Assembly: GCF_001423695.1 (NCBI RefSeq)
Contig: NZ_LMOZ01000002.1
Location: forward strand, 62,658-126,657
Length of the DNA: 64,000 nucleotides
Reading direction: 5' to 3'
Origin: Leifsonia sp. Leaf336
GTDB lineage: Bacteria > Actinomycetota > Actinomycetes > Actinomycetales > Microbacteriaceae
Part shown: in pieces, positions 1-64,000 of the stretch
Layout: each line of letters starts with the position of its first letter
Numbering within the stretch: position 1 is the stretch's first letter
Made by a program: the position numbers and the translations under genes
Notes under the pieces: model-generated
Told to the model about the DNA's origin: nothing
Database searches by the model: none
Seen by the model: only the letters and a program-made list of their open reading frames with translations

Positions 1-1
1 G

Positions 2-244
2 TCCACGACATCCAACGCCGTCACCCCGGTACCGACGCCGGCGAACCCCGTACCGACACCGGCGGACCCGCCGGCTCCATCGGCGACGACGTCGTTGGCC
101 GCGACCGGTTCGGACCTGGCACTGCCGGCCGGACTGGCCGGGCTTCTGCTGATCGCCGGATCGGTCGTATTCGGTGTCGCACGGTTTCTTGGGGTGAGGC
201 CTCCGGGGGCGCGATCGCGGCGGGGATCATCGGCCGGGTGCTAG
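2..244 (+). CDS. C-terminal fragment of a wall-anchored surface protein (LAXTG sorting tail)
   Basis: Only the last 80 codons lie in the window; the gene begins upstream. The visible part is a Pro/Thr/Ala-rich spacer with a repeated PVPTPA-type pattern, then LAATG (codons at 95-109), a hydrophobic stretch of about 20 residues (LALPAGLAGLLLIAGSVVFG) and an Arg-rich tail. This is the order of a sortase signal. LAXTG is the motif used by actinobacterial class E sortases, so the protein is probably exported and covalently anchored to peptidoglycan. The ectodomain is outside the window, so its function cannot be told. The stop is the TAG at 242-244. Confidence 0.75.
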   Translation, partial: STTSNAVTPVPTPANPVPTPADPPAPSATTSLAATGSDLALPAGLAGLLLIAGSVVFGVARFLGVRPPGARSRRGSSAGC

Positions 245-254
245 CGTCGCCCGC

Positions 255-548
255 ATGACTGTCACCTCTCTCCTCGACCTGCACTTCGCGGCCGACCACC
301 TCGAGGACGGGCCGCGCGCGCTGCGCGACATCCTCGCGGACACGCGTGCGTTCGACGGCTGCCTCGGCGTGCAGGTCGTCGCGGACGTCACCGACCCCGC
401 CCACGTGATCGCGGTCGAGCGCTGGGAGTCGCTCCAGCATGACGACGCCTACCGCGCCTGGCGGGCTGGGCCTGGCGCTTCGGGCCTCGGCGCCTACTTG
501 GCCGAGCCGGCGGTGCTGACACGGTTCACGGACGTCGTTTCACTCTGA
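255..548 (+). CDS. ABM-domain (antibiotic biosynthesis monooxygenase-like) protein
   Basis: A 97-residue protein that is one ferredoxin-like ABM domain: VTSLLDLHFAADHLEDG opens it, a central AFDGCLGVQV strand follows, and VERWESLQHDDAYRAW is the typical W-x-S family stretch. Members are small dimeric oxygenases or redox-related proteins acting on quinones, haem or unknown compounds; the substrate cannot be deduced. No Shine-Dalgarno is visible. A TAGCGT element at 242-247 ends 7 nt before the ATG, which fits a leaderless transcript and overlaps the stop of the preceding gene. It stands alone between a surface protein and a divergent regulator unit. Confidence 0.75.
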   Translation: MTVTSLLDLHFAADHLEDGPRALRDILADTRAFDGCLGVQVVADVTDPAHVIAVERWESLQHDDAYRAWRAGPGASGLGAYLAEPAVLTRFTDVVSL

Positions 549-593
549 CTCCGATGCCCTCACCCGGCTCGCCCGCACCCAACGCTTCGGCCG

Positions 594-1280
594 TCATCGC
601 CCTTCCGCTGTGAGGGAGGGGATCGAGGCTGCGAGGCCGTCGAGGATCATGGCGAGCCCGAACTCGAATTCGTCGCCGAAGTCGTAACCCGGCTGCAGCA
701 CGTGCTCGGCGGCCAGCTCGCGGAGATACGGGTAGTCGCCGTCGCCGAACGATCGGGTGATGGTCGTGACGGCGGGGGCGGCCGTGCTCTGGTTGAACGG
801 CAAGGCCGACTCTTGGAGCGCGAATCCGTAGACGTAGCTGTCCAGCAGCGCATAGGCGTGCGCGGTCATGGCCACCGGGAAGCCGGCCGTGCGCAGAACG
901 CCGACGATCCGGTCGTGGTGTCGAAGGGTGGCCGGGCCCGGAGTGGCTCGGGACTCCAGCAGGGCTATCGCCCACGAATTGCGGGCAAGCACGCGCCGTG
1001 CGGAATGCGCCCACTCATGGAGCTCCTCACGCCAGGGACCCGTCGTCGATGGAAGCTCGATCTGACTGAAAACCAGGTCGACCATGCCGTCGAGGAGCTC
1101 GTCCTTGTTGGCGACATAGTGATACAGCGACATCGGCTTGACCCCGAGTGCTTGCGCGAGCGAGCGGATGGTCAGCGCTCCGATGCCTGATTCGCCGGCG
1201 AGTGCGAAGGCCCCGCTCAGCACTCGATCGCGGCTGAGCGGGAGGCGCGCGGTTGCGCTGGCGCGGGCTGGTTCTGACAT
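594..1280 (-). CDS. TetR/AcrR family transcriptional repressor
   Basis: A 228-residue regulator. Residues about 18-65 form the TetR N-terminal helix-turn-helix (LTIRSLAQALGVKPMSLYHY, then VANKDELLDGM). The remainder is a helical ligand-binding domain of the TetR_C type that starts near the WAHSARRVLARNSW stretch. It is transcribed away from the oxidoreductase at 1357, and two perfect inverted repeats lie between the two start codons, so it most likely represses itself and the divergent unit. The ATG at 1278-1280 is preceded on the minus strand by a GAGGGCGAG ribosome-binding stretch. The inducer is unknown. Confidence 0.88.
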   Translation of the reverse strand: MSEPARASATARLPLSRDRVLSGAFALAGESGIGALTIRSLAQALGVKPMSLYHYVANKDELLDGMVDLVFSQIELPSTTGPWREELHEWAHSARRVLARNSWAIALLESRATPGPATLRHHDRIVGVLRTAGFPVAMTAHAYALLDSYVYGFALQESALPFNQSTAAPAVTTITRSFGDGDYPYLRELAAEHVLQPGYDFGDEFEFGLAMILDGLAASIPSLTAEGR

Positions 1281-1303
1281 CTCGCCCTCACTCTATCGCG
1301 CTT

Positions 1304-1338
1304 TCGTACATTGTACGATACGCTCGTACAAAGTACGA
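1304..1338. promoter_or_regulatory. Twin TetR operators in the divergent promoter
   Basis: Two perfect 15-bp inverted repeats: TCGTACA-T-TGTACGA (1304-1318) and TCGTAC-AAA-GTACGA (1324-1338). Their centres are 20 bp apart, about two helical turns, so two dimers would bind the same DNA face. They occupy the gap between the TetR gene and the oxidoreductase gene and end 18 nt before the latter's start. Confidence 0.85.
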
Positions 1339-1356
1339 CAGCACGGAGGTGCGGTC

Positions 1357-2388
1357 ATGGCGACGAGACAACAGCAAGGCGACGTAGCGCGCGGTTCGGA
1401 GACTCCGGAGCGAGCAGACACCATGCGCGCGATCGTGCAGCGGCAGTACGGGGCGGCCGATGCCCTCCACTTGGAGCGGATTCCTCGGCCGAAGCCCGCT
1501 GACGACGAGATTCTCGTTCGCGTGCGCGCCGCCAGTCTCAGCCGCGGTACCTGGCATCTGATGAGCGGCAAACCGTATGTGATGCGGCTCGGCCTCGGGT
1601 TCCGCGGCCCCAAGACGCCGACCGCCGGGCAGGACCTCGCAGGAACGGTGGTGGCCACGGGCGCCGCCGTCACAGGTTTCGAGGTCGGTGATGACGTGTT
1701 CGGAGTCGGCTCCGGGTCGTTCGCCGAATACGCGGTGGCACGGGAGGACAAGCTCGCACGCAAGCCGATGAATGTCTCTTTCGAGCAGGCTGCGTCGGTA
1801 CCGGTGTCGGCCTCTACCGCTTTACAGGGTCTGCGCGACGTCGGGCGCGTTGCTCCCGGTCAGAAGGTGCTGATCATCGGCGCCTCCGGCGGAGTGGGAA
1901 CATTCGCTGTGCAACTGGCGAAGGCGTTGGGCGCCTCCGTCACCGGCGTGTGCAGCACCTCCAAGCTCGAACTGGTGCGCTCGCTCGGGGCCGACCGCGT
2001 CATCGACTACACCGCGACCGACTTCTCCGCCATGCCGGACCGGTACGACCTGATCCTCGACATCGGCGGCAACGCCACCCTGCGACGGCTTCGCCGGGCG
2101 CTCACACCGCACGGCACGCTGGTCATCGTCGGCGGCGAGGACGGTGGCGACTGGGTCGGCATGAGCCGGCAGCTTCGCGCGATCGGCGTCTCGCCCTTCA
2201 GCCGTCAACGACTCGCCATGTTCGTCGCAACCCTGAACACCCGCGATCTGGAGCAACTCACCGAGTTCATCGAATCGGGCGCCGTCACGCCTGTCCTCGA
2301 CCGCACTTTCACGCTCGAACAGCTGCCGGACGCCATGCGCCACCTCCAGTCCGGAGCTGCCCGCGGCAAGATCGCCATCAGCATCTGA
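1357..2388 (+). CDS. Zinc-free MDR oxidoreductase (quinone reductase / alcohol dehydrogenase-like)
   Basis: A 343-residue medium-chain dehydrogenase/reductase. The GroES-like half (residues about 25-130) contains PTAGQDLAGTVVATGAAV and FEVGDDVFGVG. The Rossmann half carries GASGGVGTFAVQLAKALGA near residue 177, the nucleotide-binding loop. The catalytic and structural zinc ligands of true alcohol dehydrogenases are missing, as in NADPH:quinone reductases. A longer reading frame exists, but the ATG at 1357 has GGAGGT at a suitable distance and lies just after the operators, so this start is preferred. It heads a unit with DUF4386 and hydrolase genes under the divergent TetR, probably a response to an electrophile or drug-like compound. 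Confidence 0.88.
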   Translation: MATRQQQGDVARGSETPERADTMRAIVQRQYGAADALHLERIPRPKPADDEILVRVRAASLSRGTWHLMSGKPYVMRLGLGFRGPKTPTAGQDLAGTVVATGAAVTGFEVGDDVFGVGSGSFAEYAVAREDKLARKPMNVSFEQAASVPVSASTALQGLRDVGRVAPGQKVLIIGASGGVGTFAVQLAKALGASVTGVCSTSKLELVRSLGADRVIDYTATDFSAMPDRYDLILDIGGNATLRRLRRALTPHGTLVIVGGEDGGDWVGMSRQLRAIGVSPFSRQRLAMFVATLNTRDLEQLTEFIESGAVTPVLDRTFTLEQLPDAMRHLQSGAARGKIAISI

Positions 2389-2398
2389 GGAGCACATC

Positions 2399-3172
2399 AT
2401 GGCCGCCGACATCGACATCACCCCTCCGGTGAGAGTCTCCCCACCGCGTCGCCGGATGCGCCCGACGAGGCGGATCTCCCTGACCGTCGGCATCCTGTAC
2501 GTGCTGACATTCGTCTCCATCCCCACGCTGGCGCTGTACGCGCCCATCAAAGCCGATGTCGGCACCTTCATCCTGGGAGCCGGAAGCACATCGGCGCTTC
2601 AGTGGGGGGTTCTGTCCGAAGTCATCGTCGGTCTGGCCGGGATCAGCACCGCCATCGTGCTGTACCCGCTCACCAAGCGGATCAGCCAGACCGCGGCCCT
2701 GGGGTTGGTGGCCGCCCGTCTCCTGGAGACCTGCCTCATCTTCGTCAGCGTCGTCAGCCTCCTCACGATCATGACGCTGCGAATCGACCTCGCGGGCACC
2801 GCCGGGACGAGCCCAGCGGCGCTGGCCACGATGGGTCACGGCCTGCTCGCGAACTACACCTGGACGTTCCTGCTCTCCCAGAGCCTGATGCCCGTCGCGT
2901 GCGACCTGCTCCTGGGCTACCTGCTGTACCGGTCCGCCCTCGTGCCCCGCATCTGGCCGATCGTCGCCTTCGTCGGCGCCCCGCTGCTCCTCGCCTCCGA
3001 TGTCGCGATCTTCTTCGGCGCCTATTCCCCGGTGTCCCCGATCGCCGTCCTCGCCGCACTGCCCGTCGCCGTGTTCGAACTGTCCCTCGGCATCTGGTTG
3101 ATCATCAAGGGTTTCAGGCCAATGGCGCTGACCGCCGACTACGACGCGGTCAGCCGGTCCGCAGCACCATGA
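2399..3172 (+). CDS. DUF4386 family membrane protein
   Basis: A 257-residue integral membrane protein. After a basic, Arg/Pro-rich N-terminus (PRRRMRPTRRIS) come about six to seven hydrophobic segments. ILYVLTFVSIPTLALYAPI and the VLYPLTKRISQTAALG loop resemble the DUF4386 family, whose role is unknown. A GAGGAG ribosome-binding site sits in the 10-nt gap behind the oxidoreductase, and the stop overlaps the next start by 4 nt (ATGA), so it is co-transcribed and translationally coupled within the TetR-controlled unit. Confidence 0.8.
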   Translation: MAADIDITPPVRVSPPRRRMRPTRRISLTVGILYVLTFVSIPTLALYAPIKADVGTFILGAGSTSALQWGVLSEVIVGLAGISTAIVLYPLTKRISQTAALGLVAARLLETCLIFVSVVSLLTIMTLRIDLAGTAGTSPAALATMGHGLLANYTWTFLLSQSLMPVACDLLLGYLLYRSALVPRIWPIVAFVGAPLLLASDVAIFFGAYSPVSPIAVLAALPVAVFELSLGIWLIIKGFRPMALTADYDAVSRSAAP

Positions 3173-4080
3173 GGGTCGGCCCGAGAGCCTCGTCCGTGAA
3201 TCTCCCCGAATCGGTCATTCCCGCGTTCCTCCGTGCGATCCGCGTGAACCGGCCCTTCCTCACCGCCGAAGGGGCAGCACAGGAGGTCCGGAAGCAGGAA
3301 CTCCGCCCGGGTTCGTACTCTCCGCAGAAGAGGCTCCGCCCGGACGTCGCCGTCTCGGTGCGACGCCACGGCCGGCGGCCGGTCTACACCGTCACCCCGT
3401 CCCGATCGATGCCCTCCGGACAGGTCATCTACGTGCACGGTGGCGGCTGGGTGCACGAGATCAATCCCTATCAGTGGGCCCTGATCGCGCAGATCGCCGC
3501 CGAAGCGAACACCACGGTGACCGTCCCGATCTACGAGTTGCTTCCGTACGGTGACGCTGCCTCGACGAACGAGTTCATCGTGAGCCTGTTCGAAGACGTG
3601 AAGACCGAGACGGACGACGTGCGCCTGGCCGGTGACTCCGCCGGCGGCCAGATCGCCCTCTCCGCGGCGCTCACCCTGCGCGACCGGGGACACGCGGACA
3701 TCCGCACCGTCCTGATCTCCCCACCGCTCGATCTCACCCTGTCGAACCCGGACATCGGGCGCGTGCTGCCGAAGGACCCGTGGCTCGGTGTCGAAGGCAT
3801 CCGCGCCGTCGCGAAGCGCTGGGCCGGCGAGCTCCCGATCACCGACCCGAAGATCAGCCCGCTCTTGGGCGACTTCGACGGCCTCGGACCGATACTGCTC
3901 CTCACCGGCACCCGCGAGATCCTGAACCCCGACGCCCATCTGCTGGTATCGAAGGCGCGCGCCGCCCGCGTCGACGTGACACTCCTGGAACGCGACGCCG
4001 CTGTCCACGCCTTCCCGCTCCTGCCCACCCGCCCGTCTGCCGCCGCACGCGCCCGCATCGTCGCCGCCCTTCGCGTCTGA
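3169..4080 (+). CDS. Alpha/beta hydrolase (HSL / acetyl-hydrolase type esterase)
   Basis: A 303-residue cytosolic esterase of the hormone-sensitive-lipase class. The oxyanion-hole motif HGGGW is at residues 90-94, the nucleophile elbow GDSAGG at about 155-160 (Ser157), the acidic residue is probably in REILNPDAH, and the catalytic His is in AVHAF near residue 280. The substrate is a short acyl ester; nothing narrower can be said. The ATG overlaps the DUF4386 stop (ATGA), making it the last gene of the TetR-controlled unit. A longer upstream extension of the same frame runs inside the DUF4386 gene and is not coding. Confidence 0.88.
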   Translation: MRVGPRASSVNLPESVIPAFLRAIRVNRPFLTAEGAAQEVRKQELRPGSYSPQKRLRPDVAVSVRRHGRRPVYTVTPSRSMPSGQVIYVHGGGWVHEINPYQWALIAQIAAEANTTVTVPIYELLPYGDAASTNEFIVSLFEDVKTETDDVRLAGDSAGGQIALSAALTLRDRGHADIRTVLISPPLDLTLSNPDIGRVLPKDPWLGVEGIRAVAKRWAGELPITDPKISPLLGDFDGLGPILLLTGTREILNPDAHLLVSKARAARVDVTLLERDAAVHAFPLLPTRPSAAARARIVAALRV

Positions 4081-4130
4081 GGCACTCGGCGACAGCCGCC
4101 GATTCGGTCGCCAGGAGATGTAATTCGGTA

Positions 4131-4159
4131 TTTACTTAATTAAGCATTCGCTGTAACAT
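4131..4159 (+). promoter_or_regulatory. Leaderless promoter with palindromic operator for the ArsR gene
   Basis: TTTACT (4131-4136), a 17-nt spacer and TAACAT (4154-4159) stand 6 nt before the ATG at 4166, so the message probably starts at the start codon. A perfect palindrome CTTAATTAAG (4135-4144) overlaps the -35 end, where an autoregulating ArsR dimer could block RNA polymerase. Confidence 0.65.
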
Positions 4160-4165
4160 GGTCGC

Positions 4166-4501
4166 ATGACCGCAGCCCCCACGACCGCCTTCGCCGCCCT
4201 GGCCGACCCGACGCGTTCGGAGATCGTCGACCTCCTGGCACGGCGCGGCGAGCTCGCGGCCGGCGACATCTCCGCCGGGTTCGTGAGCAGCGCCTCCGCC
4301 ATCTCGCAGCACCTCAAAGTGCTGCGGGAGGCGGGGCTCGTCACCGTCGAGAAGCGGGCGCAGCACCGCGTCTACCGACTGGACGCCGGTGCGATCCGGG
4401 AGGTCGGGAGCTGGCTCTCCGATCGTGCGGGGTTGTGGAACGCGCGCCTCGACAGCATGGCCGCGTACCTCGAGAAGACCAGAGCAGAGGAGAAGAAATG
4501 A
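4166..4501 (+). CDS. ArsR family transcriptional regulator
   Basis: A 111-residue winged-helix protein. FAALADPTRSEIVDLLARRG is the classic N-terminal ArsR segment, and SASAISQHLKVLREAGLV the recognition helix, followed by the EKRAQHRVYRL wing. The metal-site cysteines of ArsR/SmtB are absent, so it probably senses something other than a thiophilic metal, as in the common ArsR-SRPBCC pairs. Its stop overlaps the SRPBCC start by 4 nt, and a VOC gene follows. No Shine-Dalgarno is present; a promoter immediately upstream implies a leaderless message. Confidence 0.9.
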   Translation: MTAAPTTAFAALADPTRSEIVDLLARRGELAAGDISAGFVSSASAISQHLKVLREAGLVTVEKRAQHRVYRLDAGAIREVGSWLSDRAGLWNARLDSMAAYLEKTRAEEKK

Positions 4502-5001
4502 GCGACGACGCGACGGAGGTCGTGGTGAACCGCATCCTGAACGCACCGGTCGAGACGGTGTGGAGGCTGTGGACCGACCCCGAGCTGGTCACCGAGTGGT
4601 GGGGCCCCGAGGACTACACGTCACCCTCGGCGTCGATCGACCTGCGGGAGGGCGGCACGTACGTCTTCAGCATGCGGGCCCCCGACTATCAGGGCGGCAT
4701 CGAGAGCTTCACCGGTGGCGTGTACACGAAGATCGTCCCGCTCGAGCGACTCGAGTTCACGCAGAGCATCACCGACGCCGACGGCGAGCCGTTGCCGGCC
4801 GACCGGCTCCCGGAGGGCTTCACCCAGGGCATCCGCACGTCCGTCGAGTTCGCTGACCTCAAGGGCCTGACCGAGCTGACGATCATCGAGAAGGGCTGGA
4901 GCCGGAGCCTGATGTCCGTCTTCGCCTACGCGGGCATGCACCAGTCGCTCGACAAGCTCACGACGGACGTCCTCCGTCGCCTCACCGCGCTCGCCGGCTG
5001 A
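4498..5001 (+). CDS. SRPBCC / AHSA1-like domain protein
   Basis: A 167-residue START-like protein. NRILNAPVETVWRLWTDPE and TEWWGPEDYTSP are the hallmark N-terminal strands of the AHSA1 branch of SRPBCC proteins, which form a deep hydrophobic ligand cavity. Function in such ArsR-linked genes is mostly unknown (ligand binding, detoxification). It begins at an ATG overlapping the ArsR stop (ATGA). A longer frame reading through the ArsR gene is rejected because the family start matches MSDDATEVVVNRIL. Confidence 0.9.
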   Translation: MSDDATEVVVNRILNAPVETVWRLWTDPELVTEWWGPEDYTSPSASIDLREGGTYVFSMRAPDYQGGIESFTGGVYTKIVPLERLEFTQSITDADGEPLPADRLPEGFTQGIRTSVEFADLKGLTELTIIEKGWSRSLMSVFAYAGMHQSLDKLTTDVLRRLTALAG

Positions 5002-5012
5002 GGAGGTCGCGC

Positions 5013-5402
5013 ATGGACATGAGACTGGAACTCGTACCGATCCCCGTCTCCGACGTGGACCGCGCCAAGGCGTTCTACGCCGACACGATCGGCTTCGCGC
5101 TCGACCATGACGTCGCGCCCGGCAACGGGATGCGGATCGTGCAGCTCACGCCGCCCGGATCGTCCTGCTCCATCGCCTTCGGCACGGGAATGGGGACCGG
5201 TGGCCCCGAGGAGGGCGTCGTGAAGGGGCTGCACCTGGTTGTCGACGACATCGACGCCGTGCGCGACGAGCTCCTGGCTCGCGGCGCCGAGGTGGGGGAG
5301 ATCCGCGACATGGGAGGTGTGCGTTTCGCGTTCTTCAGCGACCCGGATGGGAACACGTGGGAGCTGCAGGACCTGAGCGCGATGCGCCCATCGGGGCTCT
5401 GA
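5013..5402 (+). CDS. VOC superfamily protein (glyoxalase/bleomycin-resistance fold)
   Basis: A 129-residue two-module VOC protein: LELVPIPVSDVDRAKAFYAD opens module one, LHLVVDDIDAVRDELLARGA module two, and FFSDPDGNTWELQ closes it. Such proteins bind a divalent metal and act as isomerases, dioxygenases or antibiotic-binding proteins; which of these applies cannot be told. It lies 11 nt behind the SRPBCC gene with GAGGAGG before the start, so ArsR, SRPBCC and VOC form one unit. Confidence 0.88.
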   Translation: MDMRLELVPIPVSDVDRAKAFYADTIGFALDHDVAPGNGMRIVQLTPPGSSCSIAFGTGMGTGGPEEGVVKGLHLVVDDIDAVRDELLARGAEVGEIRDMGGVRFAFFSDPDGNTWELQDLSAMRPSGL

Positions 5403-5475
5403 CCCAGCGGCGACGATACGATCGGAACCTCCACCGAACCACTCAGCGTCGTCCCCGACGGAAGAGGTAACGCCC

Positions 5476-6252
5476 ATGTCCGCAGCCCCGATCTCCGTGC
5501 AGTTGTGGAGCGTCCGCGAAGAACTCGAGCAGCTCGGCTGGGATGCCGTCATCGACACGCTGGCTGAGACCGGGTTCACGGCCGTCGAGCCTTTCGCGAT
5601 CGCTGACACCCTGCCTCTCCTCGCTCCGACGCTGGCGCGCACGGGGATCCGGACCCCGACCGTTCACGGCGATCTCACCGGGGCCGAGCTCCGGCGCACG
5701 CTGGACGCTGCCGCGGCCGCCGAGGCCACGCTCGTCATGCATCCCTCCTTCGAAGCGACGCGCTGGCACGAACCGGACGGGGTCGCCCGCATCGCGGATG
5801 ACCTCGCCGCGGCGGAGGCAGCCGCGTCGGAGTACGGGATGCGGGTCGCGTTCCACAATCACGACGACGACCTCCGGGTGCGCTCGAACGGCCTCCCTGC
5901 CCTCGTCGACCTCATGGACCGCGTGGGGCCAGGGGCGGGAGTGGAGTTCGACCCGTACTGGGCGACGATCGCCGGGGTCGACGTGATCGCGACGATCCGC
6001 GACCTGGGGAGCAAGATCTTCGCCGTCCACCTCAAAGACGGCCCGCTCGACGGCACGAACGAAGACCAGGTCGCGGTGGGCGACGGCGAACTCGACTGGC
6101 CGGGGCTGCTCCGAGCCGTTCCCGCCGCGGTGCCGCGTGTGATCGGGCTCGACATGTACGCCGGGCCGACCCTCGACGCGGTCATCCGCAGCTACCGGAG
6201 GCTGGTCGAGCTGACCGCGGAGAACGACGGCGTGAGCGAGGCCCGCCGATGA
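5476..6252 (+). CDS. Sugar phosphate isomerase/epimerase family (AP-endonuclease-2-like TIM barrel)
   Basis: A 258-residue xylose-isomerase-like TIM barrel. Metal-ligand motifs are visible: AFHNHDDDL (His), VEFDPYWATIAG (Glu/Asp) and FAVHLKDG (His, Lys). In this family they form a divalent-metal site for keto-sugar or inositol-derivative isomerisation. The N-terminus ISVQLWSVREELEQLGW matches the sugar-epimerase branch. The stop overlaps the next start by 4 nt. An AGAGG site precedes the ATG. The substrate is not evident. Confidence 0.87.
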   Translation: MSAAPISVQLWSVREELEQLGWDAVIDTLAETGFTAVEPFAIADTLPLLAPTLARTGIRTPTVHGDLTGAELRRTLDAAAAAEATLVMHPSFEATRWHEPDGVARIADDLAAAEAAASEYGMRVAFHNHDDDLRVRSNGLPALVDLMDRVGPGAGVEFDPYWATIAGVDVIATIRDLGSKIFAVHLKDGPLDGTNEDQVAVGDGELDWPGLLRAVPAAVPRVIGLDMYAGPTLDAVIRSYRRLVELTAENDGVSEARR

Positions 6253-7139
6253 CCGAACAGCCCTCCTTCCGCAGGCTGGCGCCGGGCCAGCGGGCGCGCG
6301 TCCGCGTCTGGCGCCGCGACGAACGCTCCGTGCGTACCGTCCACGAGTCGACCGATCGCCTCTACGAGGCTCCGAACTGGACTCCCGACGGCCGGCTGCT
6401 GGTCAACGGCGACGGACAGCTCTGGACGCTCCCGGCCGACGGCTCGGGAGCGCCGACCGTGGTGGAGGCCGCGGGCCTGCCCGACGTGAACAACGACCAC
6501 GTGCTCTCGCCGGGCGGCGACGAGGTCTACGCCTCTGCGAACGACTGGCACATCTGGCGGGTCCCGCTGGCGGGCGGCGCCGCCGAGCGGATCACGCCCG
6601 ACGACGGCGCCATGCACTTCCTGCACGGCGTCCGCCCGGACGGCGCGCGGCTCGCCTACGTGCAGCTGAGGCCCGAGGGGGAGAACTGGTGGGCCTCGGC
6701 CACCATCCGCACCATCGCCGTCGATGGGACGGACGATCGCGCCGTGACGACGCATCCCGGGCCGGCCGACGGCTCCGAGTGGACGCCGGACGGCCGCTGG
6801 ATCCTCTTCAACACCGAGCAGTTCTCGCCCGGGCACGCGCAGCTCGCCCGCATCGGGGAGGACGGGTCCGGGCTCGAGCAGCTCACCTTCGACGAGCGGG
6901 TCAACTGGTTCCCGCACCCGGCGCCGACCGGCGAGCTCACGGTCTATCTCAGCTATCCGACGCGGACCACCGGCCACCCGGCGGACCTCCCGGTCGAGCT
7001 GCGGCTGGTGACGGACGACGACTGGGCGGCACCGGAGACGATCGTGGAGCTGTTCGGCGGCCAGGGCACCATCAACGTCCCGAGCTGGTCGCCGGACGGC
7101 TCGGCCTTCGCCTTCGTGGACTACCCGGTGGTCGACTGA
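6249..7139 (+). CDS. TolB-like PD40 beta-propeller protein
   Basis: A 296-residue protein built of WD40/PD40-type blades. Repeats such as APNWTPDGRLLVNGDG, SEWTPDGRWILFNTEQ and PSWSPDGSAFAFVDY mark successive blades. No signal peptide or membrane segment is seen, so it is probably cytoplasmic, unlike periplasmic TolB. Similar proteins are annotated as Tol-type transport components or oligogalacturonate-lyase-like propellers. The ATGA overlap with the isomerase upstream suggests a joint role in sugar-derivative metabolism. Confidence 0.8.
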   Translation: MTEQPSFRRLAPGQRARVRVWRRDERSVRTVHESTDRLYEAPNWTPDGRLLVNGDGQLWTLPADGSGAPTVVEAAGLPDVNNDHVLSPGGDEVYASANDWHIWRVPLAGGAAERITPDDGAMHFLHGVRPDGARLAYVQLRPEGENWWASATIRTIAVDGTDDRAVTTHPGPADGSEWTPDGRWILFNTEQFSPGHAQLARIGEDGSGLEQLTFDERVNWFPHPAPTGELTVYLSYPTRTTGHPADLPVELRLVTDDDWAAPETIVELFGGQGTINVPSWSPDGSAFAFVDYPVVD

Positions 7140-7158
7140 GCCTTCAGCGCTTGAGCTT

Positions 7159-8100
7159 TCAGCGCTCCGCCGCGGCGCCTCCGGCCCGCGCGGCGAAGCC
7201 GTCCCGGACGGCGGCGACGAGGTGGCGCACCGCGGAGGACGGGCGGCGGCTCCCGTCCTCCGCGGCCGTCGCCACGAGGATCGAGCGCACGAACGACGGG
7301 TCCTGGATCGGCCGCAGGACGATGCCCGGGTGCGCGGCGGTCGTGGCGAGGCTCGGGATGATGCCGACCACCATCCGTGCGGCGGTCATTCCGAGGAGGA
7401 CCTGGAAGTCGTCGGTCCGGATCGCGACGTCGAGGACGTGCCCGTAGGCCGCGAACGCGTCGGCGACGATGCGGTCCATCGCGTCGTCCGCCGAGGTCGC
7501 GAAGACCCAGCGCTCGTCGCGGAGCGAGAGCACGGCCGCGAGATCGATCGACGTGCGCGACGCCAGCGGGTGGCCGACGGGCAGCGCCAGCATCAGGGGA
7601 TCGCGGTACACCTCCATGGTCTCCACGTTCGGGCGGAACGGCAGCTCGTACCCGGGCACGGTGTAGACGAGGGCGGCGTCGAACGCGCCGCGGTTGATCC
7701 CGTCGACGAGCGCGGGGACCTCCTCGAAGGTCGTGTCGATCTCGATCCCGAGGTCGCCGACGCGGGCCGCGACGAAGGGCAGGATGCTGGCGGCGGCCGT
7801 CGCGAAGGTCCCGAACCGCAGCCGCACCCGCCCCAGCTGGCTGAACTCGCGCGCGTCGCCGATCGCGCGCTCGCTGAGCGTGAGGATCTCCTGCGCCCGC
7901 TCCAGGAGGAGCATCCCGACGGGCGTCAGCCTGCTGCCTCGCGGTGAGCGCACGAGCACGGGGGAGCCCACCAGCCGTTCGAGGTTCTTGAGGTGGTAGT
8001 CGACGGTCGGCTGGCCCCACCCCAGGCGCCGTGCGGCCGCCGTGACCGAGCCCTCGGCGTGCACCGCTCTGAGCGCCTCGAACTGTCGCAGATCCGCCAT
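7159..8100 (-). CDS. LysR family transcriptional regulator
   Basis: A 313-residue LTTR. Residues 1-65 are the winged helix (LRQFEALRAVHAEGSVTAAA, then QPTVDYHLKNLERLVG), followed by the linker helix and a two-lobed effector domain. It is divergent from the decarboxylase/permease unit and separated from it by a 12-bp palindrome, so it probably activates that unit in response to an amino acid or its product. The 20 nt between its stop and the propeller gene contain two TTCAGCGC copies. Confidence 0.9.
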   Translation of the reverse strand: MADLRQFEALRAVHAEGSVTAAARRLGWGQPTVDYHLKNLERLVGSPVLVRSPRGSRLTPVGMLLLERAQEILTLSERAIGDAREFSQLGRVRLRFGTFATAAASILPFVAARVGDLGIEIDTTFEEVPALVDGINRGAFDAALVYTVPGYELPFRPNVETMEVYRDPLMLALPVGHPLASRTSIDLAAVLSLRDERWVFATSADDAMDRIVADAFAAYGHVLDVAIRTDDFQVLLGMTAARMVVGIIPSLATTAAHPGIVLRPIQDPSFVRSILVATAAEDGSRRPSSAVRHLVAAVRDGFAARAGGAAAER

Positions 8101-8126
8101 CGGATCCCCTGTCTGGATGCGGGTGG

Positions 8127-8144
8127 GTCACCCGATCGGGTAAC
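8127..8144. promoter_or_regulatory. Palindrome between LysR and decarboxylase genes (likely LysR site)
   Basis: ACCCGATCGGGT (8130-8141) is a perfect 12-bp palindrome and extends with one mismatch to 18 bp. It lies 27 nt upstream of the LysR start and ahead of the decarboxylase, as expected for an LTTR recognition site. Confidence 0.6.
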
Positions 8145-8221
8145 GAGTGACATACAGTCTATGTGGGCTGAGCGAACTTCGGGGGATTCTGGCGGCGGGA
8201 CGCCACCCCCACGATGGAGGC

Positions 8222-9805
8222 ATGGCCCCCACCCGCCCCTCCGCTATCGACCGGTCGCGTCCGCTGTCGCCCGCCGCCGACCTCCGCCACGGCCCCGACC
8301 TTCGCCACGGCCCTGACCTCCGCCATTGGGAGACGCCGTACGCGGACGCGCTGGAACGCCACGCGGCGCGCGGTCCCCTCCCGCTGATGGTTCCGGGGCA
8401 CGGCGGCGACGAGCTCGGGCTCTCTGCGCGGCTCGCCGACTTCCTCGGGTCGCGGGCGCTCGAACTGGATGTCCCGATGCTGCTCGACGACATCGACCTG
8501 GGCCAGGATTCGCCGCTGAGCCGCTCGCTCGACCTCGCAGCGGACGCGTGGGGCGCGCGTCGCACCTGGTTCCTGACGGGAGGCGCGTCGCAGGCCAACC
8601 GGATCGCCGCACTGGCCGTGCGGGGGCTCGGCGAGAACATCCTTTCGCAGCGGAGCGCCCACTCGAGCTTCAGCGACGGCGTGCTCTCGGCGGGCCTGGC
8701 ACCCTCGTTCGTGCTGCCCTCCCTCGACAGCGCGAACGGCGTCGCGCACGGCGTCTCTCCCGCCTCCCTCGATCAGGCGCTGACCGCCGCGGAGCGCGCC
8801 GGCCGCCCGGCGGACTCCGTCTACCTCGTCTCGCCCAGCTACTTCGGCTCGGTCTCCGACGTCGCGGGCCTCGCCCGGGTCGCGCACGCGCACGGCGCTC
8901 CGCTCATCGTCGACGGCGCCTGGGGGCCGCACTTCGGCTTCCACCCGGACCTCCCGGAGTCGCCCGCCCGCCTCGGCGCTGATCTCGTGGTCTCGAGCAC
9001 CCACAAGCTGGGCGGCTCCCTCACCCAGTCCGCCATGCTCCACCTCGGCCACGGTCCGTTCGCCGATGCTCTCGAACCGCTCGTCGAGCGGGCCGTCTCG
9101 ATCACGGCGTCGACCTCCACGTCGGCGCTGCTGCAGGCCTCGCTCGACATCGCGCGGCATTCGCTCGCCACCGGGGCGGAGCTGATCGGCCGGTCGATCG
9201 CGATCGCCGACGCGTTCCGCGAAGCGCTGCGGGACGACCCGCGCTTCGGCGTGCTCAGCGACGGCTTCGGGGCGTTCGACGACATCGTCGCCGTCGACCC
9301 GCTACGCGTGGCGATCGACGTGTCGGGCACGGGGGTCAGCGGGCACTGGCTGCGTCAGCGCCTCATCGACGCCGACGGGATCTTCTTCGAGATGTCGACC
9401 GCGACCACCCTGGTCGCGCTCATCGGCGCAGGCAAGACGCCGGATCTCGACAGGGCGCATCGCGCGCTCGCCGCCGCGGCCGACTCGGCGGAGGCCCGCG
9501 CCGAGCGATCGAGCGGCGGCGCGGACGAGTTCCCCGCGCTGCCCGAGTCCGGCCCGCTGCGCACGCTGCCACGCGACGCGTTCTTCGCCGACACCGAGCT
9601 CGTCCCCGCGGCGGAGGCCGTCGGGCGCGTCTCGGCCGACACCCTCGCCGCGTATCCGCCCGGTATCCCGAACCTCATCCCGGGCGAGGAGATCACGGCG
9701 CAGACGGTGGCCTTCCTCCAGGCGGTCGCCGGCTCCCCGTCCGGGTACGTGCGCGGCGCCGTCGACCCGAAGGTCGAGCGGTTCCGGGTGACCAGCCGCA
9801 ACTGA
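8222..9805 (+). CDS. Orn/Lys/Arg decarboxylase family PLP enzyme
   Basis: About 527 residues. A fold-type I PLP enzyme of the basic-amino-acid decarboxylase class: TWFLTGGASQANRIAAL (cofactor phosphate region), LIVDGAWGPHFGFHPDLP (Asp against the pyridine N) and SSTHKLGGSLTQSAMLH with the Schiff-base Lys near residue 262. The C-terminal AAYPPGIPNLIPGEEI is typical of the group. It would decarboxylate lysine, ornithine or arginine to the diamine or agmatine. The start is uncertain: at the chosen ATG, GGAGG is only 1 nt away, while a GTG at 8147 would add 25 residues. Near the N-terminus GPDLRH is tandemly repeated. First gene of a LysR-controlled unit. Confidence 0.85.
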   Translation: MAPTRPSAIDRSRPLSPAADLRHGPDLRHGPDLRHWETPYADALERHAARGPLPLMVPGHGGDELGLSARLADFLGSRALELDVPMLLDDIDLGQDSPLSRSLDLAADAWGARRTWFLTGGASQANRIAALAVRGLGENILSQRSAHSSFSDGVLSAGLAPSFVLPSLDSANGVAHGVSPASLDQALTAAERAGRPADSVYLVSPSYFGSVSDVAGLARVAHAHGAPLIVDGAWGPHFGFHPDLPESPARLGADLVVSSTHKLGGSLTQSAMLHLGHGPFADALEPLVERAVSITASTSTSALLQASLDIARHSLATGAELIGRSIAIADAFREALRDDPRFGVLSDGFGAFDDIVAVDPLRVAIDVSGTGVSGHWLRQRLIDADGIFFEMSTATTLVALIGAGKTPDLDRAHRALAAAADSAEARAERSSGGADEFPALPESGPLRTLPRDAFFADTELVPAAEAVGRVSADTLAAYPPGIPNLIPGEEITAQTVAFLQAVAGSPSGYVRGAVDPKVERFRVTSRN

Positions 9806-9864
9806 ACCGCACGAGAACCACGACGGATTTCGCATAACCCCCACCAATCAAAGGAGACTGGTAC

Positions 9865-11361
9865 ATGCCCACAATCGCTCAGCAGCTGCTGCGCAGAAAG
9901 CCCACGACGCCTCCGGGCGCCGGAGAGGCGCACCTCAAACGCAGCATCGGCCTCTTCTCCCTGACCATGATCGGCGTCGGCGGGACGCTCGGCACCGGAA
10001 TCTTCTTCATCCTGTCCCAGGCGGTTCCCGTCGCCGGACCCGCGGTGATTTGGTCGTTCGTCATCGGCGGCGTCGTCGCCGGGCTCACCGCGCTCTGCTA
10101 CGCAGAGATGGCGGGCGCCGTTCCGGCCTCCGGGTCGACCTATTCGTACGCGTACGCGACGCTCGGCGAAGGCACGGCGATGGCGGTCGGGGCCTGTCTG
10201 CTGCTGGAGTACGGCGTCTCCACCGCCGCTGTCGCCGTCGGGTGGTCCCAGTACGTCAACCAGCTGCTGCAGAACCTCTTCGGCTGGCAGCTCCCCGTGC
10301 AGCTCTCCCAGGCGCCCGAGCAGGGCGGCATCGTCAACATCCCCGCGGTGATCGTCATCGTGCTGTGCTCGCTGCTGCTCCTCCGCGGGGCGCGCGAGTC
10401 CACGACGGTCAACAGCATCATGGTGGTCATCAAGATCGCCGTCGTCCTGTTCTTCTGCGCCGTCGCGTTCACGGGGTGGAACGCCGACCACTTCCACAAC
10501 TTCGCGCCGGCCGGATTCGCGGGCATCGTCGGAGGCGCCGGGATCATCTTCTTCTCGTTCGTCGGTCTCGACGCGGTGTCGACCGCCGGTGAGGAGGCCA
10601 AGAACCCGAAGCGGAACCTGCCGCTGGCGATCATCTTCGCGCTGGTGATCATCGTCCTGCTGTACGTCGCCACGTGCATCGCCGCTCTCGGCGCTCAGGC
10701 TCCGGACAAGTTCGCGAACCAGGACGCCGGCCTCGCCGCGATCCTGCAGAACATCATCGGCTCCAGCTGGCCGGGGACCATCGTCGCGATCGGCGCGATC
10801 ATCTCGATCTTCTCGGTGACCCTCGTCGTGCTCTACGGCCAGACGCGCATCCTGTTCGCCATGTCGCGCGACGGGATGATCCCTCCGGTCTTCGCGAAGG
10901 TCAACCCGCGGTCGATGACGCCGGTGCGCAACACCGTCATCGTCATGATCGCCACGAGCATCCTCGCCGCGGTCGTCCCGATCGACTTCCTCGCCGAGAT
11001 GACGAGCATCGGCACCCTCGTCGCCTTCCTGGTGGTGTCGCTCGGCGTCATCATCCTGCGCGTGCGGGAGCCGGAGCTGGAGCGCGGCTTCCGCCTCCCG
11101 CTGGGCTGGACGATCCCGATCCTGTCGATCGCGGGCTGCATCGCGATCATCACGCAGCTGCGGCTGATCACAATCATCGTGTTCCTGATCTGGACCGCGG
11201 CCTTCCTCGTCTTCTACTGGTTCTACGGCCGTAAGCACTCCACGCTGCAGACCGGAGCCGCGGCCGCCGACCCGGAGATCCCGTACACGAGCAACTTCGC
11301 CCAGCCGAGCAAGAGCGAGATCCGCGAGGCCGCCGAGCGCAGGAAGGCGAACCGCAAATGA
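9865..11361 (+). CDS. APC family amino-acid permease (cationic amino acid transporter type)
   Basis: A 498-residue protein with about 12 membrane helices. GVGGTLGTGIFFILSQ in helix 1 is the unwound substrate-binding segment of APC transporters, followed by AGLTALCYAEMAGAVPASGS and FFSFVGLDAVSTAGEEAKNP, both typical of the CAT branch. It is preceded by AAAGGAGA and overlaps the Usp gene by 4 nt. Its place between a basic-amino-acid decarboxylase and a second PLP decarboxylase suggests uptake or substrate/product exchange of lysine, ornithine, arginine or diaminopimelate. The C-terminus (RREAAERRKANRK-like) is strongly basic. Confidence 0.9.
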   Translation: MPTIAQQLLRRKPTTPPGAGEAHLKRSIGLFSLTMIGVGGTLGTGIFFILSQAVPVAGPAVIWSFVIGGVVAGLTALCYAEMAGAVPASGSTYSYAYATLGEGTAMAVGACLLLEYGVSTAAVAVGWSQYVNQLLQNLFGWQLPVQLSQAPEQGGIVNIPAVIVIVLCSLLLLRGARESTTVNSIMVVIKIAVVLFFCAVAFTGWNADHFHNFAPAGFAGIVGGAGIIFFSFVGLDAVSTAGEEAKNPKRNLPLAIIFALVIIVLLYVATCIAALGAQAPDKFANQDAGLAAILQNIIGSSWPGTIVAIGAIISIFSVTLVVLYGQTRILFAMSRDGMIPPVFAKVNPRSMTPVRNTVIVMIATSILAAVVPIDFLAEMTSIGTLVAFLVVSLGVIILRVREPELERGFRLPLGWTIPILSIAGCIAIITQLRLITIIVFLIWTAAFLVFYWFYGRKHSTLQTGAAAADPEIPYTSNFAQPSKSEIREAAERRKANRK

Positions 11362-12263
11362 GCATCGTCGTCGGGGTCGATCCCGCACACCGCTCCGCCT
11401 CCGCGCTTCACCTGGCTGCGATGTTCGCACGATCGACCGGCACCGACCTCCTCGTCGCCGCGATCGTCCCTCCCGCCTGGCCGACGACGGCGGGAGGCGC
11501 GGACGCGGAATGGCGCGGCTACACCCGCGAGAACGCGGACAGTGCCCTCGATCACGCCGCGGCCGTGCTCGGCGGCTCGGTCTCGGCCGAGTTCCTCCTG
11601 CACGAGGCGCCGTCGGCCCGCCGCGGCCTCGTGGAGCTCGCCGAGCAGCGCGAGGCGTCGCTGATCGTCGTCGGGTCGGCCGGGGACGGCCAGCAGGGGA
11701 GGATCGCGCTCGGGTCGGCGAGCGACACCCTGCTGCATGCGTCGCCGGTCCCGGTGGCGATCGCGCCCCGCGGCTACCGCGCCGAGGCCGACACGCGCGT
11801 CAGCCGGGTGACCGCCGCCTACCGGGGCACCGGCGCGTCCGCCGATCTCGTGTTCGGCGCGGCAGGACTGGCCGCGTCGGTCGACGCGGACCTGCGGGTC
11901 GCCTCCTTCGCCGTCGTTCCCCGCGACTCCGGCACGTCGGGCGCCGGGCTCGACGCCGAAGCGGCCATCGCCGACACCTGGGCGGCCGACGTCGAGAAGC
12001 ACGCGGCCTCGCTCGTCCGCCAGGTGGCCGAGCTGGAGGACGCTCCGGAGGTCTCCGAGGTCGCCGTGGGCAGGGGCGAGACCTGGGAGTCGGCCCTGGC
12101 CGACATCGGCTGGGAGCCCGGCGAGGTGCTGGTCGTCGGTTCGAGCACGCTCGGCCCGATCGCCCGCGTCTTCCTCGGCTCCCACGCGGCCAAGATCCTC
12201 CGCCACTCGCCCGTGCCGGTCGTCGTCGTCCCGCACGGACTCGTCGGCCGCGAACGGGACTGA
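11358..12263 (+). CDS. Universal stress protein, two tandem Usp domains
   Basis: A 301-residue cytosolic protein. Domain 1 (about 1-140) begins SIVVGVDPAHRSASALHLA and ends with VVGSAGDGQQGRIALGSASD then SPVPVAIAP. Domain 2 (about 150-300) ends VVGSSTLGPIARVFLGS and SPVPVVVVPHG. Both carry the G-x2-G-x9-G(S/T) nucleotide-binding pattern, so ATP binding is likely. The start overlaps the permease stop. Usp proteins next to APC permeases are thought to modulate the carrier in response to energy state; that is inference here. Confidence 0.88.
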   Translation: MSIVVGVDPAHRSASALHLAAMFARSTGTDLLVAAIVPPAWPTTAGGADAEWRGYTRENADSALDHAAAVLGGSVSAEFLLHEAPSARRGLVELAEQREASLIVVGSAGDGQQGRIALGSASDTLLHASPVPVAIAPRGYRAEADTRVSRVTAAYRGTGASADLVFGAAGLAASVDADLRVASFAVVPRDSGTSGAGLDAEAAIADTWAADVEKHAASLVRQVAELEDAPEVSEVAVGRGETWESALADIGWEPGEVLVVGSSTLGPIARVFLGSHAAKILRHSPVPVVVVPHGLVGRERD

Positions 12264-12307
12264 GCCCACGCGGCACCATCCATCAGAACCAGACGAAAGA
12301 CTCAGCG

Positions 12308-13567
12308 ATGCCCCATCCCCTCCTCGACCTCTTCCCGACCGGAGCAGCCGTCGACCCCGACGGCACCCTCGTGGTCGGCGGCTGCCGGGTGGACGACCTC
12401 GCGCGCGAGTTCGGGACTCCGGCGATCGTCGTCGACGAGGCCTCGCTGCGTGCAAGGGCACGCGAGTACCGCACCGCCCTCACGTCGCGACGGCCGAATG
12501 CGCGTGTCGTGTTCGCGTCGAAGGCCTTCCCGGCGACCGCGGTTCAGCGGGTCATGGTGGAGGAGGGGCTCGGCCTGGATGTCGCGGGCGGCGGTGAGAT
12601 CCTGAGCGCCCTGCGCGCGGGAGTCGACCCGGCGCTCATCGTGATGCACGGCAACGCGAAGACAACGGAGGAGCTGCGGATCGCGGTGGAGGCCGGCATC
12701 GGTCTGGTCGTCGTGGACAACGAGGACGACGTCGACCGCCTCGAGCAGCTGGTGGAGCCCGGGAGCGCGCAGGGCGTCCTCGTCCGGGTCGTCCCCGACG
12801 TCGTGTCGTCCACGCACCCCGCCGTGCAGACGGGCCAGGTGGGATCCAAGTTCGGGTTGACCGCCGCGGCAGCGCGCCTCCTCATCGCCCGCATCGAGGC
12901 GAGCCCGCTGCTGGAGCTGCGCGGGGTGCACGCCCACGTCGGTTCGCAGATCATGGATGCGGCGGAGCTCGCCGCGGCGGTCGCACCGCTCGCCGCCCTC
13001 GGCACCTTCCCGGTCTACGACCTGGGCGGCGGCCTCGGCGCCCGCTACACGACCGACGACCGGCCCGCGTCCGTCGACGAGTACGTCGAAGCGCTGCTCG
13101 CGGCGGCCGACGAGCACCTGCCCGCGGACGCCGAGATCATCATCGAGCCCGGCCGCAGCATGGTGAACGCCTCGGCCTTCACCCTCTACACCGTGACCAC
13201 CGTCAAGCGCGACGCCCGCACGTTCGTCGCCGTCGACGGCGGCATGGGCGACAACCTGGAGGTCGCCCTCTTCCAGCAGCGCTTCGAGGCGGTCCTCGCC
13301 GACCGTCTGCACGATGAGGATGCGGAGGAGGTCGTGGTGGTCGGCCGCCATTGCGAGTCGGGTGACGTGCTCATCGACCCGCTGCGGCTGCCCGCGGCAC
13401 GGGTGGGCGACCTCCTCGCGGTGGCCGCCACGGGCGCGTACACGCACACGATGGCGAACAACTACAACGGCTACCGGCGGCCGCCGGTGGTGTTCGTGCG
13501 CGATGGCGAAGCGCGGGCGGTCATCCGACGGGAGACGTGGGACGACCTCTTCGATCGGGATCTGTGA
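12308..13567 (+). CDS. Diaminopimelate-decarboxylase-like fold-III PLP enzyme
   Basis: A 419-residue alanine-racemase-fold decarboxylase. FASKAF holds the PLP Lys (about residue 72). HVGSQI, DLGGGLG and IIEPGRSM form the phosphate- and cofactor-binding surface, CESGDV supplies the substrate Cys of the partner subunit, and YNGYRRPPVV is the C-terminal Tyr motif. These match LysA closely. Linkage to a permease and an Orn/Lys/Arg decarboxylase, not to lysine biosynthesis genes, suggests a catabolic or specialised paralogue. The ATG at 12308 is chosen over an upstream extension that runs through the Usp gene. Confidence 0.85.
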   Translation: MPHPLLDLFPTGAAVDPDGTLVVGGCRVDDLAREFGTPAIVVDEASLRARAREYRTALTSRRPNARVVFASKAFPATAVQRVMVEEGLGLDVAGGGEILSALRAGVDPALIVMHGNAKTTEELRIAVEAGIGLVVVDNEDDVDRLEQLVEPGSAQGVLVRVVPDVVSSTHPAVQTGQVGSKFGLTAAAARLLIARIEASPLLELRGVHAHVGSQIMDAAELAAAVAPLAALGTFPVYDLGGGLGARYTTDDRPASVDEYVEALLAAADEHLPADAEIIIEPGRSMVNASAFTLYTVTTVKRDARTFVAVDGGMGDNLEVALFQQRFEAVLADRLHDEDAEEVVVVGRHCESGDVLIDPLRLPAARVGDLLAVAATGAYTHTMANNYNGYRRPPVVFVRDGEARAVIRRETWDDLFDRDL

Positions 13568-13568
13568 G

Positions 13569-13593
13569 GGCCGGCTCGGCGCGCTAGCCGGCC
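13569..13593. terminator. Hairpin between convergent genes
   Basis: GGCCGGCT - 9 nt - AGCCGGCC, a perfect 8-bp stem at the junction of the LysA-like gene and the convergent hypothetical gene. It may end transcription from either side; there is no clear T-run. Confidence 0.5.
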
Positions 13594-13907
13594 GCCTTCC
13601 GCCAGACGGTTCTCATCAGGCCCGACGCGCTCCACGTGGTCGCGGTGCCGTGGGCGATGCTCAAGGCCGTCGCCTGCGGGAAGAAGGTGGCGCGGAGCTC
13701 GTCGGCGCGTGAGTTGAGCCGGGCGAGCGAGTGGATGACCCGCTCGTCGGTCTCGGCGCGGGCCTGCCCGCGCGTCGCTGCCAAGGCCTCGAGGAGGCGG
13801 TCGCGCTCCGCGTCGATGGCCGCGGCCGCGGTCGCGAAGTCGCCGGCATCGGTCGTCTGCGCGCGGGGCGCCCGGGTCACCGGGGTCATCGGGGTCGTCG
13901 GCGTCAC
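13584..13907 (-). CDS. Hypothetical protein, alpha-helical
   Basis: A 107-residue protein with a Thr/Pro-rich N-terminus (TPTTPMTPVTRAPRAQ) followed by helical, charged sequence: AAAAIDAERDRLLEALAATR and ERVIHSLARLNSRADELRAT. I do not recognise a family. The GTG start overlaps the stop of the oxidoreductase upstream (GTGA), so its translation is probably coupled and it may be a helper or partner of that enzyme. Confidence 0.6.
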   Translation of the reverse strand: MTPTTPMTPVTRAPRAQTTDAGDFATAAAAIDAERDRLLEALAATRGQARAETDERVIHSLARLNSRADELRATFFPQATALSIAHGTATTWSASGLMRTVWRKAAG

Positions 13908-14893
13908 GCTCTGGCCTCCTGCACGTCGCGGGCCTTGGGGTACCGGTACGTCGTGACGGGATGCGTGCCGAGCACCACCTTGCCTCGCGCGTGCAGCTTG
14001 TTCAGGTCGGCGTACGCGTCGGCGACCGCTTCGAGGGGATAGAAGCCCGAGATGAGGAGCGTGAAAGCATGGTCCGCTGCATACTGCGCGAGCCGCTGGA
14101 GCTGCCGTGTGCCGTGCGCGACCGCTTCGGCGTCGTCGCTCAACAGGCGCAGCTCGGTGTCGCGGCGATCCTCGCTCGAGCGGTAGCGCTCGGGCGGCAC
14201 CCCAAGCCGATTCGCGAGGTCCCGGCCGTCCTGCCCGAAGTTGTCGATGAAGCTGGTGACGGGAGCGCCCGCGGCCTCCTGGATGCGTTCGTGGATGCCG
14301 TCGCCGTAGCGGACCGGCTTGATGCCGAGCTGCCGCAGGTAGTCGAAGTTCCTGTCGCCGCAGGTTCCGATCACCGTCGCTCCTGCGTGCTTGGCGAGTT
14401 GGGCCTCCACGCTTCCGACGCCGCCGGCCGCGGCCGAGATGACGACGACGTCACCCGCTCCGACGCGGAGGTCGTCGAGGGTGTCCAAGGCGGTGGCGCC
14501 GCACAGGTACAAGCCGCCGGCGACCTCCCAGCCGACGTTCTTCGGCTTCGGGACCAGCGCCTCAGTCGGGACCGCGACGTAGGTCGCCTGAGCGCCCGAG
14601 CGGACGTGCCCGATCACCTCGGAGCCCGGCGTGAAGCCGGACACGCCAGGCCCGACCTCCACCACGATCCCGGCGAAATCGCTGCCGGATCGTCGCGGGA
14701 ACGGCTCGTGCCAGTCGGTCTCTCGCCCGCTCCGGATGAAGCCGTCGATGTGGCTGATGCCGCAGGCGATGACCTCGACCACGATTTCTCCGGCAGCCGC
14801 CGGCGGGCGCGGTCTGCGCCGCACCTCCAGCACATCCGTATCGCCGGTGCGGTCGTATTCGACGATCAACGCTTCTTCGTGCTTACTGGACAT
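13904..14893 (-). CDS. MDR oxidoreductase (quinone-reductase-like)
   Basis: A 329-residue NADP-dependent medium-chain reductase. GroES-like part: EIVVEVIACGISHIDGFIRS and RRSGSDFAGIVVEVG. Rossmann part: VVVISAAAGGVGSVEAQLAK, where the usual GASGG loop is SAAAGG. Zinc ligands are lacking. The start at 14893 has GAGG four nt upstream. A TAGC-rich palindrome lies about 30 nt before the gene. Its stop overlaps the following hypothetical gene. The substrate is unknown. Confidence 0.87.
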   Translation of the reverse strand: MSSKHEEALIVEYDRTGDTDVLEVRRRPRPPAAAGEIVVEVIACGISHIDGFIRSGRETDWHEPFPRRSGSDFAGIVVEVGPGVSGFTPGSEVIGHVRSGAQATYVAVPTEALVPKPKNVGWEVAGGLYLCGATALDTLDDLRVGAGDVVVISAAAGGVGSVEAQLAKHAGATVIGTCGDRNFDYLRQLGIKPVRYGDGIHERIQEAAGAPVTSFIDNFGQDGRDLANRLGVPPERYRSSEDRRDTELRLLSDDAEAVAHGTRQLQRLAQYAADHAFTLLISGFYPLEAVADAYADLNKLHARGKVVLGTHPVTTYRYPKARDVQEARA

Positions 14894-14924
14894 AATGCCT
14901 CACTAGCTCGGCTTGTATCTAACC

Positions 14925-14934
14925 TAGCTAGCTA
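14925..14934. promoter_or_regulatory. TAGCTAGCTA palindrome upstream of the oxidoreductase
   Basis: A perfect 10-bp palindrome (three overlapping TAGC units) 32 nt upstream of the start at 14893, in an otherwise AT-rich promoter gap. It may be an operator, but no regulator gene adjoins. Confidence 0.35.
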
Positions 14935-14979
14935 AATCACCAAAGTCGAGAGAAACGTCGAAACTGTCAGCTCGGCGAC

Positions 14980-15966
14980 TCAGGCGCCGTGCCAACTGCG
15001 CCGGAGGGCGACCCAATCGAGAAGGCGGAGCGCGAACACGCTCTGCAGGTCGGTCAACCCGGCCAGCCGTGACGGCCGGGAGCTCTGCAAGAGCAGCATG
15101 CCGCCTTGCGCGCTCAGCACCGCGTCGACATCCTCCGGCGCAGCTGCGGCCAGGGCGGTACCGGGGCGGGAGGCCCATTCGTCGAGTGCTGCAAGCGGAC
15201 GGGTCGCCGCCAGTCCCGTGAGGTAGCTCAGCTCGTCGAACCACGGTGCTGCGCGACCCACCCACGGCCAATCGACGAGCCAGACCGTGCCCGATGCCTC
15301 CAGGATGGCGTTGTCCGGGCGGAGATCGAGGTGGGCCAGCCGCGAGCCCTCAGCGGCTCGTCCGGCTTGGGATGCGAGTTCGGCGAACTCGTCGCCGTGC
15401 CCGCGAAGGCGGTCGGGCAGAAGAGACCTCCCTTCCGCGAGCAGCTCGGGCCAGGCGGACGACCAGCTCGCGGCTCTGCTCGCGGCCGATCGGTCTGCAG
15501 ACCTGCTCGGCGCGGGAGGCAGGACGAGCTGGTCGGAGATCTCGGGCAGATCGGCGAGGGCGCCGAACACGGCGGCGATGTCCGCATCGTCGCCGCCCGG
15601 CTCGCGTCCCTCCACATCGTCGAAAGCGAGGGTGATCCAGTCGCCATGCTCGGCGCACCCGCGAAATCGAGGTGCAGGCAAAGACAACCTGGTCAGCGCA
15701 TTCCACACGTCCGCCTCCGAACGGAAGAGCTCGAACGACCGCCGGTTCAGCCCGCGCGACACCGACTTGGCGAAGATGCGGCTGCCGCTGGCACCGGTCA
15801 GCCGATCCGCGGCGCCGGGTGAGAAGCCGCCTGCCTGGGAGACGGCGCCGACGATCGGTTCGCCGAGGAGCTCCGCCACCCAGGTCTGTACCGGCGCGGG
15901 CACCTGCTCCCAGGGCACTCGGGTGTTCGATTTCGGGACCTCGGCCACAGGCTCATTCTTCAACAC
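14980..15966 (-). CDS. APH-family phosphotransferase (aminoglycoside-phosphotransferase-like kinase)
   Basis: A 328-residue kinase-fold protein. HLDLRPDN places the catalytic Asp214 and Asn219, and LVDWPW the metal-binding Asp232 (the APH equivalent of DFG). The N-lobe has a Gly-rich GGFSPGAADRL stretch and an FAKSV lysine. The acceptor could be an aminoglycoside, macrolide or a small metabolite; sequence alone does not decide, and most genomic APH homologues are not resistance genes. It lies 13 nt before the end of the LacI gene in the same direction, so read-through from that gene is possible. Confidence 0.82.
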   Translation of the reverse strand: MLKNEPVAEVPKSNTRVPWEQVPAPVQTWVAELLGEPIVGAVSQAGGFSPGAADRLTGASGSRIFAKSVSRGLNRRSFELFRSEADVWNALTRLSLPAPRFRGCAEHGDWITLAFDDVEGREPGGDDADIAAVFGALADLPEISDQLVLPPAPSRSADRSAASRAASWSSAWPELLAEGRSLLPDRLRGHGDEFAELASQAGRAAEGSRLAHLDLRPDNAILEASGTVWLVDWPWVGRAAPWFDELSYLTGLAATRPLAALDEWASRPGTALAAAAPEDVDAVLSAQGGMLLLQSSRPSRLAGLTDLQSVFALRLLDWVALRRSWHGA

Positions 15967-15982
15967 AGGAGGCTCCGAACCG

Positions 15983-17011
15983 TCACGCTCCGCGGGCGAG
16001 GTCTTTCACGGAATCGCGCTGGACCACCGGCATCGGGATGAGGTGACGCGCCGGCGTCCTGTCGCCGGCGAGCGCGAGCTCCATCGCCTTGCGTCCCATC
16101 TGCTCGTAGGGGATGCGGGCCGTCGAGAGCGACGGCCGCAGGATCGACGCGAGGACGTCGTCGTCGAACGACACGACCGAGACGTCGTCGGGGATGCGGA
16201 CGCCGGCCTCCTGGAACGCCTGGTAGACGCCGAAGGCCACGTTGTCGTTGAGGCAGATCAGGCCGGTGATGTCGGCGCCGCTGTCGAGCAGCTCGCGGGC
16301 CATGCGGTAGCCGGCCGCCGGCTCCCAGTGCCGCTCATGGAGGTCGGCGACGAGCTCGATCCCGTTCTCAGCGAGCACGGCGTCGATCCCGGCGAAGCGG
16401 TCGAGGATCGTCACCGACTCCTCCGGCGGGAGGATCTCGGGAGCGATGCGACCGAACAGGGCGATCCTGCGGTGGCCCGCGTCGATCAGGACCTGCGCCA
16501 TCGCGGCTCCGGCGGCCCGTTCGTCGGGGAGCACGACCGGGTAGTCGACGGAGGTCGTCGCGTTGAGCATCACGACGGGGACATCGTCGGGGAGCGGAGG
16601 CAGAGCGACCTGCCGCGCGGCCATCGACCCGAAGACGAGGCCGGCTGCGCGGCGGTCGACCATGGCGTCCAGCACGCCGCCGAGTCGTTCCGGGTGGTGG
16701 CCGGTCTCGGCGATCAGCACCGTGTGGGAGTGGTCCTCCGCCACGTCGAGGAGCCCCCGGATCATCGCGGACGCGTAACGGGTGAGCGTGACGTCGTCGG
16801 ACACGAAACCGATGATCGGCGACTTGCCGAAGCGGAGGGTGCGGGCGGCGGGGTTCGGGCGGTAGTTGAGCTCTTCCGCGATCCGGCGGACGCGCTCGGC
16901 GGTCTCGGGGGAGAGCCGGGTGCCGGGGCGGTCGTTCAGGATCAGGCTCACCGCCGCCTTGGACAGGCCTGCCTTCGCGGCGACGTCGGCGATGGTCACC
17001 CTGTCCGACAT
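15983..17011 (-). CDS. LacI family repressor of the adjacent sugar locus
   Basis: A 342-residue LacI/GalR regulator. The DNA-binding head at residues 5-55 reads VTIADVAAKAGLSKAAVSLI, then LSPETAERVRRIAEELNYRP with the hinge helix. The rest is a periplasmic-binding-protein-like sugar domain (GLICLNDNVAFGVYQAF, DVSVVSFDDD). The ATG at 17009-17011 has AAGGAGG upstream; an open upstream extension crosses the operators and is not used. It is divergent from the transporter operon and two LacI-type operators lie between them. Confidence 0.92.
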   Translation of the reverse strand: MSDRVTIADVAAKAGLSKAAVSLILNDRPGTRLSPETAERVRRIAEELNYRPNPAARTLRFGKSPIIGFVSDDVTLTRYASAMIRGLLDVAEDHSHTVLIAETGHHPERLGGVLDAMVDRRAAGLVFGSMAARQVALPPLPDDVPVVMLNATTSVDYPVVLPDERAAGAAMAQVLIDAGHRRIALFGRIAPEILPPEESVTILDRFAGIDAVLAENGIELVADLHERHWEPAAGYRMARELLDSGADITGLICLNDNVAFGVYQAFQEAGVRIPDDVSVVSFDDDVLASILRPSLSTARIPYEQMGRKAMELALAGDRTPARHLIPMPVVQRDSVKDLARGA

Positions 17012-17099
17012 GCCGGCCTCCTTCGATCTGCGGACCCATTCAAGCAGGAGATTTTCGCCACCTGCTTGCGCGCGGTCCATCCTATTGCTATTTTCTACC

Positions 17100-17140
17100 T
17101 TGCTAAACGCATTTAGCAACAAGCTAAACGCATTCAGCAT
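17100..17140. promoter_or_regulatory. Two LacI-type operators
   Basis: TTGCTAAA-CGCA-TTTAGCAA (17100-17119) is a perfect inverted repeat with the central CG typical of LacI sites. A second, imperfect copy GCTAAA-CGCA-TTCAGC lies in 17121-17140, centre to centre 21 bp. They sit in the divergent promoter, 54-94 nt before the binding-protein start. Confidence 0.85.
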
Positions 17141-17193
17141 CCACCCCACACCGGGCGGGTCGACGATTACATATCCAATGGAGGATCACCATC

Positions 17194-18486
17194 GTGAGGA
17201 AGACAACCAGCCGGGCGCTCATCGCCGCGGCCGTCGTCGCGGCCACCGCGGCGCTCTCTCTGACCGGCTGCGCCAAGGGCGGCGGCAGCGCGGGCACATC
17301 CGGCGGCCAGCTCGTGATGTGGACGCACAACGCCGGCAACAAGGCGGAGCTCTCGGCCATCGAGGCCATCGTGGCCGACTTCAACAAGTCCCAGTCGAAG
17401 TACACGGTGAAGGTCCAGGCCTTCCCGCAGGACTCCTACAACCAGTCCGTCACCGCGGCCGCGGCCTCCAAGAAGCTGCCGTGCATCCTCGACATCGACG
17501 GCCCGAACGTGCCGAACTGGGCCTGGGCCGGCTACCTGGCTCCGCTGACGGGGCTGGACTCGACGCTCTCGAAGTTCCTCCCGTCGACGGTGGGGAAGTA
17601 CGACGGCAAGACCTACTCGTACGGCTTCTACGACGTCGCGCTCGCGATGATGTCGCGCAAGTCGACGCTGGAGGCCGCGGGGATCCGCATCCCGACCGTC
17701 GACTCGCCGTGGACCAAGGCCGAGTTCCAGGACGCCCTCGACAAGCTGAAGGCGACGGGCAAGTTCCAGTACCCCGCCGACTTCTCCACCGGCCTGACCG
17801 GCGAGTGGTGGCCGTACGCGTACTCGCCGTTCCTGCAGAGCGCGGGCGGCGACCTGATCGATCGCAACGGCTACAAGACCGCCGACGGCGTCCTCAACGG
17901 GTCGGAGGCCGTCGACTGGGCCAAGTGGTTCCGCGGCCTCGTCACGAGCAACGACATCGCGGCCAAGTCCGGCTCCGACCCCGTGGCGGACTTCGTCAAC
18001 GGCAAGACCGGCATCCTCTACGACGGAGGCTGGGCGGCCGAGCAGGTTCGGGCGCAGTTCAAGGACGACGCCGTCTTCCTCCCGTCGGTGGACCTCGGCA
18101 AGGGGCCGAAGATCGGCGGCGCCTCGTGGCAGTGGGGCGTCTCGAAGACGTGCGGTGACACCGCCGGCGCCATGGCGTACATGAAGTTCGCCGCGGCCGA
18201 CAAGTACGTCGCCGAGGTCGCGAAGGCGACCGGCACGATCCCGGCCACCGACGCGGCCGCCGCGATGGTCCCCGGCTATCAGGCCGGCGGCGACAACGCG
18301 ATCTTCCGCGAGTTCTCCAAGAAGTTCGCCGAGGTGCGTCCGGTGACCCCGGGCTACCCGTTCATCGCCACCACCTTCACGAAGGCCGCCCAGGACATCG
18401 TCAACGGCGCGGACCCGAAGTCGACCCTCGACCAGGCGGTCAAGGACATCGACGCCAACCAGAAGTCCAACAACTACTTCAAGTAG
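17194..18486 (+). CDS. Sugar ABC transporter substrate-binding lipoprotein
   Basis: A 430-residue extracellular solute-binding protein of the MalE-like family 1. A short basic N-terminus and hydrophobic core end in the lipobox LTGC (Cys26), then a Gly/Ser linker. The mature part begins QLVMWTHNAGNKAELSAIEA, the usual first strand of oligosaccharide binders. It is anchored outside the membrane and delivers sugar to the two permeases downstream. GTG start with GGAGG 9 nt before. No ATPase gene is in the locus; a shared MsiK-type ATPase elsewhere is usual for actinobacteria. Confidence 0.92.
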   Translation: MRKTTSRALIAAAVVAATAALSLTGCAKGGGSAGTSGGQLVMWTHNAGNKAELSAIEAIVADFNKSQSKYTVKVQAFPQDSYNQSVTAAAASKKLPCILDIDGPNVPNWAWAGYLAPLTGLDSTLSKFLPSTVGKYDGKTYSYGFYDVALAMMSRKSTLEAAGIRIPTVDSPWTKAEFQDALDKLKATGKFQYPADFSTGLTGEWWPYAYSPFLQSAGGDLIDRNGYKTADGVLNGSEAVDWAKWFRGLVTSNDIAAKSGSDPVADFVNGKTGILYDGGWAAEQVRAQFKDDAVFLPSVDLGKGPKIGGASWQWGVSKTCGDTAGAMAYMKFAAADKYVAEVAKATGTIPATDAAAAMVPGYQAGGDNAIFREFSKKFAEVRPVTPGYPFIATTFTKAAQDIVNGADPKSTLDQAVKDIDANQKSNNYFK

Positions 18487-18492
18487 CAGCCG

Positions 18493-18532
18493 GGCCGGTC
18501 CGGGGGTCGACCGCTCGCCTCCCGGACCGGCC
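18493..18532 (+). terminator. Intercistronic hairpin (attenuator) after the binding-protein gene
   Basis: GGCCGGTCCGGG and CCCGGACCGGCC form a perfect 12-bp stem with a 16-nt loop in the 71-nt gap before the first permease. There is no T-run, so partial termination or 3'-end protection is likely, giving more binding protein than permease. Confidence 0.7.
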
Positions 18533-18557
18533 AGGTCGACAGACAAGGACGTCACTC

Positions 18558-19511
18558 ATGAGCACCATCGCCAAACCGGCGCCGCAGCGAAGCGACGCCG
18601 CCCCAGCACCGAGCAAGCAGGTGAGAACCCGCCTCGTCGGCGGCCGCAAGGAGGCCGCCGTCGGCTGGGTCATGCTCCTGCCCGCGGCCGTCCTCATCCT
18701 CACCTTCCTGCTGGTGCCGATCGGCCTGACCTTCGGACTCGCGTTCACGAACGCCCGCCTGGTCTCGCCGGAGCCCGCCCAGTTCGTGGGCATGGACAAC
18801 TTCGTCGCCCTGTTCACCGACGACACCTTCTGGGCGTCGCTGCGCAACACGATCATCTTCACCGTGGTGATCGTGCCCCTGCAGTCGGGGCTCGCGCTCA
18901 TCCTCGCGCTGCTGGTCAACACCCGCACCCGCGGCACGACCTTCTTCCGCACGGTGTTCTTCCTGCCCGTCGTCACGTCGATCGTGGTCGTCTCGATGCT
19001 CTGGCTGTTCATGTACCAGAAGGACGGCCTGATCAACGTGCTGCTGTCCAAGGTCGGCATCCAGGGCCCGGACTGGCTCGGCGACCCGCACTGGGCGCTC
19101 CTGGCCATCATCCTCATGTCGGCCTGGCAGGCGATGGGATTCCACATGATCATCTGGCTCGCCGGCCTCCAGACCGTGCCGGCGGAGCTCTACGAGGCGG
19201 CGTCGCTGGACGGCGCCACCCGGTGGCAGCAGTTCGCGCACGTCACCTGGCCCGGCCTGCGCGCCACGCGCACGTTCATCCTGATCACCATCACGATCGC
19301 TGCGTTCGGGCTCTTCACCCAGGTGCAGATCATGACCCAGGGCGGCCCGCTCAACGCCACGACCACGCTGGTCTTCCAGGCCGTGCGCAGCGGATTCCAG
19401 CAGCAGCAGACCGGCTACGCGTCGGCCATCTCGCTGGTCTTCTTCGTGCTCGTGCTGGTGGTCACACTCATCCAGAGATTCCTCACCCGTGACAAGGAGG
19501 CCCGGCGATGA
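18558..19511 (+). CDS. Sugar ABC transporter permease (MalF type)
   Basis: A 317-residue membrane protein with six predicted helices. The EAA loop, YEAASLDGATRWQQFAHV, which docks on the ATPase, is in the C-terminal third. After a Pro/Arg-rich cytosolic N-terminus the first helix is WVMLLPAAVLILTFLLVPI. It overlaps the next permease gene by 4 nt. Confidence 0.92.
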   Translation: MSTIAKPAPQRSDAAPAPSKQVRTRLVGGRKEAAVGWVMLLPAAVLILTFLLVPIGLTFGLAFTNARLVSPEPAQFVGMDNFVALFTDDTFWASLRNTIIFTVVIVPLQSGLALILALLVNTRTRGTTFFRTVFFLPVVTSIVVVSMLWLFMYQKDGLINVLLSKVGIQGPDWLGDPHWALLAIILMSAWQAMGFHMIIWLAGLQTVPAELYEAASLDGATRWQQFAHVTWPGLRATRTFILITITIAAFGLFTQVQIMTQGGPLNATTTLVFQAVRSGFQQQQTGYASAISLVFFVLVLVVTLIQRFLTRDKEARR

Positions 19512-20434
19512 CCGACACCATCCGCGACGTCGCGGACATCGACACCCCGCACGCGCTCGAACCCGACCGTCGTCGCCGGTCCCTCTGGCGCCCCGCTCTG
19601 ACGCTCGTCCTGAAGATCGTCCTGGCGCTCGTCTTCGGCCTCCCGCTGGTCTTCATGATCGTGTCCAGCTTCAAGCCGGACGCCCAGATCTTCCACGACC
19701 TCGACGGCATCCAGGCGTTCCTGCCGGTCGGCGACCTCGGCTTCCAGAACTATCTCGGGGTGTTCGACCGGGTGCCGTTCGCGCAGTTCCTGTTCAACTC
19801 GATCCTGATCTCGATGCTGACCGTGGGGCTCGGACTGATCGTGAACTCGCTCGCCGCCTTCTCGCTCTCCCGCATGCGCATCCCGGGCGGGAGAATCGCG
19901 CTCGGCGTCATCCTGGCGACGCTGATCGTGCCGTTCGAGGTCATGGCGCTGCCGCTGCTGTGGGAGGTCAACCAGCTTCCGTACTTCGACGGCACCCAGA
20001 TCGTCCAGGGCTGGCTCGACACCTACACCGTGCAGATCGTGCCGTTCATCGCCAACGCGTTCTCGATCTTCCTCTTCTACCAGTACTTCGACTCCATCCC
20101 GAAGGAGCTGGACGAGGCGGCGCGCGTGGACGGCGCGGGCTGGTTCCGCATCTACCGCAGCATCATCATGCCGCTGGCCGGCCCCGCGGTGGCGACCGTC
20201 GCGATCCTGACGTTCCTGCCCGCGTGGAACCAGTACCTGTGGCCGCTCATGGTCACCCAGAGCGAAGCCGTGCGTCCGGCGATGGTCGGCATCGACTACT
20301 TCAAGCAGCTCAACACGTCGTGGGGTCAGATCATGGCCTACGCGACCATCATCACCGTCCCCGTGCTGGCGCTCTTCGTCGCTTTCCAGCGCTCGTTCGT
20401 CAACTCCATCGCCTCACAAGGGCTGAAAGGCTGA
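19508..20434 (+). CDS. Sugar ABC transporter permease (MalG type)
   Basis: A 308-residue inner-membrane partner of the preceding permease. First helix LKIVLALVFGLPLVFMIVSS, then FKPDAQIF. The EAA loop is DEAARVDGAGWFRIYRSIIM, near residue 205. The start overlaps the upstream gene (ATGA), and its stop is 4 nt before the hydrolase gene, so binding protein, permeases, hydrolase and kinase form one transcript. Confidence 0.92.
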   Translation: MTDTIRDVADIDTPHALEPDRRRRSLWRPALTLVLKIVLALVFGLPLVFMIVSSFKPDAQIFHDLDGIQAFLPVGDLGFQNYLGVFDRVPFAQFLFNSILISMLTVGLGLIVNSLAAFSLSRMRIPGGRIALGVILATLIVPFEVMALPLLWEVNQLPYFDGTQIVQGWLDTYTVQIVPFIANAFSIFLFYQYFDSIPKELDEAARVDGAGWFRIYRSIIMPLAGPAVATVAILTFLPAWNQYLWPLMVTQSEAVRPAMVGIDYFKQLNTSWGQIMAYATIITVPVLALFVAFQRSFVNSIASQGLKG

Positions 20435-20438
20435 CCTC

Positions 20439-21437
20439 ATGTACTCACTCCCCGACAGCTGGGTCTGGGATTTCTGGCTCGCCGACGACGGGGACCGGTA
20501 CCACCTGTTCTTCCTCTACGCGTCGAAGGCGCTGAAGGACCCGGACGCGCGGCACTACCGCGCCTCCATCGGCCACGCCGTCTCGGACGACCTGGTGAAC
20601 TGGACCCGCGTCGTCGACGCCCTGGTGCGCAGCGACGCCCCCGCCTTCGACGAGCTCGCCACCTGGACCGGCAGCGTCGTGCGCGGCGACGACGGGGTCT
20701 GGCGGATGTTCTACACCGGCACGCGGCTCGCGGACGGCAGCAATGTCCAGAGCGTCGGAGTGGCGACCTCGCGCGACCTCTACGACTGGACCAAGAGCGA
20801 CCGGAACCCCATCCTCACCGCCGACTCCCGCTGGTACGAGCGGCTCGCCGACGGCCACTGGCACGACGAGGCGTTCCGCGATCCGTGGGTGTACCGCGAC
20901 GAGCGCGCCGGCGTGTGGCGGATGCTCGTCACGGCGCGCGCCAACCACGGGCGTCCCGACGATCGGGGCGTCATCGCGACCGCGGTCTCCCACGACCTCG
21001 AGAACTGGGAGCTGCAGCCGCCGCTGAGCGAGCCGGGCAGCGGCTTCGGCCAGCTGGAGGTGCTCAACACCGCCGAGATCGACGGCGAGAGCGTGCTCTT
21101 CTTCTCCTGCCTCGCCCCCGACCTGGCCGAGGAGAGACGGCGCACAGGGACCTCCGGGGGCACCTGGGCGGTCGTGGCCGACACCGACGGCCGATGGGAC
21201 CCGCGGGACGCCCGCCAGCTGACCGCCGACGACCTGTACGTCGGTCGCGTCATCCGCGACCGGCGCGCGGGCCGGCCGGTGTTCCTGGCGTTCGAGAACA
21301 CGGCACCGGACGGCTCGTTCGTCGGGGGCATCACCGACCCGCGCGCGATCTCCGTGCGCGACGGCGTCGTCGTGCTCGGAGACGCGGTGGACCCTTCGGC
21401 GTGGACCGTCCCGGTCGGCGCCGCGGGCGGGTGCTGA
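20439..21437 (+). CDS. GH32-like glycoside hydrolase (clan GH-J, fructosidase candidate)
   Basis: A 332-residue five-bladed propeller enzyme without a signal peptide, so it works in the cytosol on imported sugar. VWDFWLADDGDRYHLFF near the N-terminus holds the nucleophile Asp, FRDPWVYRD is the transition-state RDP motif, and GQLEVLN the probable acid/base Glu. This order is that of clan GH-J (beta-fructosidases). The GH32 C-terminal beta-sandwich is missing, giving a short single-domain form. Together with the PfkB kinase it suggests hydrolysis of sucrose or a fructo-oligosaccharide. GH43/GH130-type specificity cannot be fully excluded. Confidence 0.8.
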   Translation: MYSLPDSWVWDFWLADDGDRYHLFFLYASKALKDPDARHYRASIGHAVSDDLVNWTRVVDALVRSDAPAFDELATWTGSVVRGDDGVWRMFYTGTRLADGSNVQSVGVATSRDLYDWTKSDRNPILTADSRWYERLADGHWHDEAFRDPWVYRDERAGVWRMLVTARANHGRPDDRGVIATAVSHDLENWELQPPLSEPGSGFGQLEVLNTAEIDGESVLFFSCLAPDLAEERRRTGTSGGTWAVVADTDGRWDPRDARQLTADDLYVGRVIRDRRAGRPVFLAFENTAPDGSFVGGITDPRAISVRDGVVVLGDAVDPSAWTVPVGAAGGC

Positions 21438-21439
21438 GC

Positions 21440-22438
21440 GTGAACTCGCGCCGCGGCGCCCCGCCGCTGGGGACGCCGAGCGACGGATTCCTCGTGATCG
21501 GCGAGGCGCTCGTCGACATCTTCGACGGCGCGGCCGGACCCGAGGAGGCGTTCGGCGGCGGCCCGACCAACACCGCGCTGGCGCTCGGCCGACTCGATCG
21601 CCGCGTGCGGCTCGCGACGGCGCTAGGCGACGATGAGCGGGGCAACGCCCTGCGCGACTGGCTGACCGCATCCGGGGTGGAGGTGGAGACCACGCCGATC
21701 GCGCGCACGGCGACCGCCCGGGCGACGCTCGCCGCGGACGGCTCCGCGACCTACGACTTCGACCTCGCCTGGGAGGCCGCCCTCGACGGAGTGCGTCCGG
21801 CCGCGGTCGTGCACACGGGTTCGATCGCCGCCGCGCTCGAACCGGGAGCCACGGCGGTGGAGGGCTACCTGCGCGCCGCTCGCGCGACCTCTATCGTCAG
21901 CGTGGACCCCAACATCCGCGCTTCCGTCTCGGGGGAGAGCTCGCGCGCCCGCATCGAGCGCATCCTCGCCCTGGCGGATGTCATCAAACTCAGCGAGGAG
22001 GATCTCGCCTGGCTCGCGCCGGGGATGTCGCCGCGGCTGGCGGCCTCCCGCTGGCTGAGCGAGGGAGCCGGGCTGGTCGTCTTCACCCGGGGAGCGCGCG
22101 GCTCGCTCGCGTTCGCGAGCGGCGGCAGCGTCGCGTGCGACGCGGTGCGCGCCGACGTGGTCGACACGGTCGCCGCGGGCGACACCTTCTCGGCGGCGCT
22201 CCTCGACGGGCTCGTGGCCGAGGGATTGAGCGGCGTCGGCGGGCGGGACGCCCTCCGCGCCGTCGACGTGGACACGCTGTCGCGTCTGCTGGAGCGGGCC
22301 TCGCGCGCCGCGGCGATCACCGTCGGCCGCCGCGGAGCCGACCCGCCGACACGGCGGGAGCTCACAGAGGCGATGCAGCGGTCGTGCGGATCCGCACCTC
22401 GCGCTCCATCCGCTTCTCGTGGCGCTCCCGGCCCTTGA
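21440..22438 (+). CDS. PfkB family carbohydrate kinase (fructokinase candidate)
   Basis: A 332-residue ribokinase-fold sugar kinase. GEALVDIFDGAAGPEEAFGG and GPTNTALALGRL form the N-terminal sugar-binding signature. DVVDTVAAGDTFSAALLDGL is PfkB signature 2 with the catalytic Asp and anion hole. The product would be a sugar phosphate, most likely fructose 6-phosphate given the GH32-like neighbour. The start is a GTG 2 nt behind the hydrolase stop; a GTG at 21431 is an alternative. The 3' end overlaps the convergent DUF2277 gene by 77 nt. Confidence 0.85.
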   Translation: MNSRRGAPPLGTPSDGFLVIGEALVDIFDGAAGPEEAFGGGPTNTALALGRLDRRVRLATALGDDERGNALRDWLTASGVEVETTPIARTATARATLAADGSATYDFDLAWEAALDGVRPAAVVHTGSIAAALEPGATAVEGYLRAARATSIVSVDPNIRASVSGESSRARIERILALADVIKLSEEDLAWLAPGMSPRLAASRWLSEGAGLVVFTRGARGSLAFASGGSVACDAVRADVVDTVAAGDTFSAALLDGLVAEGLSGVGGRDALRAVDVDTLSRLLERASRAAAITVGRRGADPPTRRELTEAMQRSCGSAPRAPSASRGAPGP

Positions 22439-22667
22439 GCGCCTCCAGCTCGCGGCTCTTCGGCGGCGCGTTCGTGACGAGCTGATCGAGCATCCGCCTG
22501 GTCGCCTCGGCGATCTCGTCGATCGCCTGCTCGAACGCGGCGGCGTTCGCCCGGGAGGGGCGCGTCGATCCGCTGACCTTGCGGACGAACTGGAGGGCCG
22601 CCTCACGCACCTCGTCGTCGGTCGTCGGCGGTTCGAAGTTGTGGAGGCAGCGGATGTTCCGGCACAT
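22362..22667 (-). CDS. DUF2277 family protein
   Basis: A 101-residue small protein starting MCRNIRCLHNFEPPTTDDEV, which matches the conserved opening of DUF2277, followed by ALQFVRKVSGSTRPSRAN and a helical half with DQLVTNAPPKSRELEA. No biochemical role is known to me. The C-terminus is unusually basic. The family start fixes the ATG at 22665-22667; an upstream extension is not supported. Its last 77 nt lie antisense to the end of the kinase gene. Confidence 0.88.
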   Translation of the reverse strand: MCRNIRCLHNFEPPTTDDEVREAALQFVRKVSGSTRPSRANAAAFEQAIDEIAEATRRMLDQLVTNAPPKSRELEALKGRERHEKRMEREVRIRTTAASPL

Positions 22668-22769
22668 GCCGCGACGATACCTCCATCGCGCTCCGCTTGC
22701 TCTGGGAGTTCTCAGGAAGGATGGCGCAGGATGTCTTGTCACCCGCAGCACGATAAGGAACCACCCGCA

Positions 22770-22883
22770 ATGAGCTCGCTTCGCGACCACATCGAGCGCA
22801 CCCTCCGCGACACCGACCTCGGTATCGCGACCGATGCCGTCCCTCTGAACACCGACTCGATCACGCTTCCGCAGAGCCAGTAG
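22770..22883 (+). CDS. Small hypothetical protein (37 residues)
   Basis: A short frame encoding MSSLRDHIERTLRDTDLGIA and a polar Asp/Thr/Gln tail. AAGGAA lies 8 nt upstream. It has no cysteine or membrane segment and I recognise no family. It occupies the gap between DUF2277 and the MFS gene and is not antisense to anything, so it may be a genuine small protein, but chance cannot be excluded. Confidence 0.4.
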   Translation: MSSLRDHIERTLRDTDLGIATDAVPLNTDSITLPQSQ

Positions 22884-22926
22884 TCCCGAGGCTCGCTGCA
22901 ACCGGCACCCGGCTCCGGCAGGACCT

Positions 22927-22956
22927 TGACACCCACACCCCCTCGGCTTTAGACAG
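22927..22956 (+). promoter_or_regulatory. Sigma-70-type promoter for the MFS gene
   Basis: TTGACA (22927-22932), an 18-nt spacer and TAGACA (22951-22956), about 85 nt before the MFS start. The perfect -35 is notable in this GC-rich context. Confidence 0.6.
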
Positions 22957-23041
22957 AGCGGGGACGGAGTTCATCCTCGCGTGGCGGCTGCCGTGCGCTG
23001 CAGGGTCCTCCTGTCGTCTTCGTCGCTGGAAGGACACGGCC

Positions 23042-24631
23042 ATGAGTTCCGCGTTCGCCCCGCTGGGGGTCCGTGTCTTCCGGCTGCTCTGGATCGCGGG
23101 CCTGGTCAGCAACATCGGCAGCTGGATGCAGACCGTCGGGGCGCAGTGGCTGCTGGTCGAACAGGGGAGCCCCGCGTCGGTGGTCGCGCTCGTGCAGACG
23201 GCTGCAGCGGCTCCTGTGCTGCTGCTCGCCCTCCCGGCCGGGGTCCTCGGGGAGTTCTTCAACCGGCGGACCCTGCTGATCGTCGTGCAGGCCGTGCAGT
23301 TCCTCATCGTGCTGGGACTGGCCTGGCTCACCTGGGCCGGTGCGATGACCCCTGCGCTGCTGCTCGCGGTGACGTTCCTGCTCGGCGCCGGCTCGGCCCT
23401 CCAGCTGCCCGCGTATCAGGCCGTCGTTCCGGATGTGGTGCCGGCGCCGATGATCGCGGACGCGGCCGTGCTGTCCTCCATCGGCGTCAACGTCGCGCGC
23501 GCGATCGGCCCGGCGCTGGCGGGGCTCGTGGTCGCGCAGCTCGGGGTGACAGCGGTCTTCGTCGCGAACGCGCTGTCGTTCCTGGTGTTCCTCGTCGCGC
23601 TGGTGGCATGGCGTGGCTATGTGCCCCGACGAGGCCGGCCCGAGCGCTTCCTCGATGCGACCCGCGCCGGCGTGCGCTACGTGCGCAACGCCGGCGCGAT
23701 CCGCGGGCTGTACCTGCGGCTCGCGCTGTTCCTCCTCCCGGCGAACGGTCTCTGGGCGCTCCTCCCCGTGCTCGCGAGCTCCGAGCTGCATCTGAACGCG
23801 GGAGGCTACGGCCTGCTGCTCGCCTCCCTCGGTGTCGGCTCGGTCGGAGGGGCGTTCCTGCTCCCTCCGTTGCGGGCGCGCTGGAGCACCGGGGCGATCG
23901 TCGCCGCCGCCTCCGCCGTGTTCGGGCTCTGCACCCTCGCCGTCGCCGTCACGCCCGTGCTGTGGCTCGTCGTCATCGTGCTGGTGGTCGCCGGGTTCGC
24001 CTGGATCGGCGTGATCGCGACGATCAACGGCACGGTGCAATCGTTCCTGCCGGTGTGGGTGCGCACGCGCGGGCTCTCGATCTACCAGCTCGTGCTCTTC
24101 GGCTCGACCGCTGTCGGCGCGGCCGTCACCGGTGCGCTGGCGGGCTGGGCCGGTGTCGTGGTCGTGCTCGTCGTCTGCGGCGCGCTGCTCGTCGTGATCG
24201 GGATCGTCGGCGCGCTGCGGCCGGCGATCGATACGCGCGACAAGGGGCGCGCGATCGTCCCGATCCCGCTGACCGACGTGCCGATGGTGCAGGGAGAGCC
24301 GCTGGACGACAGCGACTCCACACCGGTGCTGGTGCTGATCCGCTACGCCGTCCCGCCCGAGCGTCGCGACGAGTTCGCGTCGAGGATGGACGCCGTCGGC
24401 CGCTCGCGACGCCGGACGGGCGCGCGCGACTGGCGTCTGTACACGGACCGCGAAGACCCGGCGGTCCTGGTGGAGGCGTTCCAGGTCGGATCGTGGAGCG
24501 AGCACCTCAGCCAGCACGAGGAGCGGATGACCGAGTACGACCGTCAGCTGCTCGACAGCGCGCTAGCGCTCGCCGTAGGCGAACCTGTCGTCGAGCACCT
24601 CCTGGAGACGGAGGCCGCGCGGTCACGGTGA
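23042..24631 (+). CDS. MFS exporter with C-terminal ABM-like domain (MFS_3 / EntS type)
   Basis: A 529-residue protein. Residues about 1-405 form 12 helices with the MFS_3 opening FRLLWIAGLVSNIGSWMQTV and the loop PAGVLGEFFNRRTLL. Residues about 425-525 form a soluble ferredoxin-like domain (VLVLIRYAVPPERRDEFASR, RLYTDREDPAVLVEAFQVGS) seen in many actinobacterial MFS_3 proteins. Related carriers export siderophores or drugs. Its 3' end overlaps the convergent MarR gene by 9 nt. Confidence 0.87.
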   Translation: MSSAFAPLGVRVFRLLWIAGLVSNIGSWMQTVGAQWLLVEQGSPASVVALVQTAAAAPVLLLALPAGVLGEFFNRRTLLIVVQAVQFLIVLGLAWLTWAGAMTPALLLAVTFLLGAGSALQLPAYQAVVPDVVPAPMIADAAVLSSIGVNVARAIGPALAGLVVAQLGVTAVFVANALSFLVFLVALVAWRGYVPRRGRPERFLDATRAGVRYVRNAGAIRGLYLRLALFLLPANGLWALLPVLASSELHLNAGGYGLLLASLGVGSVGGAFLLPPLRARWSTGAIVAAASAVFGLCTLAVAVTPVLWLVVIVLVVAGFAWIGVIATINGTVQSFLPVWVRTRGLSIYQLVLFGSTAVGAAVTGALAGWAGVVVVLVVCGALLVVIGIVGALRPAIDTRDKGRAIVPIPLTDVPMVQGEPLDDSDSTPVLVLIRYAVPPERRDEFASRMDAVGRSRRRTGARDWRLYTDREDPAVLVEAFQVGSWSEHLSQHEERMTEYDRQLLDSALALAVGEPVVEHLLETEAARSR

Positions 24632-25108
24632 CGGAGTCTCGCCGTTTCCGTTCTCACTCCCGTTCTCGCCCCGCAACGCCCGCACCATGCTCTGCAGGCT
24701 CCGCAAGGCGTCCGCCTGCTCGGTGTCGGTCATGCCGGCCAGCATCCTGAGCTCGACGCCGCGGACGGCCGCGGTCGCCTTCTGGAGGCTGCGCCGGCCG
24801 CGCGGGGTGAGTCGGGTGGGGAGCGCCTTGCCGACGGGGGCCTCCGTCGCCCGGGTCACGAAGCCGTCGCGCTCCAGCGCCTGCAGCAGCACGTTCATCG
24901 TCTGCCTGGTGACGAAGGCGCCGCGCGCGAGCTCGGAGTTCGACAGGCCGGGGCGCTGGGCCAGCAGCTCGAGGCAGGAGTAGTGGGTGACGCTCATCCC
25001 GAGCGGTCGGAGGACCTCCTCCATGGCCGTGCGGAGGGCGCTCGACGCCTCTTTCAGCAGGTAGCCCAGCGACGTCTCGAGGTCGATGCCGACGGTGTCC
25101 CGACTCAT
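24623..25108 (-). CDS. MarR family transcriptional regulator
   Basis: A 161-residue winged-helix protein: SVTHYSCLELLAQRPGLSNS, then ELARGAFVTRQTMNVLLQAL (recognition helix) and a wing with GKALPTRLTPRGRRSLQ. The ATG at 25106-25108 overlaps the first of two perfect operators, so it probably represses itself and the divergent VOC gene. The C-terminus is a polar ENGSENGNGE tail. It may also affect the convergent MFS gene, which is not shown. Confidence 0.9.
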   Translation of the reverse strand: MSRDTVGIDLETSLGYLLKEASSALRTAMEEVLRPLGMSVTHYSCLELLAQRPGLSNSELARGAFVTRQTMNVLLQALERDGFVTRATEAPVGKALPTRLTPRGRRSLQKATAAVRGVELRMLAGMTDTEQADALRSLQSMVRALRGENGSENGNGETPSP

Positions 25109-25151
25109 GTCAGTAGTCTGACATAGACTCCAGGTGTCAGAAAACTGACAC
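25107..25151. promoter_or_regulatory. Two perfect MarR operators
   Basis: ATGTCAG-TAGT-CTGACAT (25107-25124) and GTGTCAG-AAAA-CTGACAC (25134-25151), both with perfect 7-bp arms and 4-nt spacers, centres 27 bp apart. The first covers the MarR start codon, the second lies 17 nt before the VOC start. Confidence 0.88.
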
Positions 25152-25168
25152 GAAACGAAGGAGCAATC

Positions 25169-25537
25169 ATGCCCGCAACCGGCCCCGACTTCATTTCCCT
25201 GCAGGTCCGCGACCTCGGCGCCTCCCAGGCGTTCTACGAGAAGTACCTCGGCCTCGTCCGCTCGCCCGCCGGGCCTCCACACGCCGTCGTCTTCGAGACG
25301 ACGCCGATCGCGTTCGCGCTCCGCGACCTCCTCCCCGGCACCGACCTCGACTCCGCCGCCCAGCCCGGGGTCGGCGTCGCGCTCTGGCTCCACGCCACCG
25401 AGGTGCAGGCGATCCACGACGCCCTCGTCGCCGACGGCCACGCCATTGCGGCAGCGCCGATCGACGGGCCGTTCGGGCGGACCTTCACGTTCGTGGACCC
25501 GGACGGCTACCAGATCACGCTGCATGACAGGGCGTGA
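25169..25537 (+). CDS. VOC superfamily protein, MarR-controlled
   Basis: A 122-residue VOC protein: PDFISLQVRDLGASQAFYEK opens the first module, GVGVALWLHATEVQAIHDAL the second, and FTFVDPDGYQITLHDRA the end. A GAAGGAG site precedes the ATG. Likely metal-dependent enzyme or binding protein for a small electrophile or antibiotic sensed by MarR. A frameshifted copy of its last about 90 nt recurs at 33523, on the other side of the Rhs island. Confidence 0.9.
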   Translation: MPATGPDFISLQVRDLGASQAFYEKYLGLVRSPAGPPHAVVFETTPIAFALRDLLPGTDLDSAAQPGVGVALWLHATEVQAIHDALVADGHAIAAAPIDGPFGRTFTFVDPDGYQITLHDRA

Positions 25538-26090
25538 CGGGCGCCATCCCGCAGGGGAGTAGGACGCCTCGAAAGGGTAGCAGAAACAAATACAAAATGT
25601 TTTGAACGAATCCGGGAGGCGTCACGATCGCCGCCAAGTGGGCCACGGACTTGCTCTCCGCGGCGGTCGGGGAGCCGCAGCTGGTGGCCAACCCACCGGG
25701 TCAGGAGGTCCCAAATGACTCACTACGGTTTTGAATGGGTAAGCAGGTGAGCCCGCGGGCGCGGCGTATCCGCGCCCGCGAGGAATGCGATCGCATCTTG
25801 ACCACGGAGCTGAGGCTCCGGGTGGCGCCCGGAATCGCAGTGCCGGGCGCGATCACACAGACGACGCCAGTCGCCTTTGCTGTAGGGCTGTTGTCATCCC
25901 CGTCCCGGTCCGCCGCGCGTGCCGCAGGGATTATGGAGACGCTTCTTGCGACCCAAAGACCCCCCGTTTTGGGACCTCATCTCTGTACGAATCTTCATGA
26001 ATCTTTTGTTTCTTGCAGCTTTGCAAATCGATAGTTCAAGCTCAGCGCTCGACCGTCGGGGGAGAGCCGGTCTCGCTCTCTGGGGTTTTT
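25538..26090. other. Left flank of the Rhs island, no convincing gene
   Basis: These 553 nt have several short frames, none with a recognisable product. They include an AT-rich patch (about 25580-25610), a hairpin at 25754-25780 and a second AT-rich stretch just before the Rhs gene (about 25970-26040). A tiny frame at 25714 (MTHYGFEWVSR) might be the start of a decayed gene. The abrupt composition changes fit a recombination scar. Confidence 0.5.
25754..25780. terminator. Strong GC hairpin in the island flank
   Basis: CGCGGGCGCGG - CGTAT - CCGCGCCCGCG, a perfect 11-bp stem. It could stop read-through from the VOC gene into the island. Confidence 0.55.
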
Positions 26091-29000
26091 GTGCGTCGTT
26101 TGCTGCGCTCGGTCGCGTCTGCTGGTGTTCCTCTCGTTGTTTCCGCGGCATTGGTGGCGGGCGTTCTGGTTCCTACACAGGCGGCAGCTGCTGATCAGCC
26201 GCCGGCGGTCTCGCCGACGAGTCTTCCTGCGTTGCTGTCGACGGCTGCCCCGGTCACGCCGGGCGCAGCGGACTCGGTGGGGACGCAGACGCCCGAGGCG
26301 ACTCCGACGAAGCTGAAGGCGGATACGTCAGATCAGGCCGCGCCCACGACCGGTGAGGTGCCCGCGGATCTGTCGGGTGCGACGGTGGAGTCGCGGGATG
26401 AGTTCACGACGACGTACACGAAGCCGGATGGCAGTCACGTGACCGAGGTATCGCCGACACCGATCAACATGGTGCAGGACGGCGAGTGGGCGGAGTCGAA
26501 GACAACGCTGCTGCCGGATGACGCCACCGGTGGGATGAGCGTGGATCAGAATGCGCTGCACCCGAAGCTAGCTAATGACGCGTCGGATCCCGGTGTGCTG
26601 TCGGTGGAGAAGGACGGCTACACGATCGATTACACCCTGCAGGGTGCGGCCGACTCGACCCTGGATCGGCCGTTGCCGTATGCGGTGCGCAACGGGGTGG
26701 ACGCGAACCAGGCGAGCTATCCGGACGTGTTCAACAACGTTGACCTGCAGTACGAGGTGCAGCCGAGCGCGGTGAAGGAGACGCTGAAGCTGGACAAGGC
26801 GCCCGACGCGTCCGTGACCTCGTTCGTCTGGAAGGTCCACGCACCGGGCCTGACGCTTGCGGTCAACGCTGACGGTGGCGTGGACTTCAAGGACTCGAAC
26901 GGGACGGCACGGTTCAGGATCCCGACTCCGTTGATGTGGGATTCCTCCGGTGTGGACGGGGAGTCTAGCGACGCGACGACAAATGTCCCGGTGACGGTGA
27001 CGAAGTCCGGCTCGGATTGGAAGATCACCCTGTCGCCGTCGCGGTCGTGGCTGACCGACTCGGACCGGGTCTACCCGGTGTTCGTGGACCCGACGACCTG
27101 GGGTGCGGCAGCGCAGGATATCCACTCGTACAAAGCGGATGGGACGCTTCGCACGGACACGATTCTGGTGGGCAACGCCCGCGACCCTGGCGATGACTGG
27201 TGGCGCTCGATCGTGCACTTCCCCTATGAGCAGCTATTCGGCAAGCAGGTGCTCGACGCGCAGATCTCGGTCGCGATGAACGGCATCGTCGGCACTTCGA
27301 CCACCTACCCAGGGGCAGTCGACTACGCGACCGCTTTCAGCTATTACGGCGTCGGCACGAACCTGGCATCGCTGACTGTGGGCAGCTCGGGCGCCTCGAG
27401 CGGTGCCGGGTTGGCACAACAGATCTCAACTTGGGTCAACGCTCGTTCGTCGGGGAACTACCTGATGCTCGCCGGTGGAGAGATCGCAGGCGCCTACACG
27501 TTGAAGAGCCTGGACGCCGCACTGTATGTGGCCTGGGCGGACTACCCGTCTGCTCCGGTCGCGGTTGCGCCGTCGCCAGCGAACGGGTCGCGGGCGAGTC
27601 TGACCCCGACGTTCAAGATCTCATCCAGTGACCCGACCGGGACGGGTCTGGGGTATTACTACCGGGTCGCCACCGGTGCGGACGCGGAGACCGGAGTGGT
27701 GTACAACTCGGGGTGGGTGACAAACAACCCGTTGACGATCCCGGACACGGTTCTGAAGCCGAATACCAAGTACTACTACCACCTGTTCGTCAAGGACGGG
27801 TACTGCTTCAACACACCCTCAAACTCCTGCTCCCAGATGGTCACCCCTGTGTTCTCCTTCACCACGAACACGCCAGGCGTGGTCGCGCAGGGGACAACTG
27901 CGCCCACTGATGGAACCGTGCTGGTCACGCCGACTCCGACACTGACCGGGACGGCGGGAACGGATGCCAACGGCGACCCGTTGAAGTACCAGATCCGGGT
28001 GACCACCGGCTCGGATGGCAAGAGCGGCATCGTCGCAGTATCTCCAGTGTTCACGACCGCCCCGTACTCGTGGCAGATCCCAGACGGGGTGCTGCAGGAC
28101 GGCGTCACCTACTCGTGGGTGATCGTGGTCGATGACGGATACGACAAGTCCCCGGGGTCATGGATCAACCACTTCCGGTACACGGCCCGGCTGGGGACCG
28201 GTGGGCCATCGCCGACCGACGCCGCCGGCGGGGTCAGTGTGAATCTGGCCAACGGCAACGCGAACCTGTCCTTCGCGTCGCCGACCGTGTCGACGCTGGG
28301 CGGCCCGATGGGGCTCTCGTTCAGCTACAACTCACAGGCACCCTCCACGAAGGGACTGACCGGCACCTATTACGACCTCTCCGGCGATGGGGCCAACCCG
28401 AACTTCTCGTTCACCCGGTCCGACTTGGCCAGCAAGGTCGCGCTGGTGCGCACGGACTCACTGTTGCGCTTCGACTGGGGCACCGAGCAGCCGGCACCGT
28501 CGGTGCCGAACAACAACATGATGGCTCAGTGGACCGGGTTCATCACACCGCCGGCGAACGGTTCGTACACGTTCGGATTCATCCGCGATAACGGCGCAAA
28601 GCTGATCCTGAACGGCACCACGGCGATCGACCAATTCACGAACACCTTTACTACCGCGGTCTCCTGGGGCAGCGCACCTGAGCTCACCACTGGGGCGGCG
28701 GGGACCTATAAGCCCACCCCGATCGCGGTGCAGTACTTCAACCAGAGCGGGCCGGCCACCTTTGAACTGTGGGTGAAAGGCACCTACACCGACACCGACG
28801 GGTCACAGAAGACCATCAACGACGTCGTGCCCGCCTCCTGGTTCAGTCGCAGCGTGGACACCCTGCCGCCCGGGTGGGGGGCCTCCACCGCTCTCAACGG
28901 CAACGACGCCATCTACGTCCGCGCTGAGGTGAAAGAGGGGTCGGTCGCGCTGATCGATACCACCGGCGCCACCCACACCTACACCAAGACCACGACCGGC

Positions 29001-32000
29001 GGTTACACGCCGCCGCCGGGGGAGCAGGGTGTGCTCGCCCAAGACAGCAAGGGCGTCTATACCCTCACCGACGAGGCCGGGACGGTGTACCAGTTCAACA
29101 CCGCGGGCAAGATCACCCAGATCACCCAGATCATGGATGCTAAGAAGCGGGCAACCCCGGTGTTGGGCTACCGTGCCGGCACCAACCAGCTAGACAGCAT
29201 CTCCGACCCGCTCTCCCTGGTGTCTGGTAGCTATACCCGACAGGTGAAGTTCGCCTACGCCGGCGACTCGGACAGCTCCGGACCGCTGTGCCCGAGCCGG
29301 GACGACTTCGTTCCGGCACCTACCGGGATGATCTGCGGCATCATCTACCCCGGCCACGTTCCCGGTTCCTTCGACGACATGACCCAACTCCTCTACACCC
29401 AGCTGAAGGACTCGACCGATCCGAACCAGCCGGCAAAGCTCGACGTGTCCGCCGGTGGTGTTCAGCTGGGCCGGATCATCGACCCCGGCGGCGAGACCAC
29501 CGACTTCGGCTACCAGAACGGGCTGCTCTCCACGATCCGGTCCGCGACCGTCAACGACTGGCTCGCGGCACACCCGGACAAGGACCCCGCCGGACCAGTC
29601 ACCACGGACATCGCGTATCTGAACAACCAGGTCGCCCAGATCACTCTGCCTGCCCCGGACGGGGTCACCAACAGCCAGCGACCCCAGAAGACCTATACCT
29701 ACAACACGAACAGTGACGGGTCCGGCTCCACCTTCGTCGACGCGGCCGGGCTCACTCCCTCCACCACCGCCCCGGCGAACGGGCACGCCGCCACTGCGAA
29801 CTACGACGCCGCCTGGCGGCGCACCACCGCCCTGTCCGCGACCGGGCTCGCCACCTCCACCACCTGGAACGTGAAGGACCAACCGACGAGCACGGTCGAT
29901 CCTGCTGGGCGCGAGTCCACCACGCTCTACAACCAGCAGGACCGCCCGACCGACACTTATGGGCCCGCACCCTCATCCTGTTTCGGTACCGATTTGCACC
30001 CGACAGCATCGTGCGCGATCACGCCCGCACACACCTCGACCAGCTACGACCAGGGCATGCCCGGCCTGGTCGCGGCCTACTACAACAACACCACCCTCAG
30101 CGGCATCCCCGCCGCGTACGGACCCGTCTTCACCGGTGCCGACGCCCAACAGATCTGGCCCGGCGGCGCACCCGTCACAGGTGTGAACGCCACCAACTGG
30201 TCGGCGCAGATCACCGGTACCGTCACCTTCCCCGCCGCCGGGAAATACAGCTTCAGCGTGTACACCGACAACACCGTGCAGGTCTACTTCAACGACGTCC
30301 TCGTCATCAACCAGACCAGTACCGGCACCGGCACCGCATCCATCACGACAACCGCCGGTCAACAAGTGCGGATCAGGCTGGCTTACACGCACGCCACTTC
30401 CAGCACCGAGATGACCCGGATGGCATGGATCCCCCCGGGCTCAGGCAGCGTCTACGTCCCCAGCGGAGATCTCTCACCCAACTACGGGCTGGCCACCAGC
30501 ACTCAAACCGACGACTCAGCACCGGCCGGCGTCGCCGGCGTCTCCAACGGCCAGGTCCCAGCGATGAAGACCAGCACCGCCTACGCCACCCCGTGGCTCG
30601 GCATCGCCACCTCCACCAGCGTGGACCCATCCGGCCTGAACTTGACCACCACGAGCACCTACGAGACCTACACGGACACCACCAAGTACTCGAGGTTGCT
30701 CACCCAGACCCTTCCCGCAGGCAACACCACCGTCTCCAACACCTACTACACCGAGACCGGCGGGTATGCGGCCCAGGTCAACGGCGGCACGGCGGCGTGT
30801 GGTGTCTTGGCATCGACACCGCAGTTCGGCCAGTTGATGACGTCAACCGGCGCTACCAACTCCTCCGGCGCCGCGATCGTCACCTCCTACGTGTACGACC
30901 TCCTCGGCCGGGTCGTGGCCACCAAACGCACCGGCGACACGGCGTGGTCGTGCACCACGTACGACCTGCGCGGCCGGGTGACGCAGCAGACCTACGCGGC
31001 GACCGGTTCGTCACCGTCGCGGACGGCGACATTCGGATTCACCGATGCAACCGGTGACCCGCTCACCAGCTGGGCGCGGGACGACGCCGTGCCCGGGTCG
31101 CCGACGAACGGTCGGATCACCACCGTGTCCGACCTCCTGGGCCGCACCGTGTCCTACACCGACGTATGGGGCACGGCCACCACCAACAGCTACAACATCC
31201 TCAACCAGTTCGTCACCCAATCGAGCACCCCCGCCGGGCAGGCAGCGCAGGGTGAGCAGTTCACCTACGACGACGACGGCAGGGTCACCGCGGTCAAGGA
31301 CCTCGCCGGCAACGTACTCGCACAACCCAGCTACACCGCTGGCGAACTCACCAGCGTCGCCTACCCGTCCGGGGCCGGGAACGCCGGAAACGGTGTGACC
31401 GGGACCTGGGCGCGGACTCTGACGGGGGCGGTGCAGTCGGTGGCGTGGGCGTTCCCGAACGGACAAGCTGGGATCTCGGACGCGGTCGTGCGCTCCCAGT
31501 CCGGGCGGGTGCTGACCGATACGCTCACCGACGGCACCACCGCATACGCGTCCTCCTACAGCTACGACGGTGCCGGACGGTTGGCGGCGGCGACAATCCC
31601 GCACCACCAGCTCAACTACGGGTTCGGAACTGCCGCCTGCGGCCGCACCACCGCGGGAGCGAACGGGAACCGGACCTCGTTCTCCGACAGCCTCGACGGC
31701 GGCGCCGCCTCCGTCACCAGCTACTGCTATGACGACGCCGACCGGCTCACCAGCACCACCCCGCCGGCGGGAAGCACCGGGTCACCGGTCGCCTCGACCG
31801 CGCTCAGCATCACCAGCGGCACCCTCGCTTACGACAACCGCGGCAACACCACCACGTTGGCCGATCAGACGATCGGCTACGACCAATCCGACCGACACGT
31901 GACCACGATCGTCGCCGGCGGCCCGACCATCGGATACGTCCGCGACGTGACCGGACGCATCGTCGCCCGAACCAGCACACCTGCCACGGGACCGGCGTCC

Positions 32001-32933
32001 GCGGTGCGGTACGGGTTCTCCGGCGATGGCGACAGTCCCGACTGGACCCTCACCACCAGCGGAGCGGTCACCGAGCGCACCCTGGCCCTTCCCGGGGGAG
32101 TGGTCGTCTCGCTCCAGGCTGCCGCGGCAGCGTGGTCATTCGCGAACCTCCACGGCGACGTTGTCGTCACTACCGACGGGTCAGGTACACGGCAAGGTCA
32201 GGTGGCGCAGTACGATCCGTTCGGGAACCCGATCGACCCCGCCACCGGGATCATCGGCACCACAACCGCCGACCAATCTGTCCCGACTAACACCTCACAA
32301 ACAGCCACCTACGGGTGGGAAGGGTCAAACCAAAAACTCTACGAACACGAAGGCTCCATCGGAACCATCGAAATGGGCGCACGTCAGTTCGTCGCTATCC
32401 TCGGCAGGTTCCTATCCACCGACCCCGTCGCCGGCGGAAACACGAACGCATACAACTATCCCAACGACCCTATAAACGGCTCGGACCTCACTGGCAAAGC
32501 CTTCTGGGACGACGTCGCGAACTTTGGAAAAGCGGCGTTGGATAACGACATTGTGCGTGGCCTTGCGATTGGTCTAGTACTCGCAGTGGCCTGTACAAAT
32601 CCGATCACTTGTATTGCCGCTGGAGTAATCGCTGGAGGGGCGCTCGGGGCAGCGAACTGGGCAGTAAACCATTCGAAGCAAGACTGGGTCCCGTATGTTG
32701 CGGGCGGAGCTGTCCAGGGCGCCAGCCTCGCCGTGGGCGGACTCGTTCTAGGCAAGGCGGCATCGCTACTCAAATTCCCACGTGTTAGCTATAGATTGCC
32801 GTCCATATCGAAACCCCTTCCCATCAGGATCGGCCCGCTGCACAGTGCAAAGTCTGTTATTTTTGCGTCACATGGCAACTTCATACTCCGGGCCGCGGCA
32901 GCGGTGTACAGAGCATGGCGAGGTCTCTTTTGA
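26091..32933 (+). CDS. Secreted Rhs/YD-repeat protein with two PA14 domains (polymorphic-toxin type)
   Basis: About 2,280 residues. Start taken at the GTG giving [20 protein letters not shown], a signal peptide ending in AAA-ADQ; a longer frame exists upstream. Then: a Thr/Pro-rich segment, a DNRLRE-like wall-associated part (to about 480), a fibronectin-like stretch (about 480-620), PA14 domain 1 (about 755-895), YD repeats, PA14 domain 2 (about 1325-1450), more YD repeats ([12 protein letters not shown]) and the Rhs core ([20 protein letters not shown], about 2095). The last 145 residues are the variable tip: a Gly/Ala-rich hydrophobic part ([20 protein letters not shown]) and a short basic end. 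No known nuclease or deaminase motif is seen. PA14 domains suggest carbohydrate binding at cell surfaces. Confidence 0.9.
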
Positions 32934-32938
32934 TTGTT

Positions 32939-33316
32939 ATGAACACCACTCTTAAGCGAATCATCGGAATCGTTCTCTTGTCGCCTGCGGCAATCATTGG
33001 CCTGCTGGTGGGGTACTTAGGTCCGAGTCGCGTCTTGGGCACAAATCCAATCGTTTGGACAATATCTGTCCTATATCTGGCGCTAGTAGGCGGCTACTTC
33101 ATCTGGGACTACCGCAGATCCCACCCTTCCCCACGCGAAACGGAAACGAACACCCGCATGACCAAGGCTGACTCGAAGGGGTCCGACTCGACGCATCGAG
33201 TTGCCAGACACAAGTCAGCTTCTCGCGCGCGCTGGCGATCGCCGAGCCTTCCAATCGAACTGCTCCTGTTGCTCGTCGCGATCGTCGCAGTCGCGGTGGC
33301 AGTACTAAACCGCTAG
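32939..33316 (+). CDS. Small membrane protein, candidate Rhs immunity protein
   Basis: A 125-residue protein starting 5 nt after the Rhs stop (an ATG at 32915 overlapping the Rhs end is also possible). Two hydrophobic helices near the N-terminus (IIGIVLLSPAAIIGLLVGYL and VWTISVLYLALVGGYFIW), a basic polar loop of about 50 residues, and a C-terminal helix (LLLLLVAIVAVAVAVL). The position right behind an Rhs tip is that of an immunity gene, and membrane location would suit a tip that acts on or through the membrane. No family recognised. Its base composition is clearly less GC-rich than its surroundings. Confidence 0.6.
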   Translation: MNTTLKRIIGIVLLSPAAIIGLLVGYLGPSRVLGTNPIVWTISVLYLALVGGYFIWDYRRSHPSPRETETNTRMTKADSKGSDSTHRVARHKSASRARWRSPSLPIELLLLLVAIVAVAVAVLNR

Positions 33317-33522
33317 AACCAGTCAGCACTGGATACTCAGCGTGCCCGAGCGCAGCGCCCGGCCCCGGCGGAGCGCAGGGGAGCGGGTGGCTTCTACTGG
33401 GGCCGTGTTATCCCACTAATTTAACCGAAGTACACACGGTTCACTTTACTGGAGCAACTAATCACTGACATAACGTTGATTATCAGCCAGAATGGTGTAC
33501 ACCGCAGTGTCGATAGTAGGGG
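33317..33522. other. Right flank of the Rhs island, AT-rich, no gene
   Basis: About 200 nt without a credible frame. It contains an imperfect GC hairpin (about 33345-33385) and an AT-rich part with an inverted pair TAATCA/TGATTA (33459-33482) whose meaning is unclear. Confidence 0.5.
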
Positions 33523-33612
33523 TTGCGCAGCGCCGATCGACGGACCTTTCTGGTGCACCTTCACGTCGCCGACCCGGGCGGGTACGAGGTCACGCTGCAT
33601 GACAGGGGATGA
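33523..33612 (+). pseudogene. 3' remnant of a VOC gene
   Basis: These 90 nt match the end of the intact VOC gene (about 25448-25537), including two exact runs of 17-18 nt. A 1-nt deletion in the TTCACGTTCGTGGAC equivalent shifts the frame, and everything upstream of the match is missing. In the last part the frame reads DPGGYEVTLHDRG-stop. Its TGA overlaps the start of the SAHH-like gene (ATGA), which suggests that this VOC gene once preceded that gene in an operon. Confidence 0.8.
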
Positions 33613-35324
33613 CGGACGGAACGAATCTGGACGAATCCGACCGCTATGCTGATCGCGTGTTCGAGGTGGCGAGCCGGAGCCCCCGGCAGTGGGCGGCGGC
33701 TGTCGTCCTCGGTTTCGCTGAGACGACGAACCTCTCGATCGCCGGCCGCCGATTCGACCTCCACGGCTCCGGGCCGAACGCGGCCGCGCTGGAGGCCCTG
33801 CTGACCGCGATCGGCGCACGCAGGGTCGCCGCCGGCGAGGCGCCCGACTACCTCTTCTTGAGCGGCGAGGGCGAGACGCCGCTCGGTGCGGCGGAGGCCG
33901 CCGCGCTCGCCGCGGATCGCGACCGCCCGCTGCTGCTCGTCGACGCCGCGCCGAGCGTCCCCGAAGGTGCCGAATCCTCCGGCCTCACCGACGTCCTCCC
34001 GTCGAAGCACCCGCTGCGCGCGGGCGTCCGGGCGACCTCCGTGCCGCGACTCATCGTCGTCCGGCTGGACGGCACACGCCACGGGCCGCACGACACCCCG
34101 GCCGCCGACCGGATCGCGTGGGCCCGGCGCTTCATGCCCACCTCGGGCCGGCTCGCCGAACGGCTGGCGGAGGACCGGACCGTCCGCGGCACCCGGATCG
34201 GCGTGAGCATGGTGCTCGAGCCGAAGACGGCCGTGCTCGCGTTGCGGCTGCAGGAGGCCGGCGCGGAGGTGTCCGTGTTCGCGCACCCCGACGAGACCGA
34301 CGACAAGGTGGCCGCGGCGCTCCGCGAAGCCGGAATCCGCGTCTTCGCCCGCTCCGCCGCAGGGCCGGCCGAGCATCGGGACCTCGCCCTCGCCTTCCTG
34401 GAGGAGCGACCCGCCGTGCTCGTCGACGACGGCTCCCACGTCATCCGGTTGGCCCACGAGTCGGCTCCGCAGCTCCTCGACGGCATGATCGGCGCGGCCG
34501 AGGAGACGACGAGCGGCCTCCGTCCACTGCGCGCGATGGCTGCGGAGGGCCGCCTCCGCATCCCCGTCGTCGCGGTCAATGACGCACGCAGCAAGACGCT
34601 CTTCGACAACCGGTACGGCACCGGCCAGTCCTGCCTCTTCACGATCCTCGGACTGACCGGTCTCGACCTCCATGGAGCGACGGTCGTCGTCGCGGGCTAC
34701 GGACCGGTCGGCGAAGGCGTCGCCCGGCACGCCCGCGCGTTCGGCGCGTCCGTGGTCGTCGCCGAGCTCGACCCGGTGCGCGCACTGGCCGCGACCTACG
34801 ACGGGTTCCGGGTGTCGCGTCTCATCGATGCGGTCGCCTCGGCCGACCTGGTCGTGTCGGCGACCGGCGTGCGCGACACCATCACCGTGGAGGTTCTCCA
34901 GGCCTGCGCCCCATCGGCCGTGGTCGCCGTCGCGGGCGGTGTGCCGCAGGAGGTCGCGGTGGAGGCCGCGCTCGCGGCGGGTGCGACGCGTGAGACCGTC
35001 GGGTGGAAGCGCGAGCAGCTCTCCTTCCCCGGCGGCACGAGCGTCGAACTCCTCGACGACGGCGGCTGCATCAACGTGACGGCGGGGGAGGGCAACCCCA
35101 TCGAGATCATGGACCTCTCCTTCGCCGTGCAGCTCTCGGCCATCCGGCACCTCGTCGAGTCGGCCGGAACCCTCGCTCTGGGAGTGCACCCGCTGCCCGC
35201 GGACGCGGATGACGCGGTGGCGGCGCAGGCGCTCGCGGCGGCCGGCCTCCGAGTCGATGAGGCGGCAACAGCCGCACCGGCCTCGGCCGCGACGTTCCCG
35301 CCGCGCTTCGGGGGTGCCGCATGA
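33609..35324 (+). CDS. Divergent S-adenosylhomocysteine-hydrolase-like protein
   Basis: A 571-residue protein. Residues about 1-170 have no family I recognise; residues about 180-540 follow the SAH-hydrolase/NAD-binding layout: VLVDDGSHV, EETTSGL, NDARSKTLFDNRYGTGQS (equivalents of the catalytic Lys/Asp and conserved Asn/Asp), and VAGYGPVGEGVARHARAFG for NAD. Several canonical residues are changed: the catalytic His of HMTVQTA is lost (SMVLEPKTA), and the His of the C-terminal ATGHPS motif is Asn (GEGNPI). NAD chemistry is probably retained with a different substrate. Overlaps the deaminase gene by 4 nt, so the pair is coupled. Confidence 0.8.
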   Translation: MTDGTNLDESDRYADRVFEVASRSPRQWAAAVVLGFAETTNLSIAGRRFDLHGSGPNAAALEALLTAIGARRVAAGEAPDYLFLSGEGETPLGAAEAAALAADRDRPLLLVDAAPSVPEGAESSGLTDVLPSKHPLRAGVRATSVPRLIVVRLDGTRHGPHDTPAADRIAWARRFMPTSGRLAERLAEDRTVRGTRIGVSMVLEPKTAVLALRLQEAGAEVSVFAHPDETDDKVAAALREAGIRVFARSAAGPAEHRDLALAFLEERPAVLVDDGSHVIRLAHESAPQLLDGMIGAAEETTSGLRPLRAMAAEGRLRIPVVAVNDARSKTLFDNRYGTGQSCLFTILGLTGLDLHGATVVVAGYGPVGEGVARHARAFGASVVVAELDPVRALAATYDGFRVSRLIDAVASADLVVSATGVRDTITVEVLQACAPSAVVAVAGGVPQEVAVEAALAAGATRETVGWKREQLSFPGGTSVELLDDGGCINVTAGEGNPIEIMDLSFAVQLSAIRHLVESAGTLALGVHPLPADADDAVAAQALAAAGLRVDEAATAAPASAATFPPRFGGAA

Positions 35325-36649
35325 GAGGCGACGTGACGGTCTTCTCGGCCGGGCTGGTGGTGCCGATGACGGCGCCGCCCATCCTGCGCGGGGCGGTCGC
35401 CGTGGCGGACGGCCGGATCCTGCACGTGGGCGAGCGGCGCTGGGTCATCGACTCGCTCGAGCAGCAGGACGTCCCGTACATCGAGCACTACTGGGACGGC
35501 GCGCTGCTCCCCGGGCTGGTGAACGCGCACTCGCACCTGCAGTACACCGGCATGGCCGAGGTCGGCGCAGGGCGGTACTCCGGTTTCGACGACTGGGCCG
35601 ACGCGTTCACCGTCGTCTACGAGAGGCCGCACGACTGGAGGGCCGACGCGCTGCTCGGCGCCGAGGAGCTCATCCGCCGCGGCGTCACGGCAGTCGCCGA
35701 CATCGTCACCGACCGGGAGGCCTCCGACGTCCTCCACGTCGCCGGGATGCGCGGCATCGCCTTCTGGGAGGTGATGAACTGGGAGACCGCCGACTGGAAC
35801 GAACGCGGTAGAGAGCAGGTCATCGCCGACCTCGAACGCATCCCGTCGACGCCGGGCGCCGGGCTGTCACCGCACGCGCCGTACTCCCTCGATACGGTCC
35901 CACTCCTCGACATGCCCGACATCGTGCGGCAGCGCGGCCAGCGGCTGCACATCCACCTCGGCGAGTCCGCCTTCGAGGAGGAGCGGCTCGACGCCGAGGG
36001 CGGCGACACCCACCGGGCGTGGCACTTCGTCGGCGTGCAGAGCTTCCGCGCCCTGCGCTCGCTCGGCTTCGGGACGGGCGCGACCGAGTTCGTCGACCGG
36101 CTCGGAGTGCTCGGCCCCGACTGCCACGTCGCGCACGGCGTCTACATGACGGCGAAGGACCGCGCGCTGTTGCGCGCCCGCGGCACGTCGGTGGCGCTCT
36201 GCCCGCGCTCCAACGAGGTCATCGGGCTCGCTCCGCCTCCGGTCGCGGCCTACCTGAAGGAGGGCAGCGCGATCGCGGTCGGCACGGACTCCCTGTCGTC
36301 GAGCCCGTCGCTCGACCTGATGAGCGACGTGACCGCCCTCTACCGGATCGCCCGCGAGCAGGGCTACACGCGTCGCGACCTCCACGCCCGCCTGCTGTCG
36401 GCGGCCACGCTCGGCGGCGCCCATGCGCTCGGCCTCGACATCGGACCGGACCGCATCGGCCACCTGGCCGTCGGCGCACTGGCCGACCTGGCGTTCTTCG
36501 ACGTGCCGGTCGGCCGGGTGAGCGACACCCTCGCCGAGCTGGTGGAGGCCGGCGCCGGACGCGTCGCCGCCACGGTCATCGGCGGCGACACCCGCTGGTC
36601 GGGTTCCTCGTGGACCGGCCCGCGGGTGACCGCGGGGGTGAGCTCATGA
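35321..36649 (+). CDS. Amidohydrolase of the SAH/MTA deaminase (TrzA/ATZ) type
   Basis: A 442-residue TIM-barrel metal hydrolase. NAHSHLQYTGM gives the HxH metal pair, HIHLGES the next His with the substrate Glu, DCHVAHGVYM the following His, and VGTDSLSSSPSLDL the catalytic Asp. These match the 5'-methylthioadenosine/SAH deaminase and chlorohydrolase branch, which deaminates adenine-type rings with one metal. Position next to an SAH-hydrolase-like gene supports a nucleoside substrate. The start overlaps that gene, and its stop overlaps the cupin (ATGA), so all three are translated in concert. Confidence 0.87.
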   Translation: MRGDVTVFSAGLVVPMTAPPILRGAVAVADGRILHVGERRWVIDSLEQQDVPYIEHYWDGALLPGLVNAHSHLQYTGMAEVGAGRYSGFDDWADAFTVVYERPHDWRADALLGAEELIRRGVTAVADIVTDREASDVLHVAGMRGIAFWEVMNWETADWNERGREQVIADLERIPSTPGAGLSPHAPYSLDTVPLLDMPDIVRQRGQRLHIHLGESAFEEERLDAEGGDTHRAWHFVGVQSFRALRSLGFGTGATEFVDRLGVLGPDCHVAHGVYMTAKDRALLRARGTSVALCPRSNEVIGLAPPPVAAYLKEGSAIAVGTDSLSSSPSLDLMSDVTALYRIAREQGYTRRDLHARLLSAATLGGAHALGLDIGPDRIGHLAVGALADLAFFDVPVGRVSDTLAELVEAGAGRVAATVIGGDTRWSGSSWTGPRVTAGVSS

Positions 36650-37131
36650 GCGAGCCGGTCGCGCGGCGCACGGTCGACGGGGAGGTCATCGAGTGGGTGG
36701 TGCCGCCGGCCCGCGCGCTCGCGCTGGGGCTCGAGCCGCATCCCGAGGGAGGCTGGTATCGCCGGACCTGGGCGGCGGGCGCCGTGGTCGCGACCGAGCG
36801 CGGCGACCGTCCGGCCGCGACCCTGATCTACTTCCTGCTGCCTCCCGGGGAGGCGTCCGCCTGGCACGTCGTCACCTCGGACGAGCTCTGGCTCTGGCAC
36901 GGTCCCGACGCGCTCGCCCTGCAGCTGGGAGGCGACGGGGACGCTCCCGCGGACGGTGAGATCGTGACGCTCGGGGCCGACGAGGCAGCGGGCCAGCGCG
37001 CTCAGGCGCTCGTGCCGGCGGGAGTCTGGCAGCGCACGCTGCCCTCCACCGGGGAGACGCTGGTCAGCTGCGTCGTCTCGCCGGGCTTCAGCTTCGACGA
37101 CTTCACGCTCCACGACGTACACAATCCGTAA
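36646..37131 (+). CDS. Cupin of the DUF985 / Cupin_5 family
   Basis: A 161-residue single cupin barrel. LGLEPHPEGGWYRRTW at the N-terminus and SAWHVVTSDELWLWHGPD are signature stretches of DUF985; LVPAGVWQRTLPS closes the barrel. DUF985 proteins bind small ligands and may have isomerase- or epimerase-like activity; the true role is unknown. The ATG overlaps the deaminase stop, and 77 nt later the ABC transporter genes begin. Confidence 0.87.
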   Translation: MSEPVARRTVDGEVIEWVVPPARALALGLEPHPEGGWYRRTWAAGAVVATERGDRPAATLIYFLLPPGEASAWHVVTSDELWLWHGPDALALQLGGDGDAPADGEIVTLGADEAAGQRAQALVPAGVWQRTLPSTGETLVSCVVSPGFSFDDFTLHDVHNP

Positions 37132-37208
37132 CCGTCGGGCGGCCGGCGGCCGTTTCCCTCTACCATCGAATGATTTTGGTCGCCCGAGACCGTCTGAAAG
37201 GTGCCTCC

Positions 37209-38057
37209 GTGTCCGCTGCCTCCTCCCGCTTCACCCGTGCCCTCGCCGCCGTCGGCGCCGCTGTCGTCGTCGCCGCCCTGGCGGCCTGCAGTGCGACCTC
37301 GTCCGGCTCCGCCACGTCGAGCAACGGCCTGCAGACGCAGACCGCCGGCAAGCTCACCATCGCGACCGGCCAGCCGGCGTACTCGCCGTGGGTGATCGAC
37401 GACAAGCCGCAGAGCGGACAGGGCTTCGAGGCGGCCGTCGCGTACGCCGTCGCCGAGAAGCTCGGCTTCGCCAAGAAGGACGTCGTCTGGACCCGCACCA
37501 CCTTCGACAGCGCGATCGCGCCCGGGCCCAAGACATTCGACCTGAACATCCAGCAGTTCACCATCTCGGCCGACCGCAAGAAGGCCGTCGACTTCTCGTC
37601 CCCGTACTACACGACGAGCCAGGCGCTGGTGACAACGAAGTCGTCGCCTGCGGCCTCGGTGACGACGGTGTCGGGTCTCAAGAAGATCAAGATCGGCGTC
37701 GCGACCGCGACCACCACCCTGACGCTCCTCAAGAAGGAGGTCGGCGGCAACGACATCTCGGTGTTCAACTCCAACGACGACGCGGTGCTCGCCCTCAAGA
37801 CCGGTCAGGTCGACGCCGTCGCGACCGACCTCCCGACCGCCTTCTACCTCGCCGACTCGCAGGTCGACAACGGCGTCGTGAGCGGACAGTTCGCCGACAC
37901 CGCCGGCGGCGACCAGTTCGGCATCGTGCTCCCCAAGGACTCGCCCAACACCAAGAAGGTCAGCGAAGCCGTCGACTCCCTCCGCTCCAGCGGCGAGCTC
38001 GACGCGATCACCAAGAAGTGGCTGTCGGCGACGGTGAACGTCCCGGTCTTCAAGTGA
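37209..38057 (+). CDS. Amino-acid-type ABC transporter binding lipoprotein
   Basis: A 282-residue family-3 solute-binding protein. The N-terminus ends in the lipobox LAAC (Cys27), followed by a Ser-rich linker. KLTIATGQPAYSPWVIDDKP and FDLNIQQFTISADRKKAVDF are the standard ligand-cleft segments of polar amino acid binders. GTG start with GAAAGG upstream; an ATG 13 codons earlier lacks such a site. The usual ligand Arg/Asp pattern is atypical (IQQFTIS replaces a common G-x-T-x-R), so the ligand may not be a plain amino acid. Confidence 0.88.
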   Translation: MSAASSRFTRALAAVGAAVVVAALAACSATSSGSATSSNGLQTQTAGKLTIATGQPAYSPWVIDDKPQSGQGFEAAVAYAVAEKLGFAKKDVVWTRTTFDSAIAPGPKTFDLNIQQFTISADRKKAVDFSSPYYTTSQALVTTKSSPAASVTTVSGLKKIKIGVATATTTLTLLKKEVGGNDISVFNSNDDAVLALKTGQVDAVATDLPTAFYLADSQVDNGVVSGQFADTAGGDQFGIVLPKDSPNTKKVSEAVDSLRSSGELDAITKKWLSATVNVPVFK

Positions 38058-38094
38058 TCGCACGTCTTCCCGCCGTGATCGCCGGGAGCTGCGC

Positions 38095-38976
38095 GTGAGC
38101 CCGCGGGCGGCCACGACGCAGACCCGGCTCGACGGCACGCCGGTCAGCGGGATCGAGCTCGACCGCCGCGCCTTCCGCGCCAAGCAGTCGGGCCGGTCGG
38201 TGCTGATCAGTCTCGCGAGCACGATCGTGCTGGCGGCGCTGGTCTGGCTGACCGTCGTCAACACGCCCGGCTGGGCGCTCGTGCAGCAGTCGTTCTTCAA
38301 CGTGAAGATCGGCTGGGAGTACCTCGGCTCGATCCTGGTCGGCCTGTGGCTGAACATCCAGATCCTGTTCTACTCCGCGATCGGCGTCGCGATCTTCGCG
38401 ACGCTGATCGCGATCGTGCGCACCCTCCGCGGGCCGGTCTTCTTCCCGCTGCGCGTCATCGCGACCGTCTACACCGACCTGTTCCGCGGGATGCCGCTGA
38501 TCATCGTGCTCTACCTGGTCGGCTTCGGCATCCCGGCGCTCGGGGTGTTCCCCCGCATGCCGCCTGAGTTCTGGGGCACGACCGCGCTCATCCTCACCTA
38601 CTCCGCGTACGTGGCCGAGGTGCTGCGGGCGGGCATGGAGGCCGTGCACCCCTCCCAGCGGCTCGCGGCGCGCTCGCTCGGCCTCTCGCACGCGCAGATG
38701 CTCCGGCTGGTGGTCATGCCGCAGGGCGTCCGCAAGGTGACGCCGGCGCTCGTGAACGACTTCGTCTCGATGCAGAAGGACGTCGGCCTCGTGTCGGTGC
38801 TCGGCGCCGTCGACGCCGTCCGCGCGGCTCAGATCGCGTCGGCGGACGCTTACAACTTCACCCCCTACATCGTGGCCGGGCTGCTGTTCGTCGCGATCAG
38901 CTGGCCGCTCATCCGCCTCACCGACTGGCTGTCCGCCCGGGCGCAGAAGCGCGAACAGATCGGAGGCACGGTGTGA
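38095..38976 (+). CDS. Amino-acid-type ABC transporter permease
   Basis: A 293-residue His/Glu-type permease. Hydrophobic segments include VLISLASTIVLAALVWLTVV and the core LWLNIQILFYSAIGVAIFA, and the ATPase-contact loop reads LRAGMEAVHPSQRLAARSLG. It is the only permease gene here, so the channel is presumably a homodimer. GTG start; the stop overlaps the ATPase start by 4 nt. Confidence 0.9.
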   Translation: MSPRAATTQTRLDGTPVSGIELDRRAFRAKQSGRSVLISLASTIVLAALVWLTVVNTPGWALVQQSFFNVKIGWEYLGSILVGLWLNIQILFYSAIGVAIFATLIAIVRTLRGPVFFPLRVIATVYTDLFRGMPLIIVLYLVGFGIPALGVFPRMPPEFWGTTALILTYSAYVAEVLRAGMEAVHPSQRLAARSLGLSHAQMLRLVVMPQGVRKVTPALVNDFVSMQKDVGLVSVLGAVDAVRAAQIASADAYNFTPYIVAGLLFVAISWPLIRLTDWLSARAQKREQIGGTV

Positions 38977-39755
38977 CCGCGTCGACACCAGAGCCGCCGG
39001 CCGCCGAGGCCGTCCTCCCCGAGGCCGTTCTCCGCGTCGAGGGTCTCTACAAGAGCTTCGGCGACACCCCGGTGCTGCGGGGGATCGACCTGGAGGTCGA
39101 CCAGCACCAGGTCGTCGTCGCGATCGGCGCCAGCGGCTCCGGCAAGTCGACGCTGCTCAAGACGATCAACCTCCTCGAGCAGATCGACGACGGCCGCATC
39201 TTCCTCAAGGGCGAGGACATCAGCGACCCGCGCATCGACGTGGACCGCACGCGCGCCCGCATCGGTGTGGTGTTCCAGCAGTTCAACCTGTTCCCGCACC
39301 TGAGCGTTCTCGACAACGTGACGCTCGCCAGCCGCAAGGTGCACGGCATCCCGCGCGACGAGGCGGAGGCGACGGCGGTGCAGTGGCTGGAGCGCATCGG
39401 CCTGGGCGCCAAGGTCAAGGACTTCCCCGACCGGCTATCGGGAGGCCAGCAGCAGCGCGTCGCCATCATCCGGGCGATCGTGACCAACCCGGAGCTGCTG
39501 CTGCTCGACGAGATCACCAGCGCCCTCGACCCGCTGCTCGTGGGCGAGGTGCTCGACCTGGTGACGGAGCTGAAGGCCGCGGGCTCCACCATCCTGATGA
39601 CGACCCACGAGATGCAGTTCGCCCGCACGGTCGCCGACCACATCATCTTCCTGAACAACGGGGTGCTCCTGGAGCAGGGGCCGCCGGAGCAGGTCTTCGG
39701 CAACCCGCGCGAGGAGGCCACCCGGCAGTACCTGGCGCGAGTGCACAGCGGCTGA
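38973..39755 (+). CDS. Amino-acid-type ABC transporter ATPase
   Basis: A 260-residue ABC ATPase: Walker A GASGSGKSTLLK, Q-loop VFQQFNLFPHLSV, signature LSGGQQQRVAI, Walker B LLLLDEITSALDP and switch His in MTTHEMQFA. It closely follows the GlnQ/HisP pattern. It completes a three-gene importer directly behind the SAHH-like, deaminase and cupin genes and probably imports the compound those enzymes process. Confidence 0.93.
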   Translation: MTASTPEPPAAEAVLPEAVLRVEGLYKSFGDTPVLRGIDLEVDQHQVVVAIGASGSGKSTLLKTINLLEQIDDGRIFLKGEDISDPRIDVDRTRARIGVVFQQFNLFPHLSVLDNVTLASRKVHGIPRDEAEATAVQWLERIGLGAKVKDFPDRLSGGQQQRVAIIRAIVTNPELLLLDEITSALDPLLVGEVLDLVTELKAAGSTILMTTHEMQFARTVADHIIFLNNGVLLEQGPPEQVFGNPREEATRQYLARVHSG

Positions 39756-39881
39756 GGGGGTCCGAGGCCGGCGCGCCTGCGTTCGACGCCTTCCTGCCTA
39801 GCGCGCGACGGGTGACGATCTGGCCCGGCAGCACGCAGAGTCCTACGATGAGGGCGTCCGCGCTGCCGGGGGAGGACGCCG

Positions 39882-40670
39882 CTGAACTGGTTCTACGACA
39901 CGCCCGAATACATCACGCTGCCCGTCTTCGTGGTGCTGTTCGTGGCGGCGTCGTGCGGCATCGTCCTCCTGCTCCGGCCGTTCGTCCGCCGCAACGCGGT
40001 GGAAGGCGCGCAGTGGGACCGCGTGCTCGGCTACATCGTCGGCACCTTCGGGGTGTTCTTCGGCATCCTCCTCGGCCTCGTGGCGGTCTCGGTCTACAAC
40101 GACTACACCGACGCCCACTCCGCGGCGCTCGAGGAGACGTCGCGGCTGAGCAGCCTCTATCGCTCGGCGGCCGGCCTGCCCGAACCCTTGAGCACTGAAC
40201 TCCAGGACGAGCTGAAGTCCTACACGCGCACGGTGATCGACGGCGACTGGCCGCAACAGGAGCAGGACCAGCTCCCCACCGCAAGCCTGCCGGCCGTCGA
40301 TCGCATTCAGCGCACCATCGACTCGTTCGACCCGCACACCCTGAAGGAGCAGGCGCAGTACGCGCAGATCCTCAGCACCTTCGACTCCTTCGTGGAGGCC
40401 CGGCGCGCACGCACCGACGCCACCACCGTCGAACTGCCGGGCCTGTTCTGGCTGGTGATCTGGGCCGGCGCGATCATCAACGCGGTGCTGATCGGCTTCA
40501 TCGAGGTGAAGAACGTGCGGCAGCACCTGCTGATGGCGGGCCTCCTCGCCCTGTTCATCTCCCTGGTCATGTTCGTGACCGCCGACATGGACCACCCGTA
40601 CGCCGGCTCGATCTCGGTCGACCCTGGCGACTTCGTGCGGCTGCTGCAGCAGTGGGAGCGGAGCGGCTGA
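39882..40670 (+). CDS. DUF4239-like membrane protein, probable CTG start
   Basis: About 262 residues. Two N-terminal helices (VVLFVAASCGIVLLL and YIVGTFGVFFGILLGLVAVS), a roughly 110-residue soluble part with SLYRSAAGLPEPLSTELQ, and two C-terminal helices (FWLVIWAGAIINAVLIGFI, LLMAGLLALFISLVMFVTAD). This is the layout of DUF4239 proteins. A GTG at 39930 is available, but it cuts into helix 1. The codon CTG at 39882, 6 nt after GGGGGAGG, yields NWFYDTPEY, the usual family start. Function unknown. Confidence 0.75.
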   Translation: MNWFYDTPEYITLPVFVVLFVAASCGIVLLLRPFVRRNAVEGAQWDRVLGYIVGTFGVFFGILLGLVAVSVYNDYTDAHSAALEETSRLSSLYRSAAGLPEPLSTELQDELKSYTRTVIDGDWPQQEQDQLPTASLPAVDRIQRTIDSFDPHTLKEQAQYAQILSTFDSFVEARRARTDATTVELPGLFWLVIWAGAIINAVLIGFIEVKNVRQHLLMAGLLALFISLVMFVTADMDHPYAGSISVDPGDFVRLLQQWERSG

Positions 40671-40741
40671 CGCGCGAGATCGTCGTCAACTCGTCTCCGG
40701 ACCGAAATCGCTCGGAAACCCCTGGCTCGTAGATTCGCAGA

Positions 40742-40981
40742 ATGACGGCGCCTTTCATCCTCATGTCGTGCGCGTACTGCGGGCAGGACCGGCCGGTCGC
40801 GGTCGGCGGCAGGCTGCCCATCCACTTCCTCGGCAACGGCGAACCGTGTGCCGGATCCGACCTCGATTCCGTCGACTTCGACGCCGACCCGGTGCGCTCT
40901 GCCGCGATCGCGTACGTGATGCGTGCCGCGGCGCGCAGGCTCACTCCGTTCCGCGGGACCGGGGCCGCGAAGGGCACGTAA
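40742..40981 (+). CDS. Small Cys-containing hypothetical protein
   Basis: A 79-residue protein. SCAYCGQDRPVAVGGRLPIH near the N-terminus holds a CxxC pair and a later His, and GEPCAGSDLD adds another Cys, so it may bind a metal. Downstream it is helical and basic. No family recognised. It stands alone and is followed by a small T-tailed hairpin. Confidence 0.6.
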   Translation: MTAPFILMSCAYCGQDRPVAVGGRLPIHFLGNGEPCAGSDLDSVDFDADPVRSAAIAYVMRAAARRLTPFRGTGAAKGT

Positions 40982-40982
40982 A

Positions 40983-41002
40983 CGCCCTCACCGGGCGATT
41001 TT
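40983..41002 (+). terminator. Rho-independent-like terminator
   Basis: CGCCC - TCACC - GGGCG followed by ATTTT, directly after the small Cys protein gene and facing the convergent oxidoreductase. Confidence 0.65.
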
Positions 41003-41029
41003 AGCGGCCACTGCGTGCCCCTCGGCTGG

Positions 41030-41989
41030 TCACGGGGTGAGGACGATTCGGCCGAAGACGGTGCCGCTGTCCATCCGGCGGTGTGCGTCGGCGGCCTGCT
41101 CCAGGTCGAGGACGTCGTCGACGACGGCGCTGAGCTCGCCGCCCGCCCCAGCGTCGAGCAACTGCGCGCGAGCCGCGTTCCGTTCGGCGACCGGGACGGT
41201 CGCCAGGCTGAAGGTGCCGAAGCTCCGCGATTTCTGGAAGCTCCGGATGAGCGACATGCCGAAGTCGGCGGGAGGGAAGCCCGCCACCGCGCCGACCTGG
41301 ACCATACGTCCGTTCGGCGCGAGCCGGTCTAGGAAGGCGGGCAGTTCCGCGCCTCCGACGATGTCGACGATCACGTCGTAGTCGCTCGGCGCGCTCGAGC
41401 CGCCGCGGCCCGACCTGTCGAGGACGTGTGTCGCTCCCAGCTCGCGCAGCAGTCGTCCTCGCTCGACCGACGATGTCGTCACGGCGATCGAGGTGGCGCC
41501 GGCGCGGGCGGCGAGCTCGATGGCGGCGATCCCGATGCTGCCGGCGGCGCCGCGGACGAGCACGGACTCGCCGGCACGGAAGCGGGCGTGTCTGAGGGCG
41601 AAGTGCGCCACCGTCGCGGCGCTTCCGAGCGCGACGGCATCGATCGCGGACAGGCTCTCGGGCAGCGGGGTGATGTCGTCCAGCTGGGCCACGGCGTGCT
41701 CGGCGTACCCGCCGCCGGTGCTGGTGAACGCCCACACCCGCCGGCCGATCCACGTCGGGTCGACTCCCAGGCCGACCGAGGTGACGATTCCGGCGACCTC
41801 GCTGCCGGGCACGAGACCGGCAGCCCATCCGGAACCCAGCGTCCCGCGGCGGATCACGGCATCCACCCCGCCGACGCCGATCGCTTCGGTCCGCACCGCC
41901 ACCTGTCCCGCCGTCGGCGCGGGAACGGGGAGGTCGGTGAGCTCCATCCCGTCGGGGTCGCCGAAGCTCCGGATCGTCACTGCACGCAT
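41030..41989 (-). CDS. Zinc-free MDR oxidoreductase (quinone reductase-like)
   Basis: A 319-residue NADPH-type reductase. MRAVTIRSFGDPDGMELTDL is the usual family opening, VPGSEVAGIVTSVG belongs to the GroES-like half, and VLVRGAAGSIGIAAIELAAR to the nucleotide site. No zinc ligands. It is divergent from a TetR gene; a perfect GGACG/CGTCC inverted repeat lies between. Expected role: reduction of quinones or enones induced through that repressor. Confidence 0.9.
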   Translation of the reverse strand: MRAVTIRSFGDPDGMELTDLPVPAPTAGQVAVRTEAIGVGGVDAVIRRGTLGSGWAAGLVPGSEVAGIVTSVGLGVDPTWIGRRVWAFTSTGGGYAEHAVAQLDDITPLPESLSAIDAVALGSAATVAHFALRHARFRAGESVLVRGAAGSIGIAAIELAARAGATSIAVTTSSVERGRLLRELGATHVLDRSGRGGSSAPSDYDVIVDIVGGAELPAFLDRLAPNGRMVQVGAVAGFPPADFGMSLIRSFQKSRSFGTFSLATVPVAERNAARAQLLDAGAGGELSAVVDDVLDLEQAADAHRRMDSGTVFGRIVLTP

Positions 41990-42026
41990 GGGGCCTCCTT
42001 CGTGGGCGGGTAGCCTCGACGTTAGT

Positions 42027-42040
42027 GGACGCCTACGTCC
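42027..42040. promoter_or_regulatory. Inverted repeat between the reductase and TetR genes
   Basis: GGACG-CCTA-CGTCC, perfect 5-bp arms, in the 71-nt divergent gap. Its position argues for the TetR start at 42061 and not the GTG at 42025. Confidence 0.6.
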
Positions 42041-42060
42041 GTTTAGAGAAAGTGAGACGC

Positions 42061-42636
42061 ATGCACACGCAGCTGCCTCGGCTACGGGCCGATGCTCGCG
42101 ACAACCGAGAACGGATCATCGTCGCGGCCCGCGCTCTCTTCGCCCAGCGAGGAGTCGATGTCGGGATGCGCGAAATCGCCCGCCGCGCCGGTGTGGGGCC
42201 CGCCACCCTCTATCGCCGGTTTCCTACGCGGCAAGCGGTCATCGACGAGGTGTTCGCCACCGAACTCGACGCCTGCGGGCAGATCGTGCTCGACGCGTGC
42301 GCCGACCCGGACCCCTGGCGAGGCTTCACCTCCGCCCTGCACAGCCTGACATCCCTCAACGTGCGCAATCGATCGTTCGTCGACGCCCTCACCGCTGCGA
42401 GCAGCGTGGAGGGCTCGCTGGTCGCACACCGGAGGGAGCTGCTGGGCATGCTGGCACAGCTCGCCCGCCGCGCTCAGAAGACGGGAGCGCTGCGGTGCGA
42501 CTTCGCGATCGGCGACCTGGTTCTCGCGCTGCGCGCAGGCCGGGGCCTCGCGTCCGGCGACGAAGCGACACGCGATGCGGCGGCGCGGCGTTTCTCCGCC
42601 CTACTGGTCGACGCCTTCCGCGCCTCCGGCCACTGA
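42061..42636 (+). CDS. TetR family transcriptional regulator
   Basis: A 191-residue regulator. RIIVAARALFAQRGVDVGMR and ARRAGVGPATLYRRFPTRQA form the DNA-binding domain (about 18-65). The C-terminal domain resembles that of small TetR proteins linked to oxidoreductases (SLTSLNVRNRSFVDALTAAS). It probably represses the divergent quinone-reductase-like gene. An in-frame GTG upstream would place the operator inside the gene and is not preferred. Confidence 0.88.
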   Translation: MHTQLPRLRADARDNRERIIVAARALFAQRGVDVGMREIARRAGVGPATLYRRFPTRQAVIDEVFATELDACGQIVLDACADPDPWRGFTSALHSLTSLNVRNRSFVDALTAASSVEGSLVAHRRELLGMLAQLARRAQKTGALRCDFAIGDLVLALRAGRGLASGDEATRDAAARRFSALLVDAFRASGH

Positions 42637-42710
42637 TACGAACGACTCGATCGCAGCGGCGTGTTCGTGCGCCCAGGCGGCAAGATCGTCGTGACGATCT
42701 GAACGCCGTC

Positions 42711-42741
42711 TTGACCTCAAGCGCTTGAGGTCTGTTCTGAT
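42711..42741 (+). promoter_or_regulatory. MerR-type promoter with perfect 20-bp operator, leaderless
   Basis: TTGACC (42711-42716), an unusually long 19-nt spacer and TCTGAT (42736-42741), with the perfect palindrome GACCTCAAGCGCTTGAGGTC (42713-42732) in the spacer. The elongated spacer with a dyad is the MerR-activator architecture. The -10 ends 6 nt before the ATG, so the transcript probably starts at the start codon. Confidence 0.85.
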
Positions 42742-42747
42742 GGGGAC

Positions 42748-43188
42748 ATGACAAGGTTCACCATCCAGGACGTGTCCCGGCAGAGCGGGCTCAGCGAGCC
42801 GACGCTGCGGTATTACGAGGAGGTCGGCCTCCTCGGCCCGATCGCCCGCGACGAAAGCAGCGGCCACCGGCGGTACAGCGACGGCGACCTCGACGCGGCC
42901 CAGGTGCTCGCCTGCCTGCGGGCGATGGGCGTCGGCATCGAGGACATGCGCACCTACCAGGCAAACCGGCGGCGCGGTCAGGAGGCCGCGGCCGAGCAGC
43001 GGGACATCCTGCTGCGCCACGCCGACCGGGTGGAGGAGCAGATCGTGACGCTGCGCACCCACCTCGACTACCTCCGGGCGAAGGCGGCGCTGTGGGATGC
43101 GCGCGACCGAGCGGACGCGACGGACGAGGCCGAGGCGCAGGTCGAACTGCACGCCATCCTGCCGCGACTCGAGGCGACGTTCCGATGA
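42748..43188 (+). CDS. MerR family regulator
   Basis: A 146-residue regulator. FTIQDVSRQSGLSEPTLRYY with EEVGLLGPIARDESSGHRRY forms the winged helix, and a long dimerisation coiled coil follows (EQRDILLRHADRVEEQIVTL). No metal-binding cysteines, so it senses an organic compound. It overlaps the SDR gene by 4 nt and has its own dyad promoter, hence autoregulates the two-gene unit. Confidence 0.9.
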   Translation: MTRFTIQDVSRQSGLSEPTLRYYEEVGLLGPIARDESSGHRRYSDGDLDAAQVLACLRAMGVGIEDMRTYQANRRRGQEAAAEQRDILLRHADRVEEQIVTLRTHLDYLRAKAALWDARDRADATDEAEAQVELHAILPRLEATFR

Positions 43189-44180
43189 GCGGCCAGATGA
43201 GCGGCGCACCGAAGGTCCTCGTCACCGGAGGCACCGGCTACCTCGCCACGCGGCTGATCGCCGACCTCCTCACCTCGGGCGTGGACGTGCGCACGACGGT
43301 CAGGAGCCTCGACCGTGCCGACGAGGTGCGGGAGGCCGTGCGGCGCGGTGGCGCCGACGATGCCGGGCTGTCGTTCGCGGCGGCCTCGCTCACGGACGAT
43401 GACGGCTGGTCGCCTGCGCTCGCCGGCATCGAGGAGGTGTACCACGTCGCGTCGCCGATGATCCAGACGACCGACCCCGAGGAGGTCGTCGTCCCGGCCC
43501 GTGACGGAGCGCTGCGCGCGCTGCGGGCGGCCCGTGACGCCGGTGCGCGCCGGGTCGTGCTGACGTCGTCCTTTGCCGCCGTCGGGTACTCGCCGAAACC
43601 CGTGCGCGACTATGACGAGTCCGACTGGACCGACCCGTCGACGCCGGGTCTGCCCGCGTACCCGTTGTCGAAAGCGGTCGCCGAGCGCGCCGCATGGGAC
43701 TTCGTCGAGCGGGAAGGCGGCGACACGGAGCTCGTGGTCGTCAACCCGACCTGGATCGCGGGGCCGACCCTGACCGGCTCCGCACGGTCGTCGCTGCAGT
43801 TCTTCACGGCGATGCTCGACGGCGTGATGACGGCGGTCCCGCGGCAGCGTTTCGGAATCGCGGACGTGCGGGATGTCGCCACGGCGCACATCGCGGCGAT
43901 GACGACGCCCGGCGCTGCGGGCAAGCGCTACCTGCTACTCGCCGACGGCCCGACGATGACGTTCCTCGACGTCGCGAACGTGCTGCGCGCGGAGCTGGGC
44001 GACCTTGCGCGGCGCGTGCCGACCGTGGAGGTGCCGGGAGAGGAGCCCACGCCGCTCGTCATCCACAACGAGCGCGCTAAGGCCGAGCTAGGATTCCGGC
44101 CGCGGCCGGCGGTCGAGACGATCGTCGAGACGGCGATCAGCCTCCGCGATCTCGGGATGCTCGCCGCCCATGGTGTTTAA
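43185..44180 (+). CDS. Extended SDR / NAD-dependent epimerase-reductase
   Basis: A 331-residue extended short-chain reductase. VLVTGGTGYLATRLIADLLT binds the cofactor, VVLTSSFAAVG gives the catalytic Ser, and YPLSKAVAERAAW the Tyr and Lys. It belongs to the dihydroflavonol-reductase/cinnamoyl-CoA-reductase-like branch, so aldehyde or ketone reduction by NADPH is likely. The start overlaps the MerR stop. A decayed copy of its last about 50 nt lies at 45403. Confidence 0.9.
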   Translation: MSGQMSGAPKVLVTGGTGYLATRLIADLLTSGVDVRTTVRSLDRADEVREAVRRGGADDAGLSFAAASLTDDDGWSPALAGIEEVYHVASPMIQTTDPEEVVVPARDGALRALRAARDAGARRVVLTSSFAAVGYSPKPVRDYDESDWTDPSTPGLPAYPLSKAVAERAAWDFVEREGGDTELVVVNPTWIAGPTLTGSARSSLQFFTAMLDGVMTAVPRQRFGIADVRDVATAHIAAMTTPGAAGKRYLLLADGPTMTFLDVANVLRAELGDLARRVPTVEVPGEEPTPLVIHNERAKAELGFRPRPAVETIVETAISLRDLGMLAAHGV

Positions 44181-44204
44181 TGAGGTATTCTCAGAATTAG
44201 AAAG

Positions 44205-44242
44205 GGCGAGTCACGCCTGGCGCCAACGGCCGGTGACTCGCC
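44205..44242. terminator. Bidirectional hairpin between convergent genes
   Basis: GGCGAGTCAC - 18 nt - GTGACTCGCC, a perfect 10-bp stem between the SDR and SnoaL-like genes, flanked by AAAG and CTT. Confidence 0.7.
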
Positions 44243-44278
44243 TTCACCATGTCCGGGCGGCGGCGCGTCGAGACGCGC

Positions 44279-44707
44279 TCACCCGAGCCGCCCCAGCTGC
44301 AACAGGATCGCGAAGCGGTCCGGCACGCCCCAGTGCTCGACGATCCTGCCGTCCGCAACGCGCGCGATGTCGATGACCGTGAAGTGCACGCTCTTGCCCG
44401 TCGGCGGCCCCATGAACGGGCCGGTGTTGGTGCCCTCACCCGTCGCGCGCACCCAGACGATGTCGTCCGCGACGGCCCAGTCCTCCACGGTGAAGCGGAG
44501 GTCGGGCATTGCCCGGTGCACGTCGAGCATGGCCCCTTTGACCTTCTCGATCGCCGCCGCTCCGGTGCCGCTCAGGCCGAGCTGGTGCTCGACGATGTCG
44601 GTGGAGCAGAGCTCGTCGACGATGTCGATGTCACCGCCGGCGAACCCTTCGGCGAGCATCCGCTCGATGATGCGCACCTCGTCGGGTGCGGTTCGTGTTC
44701 CACTCAT
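44279..44707 (-). CDS. SnoaL-like polyketide cyclase / ester cyclase family protein
   Basis: A 142-residue cone-shaped alpha+beta barrel protein of the NTF2-like group. AMPDLRFTVEDWAVADDIVW and GPFMGPPTGKSVHFTVIDIA with GRIVEHWGV are typical SnoaL/ester-cyclase stretches. Such proteins are isomerases or cyclases or only bind ligand; the substrate is unknown. The ATG at 44705-44707 has GGAGG upstream. It is divergent from a TetR gene, with a 17-bp palindrome between. Confidence 0.85.
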   Translation of the reverse strand: MSGTRTAPDEVRIIERMLAEGFAGGDIDIVDELCSTDIVEHQLGLSGTGAAAIEKVKGAMLDVHRAMPDLRFTVEDWAVADDIVWVRATGEGTNTGPFMGPPTGKSVHFTVIDIARVADGRIVEHWGVPDRFAILLQLGRLG

Positions 44708-44739
44708 GATCGAACCTCCTTGCATTAGTAGTGCATTCG

Positions 44740-44774
44740 ATGCAGTGACACTGCATTCAACACAGTATTAGTGT
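44740..44774 (+). promoter_or_regulatory. TetR operator and leaderless promoter
   Basis: ATGCAGTG-A-CACTGCAT (44740-44756) is a perfect 17-bp palindrome; TGCAT-TCG-ATGCA overlaps it on the left. GTGACA (44745-44750), 18 nt and TAGTGT (44769-44774) lie 7 nt before the GTG at 44782, so the operator covers the -35 box and the message is probably leaderless. Confidence 0.75.
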
Positions 44775-44781
44775 GATCCTC

Positions 44782-45390
44782 GTGACCGAAACAGTCAAGA
44801 GGCCGGTGTCGACGTATCGACAGCAGCAGGCCGACGCCACCAAGCTCCGCATCGCGGAGGGCGCTCAGCGGCTGTTCGCGCGCGCAGGCTACGGGGCGAC
44901 AAGCATGGCGGCGATCGCGGCGGAGGCCGGGGTGGGCGACCGCACGGTCTTCGCCGTGTTCGGAAGCAAGCGCGACATCCTCAACGTCATCTGCGAGCGG
45001 TGGCTTGAACGCGCCGGAGCGCGCGAGCTCGCGAAGGCGACGTTGGCGCTCGCCGACCCGGGGGAGCGCCTCGCCGGCGCGGCGCACTGGCTGACCACGC
45101 TGTACTCCACCGACTTCGATGTCGTCCGCATCCTCGACGCGGCGAGCGACGAGGACGCGGACACGCGGTCGCTGATCGCCGGCAAGCTGCGCGGACGGAA
45201 CCGGATCATGGATCAGCTCATCGCCTCCCTCGAGCCTGAGCTGACGGTGCCGCTCGCGGATGCGCAGAGCATCTTCCGCGCGTACGCGGCGACCGGCGTC
45301 TACGGGGCGCTCGTGGTCGACGGCGGCTGGCCGCTCGCGCGGTTCGAGTCGTGGTTGCAGGAGGCGCTGGAGCGGCAGCTCATCGGCTGA
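44782..45390 (+). CDS. TetR family transcriptional regulator
   Basis: A 202-residue regulator: RIAEGAQRLFARAGYGATSM, AAIAAEAGVGDRTVFAVFGS and KRDILNVICERW make up the DNA-binding domain. The ligand domain is unassigned. It should control itself and the divergent SnoaL-like gene through the 17-bp palindrome. The GTG at 44782 is chosen because a TANNNT box ends 7 nt before it; a GTG at 44773 is the alternative. Confidence 0.87.
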   Translation: MTETVKRPVSTYRQQQADATKLRIAEGAQRLFARAGYGATSMAAIAAEAGVGDRTVFAVFGSKRDILNVICERWLERAGARELAKATLALADPGERLAGAAHWLTTLYSTDFDVVRILDAASDEDADTRSLIAGKLRGRNRIMDQLIASLEPELTVPLADAQSIFRAYAATGVYGALVVDGGWPLARFESWLQEALERQLIG

Positions 45391-45402
45391 GGCCGAACAC
45401 CC

Positions 45403-45478
45403 ATCGAGACGGCGACCAGCCTCCGCGACCTCGGGATGCTCACCGCCGATGGTGCTCAACGGCCGGCGACCCGCCCTC
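45403..45478 (+). pseudogene. Decayed duplicate of the SDR gene 3' end
   Basis: CGAGACGGCGACCAGCCTCC and the next about 30 nt match the SDR gene end at about 44117-44170 with few changes (TSLRDLGMLTADGA versus ISLRDLGMLAAHGV). The match resumes with the CAACGGCCGGCGACCCGCC segment, which corresponds to 44224-44242, with the intervening hairpin arm deleted. No start or other coding part remains. Confidence 0.7.
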
Positions 45479-45501
45479 GCATGTTTCCCCACGGGCGGTA
45501 G

Positions 45502-45554
45502 AGGGGTCGCAACACGCCGCTGTCCCGCCGGGATAGCGGCGTGTTGCGACCCCT
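45502..45554. repeat. 53-bp nested palindrome, repeat family copy 1
   Basis: A perfect 20-bp stem, AGGGGTCGCAACACGCCGCT with its complement, closes a 13-nt loop that is itself a dyad (TCCCG-C-CGGGA). It lies between the decayed SDR copy and the PucR gene end and may serve as a bidirectional terminator. Its right arm plus 10 nt (45538-45564) recurs at 49875-49901 with two mismatches, so it behaves as a dispersed intergenic repeat. Confidence 0.85.
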
Positions 45555-45566
45555 GTGACGGCCCGC

Positions 45567-46991
45567 TTACCCCCGCACCGCGCGCAGCGCCAGCCACGCC
45601 GCCGCGCGGTCGTCCGCGTCGGCGAACGACAACCCCAGCATCCCCTCGATCCGTTGCATGCGCGTCGCCAGCGTCTGCCGGTGGATGCCGAGCCGGTCGG
45701 CGGCGGCGCCCCAGGCGCCGTTCTCTGCGAGGAAGACGCGCAGCGTCTCGAGCAGGTCGCCGTGCGCGCCTGCCGGGTCGCGCAGCGGGTCGAGAAGGCG
45801 GGCGAGGCGGCGGTTGTCGGCCTCCGGGAGGCGGTCGAGCACGAACGCGATCGTCGGGATGGAGCGGTAGTGCACGACGCGTCGGCCCTCGGCGCGGGCG
45901 GCCTCCAGTGCTTGCGCCGCTTCGCTCGCGCTCGCCGCGAGGGCGTCGGTCGGCGCCGAGACGCCGATGCCCAGGAAGAGCGCGGACGCGTAGGCCTCCA
46001 CGCGCGCCCCGATCTCGTCCACGTGGTCGTCGCGGAGGAACCCGGTCACCACGCCCTGGGCCTGCGTGAGGATGTGCGCGGCGCCGAGCTCGTTGAGCCA
46101 CAGCGAGACGAGGCGCTCCACGTCGACCGACGCCGAGCGCGCGGTGAGCGCGAACGCGGTCAGCGTCGTCTCGTGCACGCCCCACCGGCGTAGCAGGGAG
46201 GTCGCGGGCTCGCCTCCCGCGAGGAGCACCTCCAGCAGCACTCCACGGCCGAGGCGCTCGGTGCGGGTGGGATCGTCGGTGCGCAGCACGAGGTCGAGCA
46301 GGGCGGCGGTCTGCGAGCCGAGCTCGCGCGCGCGGCTCGACGACTCGGTGCGCGGGCTGACGATGAGCTGCGCGGAGAGGTCCTCGCCCGGACCGACGGC
46401 GTGCACTTGGAGGGCGCGGTGGCGCACGCGGACCGGGCGGCCCAGCGCGACCGCGACCGCGTCCTGCACGTGGAGGCCTCCCGCGCCCGCGGTCGTGATC
46501 ACCTGGCCGTGACGGTCGAGCAGCACGGCCCAGCCGTCGATGCGGTGGGCAAGTTCGGCGACCACGCCCGAAACGCCTCCGCGCCGGGCCGCCAGCGTCA
46601 GCACCTTCATCGCGCTGGTGACCGCGCGGTCCTCGGCGGCCTGGTCGACCGCGAGCAGGGCGGTGAGCTGGGGGAGGAGCACCTCCTCGGGCTCAGAAGC
46701 GCCGACGACGGCCGTGACGCCGGCCTCCTCGAGTGCGTGCACGACAGCGGCGTCGTCGCTGCGCGTCACCACGACCGCGCTGCGCAGGGCGTCCGCGCGC
46801 GAGTCGTCGCCTGCGAACACCGCCGCGATCTCCGGAGCGGAGGCCACGACGAGCGTCGCGAACGACGCCCGCCCGACCAGTGAGAACTCGCTGAGCCGCA
46901 CCACGCCGTCGACGGGCGTGCCGGAGTCGACCCCGCCCACGAGCAGCCGGCCGCCGACCGAACGGGCGATGGAGGCGATATCGCGGGACAC
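45567..46991 (-). CDS. PucR/CdaR family transcriptional regulator
   Basis: A 474-residue regulator. The N-terminal PucR-like region (about 1-130) precedes a central GAF-like part. Near the C-terminus, DLLETLRVFLAENGAWGAAA and ADRLGIHRQTLATRMQRIEG form the PucR-type HTH_30 DNA-binding domain. The GTG at 46991 is chosen; 33 further codons are open upstream but lie in the promoter. It is divergent from an alcohol dehydrogenase/permease pair and most likely activates it when an amine or amino-acid-like substrate is present. Confidence 0.88.
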   Translation of the reverse strand: MSRDIASIARSVGGRLLVGGVDSGTPVDGVVRLSEFSLVGRASFATLVVASAPEIAAVFAGDDSRADALRSAVVVTRSDDAAVVHALEEAGVTAVVGASEPEEVLLPQLTALLAVDQAAEDRAVTSAMKVLTLAARRGGVSGVVAELAHRIDGWAVLLDRHGQVITTAGAGGLHVQDAVAVALGRPVRVRHRALQVHAVGPGEDLSAQLIVSPRTESSSRARELGSQTAALLDLVLRTDDPTRTERLGRGVLLEVLLAGGEPATSLLRRWGVHETTLTAFALTARSASVDVERLVSLWLNELGAAHILTQAQGVVTGFLRDDHVDEIGARVEAYASALFLGIGVSAPTDALAASASEAAQALEAARAEGRRVVHYRSIPTIAFVLDRLPEADNRRLARLLDPLRDPAGAHGDLLETLRVFLAENGAWGAAADRLGIHRQTLATRMQRIEGMLGLSFADADDRAAAWLALRAVRG

Positions 46992-47104
46992 ACGACGATT
47001 GTACGGGATGTCGAATCTCCGGCCAAACTTCACACTTTCGGTGAATGACACTCCGGGAGGCCGCCTCCTAGCATCGAGCGAGTACCGCACACGAAGGAGT
47101 ACCG

Positions 47105-48202
47105 ATGCAGGCCGTCATCTTCACCGAACCGTCCGCTCCCATCGAGGTCGCCGAGGTCGACCTCGCGGAGCCCGGGGCCGGCGAGGTGCGCGTCCGCATC
47201 GCGGCGGCGGGCGTCTGCCACTCCGACCTCCACGTCAAGCGCGGCGAATGGGACGCACCGGCTCCGCTGGTCATGGGCCACGAAGGTTCCGGCGTCGTGA
47301 CCGCGCTCGGCGAGGGCGTCAGCTCGCTCGCGATCGGCGACCATGTCGTGCTCAGCTGGGTGCCGCCGTGCGGCGAGTGCCGCTACTGCCGCTCGGGGCA
47401 CGAGGCCCGCTGCCAGAAGGTCGCGACCGTCGTCGCGCCGAAGGGCGTGCTCTTCGACGGCACCTCCCGGCTCTCGCGCGACGGCGAGACCGTGCACCAC
47501 TACCTCGGGGTGTCCTCCTTCGCCGAGGAGGTCGTCGTCCCGGCCTCCGGCGCCGTCAAGGTGCGCGACGACGCACCCCTCGACGTCATCGCGGTCGTCG
47601 GCTGCGCGGTCGCGACGGGAGTCGGCGCCGTGCTCAACACCGCCGCGGTAGAGCCGGGCTCGACCGTCGCGGTGATCGGCTGCGGCGGCGTCGGCCTCAA
47701 CGTCGTGCAGGGCGCCCGCCTCGCCGGAGCCGAGCGCATCGTCGCGATCGACGTGCTCGCCGACAAGACCCAGATGGCGCTGCAGTTCGGCGCCACCGAC
47801 CGCATCGACGCGTCGCAAGCCGACGCCGTCGAGCAGCTCTTCGACCTCATCCCGGACGGCGTCGACTACGCGTTCGACGCTATCGGCCGCACCTCCACCA
47901 CCGAGCAGGCCATCCGGATGCTCGGCCTCGGCGGCGCCGCCGTCATCGTCGGCCTTCCGCCGACGGGCGCCAAGGCCTCCTTCGAGCCGCTCGTGCTCGC
48001 GGAGGCCGACCAGCGCATCCTGGGCTCCAACTACGGCTCGGTGCGCCCCTCCATCGACATCCCCGCCCTGGTCGACCGCTACATGGACGGCCAGCTCAAG
48101 CTCGACCCGCTGATCTCGGGCCGGCGACCCCTGGCGGAAGCGGCCCAGGCCTTCGACGACCTCGAGTCGGGCTCGGTGCTGCGCACCCTGCTCATCCCGT
48201 AA
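47105..48202 (+). CDS. Zinc-dependent alcohol dehydrogenase
   Basis: A 365-residue class III-like MDR enzyme. Catalytic zinc ligands Cys38 (GVCHSDLH) and His59/Glu60 (GHEGSG); the structural zinc lobe has Cys89, 92, 95 and 103 (CGECRYCRSGHEARC). The nucleotide site is VAVIGCGGVGLNVVQGARLA. An aldehyde/alcohol oxidoreductase using NAD or, as in several actinobacterial relatives, a bound mycothiol-type or nicotinoprotein system. AAGGAG precedes the ATG. An APC permease follows in 70 nt. Confidence 0.92.
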   Translation: MQAVIFTEPSAPIEVAEVDLAEPGAGEVRVRIAAAGVCHSDLHVKRGEWDAPAPLVMGHEGSGVVTALGEGVSSLAIGDHVVLSWVPPCGECRYCRSGHEARCQKVATVVAPKGVLFDGTSRLSRDGETVHHYLGVSSFAEEVVVPASGAVKVRDDAPLDVIAVVGCAVATGVGAVLNTAAVEPGSTVAVIGCGGVGLNVVQGARLAGAERIVAIDVLADKTQMALQFGATDRIDASQADAVEQLFDLIPDGVDYAFDAIGRTSTTEQAIRMLGLGGAAVIVGLPPTGAKASFEPLVLAEADQRILGSNYGSVRPSIDIPALVDRYMDGQLKLDPLISGRRPLAEAAQAFDDLESGSVLRTLLIP

Positions 48203-48272
48203 CGCCCGTCACAACGCCCCACCCGAACGCCCCCACCAGAACGCTCCACCCGAACAGACTCACAGGAGAGCC

Positions 48273-49709
48273 ATGTCAACCACCCAGAGCAAGGCGGCGA
48301 CCCCGGCCGCCGACGCCGGCCTCCGGCACGGCGTCATGAGCGGCCCCGAGCTGGCCGCCCAGGCGATCGCCAACATCGCCCCCAGCGCCGTCATCGCCTT
48401 CACCGCCGCCGCGATCTTCGTCGGCGCGGGCAACGGCACCATCTACTCCTTCCTGCTGGCGACCATCGTCATCCTGTGCGTGGGCTACTGCGTCGTGGTC
48501 TTCGCCCGCAAGCACGCGTCGGCCGGCTCGCTCTACACGTACGTCGCCAAGGGCCTCGGCCCGACCGGCGCCTACCTGGCCGGCGTCACACTCGTCATCG
48601 GGTGCTGGGGCATCGCCGCCGGCTCGCTGGGCGGCGCGGTGTCGTACTTCAACCAGTTCCTCGTGCTGCTCGGGGTGCCGGCGGGAGGCGCCGGCTGGTA
48701 CATCGGGCTGGCGATCGTGCTCGGCGGCCTGGCGACGCTCTTCACCATCCGCGGCATCCGGCTCTCGGCGCGCGTGTCGCTGGTGCTGGAGCTGGTCTCG
48801 GTCACGATCATCACCATCCTGCTGATCGCCGCGCTGGTCTGGGCCGGGCCGAGCGCCTGGGACCCCGCCCAGGTGATCGCGCAGGGCTCGTCGTTCCAGG
48901 GCGTCGCCGCCGGCATGGTGCTCGGCATCCTCGGCTTCGTCGGCTTCTCGTCGGCCGACGCGCTCGGCCGCGAGGCCAAGAACCCGTACACCGCCATCCC
49001 GCGCGCCATCATGTGGAGCGCCGTCGTCGTCGGCGTGCTCTACGTGTTCGCCGCGTACACGCAGATCGCCGTGCTGCACGAGCACCTCGCGACCAGCGCC
49101 AGCCCGCTGGAGGACATCGCCAAGCTGATCGGGATGCCGTCGTGGTTCGCGCCCATCCTGACCTTCGGCGTCGGCGCCTCCTTCTTCGCCGTCGTGGTCG
49201 CCCCGCTCAACGTCGTCGGCCGGGTCATGTACGTGATGGGCAAGGAGGGCGTCCTCCCCGAGCGATTCGGCCGCACCCACGAGCGCCACCTCACGCCGCA
49301 CCGCGTCCTGCTGGTCGCCGGGCCCGCAGCTATTCTGCTCGACGTGATCCTGCTGGCCGTCGGCTCCGACCCGATGGACATCACGGTCTGGGTGGACACG
49401 TACGGCACCTACGGCTACATGGTCGCCTACGCGCTCGTCGCGATCGCGTGCATCGCCTACACGCGCCGCGCCGGCATGCCGAACAAGCTCGTCTGGGTGT
49501 GCGCGGTCGTCGCTGTCGCCGCGATGGCCTACGTGTTCTTCGCGAACGTCTGGCCGGTGCCGGCCTTCCCGCTCAACGTCATCCCGTATCTGTTCGTGCT
49601 GACCCTGGCCGCGGCCGTGCTCTGGTTCGTGTACCTGAAGCGCCGCCGTCCGGAGGTCATCCAGAACATCGGCAACACCGAGACGGACGCGCTGGAGGGA
49701 GTCGGGTAA
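48273..49709 (+). CDS. APC family amino-acid/amine permease
   Basis: A 478-residue, 12-helix transporter. NIAPSAVIAFTAAAIFVGAG is helix 1 with the unwound substrate segment. FVGFSSADALGREAKNPYTA and the C-terminal VIPYLFVLTLAAAVLWFVYL follow. It resembles the ethanolamine/GABA-like branch of APC carriers. ACAGGAGAG before the ATG. With the dehydrogenase and PucR it suggests uptake and oxidation of an amino alcohol or amine; the substrate is not determined. Confidence 0.88.
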   Translation: MSTTQSKAATPAADAGLRHGVMSGPELAAQAIANIAPSAVIAFTAAAIFVGAGNGTIYSFLLATIVILCVGYCVVVFARKHASAGSLYTYVAKGLGPTGAYLAGVTLVIGCWGIAAGSLGGAVSYFNQFLVLLGVPAGGAGWYIGLAIVLGGLATLFTIRGIRLSARVSLVLELVSVTIITILLIAALVWAGPSAWDPAQVIAQGSSFQGVAAGMVLGILGFVGFSSADALGREAKNPYTAIPRAIMWSAVVVGVLYVFAAYTQIAVLHEHLATSASPLEDIAKLIGMPSWFAPILTFGVGASFFAVVVAPLNVVGRVMYVMGKEGVLPERFGRTHERHLTPHRVLLVAGPAAILLDVILLAVGSDPMDITVWVDTYGTYGYMVAYALVAIACIAYTRRAGMPNKLVWVCAVVAVAAMAYVFFANVWPVPAFPLNVIPYLFVLTLAAAVLWFVYLKRRRPEVIQNIGNTETDALEGVG

Positions 49710-49769
49710 TCCCGCCGGCGAACGACTCCCGTGCCGGCCGCACCCCCTCGGCCGTCGCGGGTCCTACTG

Positions 49770-49803
49770 AAGCGGGCCGCCTCTCTCGAGAGACGGCCCG
49801 CTT
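49770..49803 (+). terminator. Transcription terminator after the permease
   Basis: AAGCGGGCCG and CGGCCCGCTT form a perfect outer stem; TCTCTCGAGAGA extends it inside. Located 61 nt after the permease stop. Confidence 0.8.
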
Positions 49804-49838
49804 CGGCAGTCGGAGGGCAAGACCAGGCCGGGCCTCAC

Positions 49839-49901
49839 AGGGGTCACGACTCGCCACTAACCTGCCAGCGCAACGGCGTGTTGCGTCCCCTATGACGGCC
49901 C
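49839..49901. repeat. Repeat family copy 2 (degenerate left arm)
   Basis: GGCGTGTTGCGTCCCCTATG and the following GACGGCCC (49875-49901) match 45538-45564 with two differences. The left arm AGGGGTCACGACTCGCC is a decayed form of AGGGGTCGCAACACGCC, so the hairpin is weakened. Same relation to a downstream minus-strand gene as copy 1. Confidence 0.75.
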
Positions 49902-49927
49902 ATCCCGCGATTACTCACGTCTCGGCG

Positions 49928-50842
49928 TCAGGCGCGGGGAAGGAGGGGCATCAGCATCTCGACGATCAGTTGCGCGGACGTGCTGAACCGGTCGGTGGGG
50001 TCGTGCTCCAGCTCACTGATCTGGAGGCCGACCACCCGCTCCCGGGCGAGGGTCCGGGCGGTCTCGACGACCGTGTCGATCGTCAGGCCGTCGGCGACCT
50101 GGAAGTCGGTGGGGACGATGCCCGGTCGCAGCACGTCGGCCGAGAAGTGCACGAACACCTCGCGGCCCGCGATGGTTGCGGCGAGCTCCTCCTGCATCCG
50201 CGGGCCGGCGGCGATGTTGCGGATGGGGGAGTTGGCGATCACGTGCTTCTCGGCCCTGTCGAGGTCGCGGGCGCCGAGCAGCACGACGTTCGCCAAAGCG
50301 AGGTCGCCCCCGTGGCCGGACGCCCAGAGGCCGCTCGCCCCGGCGAGAGCCATCCCGCTCAGGTCGCCCGTGCGGGTGGTGCCCGGCGTGTGCAGGCAGG
50401 GGTGGGCTCCCATCCAGACCACCGCAGCGTTCGGGAACGCCCGCGCGACGGCGGGAAGGGTGGCGATGGCAGCCGCGTTGCGTGTCACGCAGAACGAGCT
50501 GAACCGGCTGGTCTGAAGCGACCGCGCGGCCCGCTCGCTCAGGGCGTCCAGCTCGGGACGCGACTGCTGGAGGGCGGAACGCCAGCCGAGGCTGCGAGCC
50601 TCCGAGGCGGATCCCTCGCCCACCACCGCGGTCGGTGAGTCCAGGCGCCGGCCGAGCTCGCGGGCGAGCGCGAGCGTCGCCTGCCGGGCGCGGTCGTTGT
50701 GGCCCGAGACGCCGTCCACGAACGCGGTGACCGTGGCGGGGGAGAGGCGTGAGGCGTGGGAGGCGCTGACCGTCCCCTGGGCACCGACGGCGCGCGGGCG
50801 CGCGGCGGCCTGTGTCGGGGAGAGGTCGACGACGGAGTTCAT
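49928..50842 (-). CDS. Ureohydrolase (arginase)-fold protein lacking most metal ligands
   Basis: A 304-residue protein that aligns by motif with the arginase/agmatinase family. AVVWMGAHPCLHTPGTTRTG corresponds to the family's W-x-D-A-H-x-D-x-N-T-P stretch, but both Asp ligands are Gly and Cys. VFVHFSADVLRPGIVP corresponds to H-V-D-x-D-x-L-D-P-G, with Ser, Asp and Arg at the three Asp positions. The GGDH loop is replaced by CVTRNAA. Only one His and one Asp of the usual six remain, so a dinuclear manganese site is not expected. It may be a pseudoenzyme or a metal-free binding protein. ATG at 50842 with weak AAAGG upstream. Confidence 0.72.
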   Translation of the reverse strand: MNSVVDLSPTQAAARPRAVGAQGTVSASHASRLSPATVTAFVDGVSGHNDRARQATLALARELGRRLDSPTAVVGEGSASEARSLGWRSALQQSRPELDALSERAARSLQTSRFSSFCVTRNAAAIATLPAVARAFPNAAVVWMGAHPCLHTPGTTRTGDLSGMALAGASGLWASGHGGDLALANVVLLGARDLDRAEKHVIANSPIRNIAAGPRMQEELAATIAGREVFVHFSADVLRPGIVPTDFQVADGLTIDTVVETARTLARERVVGLQISELEHDPTDRFSTSAQLIVEMLMPLLPRA

Positions 50843-51088
50843 TTCAACCGGCGCCTTTCGGGTCAGCGCATGGGAACGATGAGCCCAGAATAGTCGGAGC
50901 CGCGCAGACGGAGGTCCACCCAGAACTGGTGTCGCCCGGCCGGGGCACGTGACCGCGGCAGTGCCGCCGCGGTGCCCACGCGGTCTGCCTTGTGGCGGCC
51001 GGCGCAGGCTCCTATCGTGGCGTGTGTTACGGCACGGTGGTCTGAGGCGACCTGCCTCTCTCGTGTCGGCGGGAGGTGGGTGCGCGTG

Positions 51089-51523
51089 ATGGATGAGACC
51101 AGTCAGATGATGTCCATGATGAGCGAGTCGGCCCAGGGGCCGATGGCGGGCATGGACATGGCGATGGTGCAGCGATGTATCGAAGCGTGCTCGGCCTGCG
51201 AGCAGGCGTGCACGATGTGCGCGGGCTCGATGATGTCGATGGAGGGCATGTCCGGTTCCGCGATGTGCATGAGCTGCGCCGAGATGTGCAACACCATGAT
51301 GCGGATGATGCTGCGCCCGATGCCGATGCCGATGAACGACATGGACATGGCCGCCATGATGGCCATGCTGCAGGCCACGTCGGCGATGTGCCGGGCGTGC
51401 GCGGCCGACTGCGGTTCGATGGAGGGCAGCGCGACGGCGTCGATGTGCGCTCAGGTCTGCACGAACTGCGCCGACGCCTGCGACGCGATGATGGCGTCGA
51501 TGAAGCCGATGATGACGGCCTGA
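51089..51523 (+). CDS. Met/Cys-rich four-helix-bundle copper-binding protein candidate
   Basis: A 144-residue protein with about 32 Met and 13 Cys. Cys sit in helical spacing: CIEACSACEQACTMC, CMSCAEMC, CRACAADC and CAQVCTNCADAC, which would line the core of a four-helix bundle as in bacterial Csp copper-storage proteins. Met clusters (QMMSMMSES, MNDMDMAAMMAML, MRPMPMPM-like) could bind Cu(I) too. There is no signal peptide, so cytosolic storage is likely. A short GTG extension to 51086 is possible; GGGAGG lies upstream. Confidence 0.82.
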   Translation: MDETSQMMSMMSESAQGPMAGMDMAMVQRCIEACSACEQACTMCAGSMMSMEGMSGSAMCMSCAEMCNTMMRMMLRPMPMPMNDMDMAAMMAMLQATSAMCRACAADCGSMEGSATASMCAQVCTNCADACDAMMASMKPMMTA

Positions 51524-51568
51524 GATTCGGAGGTCAGCGACTCGGAGGTCAGCGACTCGGAGGTCAGC
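51524..51568. repeat. Three tandem 15-bp repeats
   Basis: Units GATTCGGAGGTCAGC, GACTCGGAGGTCAGC and GACTCGGAGGTCAGC follow directly after the copper-protein stop, and the third reaches the stop of the convergent gene. One base differs in the first unit. Confidence 0.9.
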
Positions 51569-51896
51569 GCGCGAGGCTGACGTTGAGGAGCTCGTCACCG
51601 ACGGCGAGCACGCCGTAGAGCGCGTGCACGGCGACGGGGGCTCCCGTCGTCAGCACCGCGCGGAGGTCGTCGAAGTGCCAGCAGCGGAGGGCCTCCCCGG
51701 TCAGCCTGGCGAGCTCGATCCGGCCGTCCTCGTGCGCCGCGACGACGAACGCGTCGACCCAGTGCGATGGCGTCGCGATCGCAGCTTGCCGGGCGATGGG
51801 GTGGAGGGCGTAGCCATCGTCGAACATCTCCGCGCCCTGCCCGGAGGCGGCCCGGAGCAGGGCATCCTTCGCGGTGGGGCTGGGCTGACGGGTCAC
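51564..51896 (-). CDS. Hypothetical protein
   Basis: A 110-residue soluble protein: GALHPIARQAAIATPSHWVD-like middle, then AFVVAAHEDGRIELARLTGE and VALHALYGVLAVGDELLNVS-like strands, pointing to an alpha+beta fold. I recognise no family. Convergent with the copper-type protein, separated only by tandem repeats, and upstream of it is a 128-nt gap. Confidence 0.6.
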   Translation of the reverse strand: MTRQPSPTAKDALLRAASGQGAEMFDDGYALHPIARQAAIATPSHWVDAFVVAAHEDGRIELARLTGEALRCWHFDDLRAVLTTGAPVAVHALYGVLAVGDELLNVSLAR

Positions 51897-52024
51897 GATG
51901 TCCTTCTCACGGTCGGCGGTATCGCGCGAGCCGCGATGAATCGAGGATAGATACCGCCGACGCGCCCGTCACTTCGGGCGTCACACGGTGAAACATCCGC
52001 GCCGCTCGGAGATCGCCCGTCGCT

Positions 52025-52360
52025 TCACTCGCGCGACCGCATCGTCAGGCACCGCTCCCGCATCGCAAGGAACAGCGGAAGCGCGAAGGCGAGGGCGACG
52101 ACCGGGATCAGTACGATGTAGACCCACACGAAGCGCATCCCGATGCGGCGCGACTCGATCACCATGAACACGGCGGAGGCGATCGCGGCGATCAGGACGT
52201 CGATCGTCAGCGACAGCACCGCCGGGCCGCTGCCGACCCAGTCGCCGACGTAGTCGCGGTGGGTCGCGATGGCGATCACGTTGAACGTCCACGTGCCGAT
52301 CAGGCCGAGCAGGGCCAGGACGAGGTAGGCGGTCGCGCGGCCGTTCCAGCGGGCGGTCAT
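52025..52360 (-). CDS. DUF2834-like small membrane protein
   Basis: A 111-residue protein with three hydrophobic helices: AYLVLALLGLIGTWTFNVIA, LSLTIDVLIAAIASAVFMVI and FVWVYIVLIPVVALAFALPL. LIGTWTFN and the E-x-R-R-I-G loop after helix 2 match the DUF2834 pattern. Function unknown. It overlaps the preceding membrane-protein gene by 4 nt and so belongs to the MerR-headed unit. Confidence 0.78.
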   Translation of the reverse strand: MTARWNGRATAYLVLALLGLIGTWTFNVIAIATHRDYVGDWVGSGPAVLSLTIDVLIAAIASAVFMVIESRRIGMRFVWVYIVLIPVVALAFALPLFLAMRERCLTMRSRE

Positions 52361-53328
52361 CGGCCGGCCCCGACCGGGTCGGGCACGAGCTCAGGCGCAG
52401 TCTCGGGCCGCGGTCGCGGCCTCGGCCCGGTGATCACGACCAGCGCGGCGGCGAGCAGGCCGCCGATCGCCAGCGCCCAGCCTCCCCAGAGGAACACCCC
52501 GCTCGGCCGCACGATCGATTGCCCGGCGAGAGCCTGGAACGTGACGAGCGCGACGGTGCCGGCGTAGACGACCGTCGCGACGATCACGAGCCTCAGACGC
52601 ACCCGGTCGTCGGCGAGCACGCGCCAGCGCCGTCCCGCCCAGCCGAGAAGGATCGCGAAGAGGGGCAGCAGCTGGAGGGCGTGCATCCCGACGAAGTGGG
52701 GAATGCGCAGGTCGCCGGCGACCGTGCTCCAGCCGAGCAGCGGGAGGCCGGGGCCGCCGTCGGGGAGGCCGACCGTGTGGGCTCCCGCGATGCCCTGGAA
52801 GTCGTCGAGCTGCTGCGACGTCGGGCTCGTCATGAGGTAGGCGAGTCCCATGCCGACGAGCGCGATCACCCCGCCGGCGCGCACGGCGAACGTGGTGGAG
52901 GCGGTCGGCAGGCGCAGGAAGAACACGGCGATCGTGGTCAGGAAGGTGCAGACGTAGAGCACGGTGATCGACACCGCCATCGTGGTCCAGATGCCGGTGG
53001 CGAGCGGGGTGGAGACGTTGAAGTGGCTGGTGGTCCCGGCCGCGGCGGCGCCGAGGATGAGGGCCTGCTCCACGATCAGGGCGACCGCGATGATCGTGCC
53101 GGCGACGTGCGCCGTGCGCCGCCACCGCGGCAGGTGCGCGATGAGCCAGGCCCAGGTCACGCTGTAGAGCAGGATCGAGATCGAGAACTTCAGGGGCTTG
53201 GCCCAGACGTCGAGGCCGGTGACCTGGCGGGGATCGACCAGGAGGCCGACGAGGCAGACGATGGTGCTCACGAGCATCAGCGCGGCGACCGTCATGAGCG
53301 GACGGTGCCACGCGAAAACGGACTTCAT
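52357..53328 (-). CDS. Polytopic membrane protein of unknown function
   Basis: A 323-residue protein with about eight hydrophobic helices, among them LMTVAALMLVSTIVCLVGLL, FSISILLYSVTWAWLIAHL, and GTVALVTFQALAGQSI. GIPHFVGMHALQLLPL-like His residues in the later helices (PHFVGMHALQ) could bind a cofactor, but this is speculative. C-terminus is Pro/Arg-rich and cytosolic. It overlaps the MerR gene upstream and the DUF2834 gene downstream by 4 nt each. Confidence 0.75.
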   Translation of the reverse strand: MKSVFAWHRPLMTVAALMLVSTIVCLVGLLVDPRQVTGLDVWAKPLKFSISILLYSVTWAWLIAHLPRWRRTAHVAGTIIAVALIVEQALILGAAAAGTTSHFNVSTPLATGIWTTMAVSITVLYVCTFLTTIAVFFLRLPTASTTFAVRAGGVIALVGMGLAYLMTSPTSQQLDDFQGIAGAHTVGLPDGGPGLPLLGWSTVAGDLRIPHFVGMHALQLLPLFAILLGWAGRRWRVLADDRVRLRLVIVATVVYAGTVALVTFQALAGQSIVRPSGVFLWGGWALAIGGLLAAALVVITGPRPRPRPETAPELVPDPVGAGR

Positions 53329-53951
53329 GGCATTCTTCTCTCATTCGTGACGACGGCCTGCGCCATCCGGCGCAGACCGAGAGCGAGGCTGTCCCCGAGC
53401 ACGGTGCCGACCACGACGAGCTCGGTCATGCGTGCGGGGTCGGGGAGGGTGCCGACGGTGTCGAGGTCGGCTTCGGCCTGCAACCGCGCGGCCGCCGCGT
53501 AGCTGTCGAGGTAGGCGTCGGGCAGCGGGAAGCCGGCGTTGTCGAACGCGTCGATCACCTGGGCGGCGATGCCTCGGCCGATGTTGTCGTCGCAATCGTG
53601 CCAGCCGGCGCGCGCGATGAGCGCGTCCACCCGGTCGAGGGCCGGCGCAGTCGGTGGGGCGACGTCGGGGACCGCGGACCGCGAGACCGCCTGTTGCGCG
53701 GCGTCGAACGCGTGGACGACCGGGGCGTCCGGCTCGTCGAGCGCATCGAGCACGGTGCGCACGGCCGCGATCGAGAGCTTGCCGACCTCCAGCATCGCCC
53801 GGATCAGTCGGAGTCGGCGCTCGTGCTCGTCGGTGTACTCGGTGCGGTTGCCGCCGACGCGATCGCCCGCGGGCAGCAGGTTCTCGCGCACGTAGTACTT
53901 GATGGTGGCGGCCGGAGTACCGGTTCGTTCGGAGAGTTCGGTGATGAGCAC
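53325..53951 (-). CDS. MerR family regulator of the membrane-protein unit
   Basis: A 208-residue regulator. LITELSERTGTPAATIKYYV, RENLLPAGDRVGGNRTEYTD and EHERRLRLIRAMLEVGKLSI form the winged helix. The extended C-terminal helical domain (residues 85-208) is longer than in metal-sensing MerR proteins and may bind a ligand. GTG start without Shine-Dalgarno; a TACTAT box 6-7 nt upstream implies a leaderless message. It overlaps the next gene and so controls the three-gene unit from its own dyad promoter. Confidence 0.87.
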   Translation of the reverse strand: MLITELSERTGTPAATIKYYVRENLLPAGDRVGGNRTEYTDEHERRLRLIRAMLEVGKLSIAAVRTVLDALDEPDAPVVHAFDAAQQAVSRSAVPDVAPPTAPALDRVDALIARAGWHDCDDNIGRGIAAQVIDAFDNAGFPLPDAYLDSYAAAARLQAEADLDTVGTLPDPARMTELVVVGTVLGDSLALGLRRMAQAVVTNERRMP

Positions 53952-53957
53952 GGGGTG

Positions 53958-53978
53958 ATAGTAACACTACCGGTAGTG
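53958..53978 (-). promoter_or_regulatory. Leaderless promoter and dyad of the MerR gene
   Basis: On the minus strand TACTAT occupies 53963-53958, ending 6 nt before the GTG. Just upstream lies the perfect 14-bp palindrome CACTACCGGTAGTG (53965-53978), the probable MerR-binding dyad within the spacer. Confidence 0.72.
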
Positions 53979-54025
53979 GTGCTACCAGTGCTTCTTCGCT
54001 CATGGATTTCGTGGGCGCGCGGTGG

Positions 54026-54045
54026 TACATTGTTACCGTGGTAAC
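54026..54045 (+). promoter_or_regulatory. Leaderless promoter with operator over the start codon
   Basis: TACATT (54026-54031) ends 6 nt before the GTG at 54038. The perfect inverted repeat GTTACC-GT-GGTAAC (54032-54045) covers the transcription and translation start, an ideal site for autorepression by the encoded RHH-like protein. Confidence 0.7.
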
Positions 54046-54283
54046 GATTGAACGCGTCCAGACCGGCCTCCGAATCGAGAAGAGCACGTTGAAGGTGCTC
54101 AAGGGCTTGGCGGAGTACCTCGACATGCCCCTCGGCGAGCTGGTCGAGGGGATCGTGCTGCACGCGTTCGAAGGCGCGGCCCCCTTCGGTGACGAGACGC
54201 TCGCCAAGATCAGCCAGCTCAAGTCCGTCTACGACATGCAGCTCACCGCCGAGGATGCGCACACGCTCACGGAGACCGAATGA
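54038..54283 (+). CDS. Ribbon-helix-helix-like small regulator
   Basis: An 81-residue protein. VQTGLRIEKSTLKVLKGLAE and YLDMPLGELVEGIVLHAFEG look like the strand-helix-helix of MetJ/Arc-type (RHH) DNA-binding proteins, followed by an acidic C-terminus. It starts at a GTG inside a perfect dyad and overlaps the SRPBCC gene by 4 nt, so it probably represses both. The longer frame from 54002 would need a start upstream of the promoter box and is not preferred. Confidence 0.72.
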   Translation: MVTIERVQTGLRIEKSTLKVLKGLAEYLDMPLGELVEGIVLHAFEGAAPFGDETLAKISQLKSVYDMQLTAEDAHTLTETE

Positions 54284-54765
54284 CCACGTTGGTGGGGAGG
54301 CTGCGGGTGCCGCTCGCGGCCGCCGACGCCTTCGTGCTGTTCACCCCGCTGGGGGAGCGCGCGTGGGTGCACGGCTGGGAGCCGCGCTTCCCGCGCCCGG
54401 TGGACGACGACACCGAGCCGGGAACGGTCTTCGTGACCGAGGCGCACGGTGGAAGCACGACCTGGGTCGTGACCGCGCGGGACCGTCCGCGGGCGATCTC
54501 GTACGCCCGCGTCACCCCGGGCGACCGCGCGGGGACGGTGACCGTGAGGCTGGAGCCCGACGGCACGACCTCCCTCGTGGAGGTCGTCTACGACCTGACG
54601 GCGCTCGCGGCGGAGAGCGAAGCCGACCTGAAGGAGTTCGCCGACAGGTATGCCGCGTACCTGGAGTCGTGGGAGCGGGACATCGCGGCGTACTTGTCGG
54701 GCCCGACGCAGACAACGGAGGAGATCCGCGTTGGCGAGGTCGGGAAAGGCGGCGAACGGAGGTGA
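54280..54765 (+). CDS. SRPBCC-like ligand-binding protein
   Basis: A 161-residue START/SRPBCC-fold protein. The strand VGRLRVPLAAADAFVLFTPL leads to WVHGWEPRFPRP, followed by GTVFVTEAHGGSTTWVVTAR and a long C-terminal helix (DLKEFADRYAAYLESWERDI). The fold predicts a hydrophobic ligand cavity. The start overlaps the RHH-like gene, mirroring the ArsR-SRPBCC layout at 4.2 kb with another regulator type. The 3' end runs into a hairpin. Confidence 0.82.
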   Translation: MTTLVGRLRVPLAAADAFVLFTPLGERAWVHGWEPRFPRPVDDDTEPGTVFVTEAHGGSTTWVVTARDRPRAISYARVTPGDRAGTVTVRLEPDGTTSLVEVVYDLTALAAESEADLKEFADRYAAYLESWERDIAAYLSGPTQTTEEIRVGEVGKGGERR

Positions 54766-54800
54766 TCGGGTGCGGAGCGAGCCGAATGTCCTCCGTTCGC
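54752..54800. terminator. Hairpin at the end of the SRPBCC gene
   Basis: GCGAACGGAGG and CCTCCGTTCGC are perfectly complementary (11 bp) around a 27-nt loop; the left arm overlaps the last codons. Its arm sequence resembles that of the hairpin at 63048-63096. Confidence 0.6.
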
Positions 54801-54880
54801 GAGCTGGCCGAGCCTCACCCCTAGCGGGCGGAGGCCGCGCAGCGTACGCTCGCGCGACCGACGACCACGAGGAGCGACCC

Positions 54881-55003
54881 ATGGAACGAGACGACGCAGC
54901 ACGCCCCGACCCCGACGACCTGCCGGACGGCTCGGGCACCGACCCGGAGCAGCCTGACGACGGCGGCGACACGGCATCCGGAGGTGGAGCCGATGACCGC
55001 TGA
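54881..55003 (+). CDS. Acidic 40-residue protein
   Basis: A Asp/Pro/Gly-rich small protein (RPDPDDLPDGSGTDPEQPDD) with no helix, membrane or Cys. GAGGAG lies 6 nt upstream of the ATG, the best initiation context of this region. It overlaps the next tiny gene by 11 nt in another frame. Both share a GTDPE(Q/G) stretch, so they may be related. Role unknown. Confidence 0.55.
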   Translation: MERDDAARPDPDDLPDGSGTDPEQPDDGGDTASGGGADDR

Positions 55004-55097
55004 GGCGCGCCCCGACGACCAGCCGGCACCGGACGAGGTCGACCCCGAGCACGGCACCGACCCGGAGGGGACGCCCGTGGAGAACCCGGGAGGGTAG
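54993..55097 (+). CDS. Acidic 34-residue protein
   Basis: A short, disordered-looking protein (DDQPAPDEVDPEHGTDPEGT, then VENPGG). GGAGGTGGAG lies just before the ATG, inside the previous gene. Short proteins with a DPEHGTDPEGTPVEN-like ending occur in actinobacterial genomes, to my recollection, which supports coding. Translational coupling with the upstream acidic gene is likely. Confidence 0.5.
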   Translation: MTAEARPDDQPAPDEVDPEHGTDPEGTPVENPGG

Positions 55098-55100
55098 GGC

Positions 55101-55706
55101 TCAGTAAGCCATTCGATTCGATCGCATCGGTGGCTGGATGTCGATCCCCAATTCATGACCGACACTTCGAGCGAAATGCGGCGCACCGCTTCGAGCGAGC
55201 CGATCCAATAGCTGCGCAGCGTCTACGGGTGGCCGCCTCATCGCGGCCGCCTGTTGGGTGATGGTTCGGCAGGTAGCGGCGGGCGCGAGATCGAACTGGT
55301 CGAGGAGGAATTCGTCGAGCCTGACGGCGGTGATTCTCAGCGGTTTCAGCGCGCTAGGTGGGAAATGCTTCGTGTTCTCCGTCACGATGACATCGGCTCT
55401 GCCGACCACTGCGGCCGCCACCACATGCGCATCGTCCGGGTCAGGAAGCTGGATCGCCGGCACCAACCGCTCCCAGCCGTCCACGAGCGCGTCTTCGAAC
55501 GCCTCGTCCATCGATCTGAACCGGCTGCGGAAGCGGTTGGGATCGATGTCCGGATGGACTCGTTCGAGCGCGCGCTGTGCTTCGTCAACGACCTTGCGCG
55601 ACCAGAGCGGTCTGAACGCGCCTGCGTCCGCCATCCTGAGTAGCGTGTCGCACGGGGCCAACGGCACGATGACGCACGCGTCCAGGAACGCTGAGAACAA
55701 GGCCAT
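55101..55706 (-). CDS. PIN-domain toxin (VapC-like) of a toxin-antitoxin pair
   Basis: A 201-residue protein. The PIN fold is marked by AFLDACVIVPLAPCDTLL with the first metal-binding Asp, a Glu in VVDEAQRALE, DPDDAHVVAAAVVGRADVIV with the paired Asp, and TENTKHFP. It would be a magnesium-dependent RNase. It is longer than ordinary VapC (about 130) and resembles the VapC50 branch. The start at 55706 is 4 nt after the antitoxin stop. RNA target unknown. Confidence 0.85.
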   Translation of the reverse strand: MALFSAFLDACVIVPLAPCDTLLRMADAGAFRPLWSRKVVDEAQRALERVHPDIDPNRFRSRFRSMDEAFEDALVDGWERLVPAIQLPDPDDAHVVAAAVVGRADVIVTENTKHFPPSALKPLRITAVRLDEFLLDQFDLAPAATCRTITQQAAAMRRPPVDAAQLLDRLARSGAPHFARSVGHELGIDIQPPMRSNRMAY

Positions 55707-55710
55707 AGGG

Positions 55711-56259
55711 CTAGGACTTCCTGGCCTCGGACAGAGCTGCCCGGTAGGCGTCGCCATCGGCGTCGTAGAGTCCGTCCTCGTCGGCCTGTCGCGTCAGCTC
55801 GTCAAGACGAGCGCGCCGGTCGAGTCGTTTGCGCTCCCGATACGCGAGGACGTCATGGAGCCGCAGCCGGCGATGCCGCGAATCCCCGAGTCGATCGAAC
55901 GGCAGCTCGTTCTCGTCGAGCAGGCGCACCAGTGTGCTGCGGCTGATGCCGAGGAGGCTGGCCGCTTGCTGTGTCGTCAACTGCCGATCGATCGGCTCGA
56001 CGCTGACGGACTCGCCATTCTGCATCGCCGATACGACCTGGCGAAGGACTTCGTAGGCCTCGAGTGGCAGAGCGATCTGTTCGCCATCCGGCCCCAGGAG
56101 TACGGCAGGAGCGTCATGGTGTTCGAGGAATCGCGCGAGGTCCAGCAATGCACCGAGATCGTGGGGAGGGTCAACGACCACGGAGCCGACAGGAACCGCT
56201 GGACTGGAATTCACGCTCCTATTATCGGTCAATTCGTCCAAATCGCGCAAATCGCTCAC
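55711..56259 (-). CDS. Excisionase-type HTH antitoxin (VapB50-like)
   Basis: A 182-residue protein. LTTQQAASLLGISRSTLVRL and LDENELPFDRLGDSRHRRLR form an excisionase/HTH_17 DNA-binding domain (about 92-140). The C-terminal Glu/Asp/Arg-rich region (DELTRQADEDGLYDADGDAY) probably wraps the PIN toxin. In mycobacterial VapBC50 an excisionase-like protein pairs with a long PIN protein in the same order. The GTG start is less certain; a GTG at about 56215 is also possible. Confidence 0.8.
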   Translation of the reverse strand: MSDLRDLDELTDNRSVNSSPAVPVGSVVVDPPHDLGALLDLARFLEHHDAPAVLLGPDGEQIALPLEAYEVLRQVVSAMQNGESVSVEPIDRQLTTQQAASLLGISRSTLVRLLDENELPFDRLGDSRHRRLRLHDVLAYRERKRLDRRARLDELTRQADEDGLYDADGDAYRAALSEARKS

Positions 56260-56271
56260 GGAAGGGGCGTA

Positions 56272-56766
56272 TTAGCTCGAGCGCGGCTCCCATGTCGGCG
56301 CCGCCGGGTCGATCGCGGTTGCGATACGGCTGCTGATGACGGCGAGCTGCCGCACCTGGGCCTCCGTGAGCGGAGCGAAGACGAGCTCCTCCACGAGCGC
56401 GTGGTGCGCGGGGTTGGCTCGCAGGACCTGTTCGTGCCCTTCGGGGGTGAGGATCGCCAGCGTGAAGCGGCCGTCCGTCGGGTCGGCCTCCCTGTGCACC
56501 CAGCCCTTCTTCTCCAGTCGCGAGATCGCTCGGGAGAGTCGCGAAAGCGTGCTGTTCGCGTAGCCGGCGAGCGTGCTCATCCGCAGCGTGCGGTCCTTGG
56601 CGGTGGCGAGGGCGTACAGGAGGCCGTGCTCGTAGTGGGTCACGCCGCTGTCGCGCTGCAGCTGGGCGTCGAGCGCTGCCGGCAAGCGTTCGAGAAGGGT
56701 CGCGACAGCGCCCCAGGCCTCGAGGTGGGCCGGGCTGAGCCCGGAGAGGTCGCTCGACGATGTCAT
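56272..56766 (-). CDS. MarR family transcriptional regulator
   Basis: A 164-residue MarR protein. Dimer helices: SGVTHYEHGLLYALATAKDR-like, recognition helix LAGYANSTLSRLSRAISRLE, and wing KGWVHREADPTDGRFTLAIL with the DxR motif. It is divergent from an SDR gene, and a perfect dyad lies just upstream of its start. It likely represses both. It starts 12 nt downstream of the toxin-antitoxin unit's start region only by position; no functional link is implied. Confidence 0.9.
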   Translation of the reverse strand: MTSSSDLSGLSPAHLEAWGAVATLLERLPAALDAQLQRDSGVTHYEHGLLYALATAKDRTLRMSTLAGYANSTLSRLSRAISRLEKKGWVHREADPTDGRFTLAILTPEGHEQVLRANPAHHALVEELVFAPLTEAQVRQLAVISSRIATAIDPAAPTWEPRSS

Positions 56767-56782
56767 GCCGCGAGCCTAGCTG

Positions 56783-56825
56783 ACTTGCTCAGGCAAGTGA
56801 AAATGCGTACTGTCGCTTTCCTGAG
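56783..56825. promoter_or_regulatory. MarR operators between MarR and SDR genes
   Basis: ACTTGC-TCAG-GCAAGT (56783-56798) is a perfect inverted repeat. A degenerate copy in opposite orientation (CTGAGCAAGT) lies about 20 nt further, at about 56816-56829. Confidence 0.75.
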
Positions 56826-56867
56826 CAAGTGATTGGGGCGGCAGGCAGCTGCCCGGTTGGAGGAGAC

Positions 56868-57659
56868 ATGGATCTGCAGCTGCACGGAAAGACGGCCTTC
56901 GTCAGCGGGTCGACACAGGGAATCGGCTACGCGGTGGCGTCAGCGCTCGCCGCAGAGGGGGCACGTGTCATCGTGAACGGCCGCCGCGAGGAGGTCGTCA
57001 CCGCGGCCGCCGCGGAGCTCCGACGAGCCCAACCGGGGGCAGAGCATTCCGGTCTGGCCGCCGATTTCGGTGATCGGGAACAGGTGGAGCGACTGCTCGA
57101 TGAGCTGGGGGAGGTCGACATCCTCGTCAACAACGTCGGGCTGTTCGGACTGGAGGCGTTCGAATCCATCGCCGACGACGACTGGGTTCGCTACCTGGAG
57201 GTCAACCTGATGAGCGGCGTCCGGCTGTCGCGGCGGCTGCTGCCCGGGATGCTGGAGCGCGGCTCGGGCCGGATCGTCTTCGTCAGCAGCGAGTCAGGGG
57301 TGAACGTGCCGGCCGACATGATCCACTACGGCGTCACGAAGGCGGCGATGATCGCCCTCGGCAACGGGCTCGCCAAGCTCACGCGGAGCACGGCTGTGAC
57401 GGTGAACACGGTCCTCGGCGGCCCCACGTACTCCGACGGCGTCGCGGCGACGGTCGAGTCGATTGCGGCCGCGCAGGCCGCGCCGGTCGACGCGGTGAAG
57501 GCGGCGATCATCGGGCAGAACCGCACCACGCTGGTCGAACGGTTCCTTGAGCCGGCGGAGGTGGCGACGCTGGTCGCCTACCTGGCCAGCCCGCTGGCGT
57601 CCGCGACGAACGGCGCGGCGATCCGCGCCGACGGCGGAGTCCTCACCGGGATCCTCTGA
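56868..57659 (+). CDS. Short-chain dehydrogenase/reductase
   Basis: A 263-residue classical SDR. TAFVSGSTQGIGYAVASALA binds the cofactor, DILVNNVGLFGLE is the NNxG motif, IVFVSSESGVNVP has the catalytic Ser, and YGVTKAAM the Tyr-Lys pair. NADP(H) preference is suggested by the Arg-Arg after strand 2 (VNGRREE). GGAGGAG stands before the ATG at 56868; a 13-codon extension lacks such a site. Regulated by the divergent MarR. Confidence 0.9.
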   Translation: MDLQLHGKTAFVSGSTQGIGYAVASALAAEGARVIVNGRREEVVTAAAAELRRAQPGAEHSGLAADFGDREQVERLLDELGEVDILVNNVGLFGLEAFESIADDDWVRYLEVNLMSGVRLSRRLLPGMLERGSGRIVFVSSESGVNVPADMIHYGVTKAAMIALGNGLAKLTRSTAVTVNTVLGGPTYSDGVAATVESIAAAQAAPVDAVKAAIIGQNRTTLVERFLEPAEVATLVAYLASPLASATNGAAIRADGGVLTGIL

Positions 57660-57665
57660 CCCCGC

Positions 57666-57723
57666 CGAGACGTGAGCAACCGTGGAAATGAGGGAGGCGA
57701 TTTCCGCGTTTGCTCACGTCTCG
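57666..57723. terminator. Bidirectional terminator hairpin
   Basis: CGAGACGTGAGCAA and TTGCTCACGTCTCG form a perfect 14-bp outer stem, with an inner GGAAAT/ATTTCC pair, between the SDR and the convergent monooxygenase gene. Confidence 0.8.
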
Positions 57724-57729
57724 ACGGTC

Positions 57730-59700
57730 TCAGTTGAGTTCGACCCGCTCGCCGATCTCGACCTCCTGCACCTCAGCGTGCCCGGCCTCCGCCAGCCGGT
57801 CCTCCGGCTCGATCATGTGCCGGGCGAAGAACTCCGAGAGCTCCGCGCGAGCGGCCAGCGGGAGGACCGCCGCGACGTACTGATCGGGGCGCACGATGAC
57901 CAGCGCGCCGGCCGCTCCGATGCCGCGGTCGCGGTGGATGTCGCGGCCGTGTCCCGCGGAGAAGATCTGATTGAGGTCGAGGAGGCCGTAGGGCACCTTG
58001 GCCGGCTTGAACGCGCCGGGGACGGATGCCGGCTCCACTTCCGTGTAGTCCTGCTGGTAGATCACCTTGGTGTCGAACACGGCATCGTCGTCGCCTCCCG
58101 CCGGGGTGTAGCGCACGCGCGGCGATGCCGGGTCGGTCGCCCACCACTCGGCGAAGTCGGCCGTCGGCGTCCCGGTGAGCGCCGGCGCGGCGTCGTCGGC
58201 GAAGACGTAGACCCGCCAGCGGCCGTCGGCCTCGTGGAAGTGACCGAGGTGCCGCCAGCGGTTGTCGGCGCGGCGGATGACCTCCGCCGACTTGAAGCGC
58301 TTGCCGATCGGGAACCCGGGCGCGAGCTCCTGGTGCTCGGCGCCGAGGGTGATCAGCGACTCCTCGTACTGCGTCATGAAGCCGGCGGGGAACTCCATCG
58401 TCTTCACGTACCAGTGCTCGAGCTCCGACGGGTCCTCCCAGTCGTCGACCGGCCTCGCCATCATCCCCGACCACTCCTTGTCGAAGTCGATCAGGTTCTG
58501 CGCGATCACCTTGCGCTCGGCGGCGTAGGTGTCGAGCAGTTGCTCGGGGGCTCGGCCCTCCAGCACGGCCGCCAGCTTCCAACCCAGGTTGAAGCCGTCC
58601 TGGATGGACACGTTCATGCCCTGCCCGGCCTTCGCCGAGTGCGTGTGGCACGCGTCGCCCATGATGAACGCGTGCGGGTGGCGCTCTCCGGCGAGCTCGG
58701 CAGGCACGTCGTCGAACCCGTCGGTGATGCGGTGCGCCACCTCGTACACCGACCACCAGGTCACCGCCTTCACATCGAGCGTGTACGGGTGGAGGATGCG
58801 GTTCGCCTTGTCGATCATGTCCTCGATCGGGGTCGCGCGCACCGCGCCGGGGTTGGTTTCGTCGACCTCCCCGAGGTCGACGTACATGCGCGCCAGGTAG
58901 CCGCCCTCGCGCGGGATGAGCAGGATGTTGCCGGCGTCGTGCGACTGGATCGAGCACTTGACCTGGATGTCGGGGAAGTCGGTGTTCGCCAGGATGTCCA
59001 TCACGCCCCAGGCGTGCATCGACGCGTCGCCGTGCAGGCGGTGGCCGAGGGAGGTGCGCACGCTGCTGCGGGCGCCGTCGCCGCCGACCAGGTACTTGGC
59101 GCGCACGGTGCGCTCCTCGCCCGAGCGCGGGCCGTGGCAGTAGCGGACGCGCACGCTGACCGGGTACTCGGCGTCGGGGTCGATCGCGCAGTCGACGAAC
59201 TCGATGCCGTAGTCGGGCACGATGCGGCCCGGCGCGCGCTCGGCGTCGCGGAGGAAGTAGTCGAGAATGCGCGACTGGTTGACGTAGATGTGCGGGAATT
59301 CGCTGATCCCGGTCGCGTCGTCGGGCGCACGGGAGGCCCGCACGATGCGCGACGGATCGGCGGGGTCCGGCTTCCAGAAGCACATCTCGACGTTGCGGTA
59401 GGCCTCCTCGATGACCTCGCCCGCGAAGCCGAACGCCTGGAACGTCTCGACCGAGCGGGCCTGGATGCCGTCGGCCTGCCCGACCTCCAACCGTCCCGGA
59501 CGCTTCTCGATCGCACGGGCGTCGATGGAGGGGAACCGTGACAGCTGCGCCGCCACGACGGCGGCGGCGGGCCCGGTTCCGACGATGAGGACGTCCATCT
59601 CATCCGGCAGCTCGCGCGGCCGATCCACGCCGTGCCCGGCGGCCGGCTTGATGCGGGGATCACCGGACTCGTAACCGCGGTAGTGGATCTGCACGCTCAT
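57730..59700 (-). CDS. FAD-dependent aromatic monooxygenase (phenol 2-monooxygenase-like)
   Basis: A 656-residue class A flavoprotein hydroxylase. MDVLIVGTGPAAAVVAAQLS is the FAD-binding loop (GxGxxA variant), KYLVGGDGARSSVRTSLG holds the DG motif, and FIMGDACHTHSAKAGQGMN the GD motif that contacts ribityl. The last about 200 residues form the thioredoxin-like dimerisation domain of the PheA/MhpA-type enzymes. It would ortho-hydroxylate a phenol with NADPH and oxygen. The divergent IclR gene fits control of aromatic catabolism. No ring-cleavage gene is in the window. Confidence 0.9.
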   Translation of the reverse strand: MSVQIHYRGYESGDPRIKPAAGHGVDRPRELPDEMDVLIVGTGPAAAVVAAQLSRFPSIDARAIEKRPGRLEVGQADGIQARSVETFQAFGFAGEVIEEAYRNVEMCFWKPDPADPSRIVRASRAPDDATGISEFPHIYVNQSRILDYFLRDAERAPGRIVPDYGIEFVDCAIDPDAEYPVSVRVRYCHGPRSGEERTVRAKYLVGGDGARSSVRTSLGHRLHGDASMHAWGVMDILANTDFPDIQVKCSIQSHDAGNILLIPREGGYLARMYVDLGEVDETNPGAVRATPIEDMIDKANRILHPYTLDVKAVTWWSVYEVAHRITDGFDDVPAELAGERHPHAFIMGDACHTHSAKAGQGMNVSIQDGFNLGWKLAAVLEGRAPEQLLDTYAAERKVIAQNLIDFDKEWSGMMARPVDDWEDPSELEHWYVKTMEFPAGFMTQYEESLITLGAEHQELAPGFPIGKRFKSAEVIRRADNRWRHLGHFHEADGRWRVYVFADDAAPALTGTPTADFAEWWATDPASPRVRYTPAGGDDDAVFDTKVIYQQDYTEVEPASVPGAFKPAKVPYGLLDLNQIFSAGHGRDIHRDRGIGAAGALVIVRPDQYVAAVLPLAARAELSEFFARHMIEPEDRLAEAGHAEVQEVEIGERVELN

Positions 59701-59817
59701 TCCTCCTCGAATGACGACCGTTGTGTCCCGAGAGCAGTGTCTCTATAGTTGGAACGTCGGTCTAATAATCGCTACAAGGCTAACTCGTCGCTTGTGGCAC
59801 GGCAACAGGAGGTCGGG

Positions 59818-60498
59818 ATGACCCAGCAGAGCGGCGCCGTATCCGCGGCCTCCACCGATGGAGGCTCGCAGACGCTGGCGCGCGGCCTGACCGTCCTCGC
59901 CCTGATCGGCGAGTCGCCGTCGCCGCTCACCGTCGCGGACCTGTCGGCCCGGCTGGGCCTGCACCGCTCGATGGTCTACCGGCTGGTGCGCACGCTGGAG
60001 TCGCACGGCTTCGTGATCCGCACCCCCTCCGGCGAACTCGAGCTCGGTGTGCGGCTGGTGGCGCTCGCCCGGAATGTCGCCCGCGCCCTCCACATCGCCG
60101 CGGCGCCCGTACTGGCCGAGCTGGCCGACGGGCTCGGCATGACGGCGTTCGTGGTCGCGTTCGACGGGGAGGCCGCTGTGACGCTCTCGACGGCGGAGCC
60201 GCGCGGGGTCGACGCGACCGTGGCGCAGCGGCCGGGCAGCCGGCACTCGATCGACCGTGGAGCGCCGGGCCGCGCCATCCGGTCGCAGCTCGACCCGGTT
60301 GCGCACCCGCCGCGGGCGTACGAGGTCAGCAGCGACGAGATCATCCCCGGGCTGTCCTCCGTCGCGGTTCCGCTGCGGGTGCCCGACGGCACGCCGTCGT
60401 CGCTCGCGGTGGTCTACATCACGCACGAGTACGAGGTCGATGCGATCGCCGCGACCTTGACCGACGCCGCCGAACGGATCGTGCGCGCACTGCGCTGA
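59818..60498 (+). CDS. IclR family transcriptional regulator
   Basis: A 226-residue regulator. QTLARGLTVLALIGESPSPL and VADLSARLGLHRSMVYRLVR form the winged helix (about 18-75). The rest is a GAF-like effector domain (TAFVVAFDGEAAVTLSTAEP), somewhat shorter than average. ATG at 59818 with AGGAGG upstream; an earlier open stretch is in the promoter. Divergent from the monooxygenase and likely its aromatic-responsive regulator. Confidence 0.9.
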   Translation: MTQQSGAVSAASTDGGSQTLARGLTVLALIGESPSPLTVADLSARLGLHRSMVYRLVRTLESHGFVIRTPSGELELGVRLVALARNVARALHIAAAPVLAELADGLGMTAFVVAFDGEAAVTLSTAEPRGVDATVAQRPGSRHSIDRGAPGRAIRSQLDPVAHPPRAYEVSSDEIIPGLSSVAVPLRVPDGTPSSLAVVYITHEYEVDAIAATLTDAAERIVRALR

Positions 60499-60521
60499 CG
60501 CGCGCTGCGCCGCGGGCCCTG

Positions 60522-61061
60522 TCAGCCGGGCGTGCCGAGCGCGTCCTGGATCTCCCGGATCGCCGCTCCGAGCATCCCGGAGGCGAGCAGGCCGGGCCCC
60601 AGCGGACCGGAGCGGTCCTCGCCCAGGCGCGGGAGGCGGCGGAGGGCGGCGCGGACGTCGTCGGTCATCCGGTCCAGCTGCCAGCGCACCTCGTCATCGA
60701 GCGCCCGCGGATCGTCGGGGGACGCCAGCGCCACGGCCCGGGCGGCGTACGCGGCCGCCCCCAACGCGTGGGAGCCGACGTGCGCCACCGCCGCCGCCTG
60801 CGCCGCCGCGCGTGCCGCCGACACTCCGGCCGGGGTCGTCGCCACGGAGGCCGCCCGGCCCGCGACGAAACGTCGCTTGATCTCGCCGGCCGCGTCGAGC
60901 TCGCCGCGCGCGTAGGCACGGGCGCGCTCGATCGCCTCCCGCGGCCGGAGGTCGTCGGGCGCCTCCGCCTCGAACAGGCCGAGCACGTGCTCGGCGCACT
61001 CGGCCGCCCAGTCGGCGACCGTGCGCCGGTCGGCGTCGTCGAGCGTCTGCGGCGAGGTCAC
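60522..61061 (-). CDS. Imm5-like putative immunity protein (orphan)
   Basis: A 179-residue alpha-helical, Ala-rich protein. VADWAAECAEHVLGLFEAEA, RPREAIERARAYARGELDAA and AAVAHVGSHALGAAAYAARA correspond to the conserved stretches of the Imm5 immunity family of polymorphic toxin systems. No toxin gene adjoins; it may be an orphan immunity gene, or a domesticated helical protein. Two of the sequence's usual landmarks (W near the N-terminus and the H-x3-H-A-L-G-A-A-x-Y motif) are present. Confidence 0.75.
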   Translation of the reverse strand: MTSPQTLDDADRRTVADWAAECAEHVLGLFEAEAPDDLRPREAIERARAYARGELDAAGEIKRRFVAGRAASVATTPAGVSAARAAAQAAAVAHVGSHALGAAAYAARAVALASPDDPRALDDEVRWQLDRMTDDVRAALRRLPRLGEDRSGPLGPGLLASGMLGAAIREIQDALGTPG

Positions 61062-61114
61062 CCGCTCATCGTGCCACTGAGCACGCCGCCGAGCGAGCTA
61101 CCGAGCGAGCCGCC

Positions 61115-61771
61115 TCAGTGCTCCCGGATCGCGGTGAACCGCGCACGATGGTGGGTCGGGTGCTCGATCTCGTCGACGATGGCGACGGCGAGGTCGGCGG
61201 CGGAGATGGTCGACTCGCCCTCCTCGTCGCGCAGCAGCACGTCGCCGCCGAGGCGGTACCTCCCGTTCGCGGGCACCGGCGCCCAGACGCCGAACCGCTC
61301 CGGAGGGCTCACGAAGAACCAGTCGACCGACTCGGGCGTCGCCCGCAGATCGTCGAGGATGTCCAAGCCGGTCTGGATCTCGGGCTTCACCTCGGCCGGC
61401 AGCTTGTCGACGGTCATGTCCCACAGAGTCGGGCCGCCCGGCTCGACCAGGAGCGAGGAGGCGCCGCCCACGTGCGCGATGCGCGTCGGGGTGCCGTCGA
61501 CGCGCCGGGCGAGCTCCTGGAGGACGCCCTCCACCTTGCCGGTCATGTCGCCGCGCGGTGAGAGCGCGCTGATGACCACGTCCGCGCCGGGGACGACCCG
61601 GTCGAGCACCGCCGGGTCGAGCGCCGAGCCGATCACGTACTCCACACCCTCCGTTTCGGTCGCCGGAGCCGTGCGGCTCACCGAGGTGACCTCGTGCCCT
61701 CTTCGTGCCGCCTCCGCGACGATCGCCCCTCCGGCGTAGCCGGTGCCTCCGAGAACCGTGATGCGTGCCAT
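61115..61771 (-). CDS. NAD(P)-binding protein, NmrA/atypical SDR type
   Basis: A 218-residue Rossmann protein. RITVLGGTGYAGGAIVAEAA binds NAD(P), ADVVISALSPRG and RIAHVGGASSLLV follow. The Tyr-x3-Lys of catalytic SDRs is missing, so it may be a redox sensor or an anthocyanidin-reductase-like flavin/quinone reductase. The start MARITVLGG at 61771 is chosen; a 7-codon extension has no clear ribosome site. Ends 53 nt before the Imm5-like gene. Confidence 0.85.
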   Translation of the reverse strand: MARITVLGGTGYAGGAIVAEAARRGHEVTSVSRTAPATETEGVEYVIGSALDPAVLDRVVPGADVVISALSPRGDMTGKVEGVLQELARRVDGTPTRIAHVGGASSLLVEPGGPTLWDMTVDKLPAEVKPEIQTGLDILDDLRATPESVDWFFVSPPERFGVWAPVPANGRYRLGGDVLLRDEEGESTISAADLAVAIVDEIEHPTHHRARFTAIREH

Positions 61772-61830
61772 CCGCACTCCCTTCCGCCTCACACGATAGG
61801 CCGCCTGCCGAGGCGCACGGCTTCGCGCCG

Positions 61831-62106
61831 TCAGCCGTCGAGGCGGCGACGGAGCTCGGCGTTCTCCGCCCGCAGCTCGAGCACCCGACCGATGCCCGCG
61901 AGATTGATGCCGTCCCCTTGAAGTACCGCCACTTCGCGGATGGCGGCGATGTCGTCCTCGCTGTAGCGCCGCGTGCCGCCCTGCGTGCGCGCGGGGGTGA
62001 CCAGGCCCTTCTCCTCGTACAGGCGCAGCGTCGGCGCCGGCAGGTCTGCGAGTTCGGCTGCGACCGCGATGCTGTAAAGAGGTACGTCCCCTGGCCGGTC
62101 CGTCAT
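61831..62106 (-). CDS. MerR family regulator (HspR-like)
   Basis: A 91-residue minimal MerR protein: LYSIAVAAELADLPAPTLRL, YEEKGLVTPARTQGGTRRYS and a coiled coil ending LRAENAELRRRLDG. These match short HspR-like repressors of heat-shock genes. It is divergent from the Hsp20 unit, which supports that role, though I find no clear CTTGAGT-N7-ACTCAAG (HAIR) element in the gap. Confidence 0.82.
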   Translation of the reverse strand: MTDRPGDVPLYSIAVAAELADLPAPTLRLYEEKGLVTPARTQGGTRRYSEDDIAAIREVAVLQGDGINLAGIGRVLELRAENAELRRRLDG

Positions 62107-62214
62107 CCTTAGAGTTTCCTGTTAAGTGCAGAAATTGTCAAGGCATGGGTGTATTAAATCTCTATCAGACGCTGTAGGTAATCTCATTCGGATAGGGGAA
62201 CGGGAGGCTCCGAG
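62107..62214. promoter_or_regulatory. Divergent heat-shock promoter region
   Basis: 108 nt between the HspR-like gene and the Hsp20 unit, clearly AT-rich for this genome. TTGTCAAGG and TTAAGTGCAG segments near 62125-62145 might be half-sites, but no perfect dyad is seen. Confidence 0.4.
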
Positions 62215-62508
62215 ATGCAGACGGCGACCGAGACGACGACGGCAGGGTTCGCAGACCTGATCTGCTCCGACGCGGAGTTGCTGGAGGCCGAGTTCGCCGC
62301 TCTGGTCGCACGCACCGGCTTGGAGCCTCCCACACGCGCCGGGTGCTCGGGGCCGGGAACAGCGGTACCCGGCGACCCGCCCTCGACGGTCTTCCGGGCG
62401 GAGCGCAGAGCACCCCACGCGCGGATCCGTGCGGTCGCGCGGTGCCCTCCGGTCACCGAGGCCCGCTTGCAGCGCCCATCCCACGAGGCCGTACCCATCC
62501 AACAATGA
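62215..62508 (+). CDS. Hypothetical protein preceding hsp20
   Basis: A 97-residue protein with GGGAGG before the ATG. The N-terminal half (TTTAGFADLICSDAELLEAE) resembles short conserved actinobacterial proteins with an F-A-D-L-I-C-S-D motif. The C-terminal half is Pro/Arg/Ala-rich and of low complexity, and could reflect a frameshift or a variable tail. It ends 15 nt before hsp20, so both share a promoter. Confidence 0.6.
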   Translation: MQTATETTTAGFADLICSDAELLEAEFAALVARTGLEPPTRAGCSGPGTAVPGDPPSTVFRAERRAPHARIRAVARCPPVTEARLQRPSHEAVPIQQ

Positions 62509-62523
62509 AGGGAGATCACACCC

Positions 62524-62949
62524 ATGGCCATGTCGTTCGATCCTTTCAGCCAGCTGGACAGGATCGCGCAGAGCGTCTTCGACACCAGCCGCCAGCCGCG
62601 CATGATGCCGGTGGACCTGTCGCGTGAGGGCGACAAGTACCTGCTCAACGCGGACCTTCCGGGCATCGACCCGGGATCCATCGACATCGACCTCGACGGC
62701 CACCTGCTGAGCATCCGCGCGCAACGCTCGGCGGGAGACCACTCGAACAGCCGCTGGCTGCTCCAGGAGCGGCCGTTCGGCAGCTACCTCCGCCAGTTCA
62801 CGATCGGCGACGACGTCGACACCGACGCGATCAGCGCAAGCTACGACAACGGCGTGCTGAGCGTCTTGATCCCGATCGCCGAGCGCGCGAAGCCGCGCAA
62901 GGTCGACGTGGAGTCGGCGGGCACCGGACGCAAGGCTGTCACCGCCTGA
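62524..62949 (+). CDS. Hsp20 small heat-shock protein
   Basis: A 141-residue alpha-crystallin chaperone. After FDPFSQLDRIAQSVFD comes the core PVDLSREGDKYLLNADLPGI, DPGSIDIDLDGHLLSIRAQR and the end of the domain NGVLSVLIPIAERAKPRKVD, where V-L-I-P-I supplies the oligomerisation motif. ATP-independent holdase for unfolded proteins. GAAGGGAG precedes the ATG. Divergent HspR-like repressor upstream. Confidence 0.93.
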   Translation: MAMSFDPFSQLDRIAQSVFDTSRQPRMMPVDLSREGDKYLLNADLPGIDPGSIDIDLDGHLLSIRAQRSAGDHSNSRWLLQERPFGSYLRQFTIGDDVDTDAISASYDNGVLSVLIPIAERAKPRKVDVESAGTGRKAVTA

Positions 62950-63265
62950 GCCGCGATCCGCGAGCGGGGCTCCACGCCGGTGAAGGCCGGACCGCATGAT
63001 GCGGGCGGCGCGCCGCGCTCGCGATGATCGGCTCGCCATGTTCGCGCGCGAGCGGAGGAGATCCAGGCTAAGCAGCCCCGGATCTCCTCCGCTCGCCGTC
63101 ATTCCCGGGCGTGTCCGAGCCGATCTCCTCCGTTGGCGACAACCCGGCGCTCGACCTCCCGGCGGCGCGGGGATGACGCCCCCGCGGACCCCGGGACCGG
63201 GACGCCCGGACCGGCCGCCCCGCAGCTGCAGGGGCGGGCACGGCCGATCCAGGCGACGGCACGCG
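62950..63265. other. Gene-free gap after hsp20
   Basis: 316 nt without a convincing frame. It holds the perfect hairpin at 63048-63096 and a third partial copy of its arm (GATCTCCTCCGTTGGCG, about 63122-63138), then GC-rich sequence of no clear meaning. Confidence 0.55.
63048..63096. terminator. Perfect 17-bp hairpin
   Basis: GCGAGCGGAGGAGATCC and GGATCTCCTCCGCTCGC around a 15-nt loop. It probably ends the hsp20 transcript. Arm resembles the one at 54752. Confidence 0.75.
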
Positions 63266-63544
63266 TCAGCCGTTGACGTTCGACAGCGCCGCGCCGAGCG
63301 CGACCCCGTAGATGATCGAGACGATGATGCCGAGCGCGACGAGGATGGCGCCGACGATGATGCCGGCCTTCGCGATGCCGTTCGAGTAGCCGGCCTTCTT
63401 CGACTGGCTGGAGGCCACGATGCTGATGATCAGGCCGATCAGCGGGAGGATGATCGCCAGCACCAGGCCGACGATCCCGAGGGTCTTGCCCGGGTAGTCG
63501 CCGGACGGCGCGGAGGACTGCTGGTACGGGGAGGTGTCGCTCAT
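63266..63544 (-). CDS. DUF4190-type small membrane protein
   Basis: A 92-residue protein. After a polar N-terminus (SDTSPYQQSSAPSGDYPGKT) come two helices, LGIVGLVLAIILPLIGLIIS and AKAGIIVGAILVALGIIVSI, joined by a basic loop SSQSKKAGYSNG. This is the usual DUF4190 layout. Function unknown. AAAGGAA lies before the ATG at 63544; an upstream extension is not used. Confidence 0.85.
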   Translation of the reverse strand: MSDTSPYQQSSAPSGDYPGKTLGIVGLVLAIILPLIGLIISIVASSQSKKAGYSNGIAKAGIIVGAILVALGIIVSIIYGVALGAALSNVNG

Positions 63545-63678
63545 CGAGTTCCTTTCAACGGGTACAGGGCGCTGGGCCAGCGGTGACACCGTGCCGAGCG
63601 CACACAGTCTGACGGCACAGGAGCCTCACCGCAACCACCTGGGAATGGGGAATGGAGAAATCCTCGTAATGTGCGTGC

Positions 63679-63774
63679 TCACGGCTGGTCGAGCCCGAGC
63701 TCCACGGCCCAGCTGATGTCGACCGTGTGGGTCGGCGGGAGTTCGGTCGCGTCGGGTCGGATGGATGGATTCAT
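63679..63774 (-). CDS. 31-residue hypothetical protein
   Basis: A short frame (NPSIRPDATELPPTHTVDIS, then WAVELGLDQP) starting 5 nt after the stop of the gene entering from the right edge, with GAAAGG in that overlap region as ribosome site. Spacing suggests the same operon. No family recognised. Confidence 0.5.
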   Translation of the reverse strand: MNPSIRPDATELPPTHTVDISWAVELGLDQP

Positions 63775-63779
63775 GGGCG

Positions 63780-64000
63780 TCACCTTTCCAGTGCCAGGTC
63801 GAGGTCGGAGCAGAACTTCTCGTCGGTGCGGGTGTCGGCGGCGTTCCTCGGGAAGACCGCCGGCACGTTGTCGGGGCGCACGCACACCACGAGGGGTGGC
63901 ACGCCGGTGCTGTCGCTGAGGATGCCGGCGGTCCACGCGGAGGAGCAGAGGTCGACGGCGCTGGCGGCGCGGTCGGCGGGTGTCGGGATCTGCGACGTGC
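63780..64000 (-). CDS. C-terminal part of an unknown protein (runs off the right edge)
   Basis: An open minus-strand frame from the edge to a TGA at 63780-63782, 72 residues visible: PTPADRAASAVDLCSSAWTA, then VPPLVVCVRPDNVPAVFPRN and ADTRTDEKFCSDLDLALER. Three Cys and the mixed strand/helix pattern suggest a folded domain. Codon choice is that of a real gene. I do not recognise it. It is followed closely by the 31-residue gene. Confidence 0.6.
   Translation of the reverse strand, partial: TSQIPTPADRAASAVDLCSSAWTAGILSDSTGVPPLVVCVRPDNVPAVFPRNAADTRTDEKFCSDLDLALER

Follow-up and report, generated by a model that had tools for sequence, protein, structure and literature searches.

A conserved actinobacterial operon with an SAHH-like protein lacking three histidines, probably for import and breakdown of a sulfur-containing adenosine compound

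Background

S-adenosylhomocysteine hydrolase (SAHH), a near-universal enzyme, acts in methyl metabolism and is highly conserved. Animals also possess the SAHH paralogs AHCYL1 and AHCYL2, which have altered active sites and form heteromers. In archaea and Thermotoga, S-adenosylhomocysteine (SAH) is processed by a SAH deaminase (DadD/MTAD) and an S-inosylhomocysteine (SIH) hydrolase, and PMC10978960 links the HxExK signature to SIH substrates. A preliminary description of the locus studied here knew of no described bacterial system of its composition. This claim has to be narrowed, as the SIH route is already described for bacteria, namely Thermotoga and Streptomyces flocculus (PMC10978960). In yeast, Cff1p is required for MHF, a mimic of AI-2, according to PMC8092285.

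Gene organisation

The window, i.e. the whole stretch of 64,000 nucleotides from Leifsonia sp. Leaf336 that was analysed, carries six genes at 33609-39755, all on the + strand. ORFs, Pfam matches and gene overlaps bore out the layout given in the preliminary description, including the importer of the polar amino-acid type. The genes encode an SAHH-like enzyme of 571 aa (33609..35324; PF00670/PF05221), a deaminase of the AHS/amidohydrolase fold (35321..36649; PF01979), a DUF985/Cupin_5 protein of the Cff1/YML079w family (36646..37131; PF06172), a family-3 solute-binding lipoprotein with a GTG start at 37209 (37209..38057; PF00497), and the permease (38095..38976; PF00528) and ATPase (38973..39755; PF00005) of a polar amino-acid-type ABC importer. 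Genes overlap by ATGA at 35321 and 36646 and by GTGA at 38973. Upstream of the operon lies a weak sigma-70-like promoter match (33465..33493, + strand, 9/12 positions), the single match in 33300-40000 (1 vs a mean of 0.2 in shuffles).

Conservation of the operon

The six-gene operon is conserved in many actinobacteria. Gene presence was scored by tblastn (E<=1e-15) in 80 named loci, the best-scoring of 297 relatives. The deaminase was present in 79 of these 80, the cupin in 64 and the polar amino-acid importer in 57, with an ECF transporter replacing the latter in 13. The deaminase and the SAHH-like gene lie on the same strand in every named locus that has the deaminase. By record title 37 of the 80 are Curtobacterium, so the loci do not represent 80 independent cases. 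The conserved synteny nevertheless excludes a chance grouping of the genes, and the lack of co-occurrence that the preliminary description had named as fatal to its proposal was not what we observed.

A search of 299 genomes of the same family (E<=1e-40) returned matches in 139, many of them canonical or 'C'-clade SAHHs. Genomes with at least 42 % identity and E<=3e-68 were counted as having the type described here ('A'), which gave 48 genomes including the host, and 40 loci were retrieved from the 47 non-host genomes. The deaminase was found in 38 of these 40 loci, being absent from L070 and missed in L073, where the contig end cuts the locus; the cupin was found in 33, the polar importer in 32 and an ECF transporter in three. 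The two locus sets share organisms and their counts are not additive.

In a few genomes the hydrolase and the deaminase are fused into one protein. One such case, a 1029-aa ORF containing both parts (L066), was overlooked by our automatic fusion test. Importers differ between lineages, being of the polar amino-acid type, the ECF type with a riboflavin-type S component, or the sugar type. Locus L137 carries two SAHH genes (A and B) and an importer, with no deaminase within 14.4 kb (limited by the contig). A nucleoside hydrolase gene adjoins the operon in a plasmid annotated as Roseateles; four Microbacterium loci also have one beside it, there on the opposite strand. Genes linked to sulfur are neighbours in few species, some of them closely related to each other.

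The SAHH-like enzyme

The protein matches the SAHH superfamily over both the substrate and NAD domains (PF00670, 102.2 bits; PF05221, 82.7 bits). It passes NF004005 (379.2 vs a cut-off of 275) and stays under the TIGR00936 cut-off (326.7 vs 497.6), and it belongs to a separate clade, A. Its SAHH core spans residues ~166-552. All 30 aligned rows have the Glu and Lys (E204 and K206) by which SIH hydrolases hold hypoxanthine, and the ExKTA motif was located in 79 of the 80 named loci (best 80 of 297), the exception, L138, beginning at a contig edge. The catalytic His of HxExK is absent, with V, F or I at its place in all 30 aligned rows, and none of the 79 named loci in which the motif was located has it (best 80 of 297); L139 has Thr there. 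The gate His (NAGHF) and the GHP His are also absent, AGG and GNP standing instead in 30/30 aligned rows. GNP was found in all 80 named loci (best 80 of 297), a count biased by the fact that one of the two scan patterns contained EGNP; L066 has GGNP at the site reading EGNP in the 30 aligned rows. Moreover, Lys329, Asp333, Glu298/299 and Asp273/274 occur in every one of the 30 aligned rows, and the NAD/ribose residues and a GxGxxG-type NAD loop are retained in the clade.

The preliminary description had equated the two enzymes with the archaeal pair. This does not hold, because the three histidines are lost in 30/30 aligned relatives; judging from its residues, the SAHH-like protein departs from the standard SIH hydrolases. 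The operon resembles the archaeal/Thermotoga pathway in combining a deaminase with an ExK-bearing protein of the SAHH family, and the structures nearest to the hydrolase are the Thermotoga/archaeal enzymes. It differs in that the hydrolase reads VxExK, has Gly for the gate His, GNP for GHP and an extra N-terminal domain, that an importer and a cupin are linked, and that the host also has a canonical SAHH (G000:C2:568976-570418). With canonical bacterial SAHH (AhcY) the protein shares the fold, the NAD site and the ribose-binding Glu, Asp and Lys, whereas the His residues are found in the canonical copy, a separate gene of the same genome. We thus see a sizeable bacterial clade with cofactor and substrate residues kept and the catalytic, gate and GHP histidines replaced, its genes being linked to those of a deaminase, importer and Cff1-type cupin. 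It points to an undescribed use of environmental SAH-like compounds, and the SAHH-like protein is a candidate enzyme type for the fate of SIH in some actinobacteria.

Deaminase, importer and cupin

The deaminase carries the metal and catalytic residues of the AHS fold, the conserved positions being H70, H72, H210, H212, E215, H269, H272 and D323. For none of the 25 NCBIfam families listed does its score reach the cut-off, the equivalogs PRK15493 (54.2 bits vs 779) and PRK07228 (100.3 vs 522) included. Its sequence matches include 8-oxoguanine deaminase and AtzA. The structure model ranks adenosine/5'-methylthioadenosine (MTA) deaminases nearest, among them MTA-bound and methylthio-coformycin-bound enzymes and aminofutalosine deaminase. 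By this model guanine or s-triazines, which the preliminary description had named as substrates that would speak against it, appear less likely.

Regarding the importer, an SBP_bac_3 domain, a HEQRo-type permease (TIGR01726, 57.2 bits vs 42.2), a matching ATPase and a conserved Arg and Asp place it in the PAAT family. It falls below the NCBIfam cut-offs for named ligands, i.e. cystine and glutamine (PRK11260, 99.1 vs 312; GlnH, 92.3 vs 303). In the lipoprotein R123 and D207 are conserved (92 rows, both locus sets pooled, duplicates included). We take these to be the amino-acid-binding Arg and Asp of its family, and they may hold an alpha-amino-acid group.

The cupin matches PF06172 with 139.6 bits (cut-off 25), and all 98 operon cupins (40- and 80-locus sets pooled, duplicates included) have the putatively catalytic glutamate of HPEGG, which would correspond to E44 of Cff1. 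No row was removed by filters from the 92-row and 98-row counts. The likeness to the Cff1p/YML079w cupins thus covers family and glutamate; unlike them, the operon cupin is embedded among nucleoside and amino-acid genes.

Proposed pathway and alternatives

With its deaminase and its remodelled SAHH relative, the operon probably serves to take up a sulfur-containing adenosine compound and break it down. At somewhat under an even chance, we tentatively favour scavenging of an exogenous adenosyl thioether with an alpha-amino acid, most likely SAH or a close analogue. The lipoprotein and importer would bind the alpha-amino-acid end and take the compound in, and the deaminase, whose fold is clear, would turn adenine into hypoxanthine, yielding SIH or its analogue. 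The ExK of the SAHH-like protein would bind the hypoxanthine, its bound NAD+ would oxidise the ribose 3'-OH, and beta-elimination would expel the 5'-thiol, freeing homocysteine as a source of sulfur or methionine. Thiol release by this protein is itself a proposal, given the loss of the catalytic His of classical SAHH, and without the classical histidines the fate of the sugar product probably differs from that in SAHH; the Cff1-type cupin might, speculatively, act on the keto/dehydro-pentose remainder.

The logic of the preliminary description, salvage of an adenosyl thioether, thus appears largely right, with substrate and reaction as proposals. Co-occurrence, fusions, ExK, the adenosine/MTA-like deaminase model and the lipoprotein Arg/Asp agree with it; the standard SIH hydrolase does not survive. 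Against the pathway, the canonical SAHH of the host means that endogenous SAH needs no second route, and the differing importer types weaken the case for one common ligand. The loss of the classical catalytic His, the loci without deaminase (L137 and L070), the few species with sulfur-linked neighbours and the deaminase scores below the listed NCBIfam cut-offs also count against it.

A rather unlikely alternative is that the protein is a divergent SIH hydrolase in which other residues, such as the conserved H277 and R280, stand in for the lost histidines, giving inosine and homocysteine as in archaea. The retained ExK, Asp, Lys and NAD residues and the structurally closest Thermotoga/archaeal enzymes agree with this, and the nucleoside hydrolase adjoining some operons would consume inosine. 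There is also a gap for another enzyme, as tested Streptomyces SAHHs leave SIH uncleaved though S. flocculus yielded SIH (PMC10978960). However, the three histidines are substituted in every aligned row, H277 occurs in 26 of the 30 only, and in L065, L137 and L154 a second SAHH paralog (B) bearing the HxExK His adjoins the A gene; were A to catalyse the same reaction, this second copy would be superfluous.

It is quite unlikely that the substrate is another 5'-modified adenosine (MTA, 5'-deoxyadenosine, an aminofutalosine-like compound or a nucleoside antibiotic) and the operon serves purine/sulfur salvage or detoxification. The deaminase structures ranked nearest fit such substrates, and for the ECF and sugar-type importers of some lineages a nucleoside is a more fitting ligand than an amino acid, but the binding protein of the main lineage retains the Arg/Asp expected for amino acids. 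5'-deoxyadenosine, moreover, has no leaving group for the SAHH mechanism.

We give little credence to a pathway that would lead from SAH to an AI-2-type furanone without LuxS. Here the SAHH lacking its histidines would carry out 3'-OH oxidation and elimination of homocysteine but add no water, leaving a 3'-keto-4',5'-didehydro nucleoside; hypoxanthine loss and reduction would lead to the DPD/MHF family, and the cupin would act on the product. LuxS and MTA/SAH nucleosidase were not found in the host, the only genome searched for them. If true, the operon would have two roles, obtaining sulfur from SAH in the environment and producing or using up a furanone signal.

It is highly improbable that the SAHH-like protein has no catalytic role and, in the manner of AHCYL1 in animals, regulates or binds the deaminase or canonical SAHH. 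The lost catalytic histidines, the fusions to the deaminase and the apparently reduced partner paralog would fit, and like AHCYL1/AHCYL2 it is an SAHH paralog with a changed active site. Unlike those, it belongs to a different lineage and keeps the Lys, Asp and NAD residues while the other paralog degenerates; the invariant Lys329, Asp333, Glu298/299 and Asp273/274 and the NAD loop are not those of a typical pseudoenzyme. Finally, it is barely credible that the deaminase has an unrelated heterocycle such as guanine, isocytosine or triazine as its substrate and that the SAHH-like protein has another role. In favour, AHS deaminases have broad substrates and the sequence matches include 8-oxoguanine deaminase and AtzA, but structure puts adenosine/MTA deaminases first and the gene is closely coupled, and even fused, to that of an SAHH-fold enzyme.

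The N-terminal domain

The N-terminal ~165-aa domain of the window protein (33609..34103, + strand), searched alone, had no Pfam match. We infer that it descends from an ancestral tandem paralog B, whose NAD-binding domain it would represent in reduced form; this former SAHH subunit may have been retained as an assembly scaffold. Some relatives still have a tandem paralog with the histidines that A lacks. The apparent stepwise decay from tandem paralog to fused domain would offer an instructive series, found in nature, of how a subunit decays. In some relatives the paralog appears to have shrunk to a small partner ORF: a separate, overlapping small ORF is the counterpart of the domain in some Mycolicibacterium/Mycobacterium, Nocardia, Rathayibacter, Cryobacterium and Microbacterium.

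Operon layout and host genome

Six successive genes occupy 33609-39755 on the + strand of the window, exactly where the preliminary description had placed them. Based on Pfam and NCBIfam, five of them belong to S-adenosylhomocysteine hydrolase (SAHH; 33609-35324, 571 aa), amidohydrolase (AHS deaminase; 35321-36649), family-3 solute-binding protein (a lipoprotein, 37209-38057), PAAT-type permease (38095-38976) and ATPase (38973-39755), and the cupin gene (36646-37131) was recognised as DUF985 by Pfam only. Neighbouring genes overlap at 35321, 36646 and 38973, which points to translational coupling, and one weak promoter match is found upstream of the operon at 33465-33493. The host genome encodes a canonical SAHH separately (480 bits) and contains no match to LuxS or to the MTA/SAH nucleosidase model TIGR01704. 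The only PF06172 match in this genome is the operon cupin itself, and the two nucleoside-hydrolase matches are both located away from the operon. Upstream of the operon lie the gene for a 2306-aa protein matching PA14, RHS repeats and GLEYA (26013-32933) and, after it, a 133-aa ORF (32915-33316) without Pfam or NCBIfam match; a bestrophin-like protein (PF14023) is encoded directly downstream at 39930-40670.

Conservation of the gene set

A pattern scan of one genome per species, covering 84,980 species, recovered 297 relatives, and the best 80 of the 297 were taken as named loci. Among these 80, the closest to the window operon are from Leifsonia (L074, L075). Judged by record titles, Curtobacterium accounts for 37 loci, and the other genera include Leifsonia, Frondihabitans, Galbitalea, Rathayibacter, Microbacterium, Humibacter, Schaalia, Actinomyces, Demequina, Sanguibacter, Rarobacter, Mycolicibacterium/Mycobacterium, Nocardia, Rhizohabitans, a Granulosicoccus MAG and more. 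Using a tblastn threshold of E<=1e-15, we found the deaminase in 79, the cupin in 64 and the polar importer in 57 of these best 80 loci. An orthologous ECF S component was present in 13 of the 80, never together with the polar importer (0/80), and ten had neither, four of these being loci of 3.2 to 11.1 kb. Hydrolase and deaminase form a single ORF in Rarobacter L129 (1087 codons), Microbacterium L140 (= L056) and L066 (1029 aa). The deaminase was also found in 38 of a second set of 40 same-family loci, a sample that shares organisms with the named loci.

Hydrolase residues and partner paralog

The window hydrolase belongs to a clade (A) that a 34-row tree sets apart by a branch with 100/100 support, as it does the tandem paralogs (B) and a third SAHH-like group (C). 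The AlphaFold model of the window hydrolase (pLDDT 89.8) has T. maritima and archaeal SAHHs as best structural matches. Residues E204, K206, D273, D274, E298, E299, K329, D333, G443, G444, N496 and P497 are present in all 30 rows of the hydrolase alignment. Compared with Thermotoga maritima SAHH, these rows have V, F or I in place of the His of HxExK, Gly in place of the gate His of NAGHF and Asn in place of the His of GHP. The ExKTA motif without the His was seen in 79 of the 80 named loci, the remaining one (L138) starting at a contig edge; GNP occurs in 80/80, a count biased by the inclusion of GNP in one pattern of the relatives scan. According to passages of PMC10978960, HxExK enzymes favour S-inosylhomocysteine (SIH) and HxTxE(Q) enzymes SAH, the Lys of HxExK is able to form a bond with the C6 oxygen of hypoxanthine, and the His of this motif is important in catalysis. 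Given these motif roles, and because ExK is kept and the His lost, base recognition by the A-type hydrolase looks inosine-type, with the classical chemistry altered. Mainly because three His are lost, which is the most interesting feature of the protein, we do not call it an SIH hydrolase.

In L137, L065 and plasmid L154, gene B overlaps A on the upstream side, and its product retains HLEAK as well as the gate His and GHP. The B protein of L139 is devoid of all three and of the Lys/Asp but remains recognisable by PF00670 (E=1.2e-17). An ORF of 184-265 aa overlapping A is found in loci of Mycolicibacterium/Mycobacterium, Nocardia, Rathayibacter, Cryobacterium and Microbacterium. Nine such partner ORFs map onto the SAHH NAD domain by profile comparison (hhalign probability 96.5, E=7e-10); PF00670 is listed at E<=1 for all nine, with scores under the gathering threshold where individual matches were listed, and other NAD-binding families are matched by at most four of them. 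The N-terminal domain of the window hydrolase itself has no Pfam match and its direct profile similarity is weak, but the predicted order of strands and helices, as we read it from the model, resembles the SAHH NAD domain. We infer with moderate confidence, short of proof, that this domain represents a reduced B subunit retained for assembly.

Importer, cupin and neighbouring genes

All 92 aligned binding proteins have R123 and 99% have D207; in this family, the two residues would bind the alpha-carboxylate and the alpha-amino group. PF07155, a riboflavin-type family, matches the ECF S component, which scores 85.7 bits with NF010182, under the cut-off of 99. The polar or ECF importer is replaced in L144 by a sugar-type binding protein and permease, and homologous binding proteins occur in L134, L143 and L149. 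HPEGG is kept in 98/98 cupins.

The order in L154 is LacI (opposite strand), B, A, sugar-type binding protein and permeases, deaminase, ATPase and a nucleoside hydrolase, the last scoring 237 bits with RihC, under the cut-off of 382. This plasmid, annotated as Roseateles sp. XES5 (UNVERIFIED_ORG), also encodes a Cys/Met-metabolism PLP enzyme (PF01053) at 1-1146, ~6.5 kb upstream of B and A. Sulfur-linked neighbours occur in few loci, some of these belonging to related species. They include an alkanesulfonate-monooxygenase-like gene in L128 (438.6 and 433.8 bits, under cut-offs of 510 and 518.2) and an NtaA/DmoA-family monooxygenase in L144 (464.1 bits, over cut-off); L134 and L149 have homologues of the latter, as do L081, L141 and L147 on the opposite strand. 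Also among them are a type 2A encapsulin shell (SrpI-like) and a class-V aminotransferase, which three Mycolicibacterium/Mycobacterium genomes carry upstream of the SAHH-like operon (L121 3892-6673, with homologues at L128 4752-7533 and L131 3807-6651). Beside such an encapsulin, we presume the aminotransferase to be probably a cysteine desulfurase.

Proposed pathway

Gene set, conservation, fold families, kept and lost residues and clade structure are established here, and a possible route can be drawn on them. The importer would take up an alpha-amino-acid thioether, which the deaminase would turn into its inosyl form; the hydrolase would perform NAD-dependent 3'-oxidation and then thiol elimination, and the cupin may act on the sugar. 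A bolder reading, conversion of SAH to an AI-2-type furanone without LuxS, comes from our reasoned chemistry and not from a computed result, and we consider it improbable. The component families of the operon are already known, and so is the deaminase/SIH hydrolase logic, described in passages of PMC10978960 for archaea and Thermotoga, with SIH formation also in Streptomyces flocculus. None of the following turned up in the literature searched: a hydrolase clade altered in this way, its reduced partner, and their linkage to an importer and a Cff1-type cupin.

Other SAHH-like variants

The C clade (L159-L168, same-family genomes; 9 of the 10 aligned) keeps the His of HxEPK, with Glu at the SAHH active-site Asp position (e.g. 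GENKHAVGQS) and GNS for GHP. One conserved ORF adjoins the C-clade gene in 10/10 loci, and the single one tested is an IclR-type regulator. On plasmid 2 of Rubrobacter radiotolerans (L155, 7989-9254), an SAHH-like protein has Pro at the catalytic-His position and an AGG gate and keeps GHP; judging from these residues, it is possibly an intermediate form.
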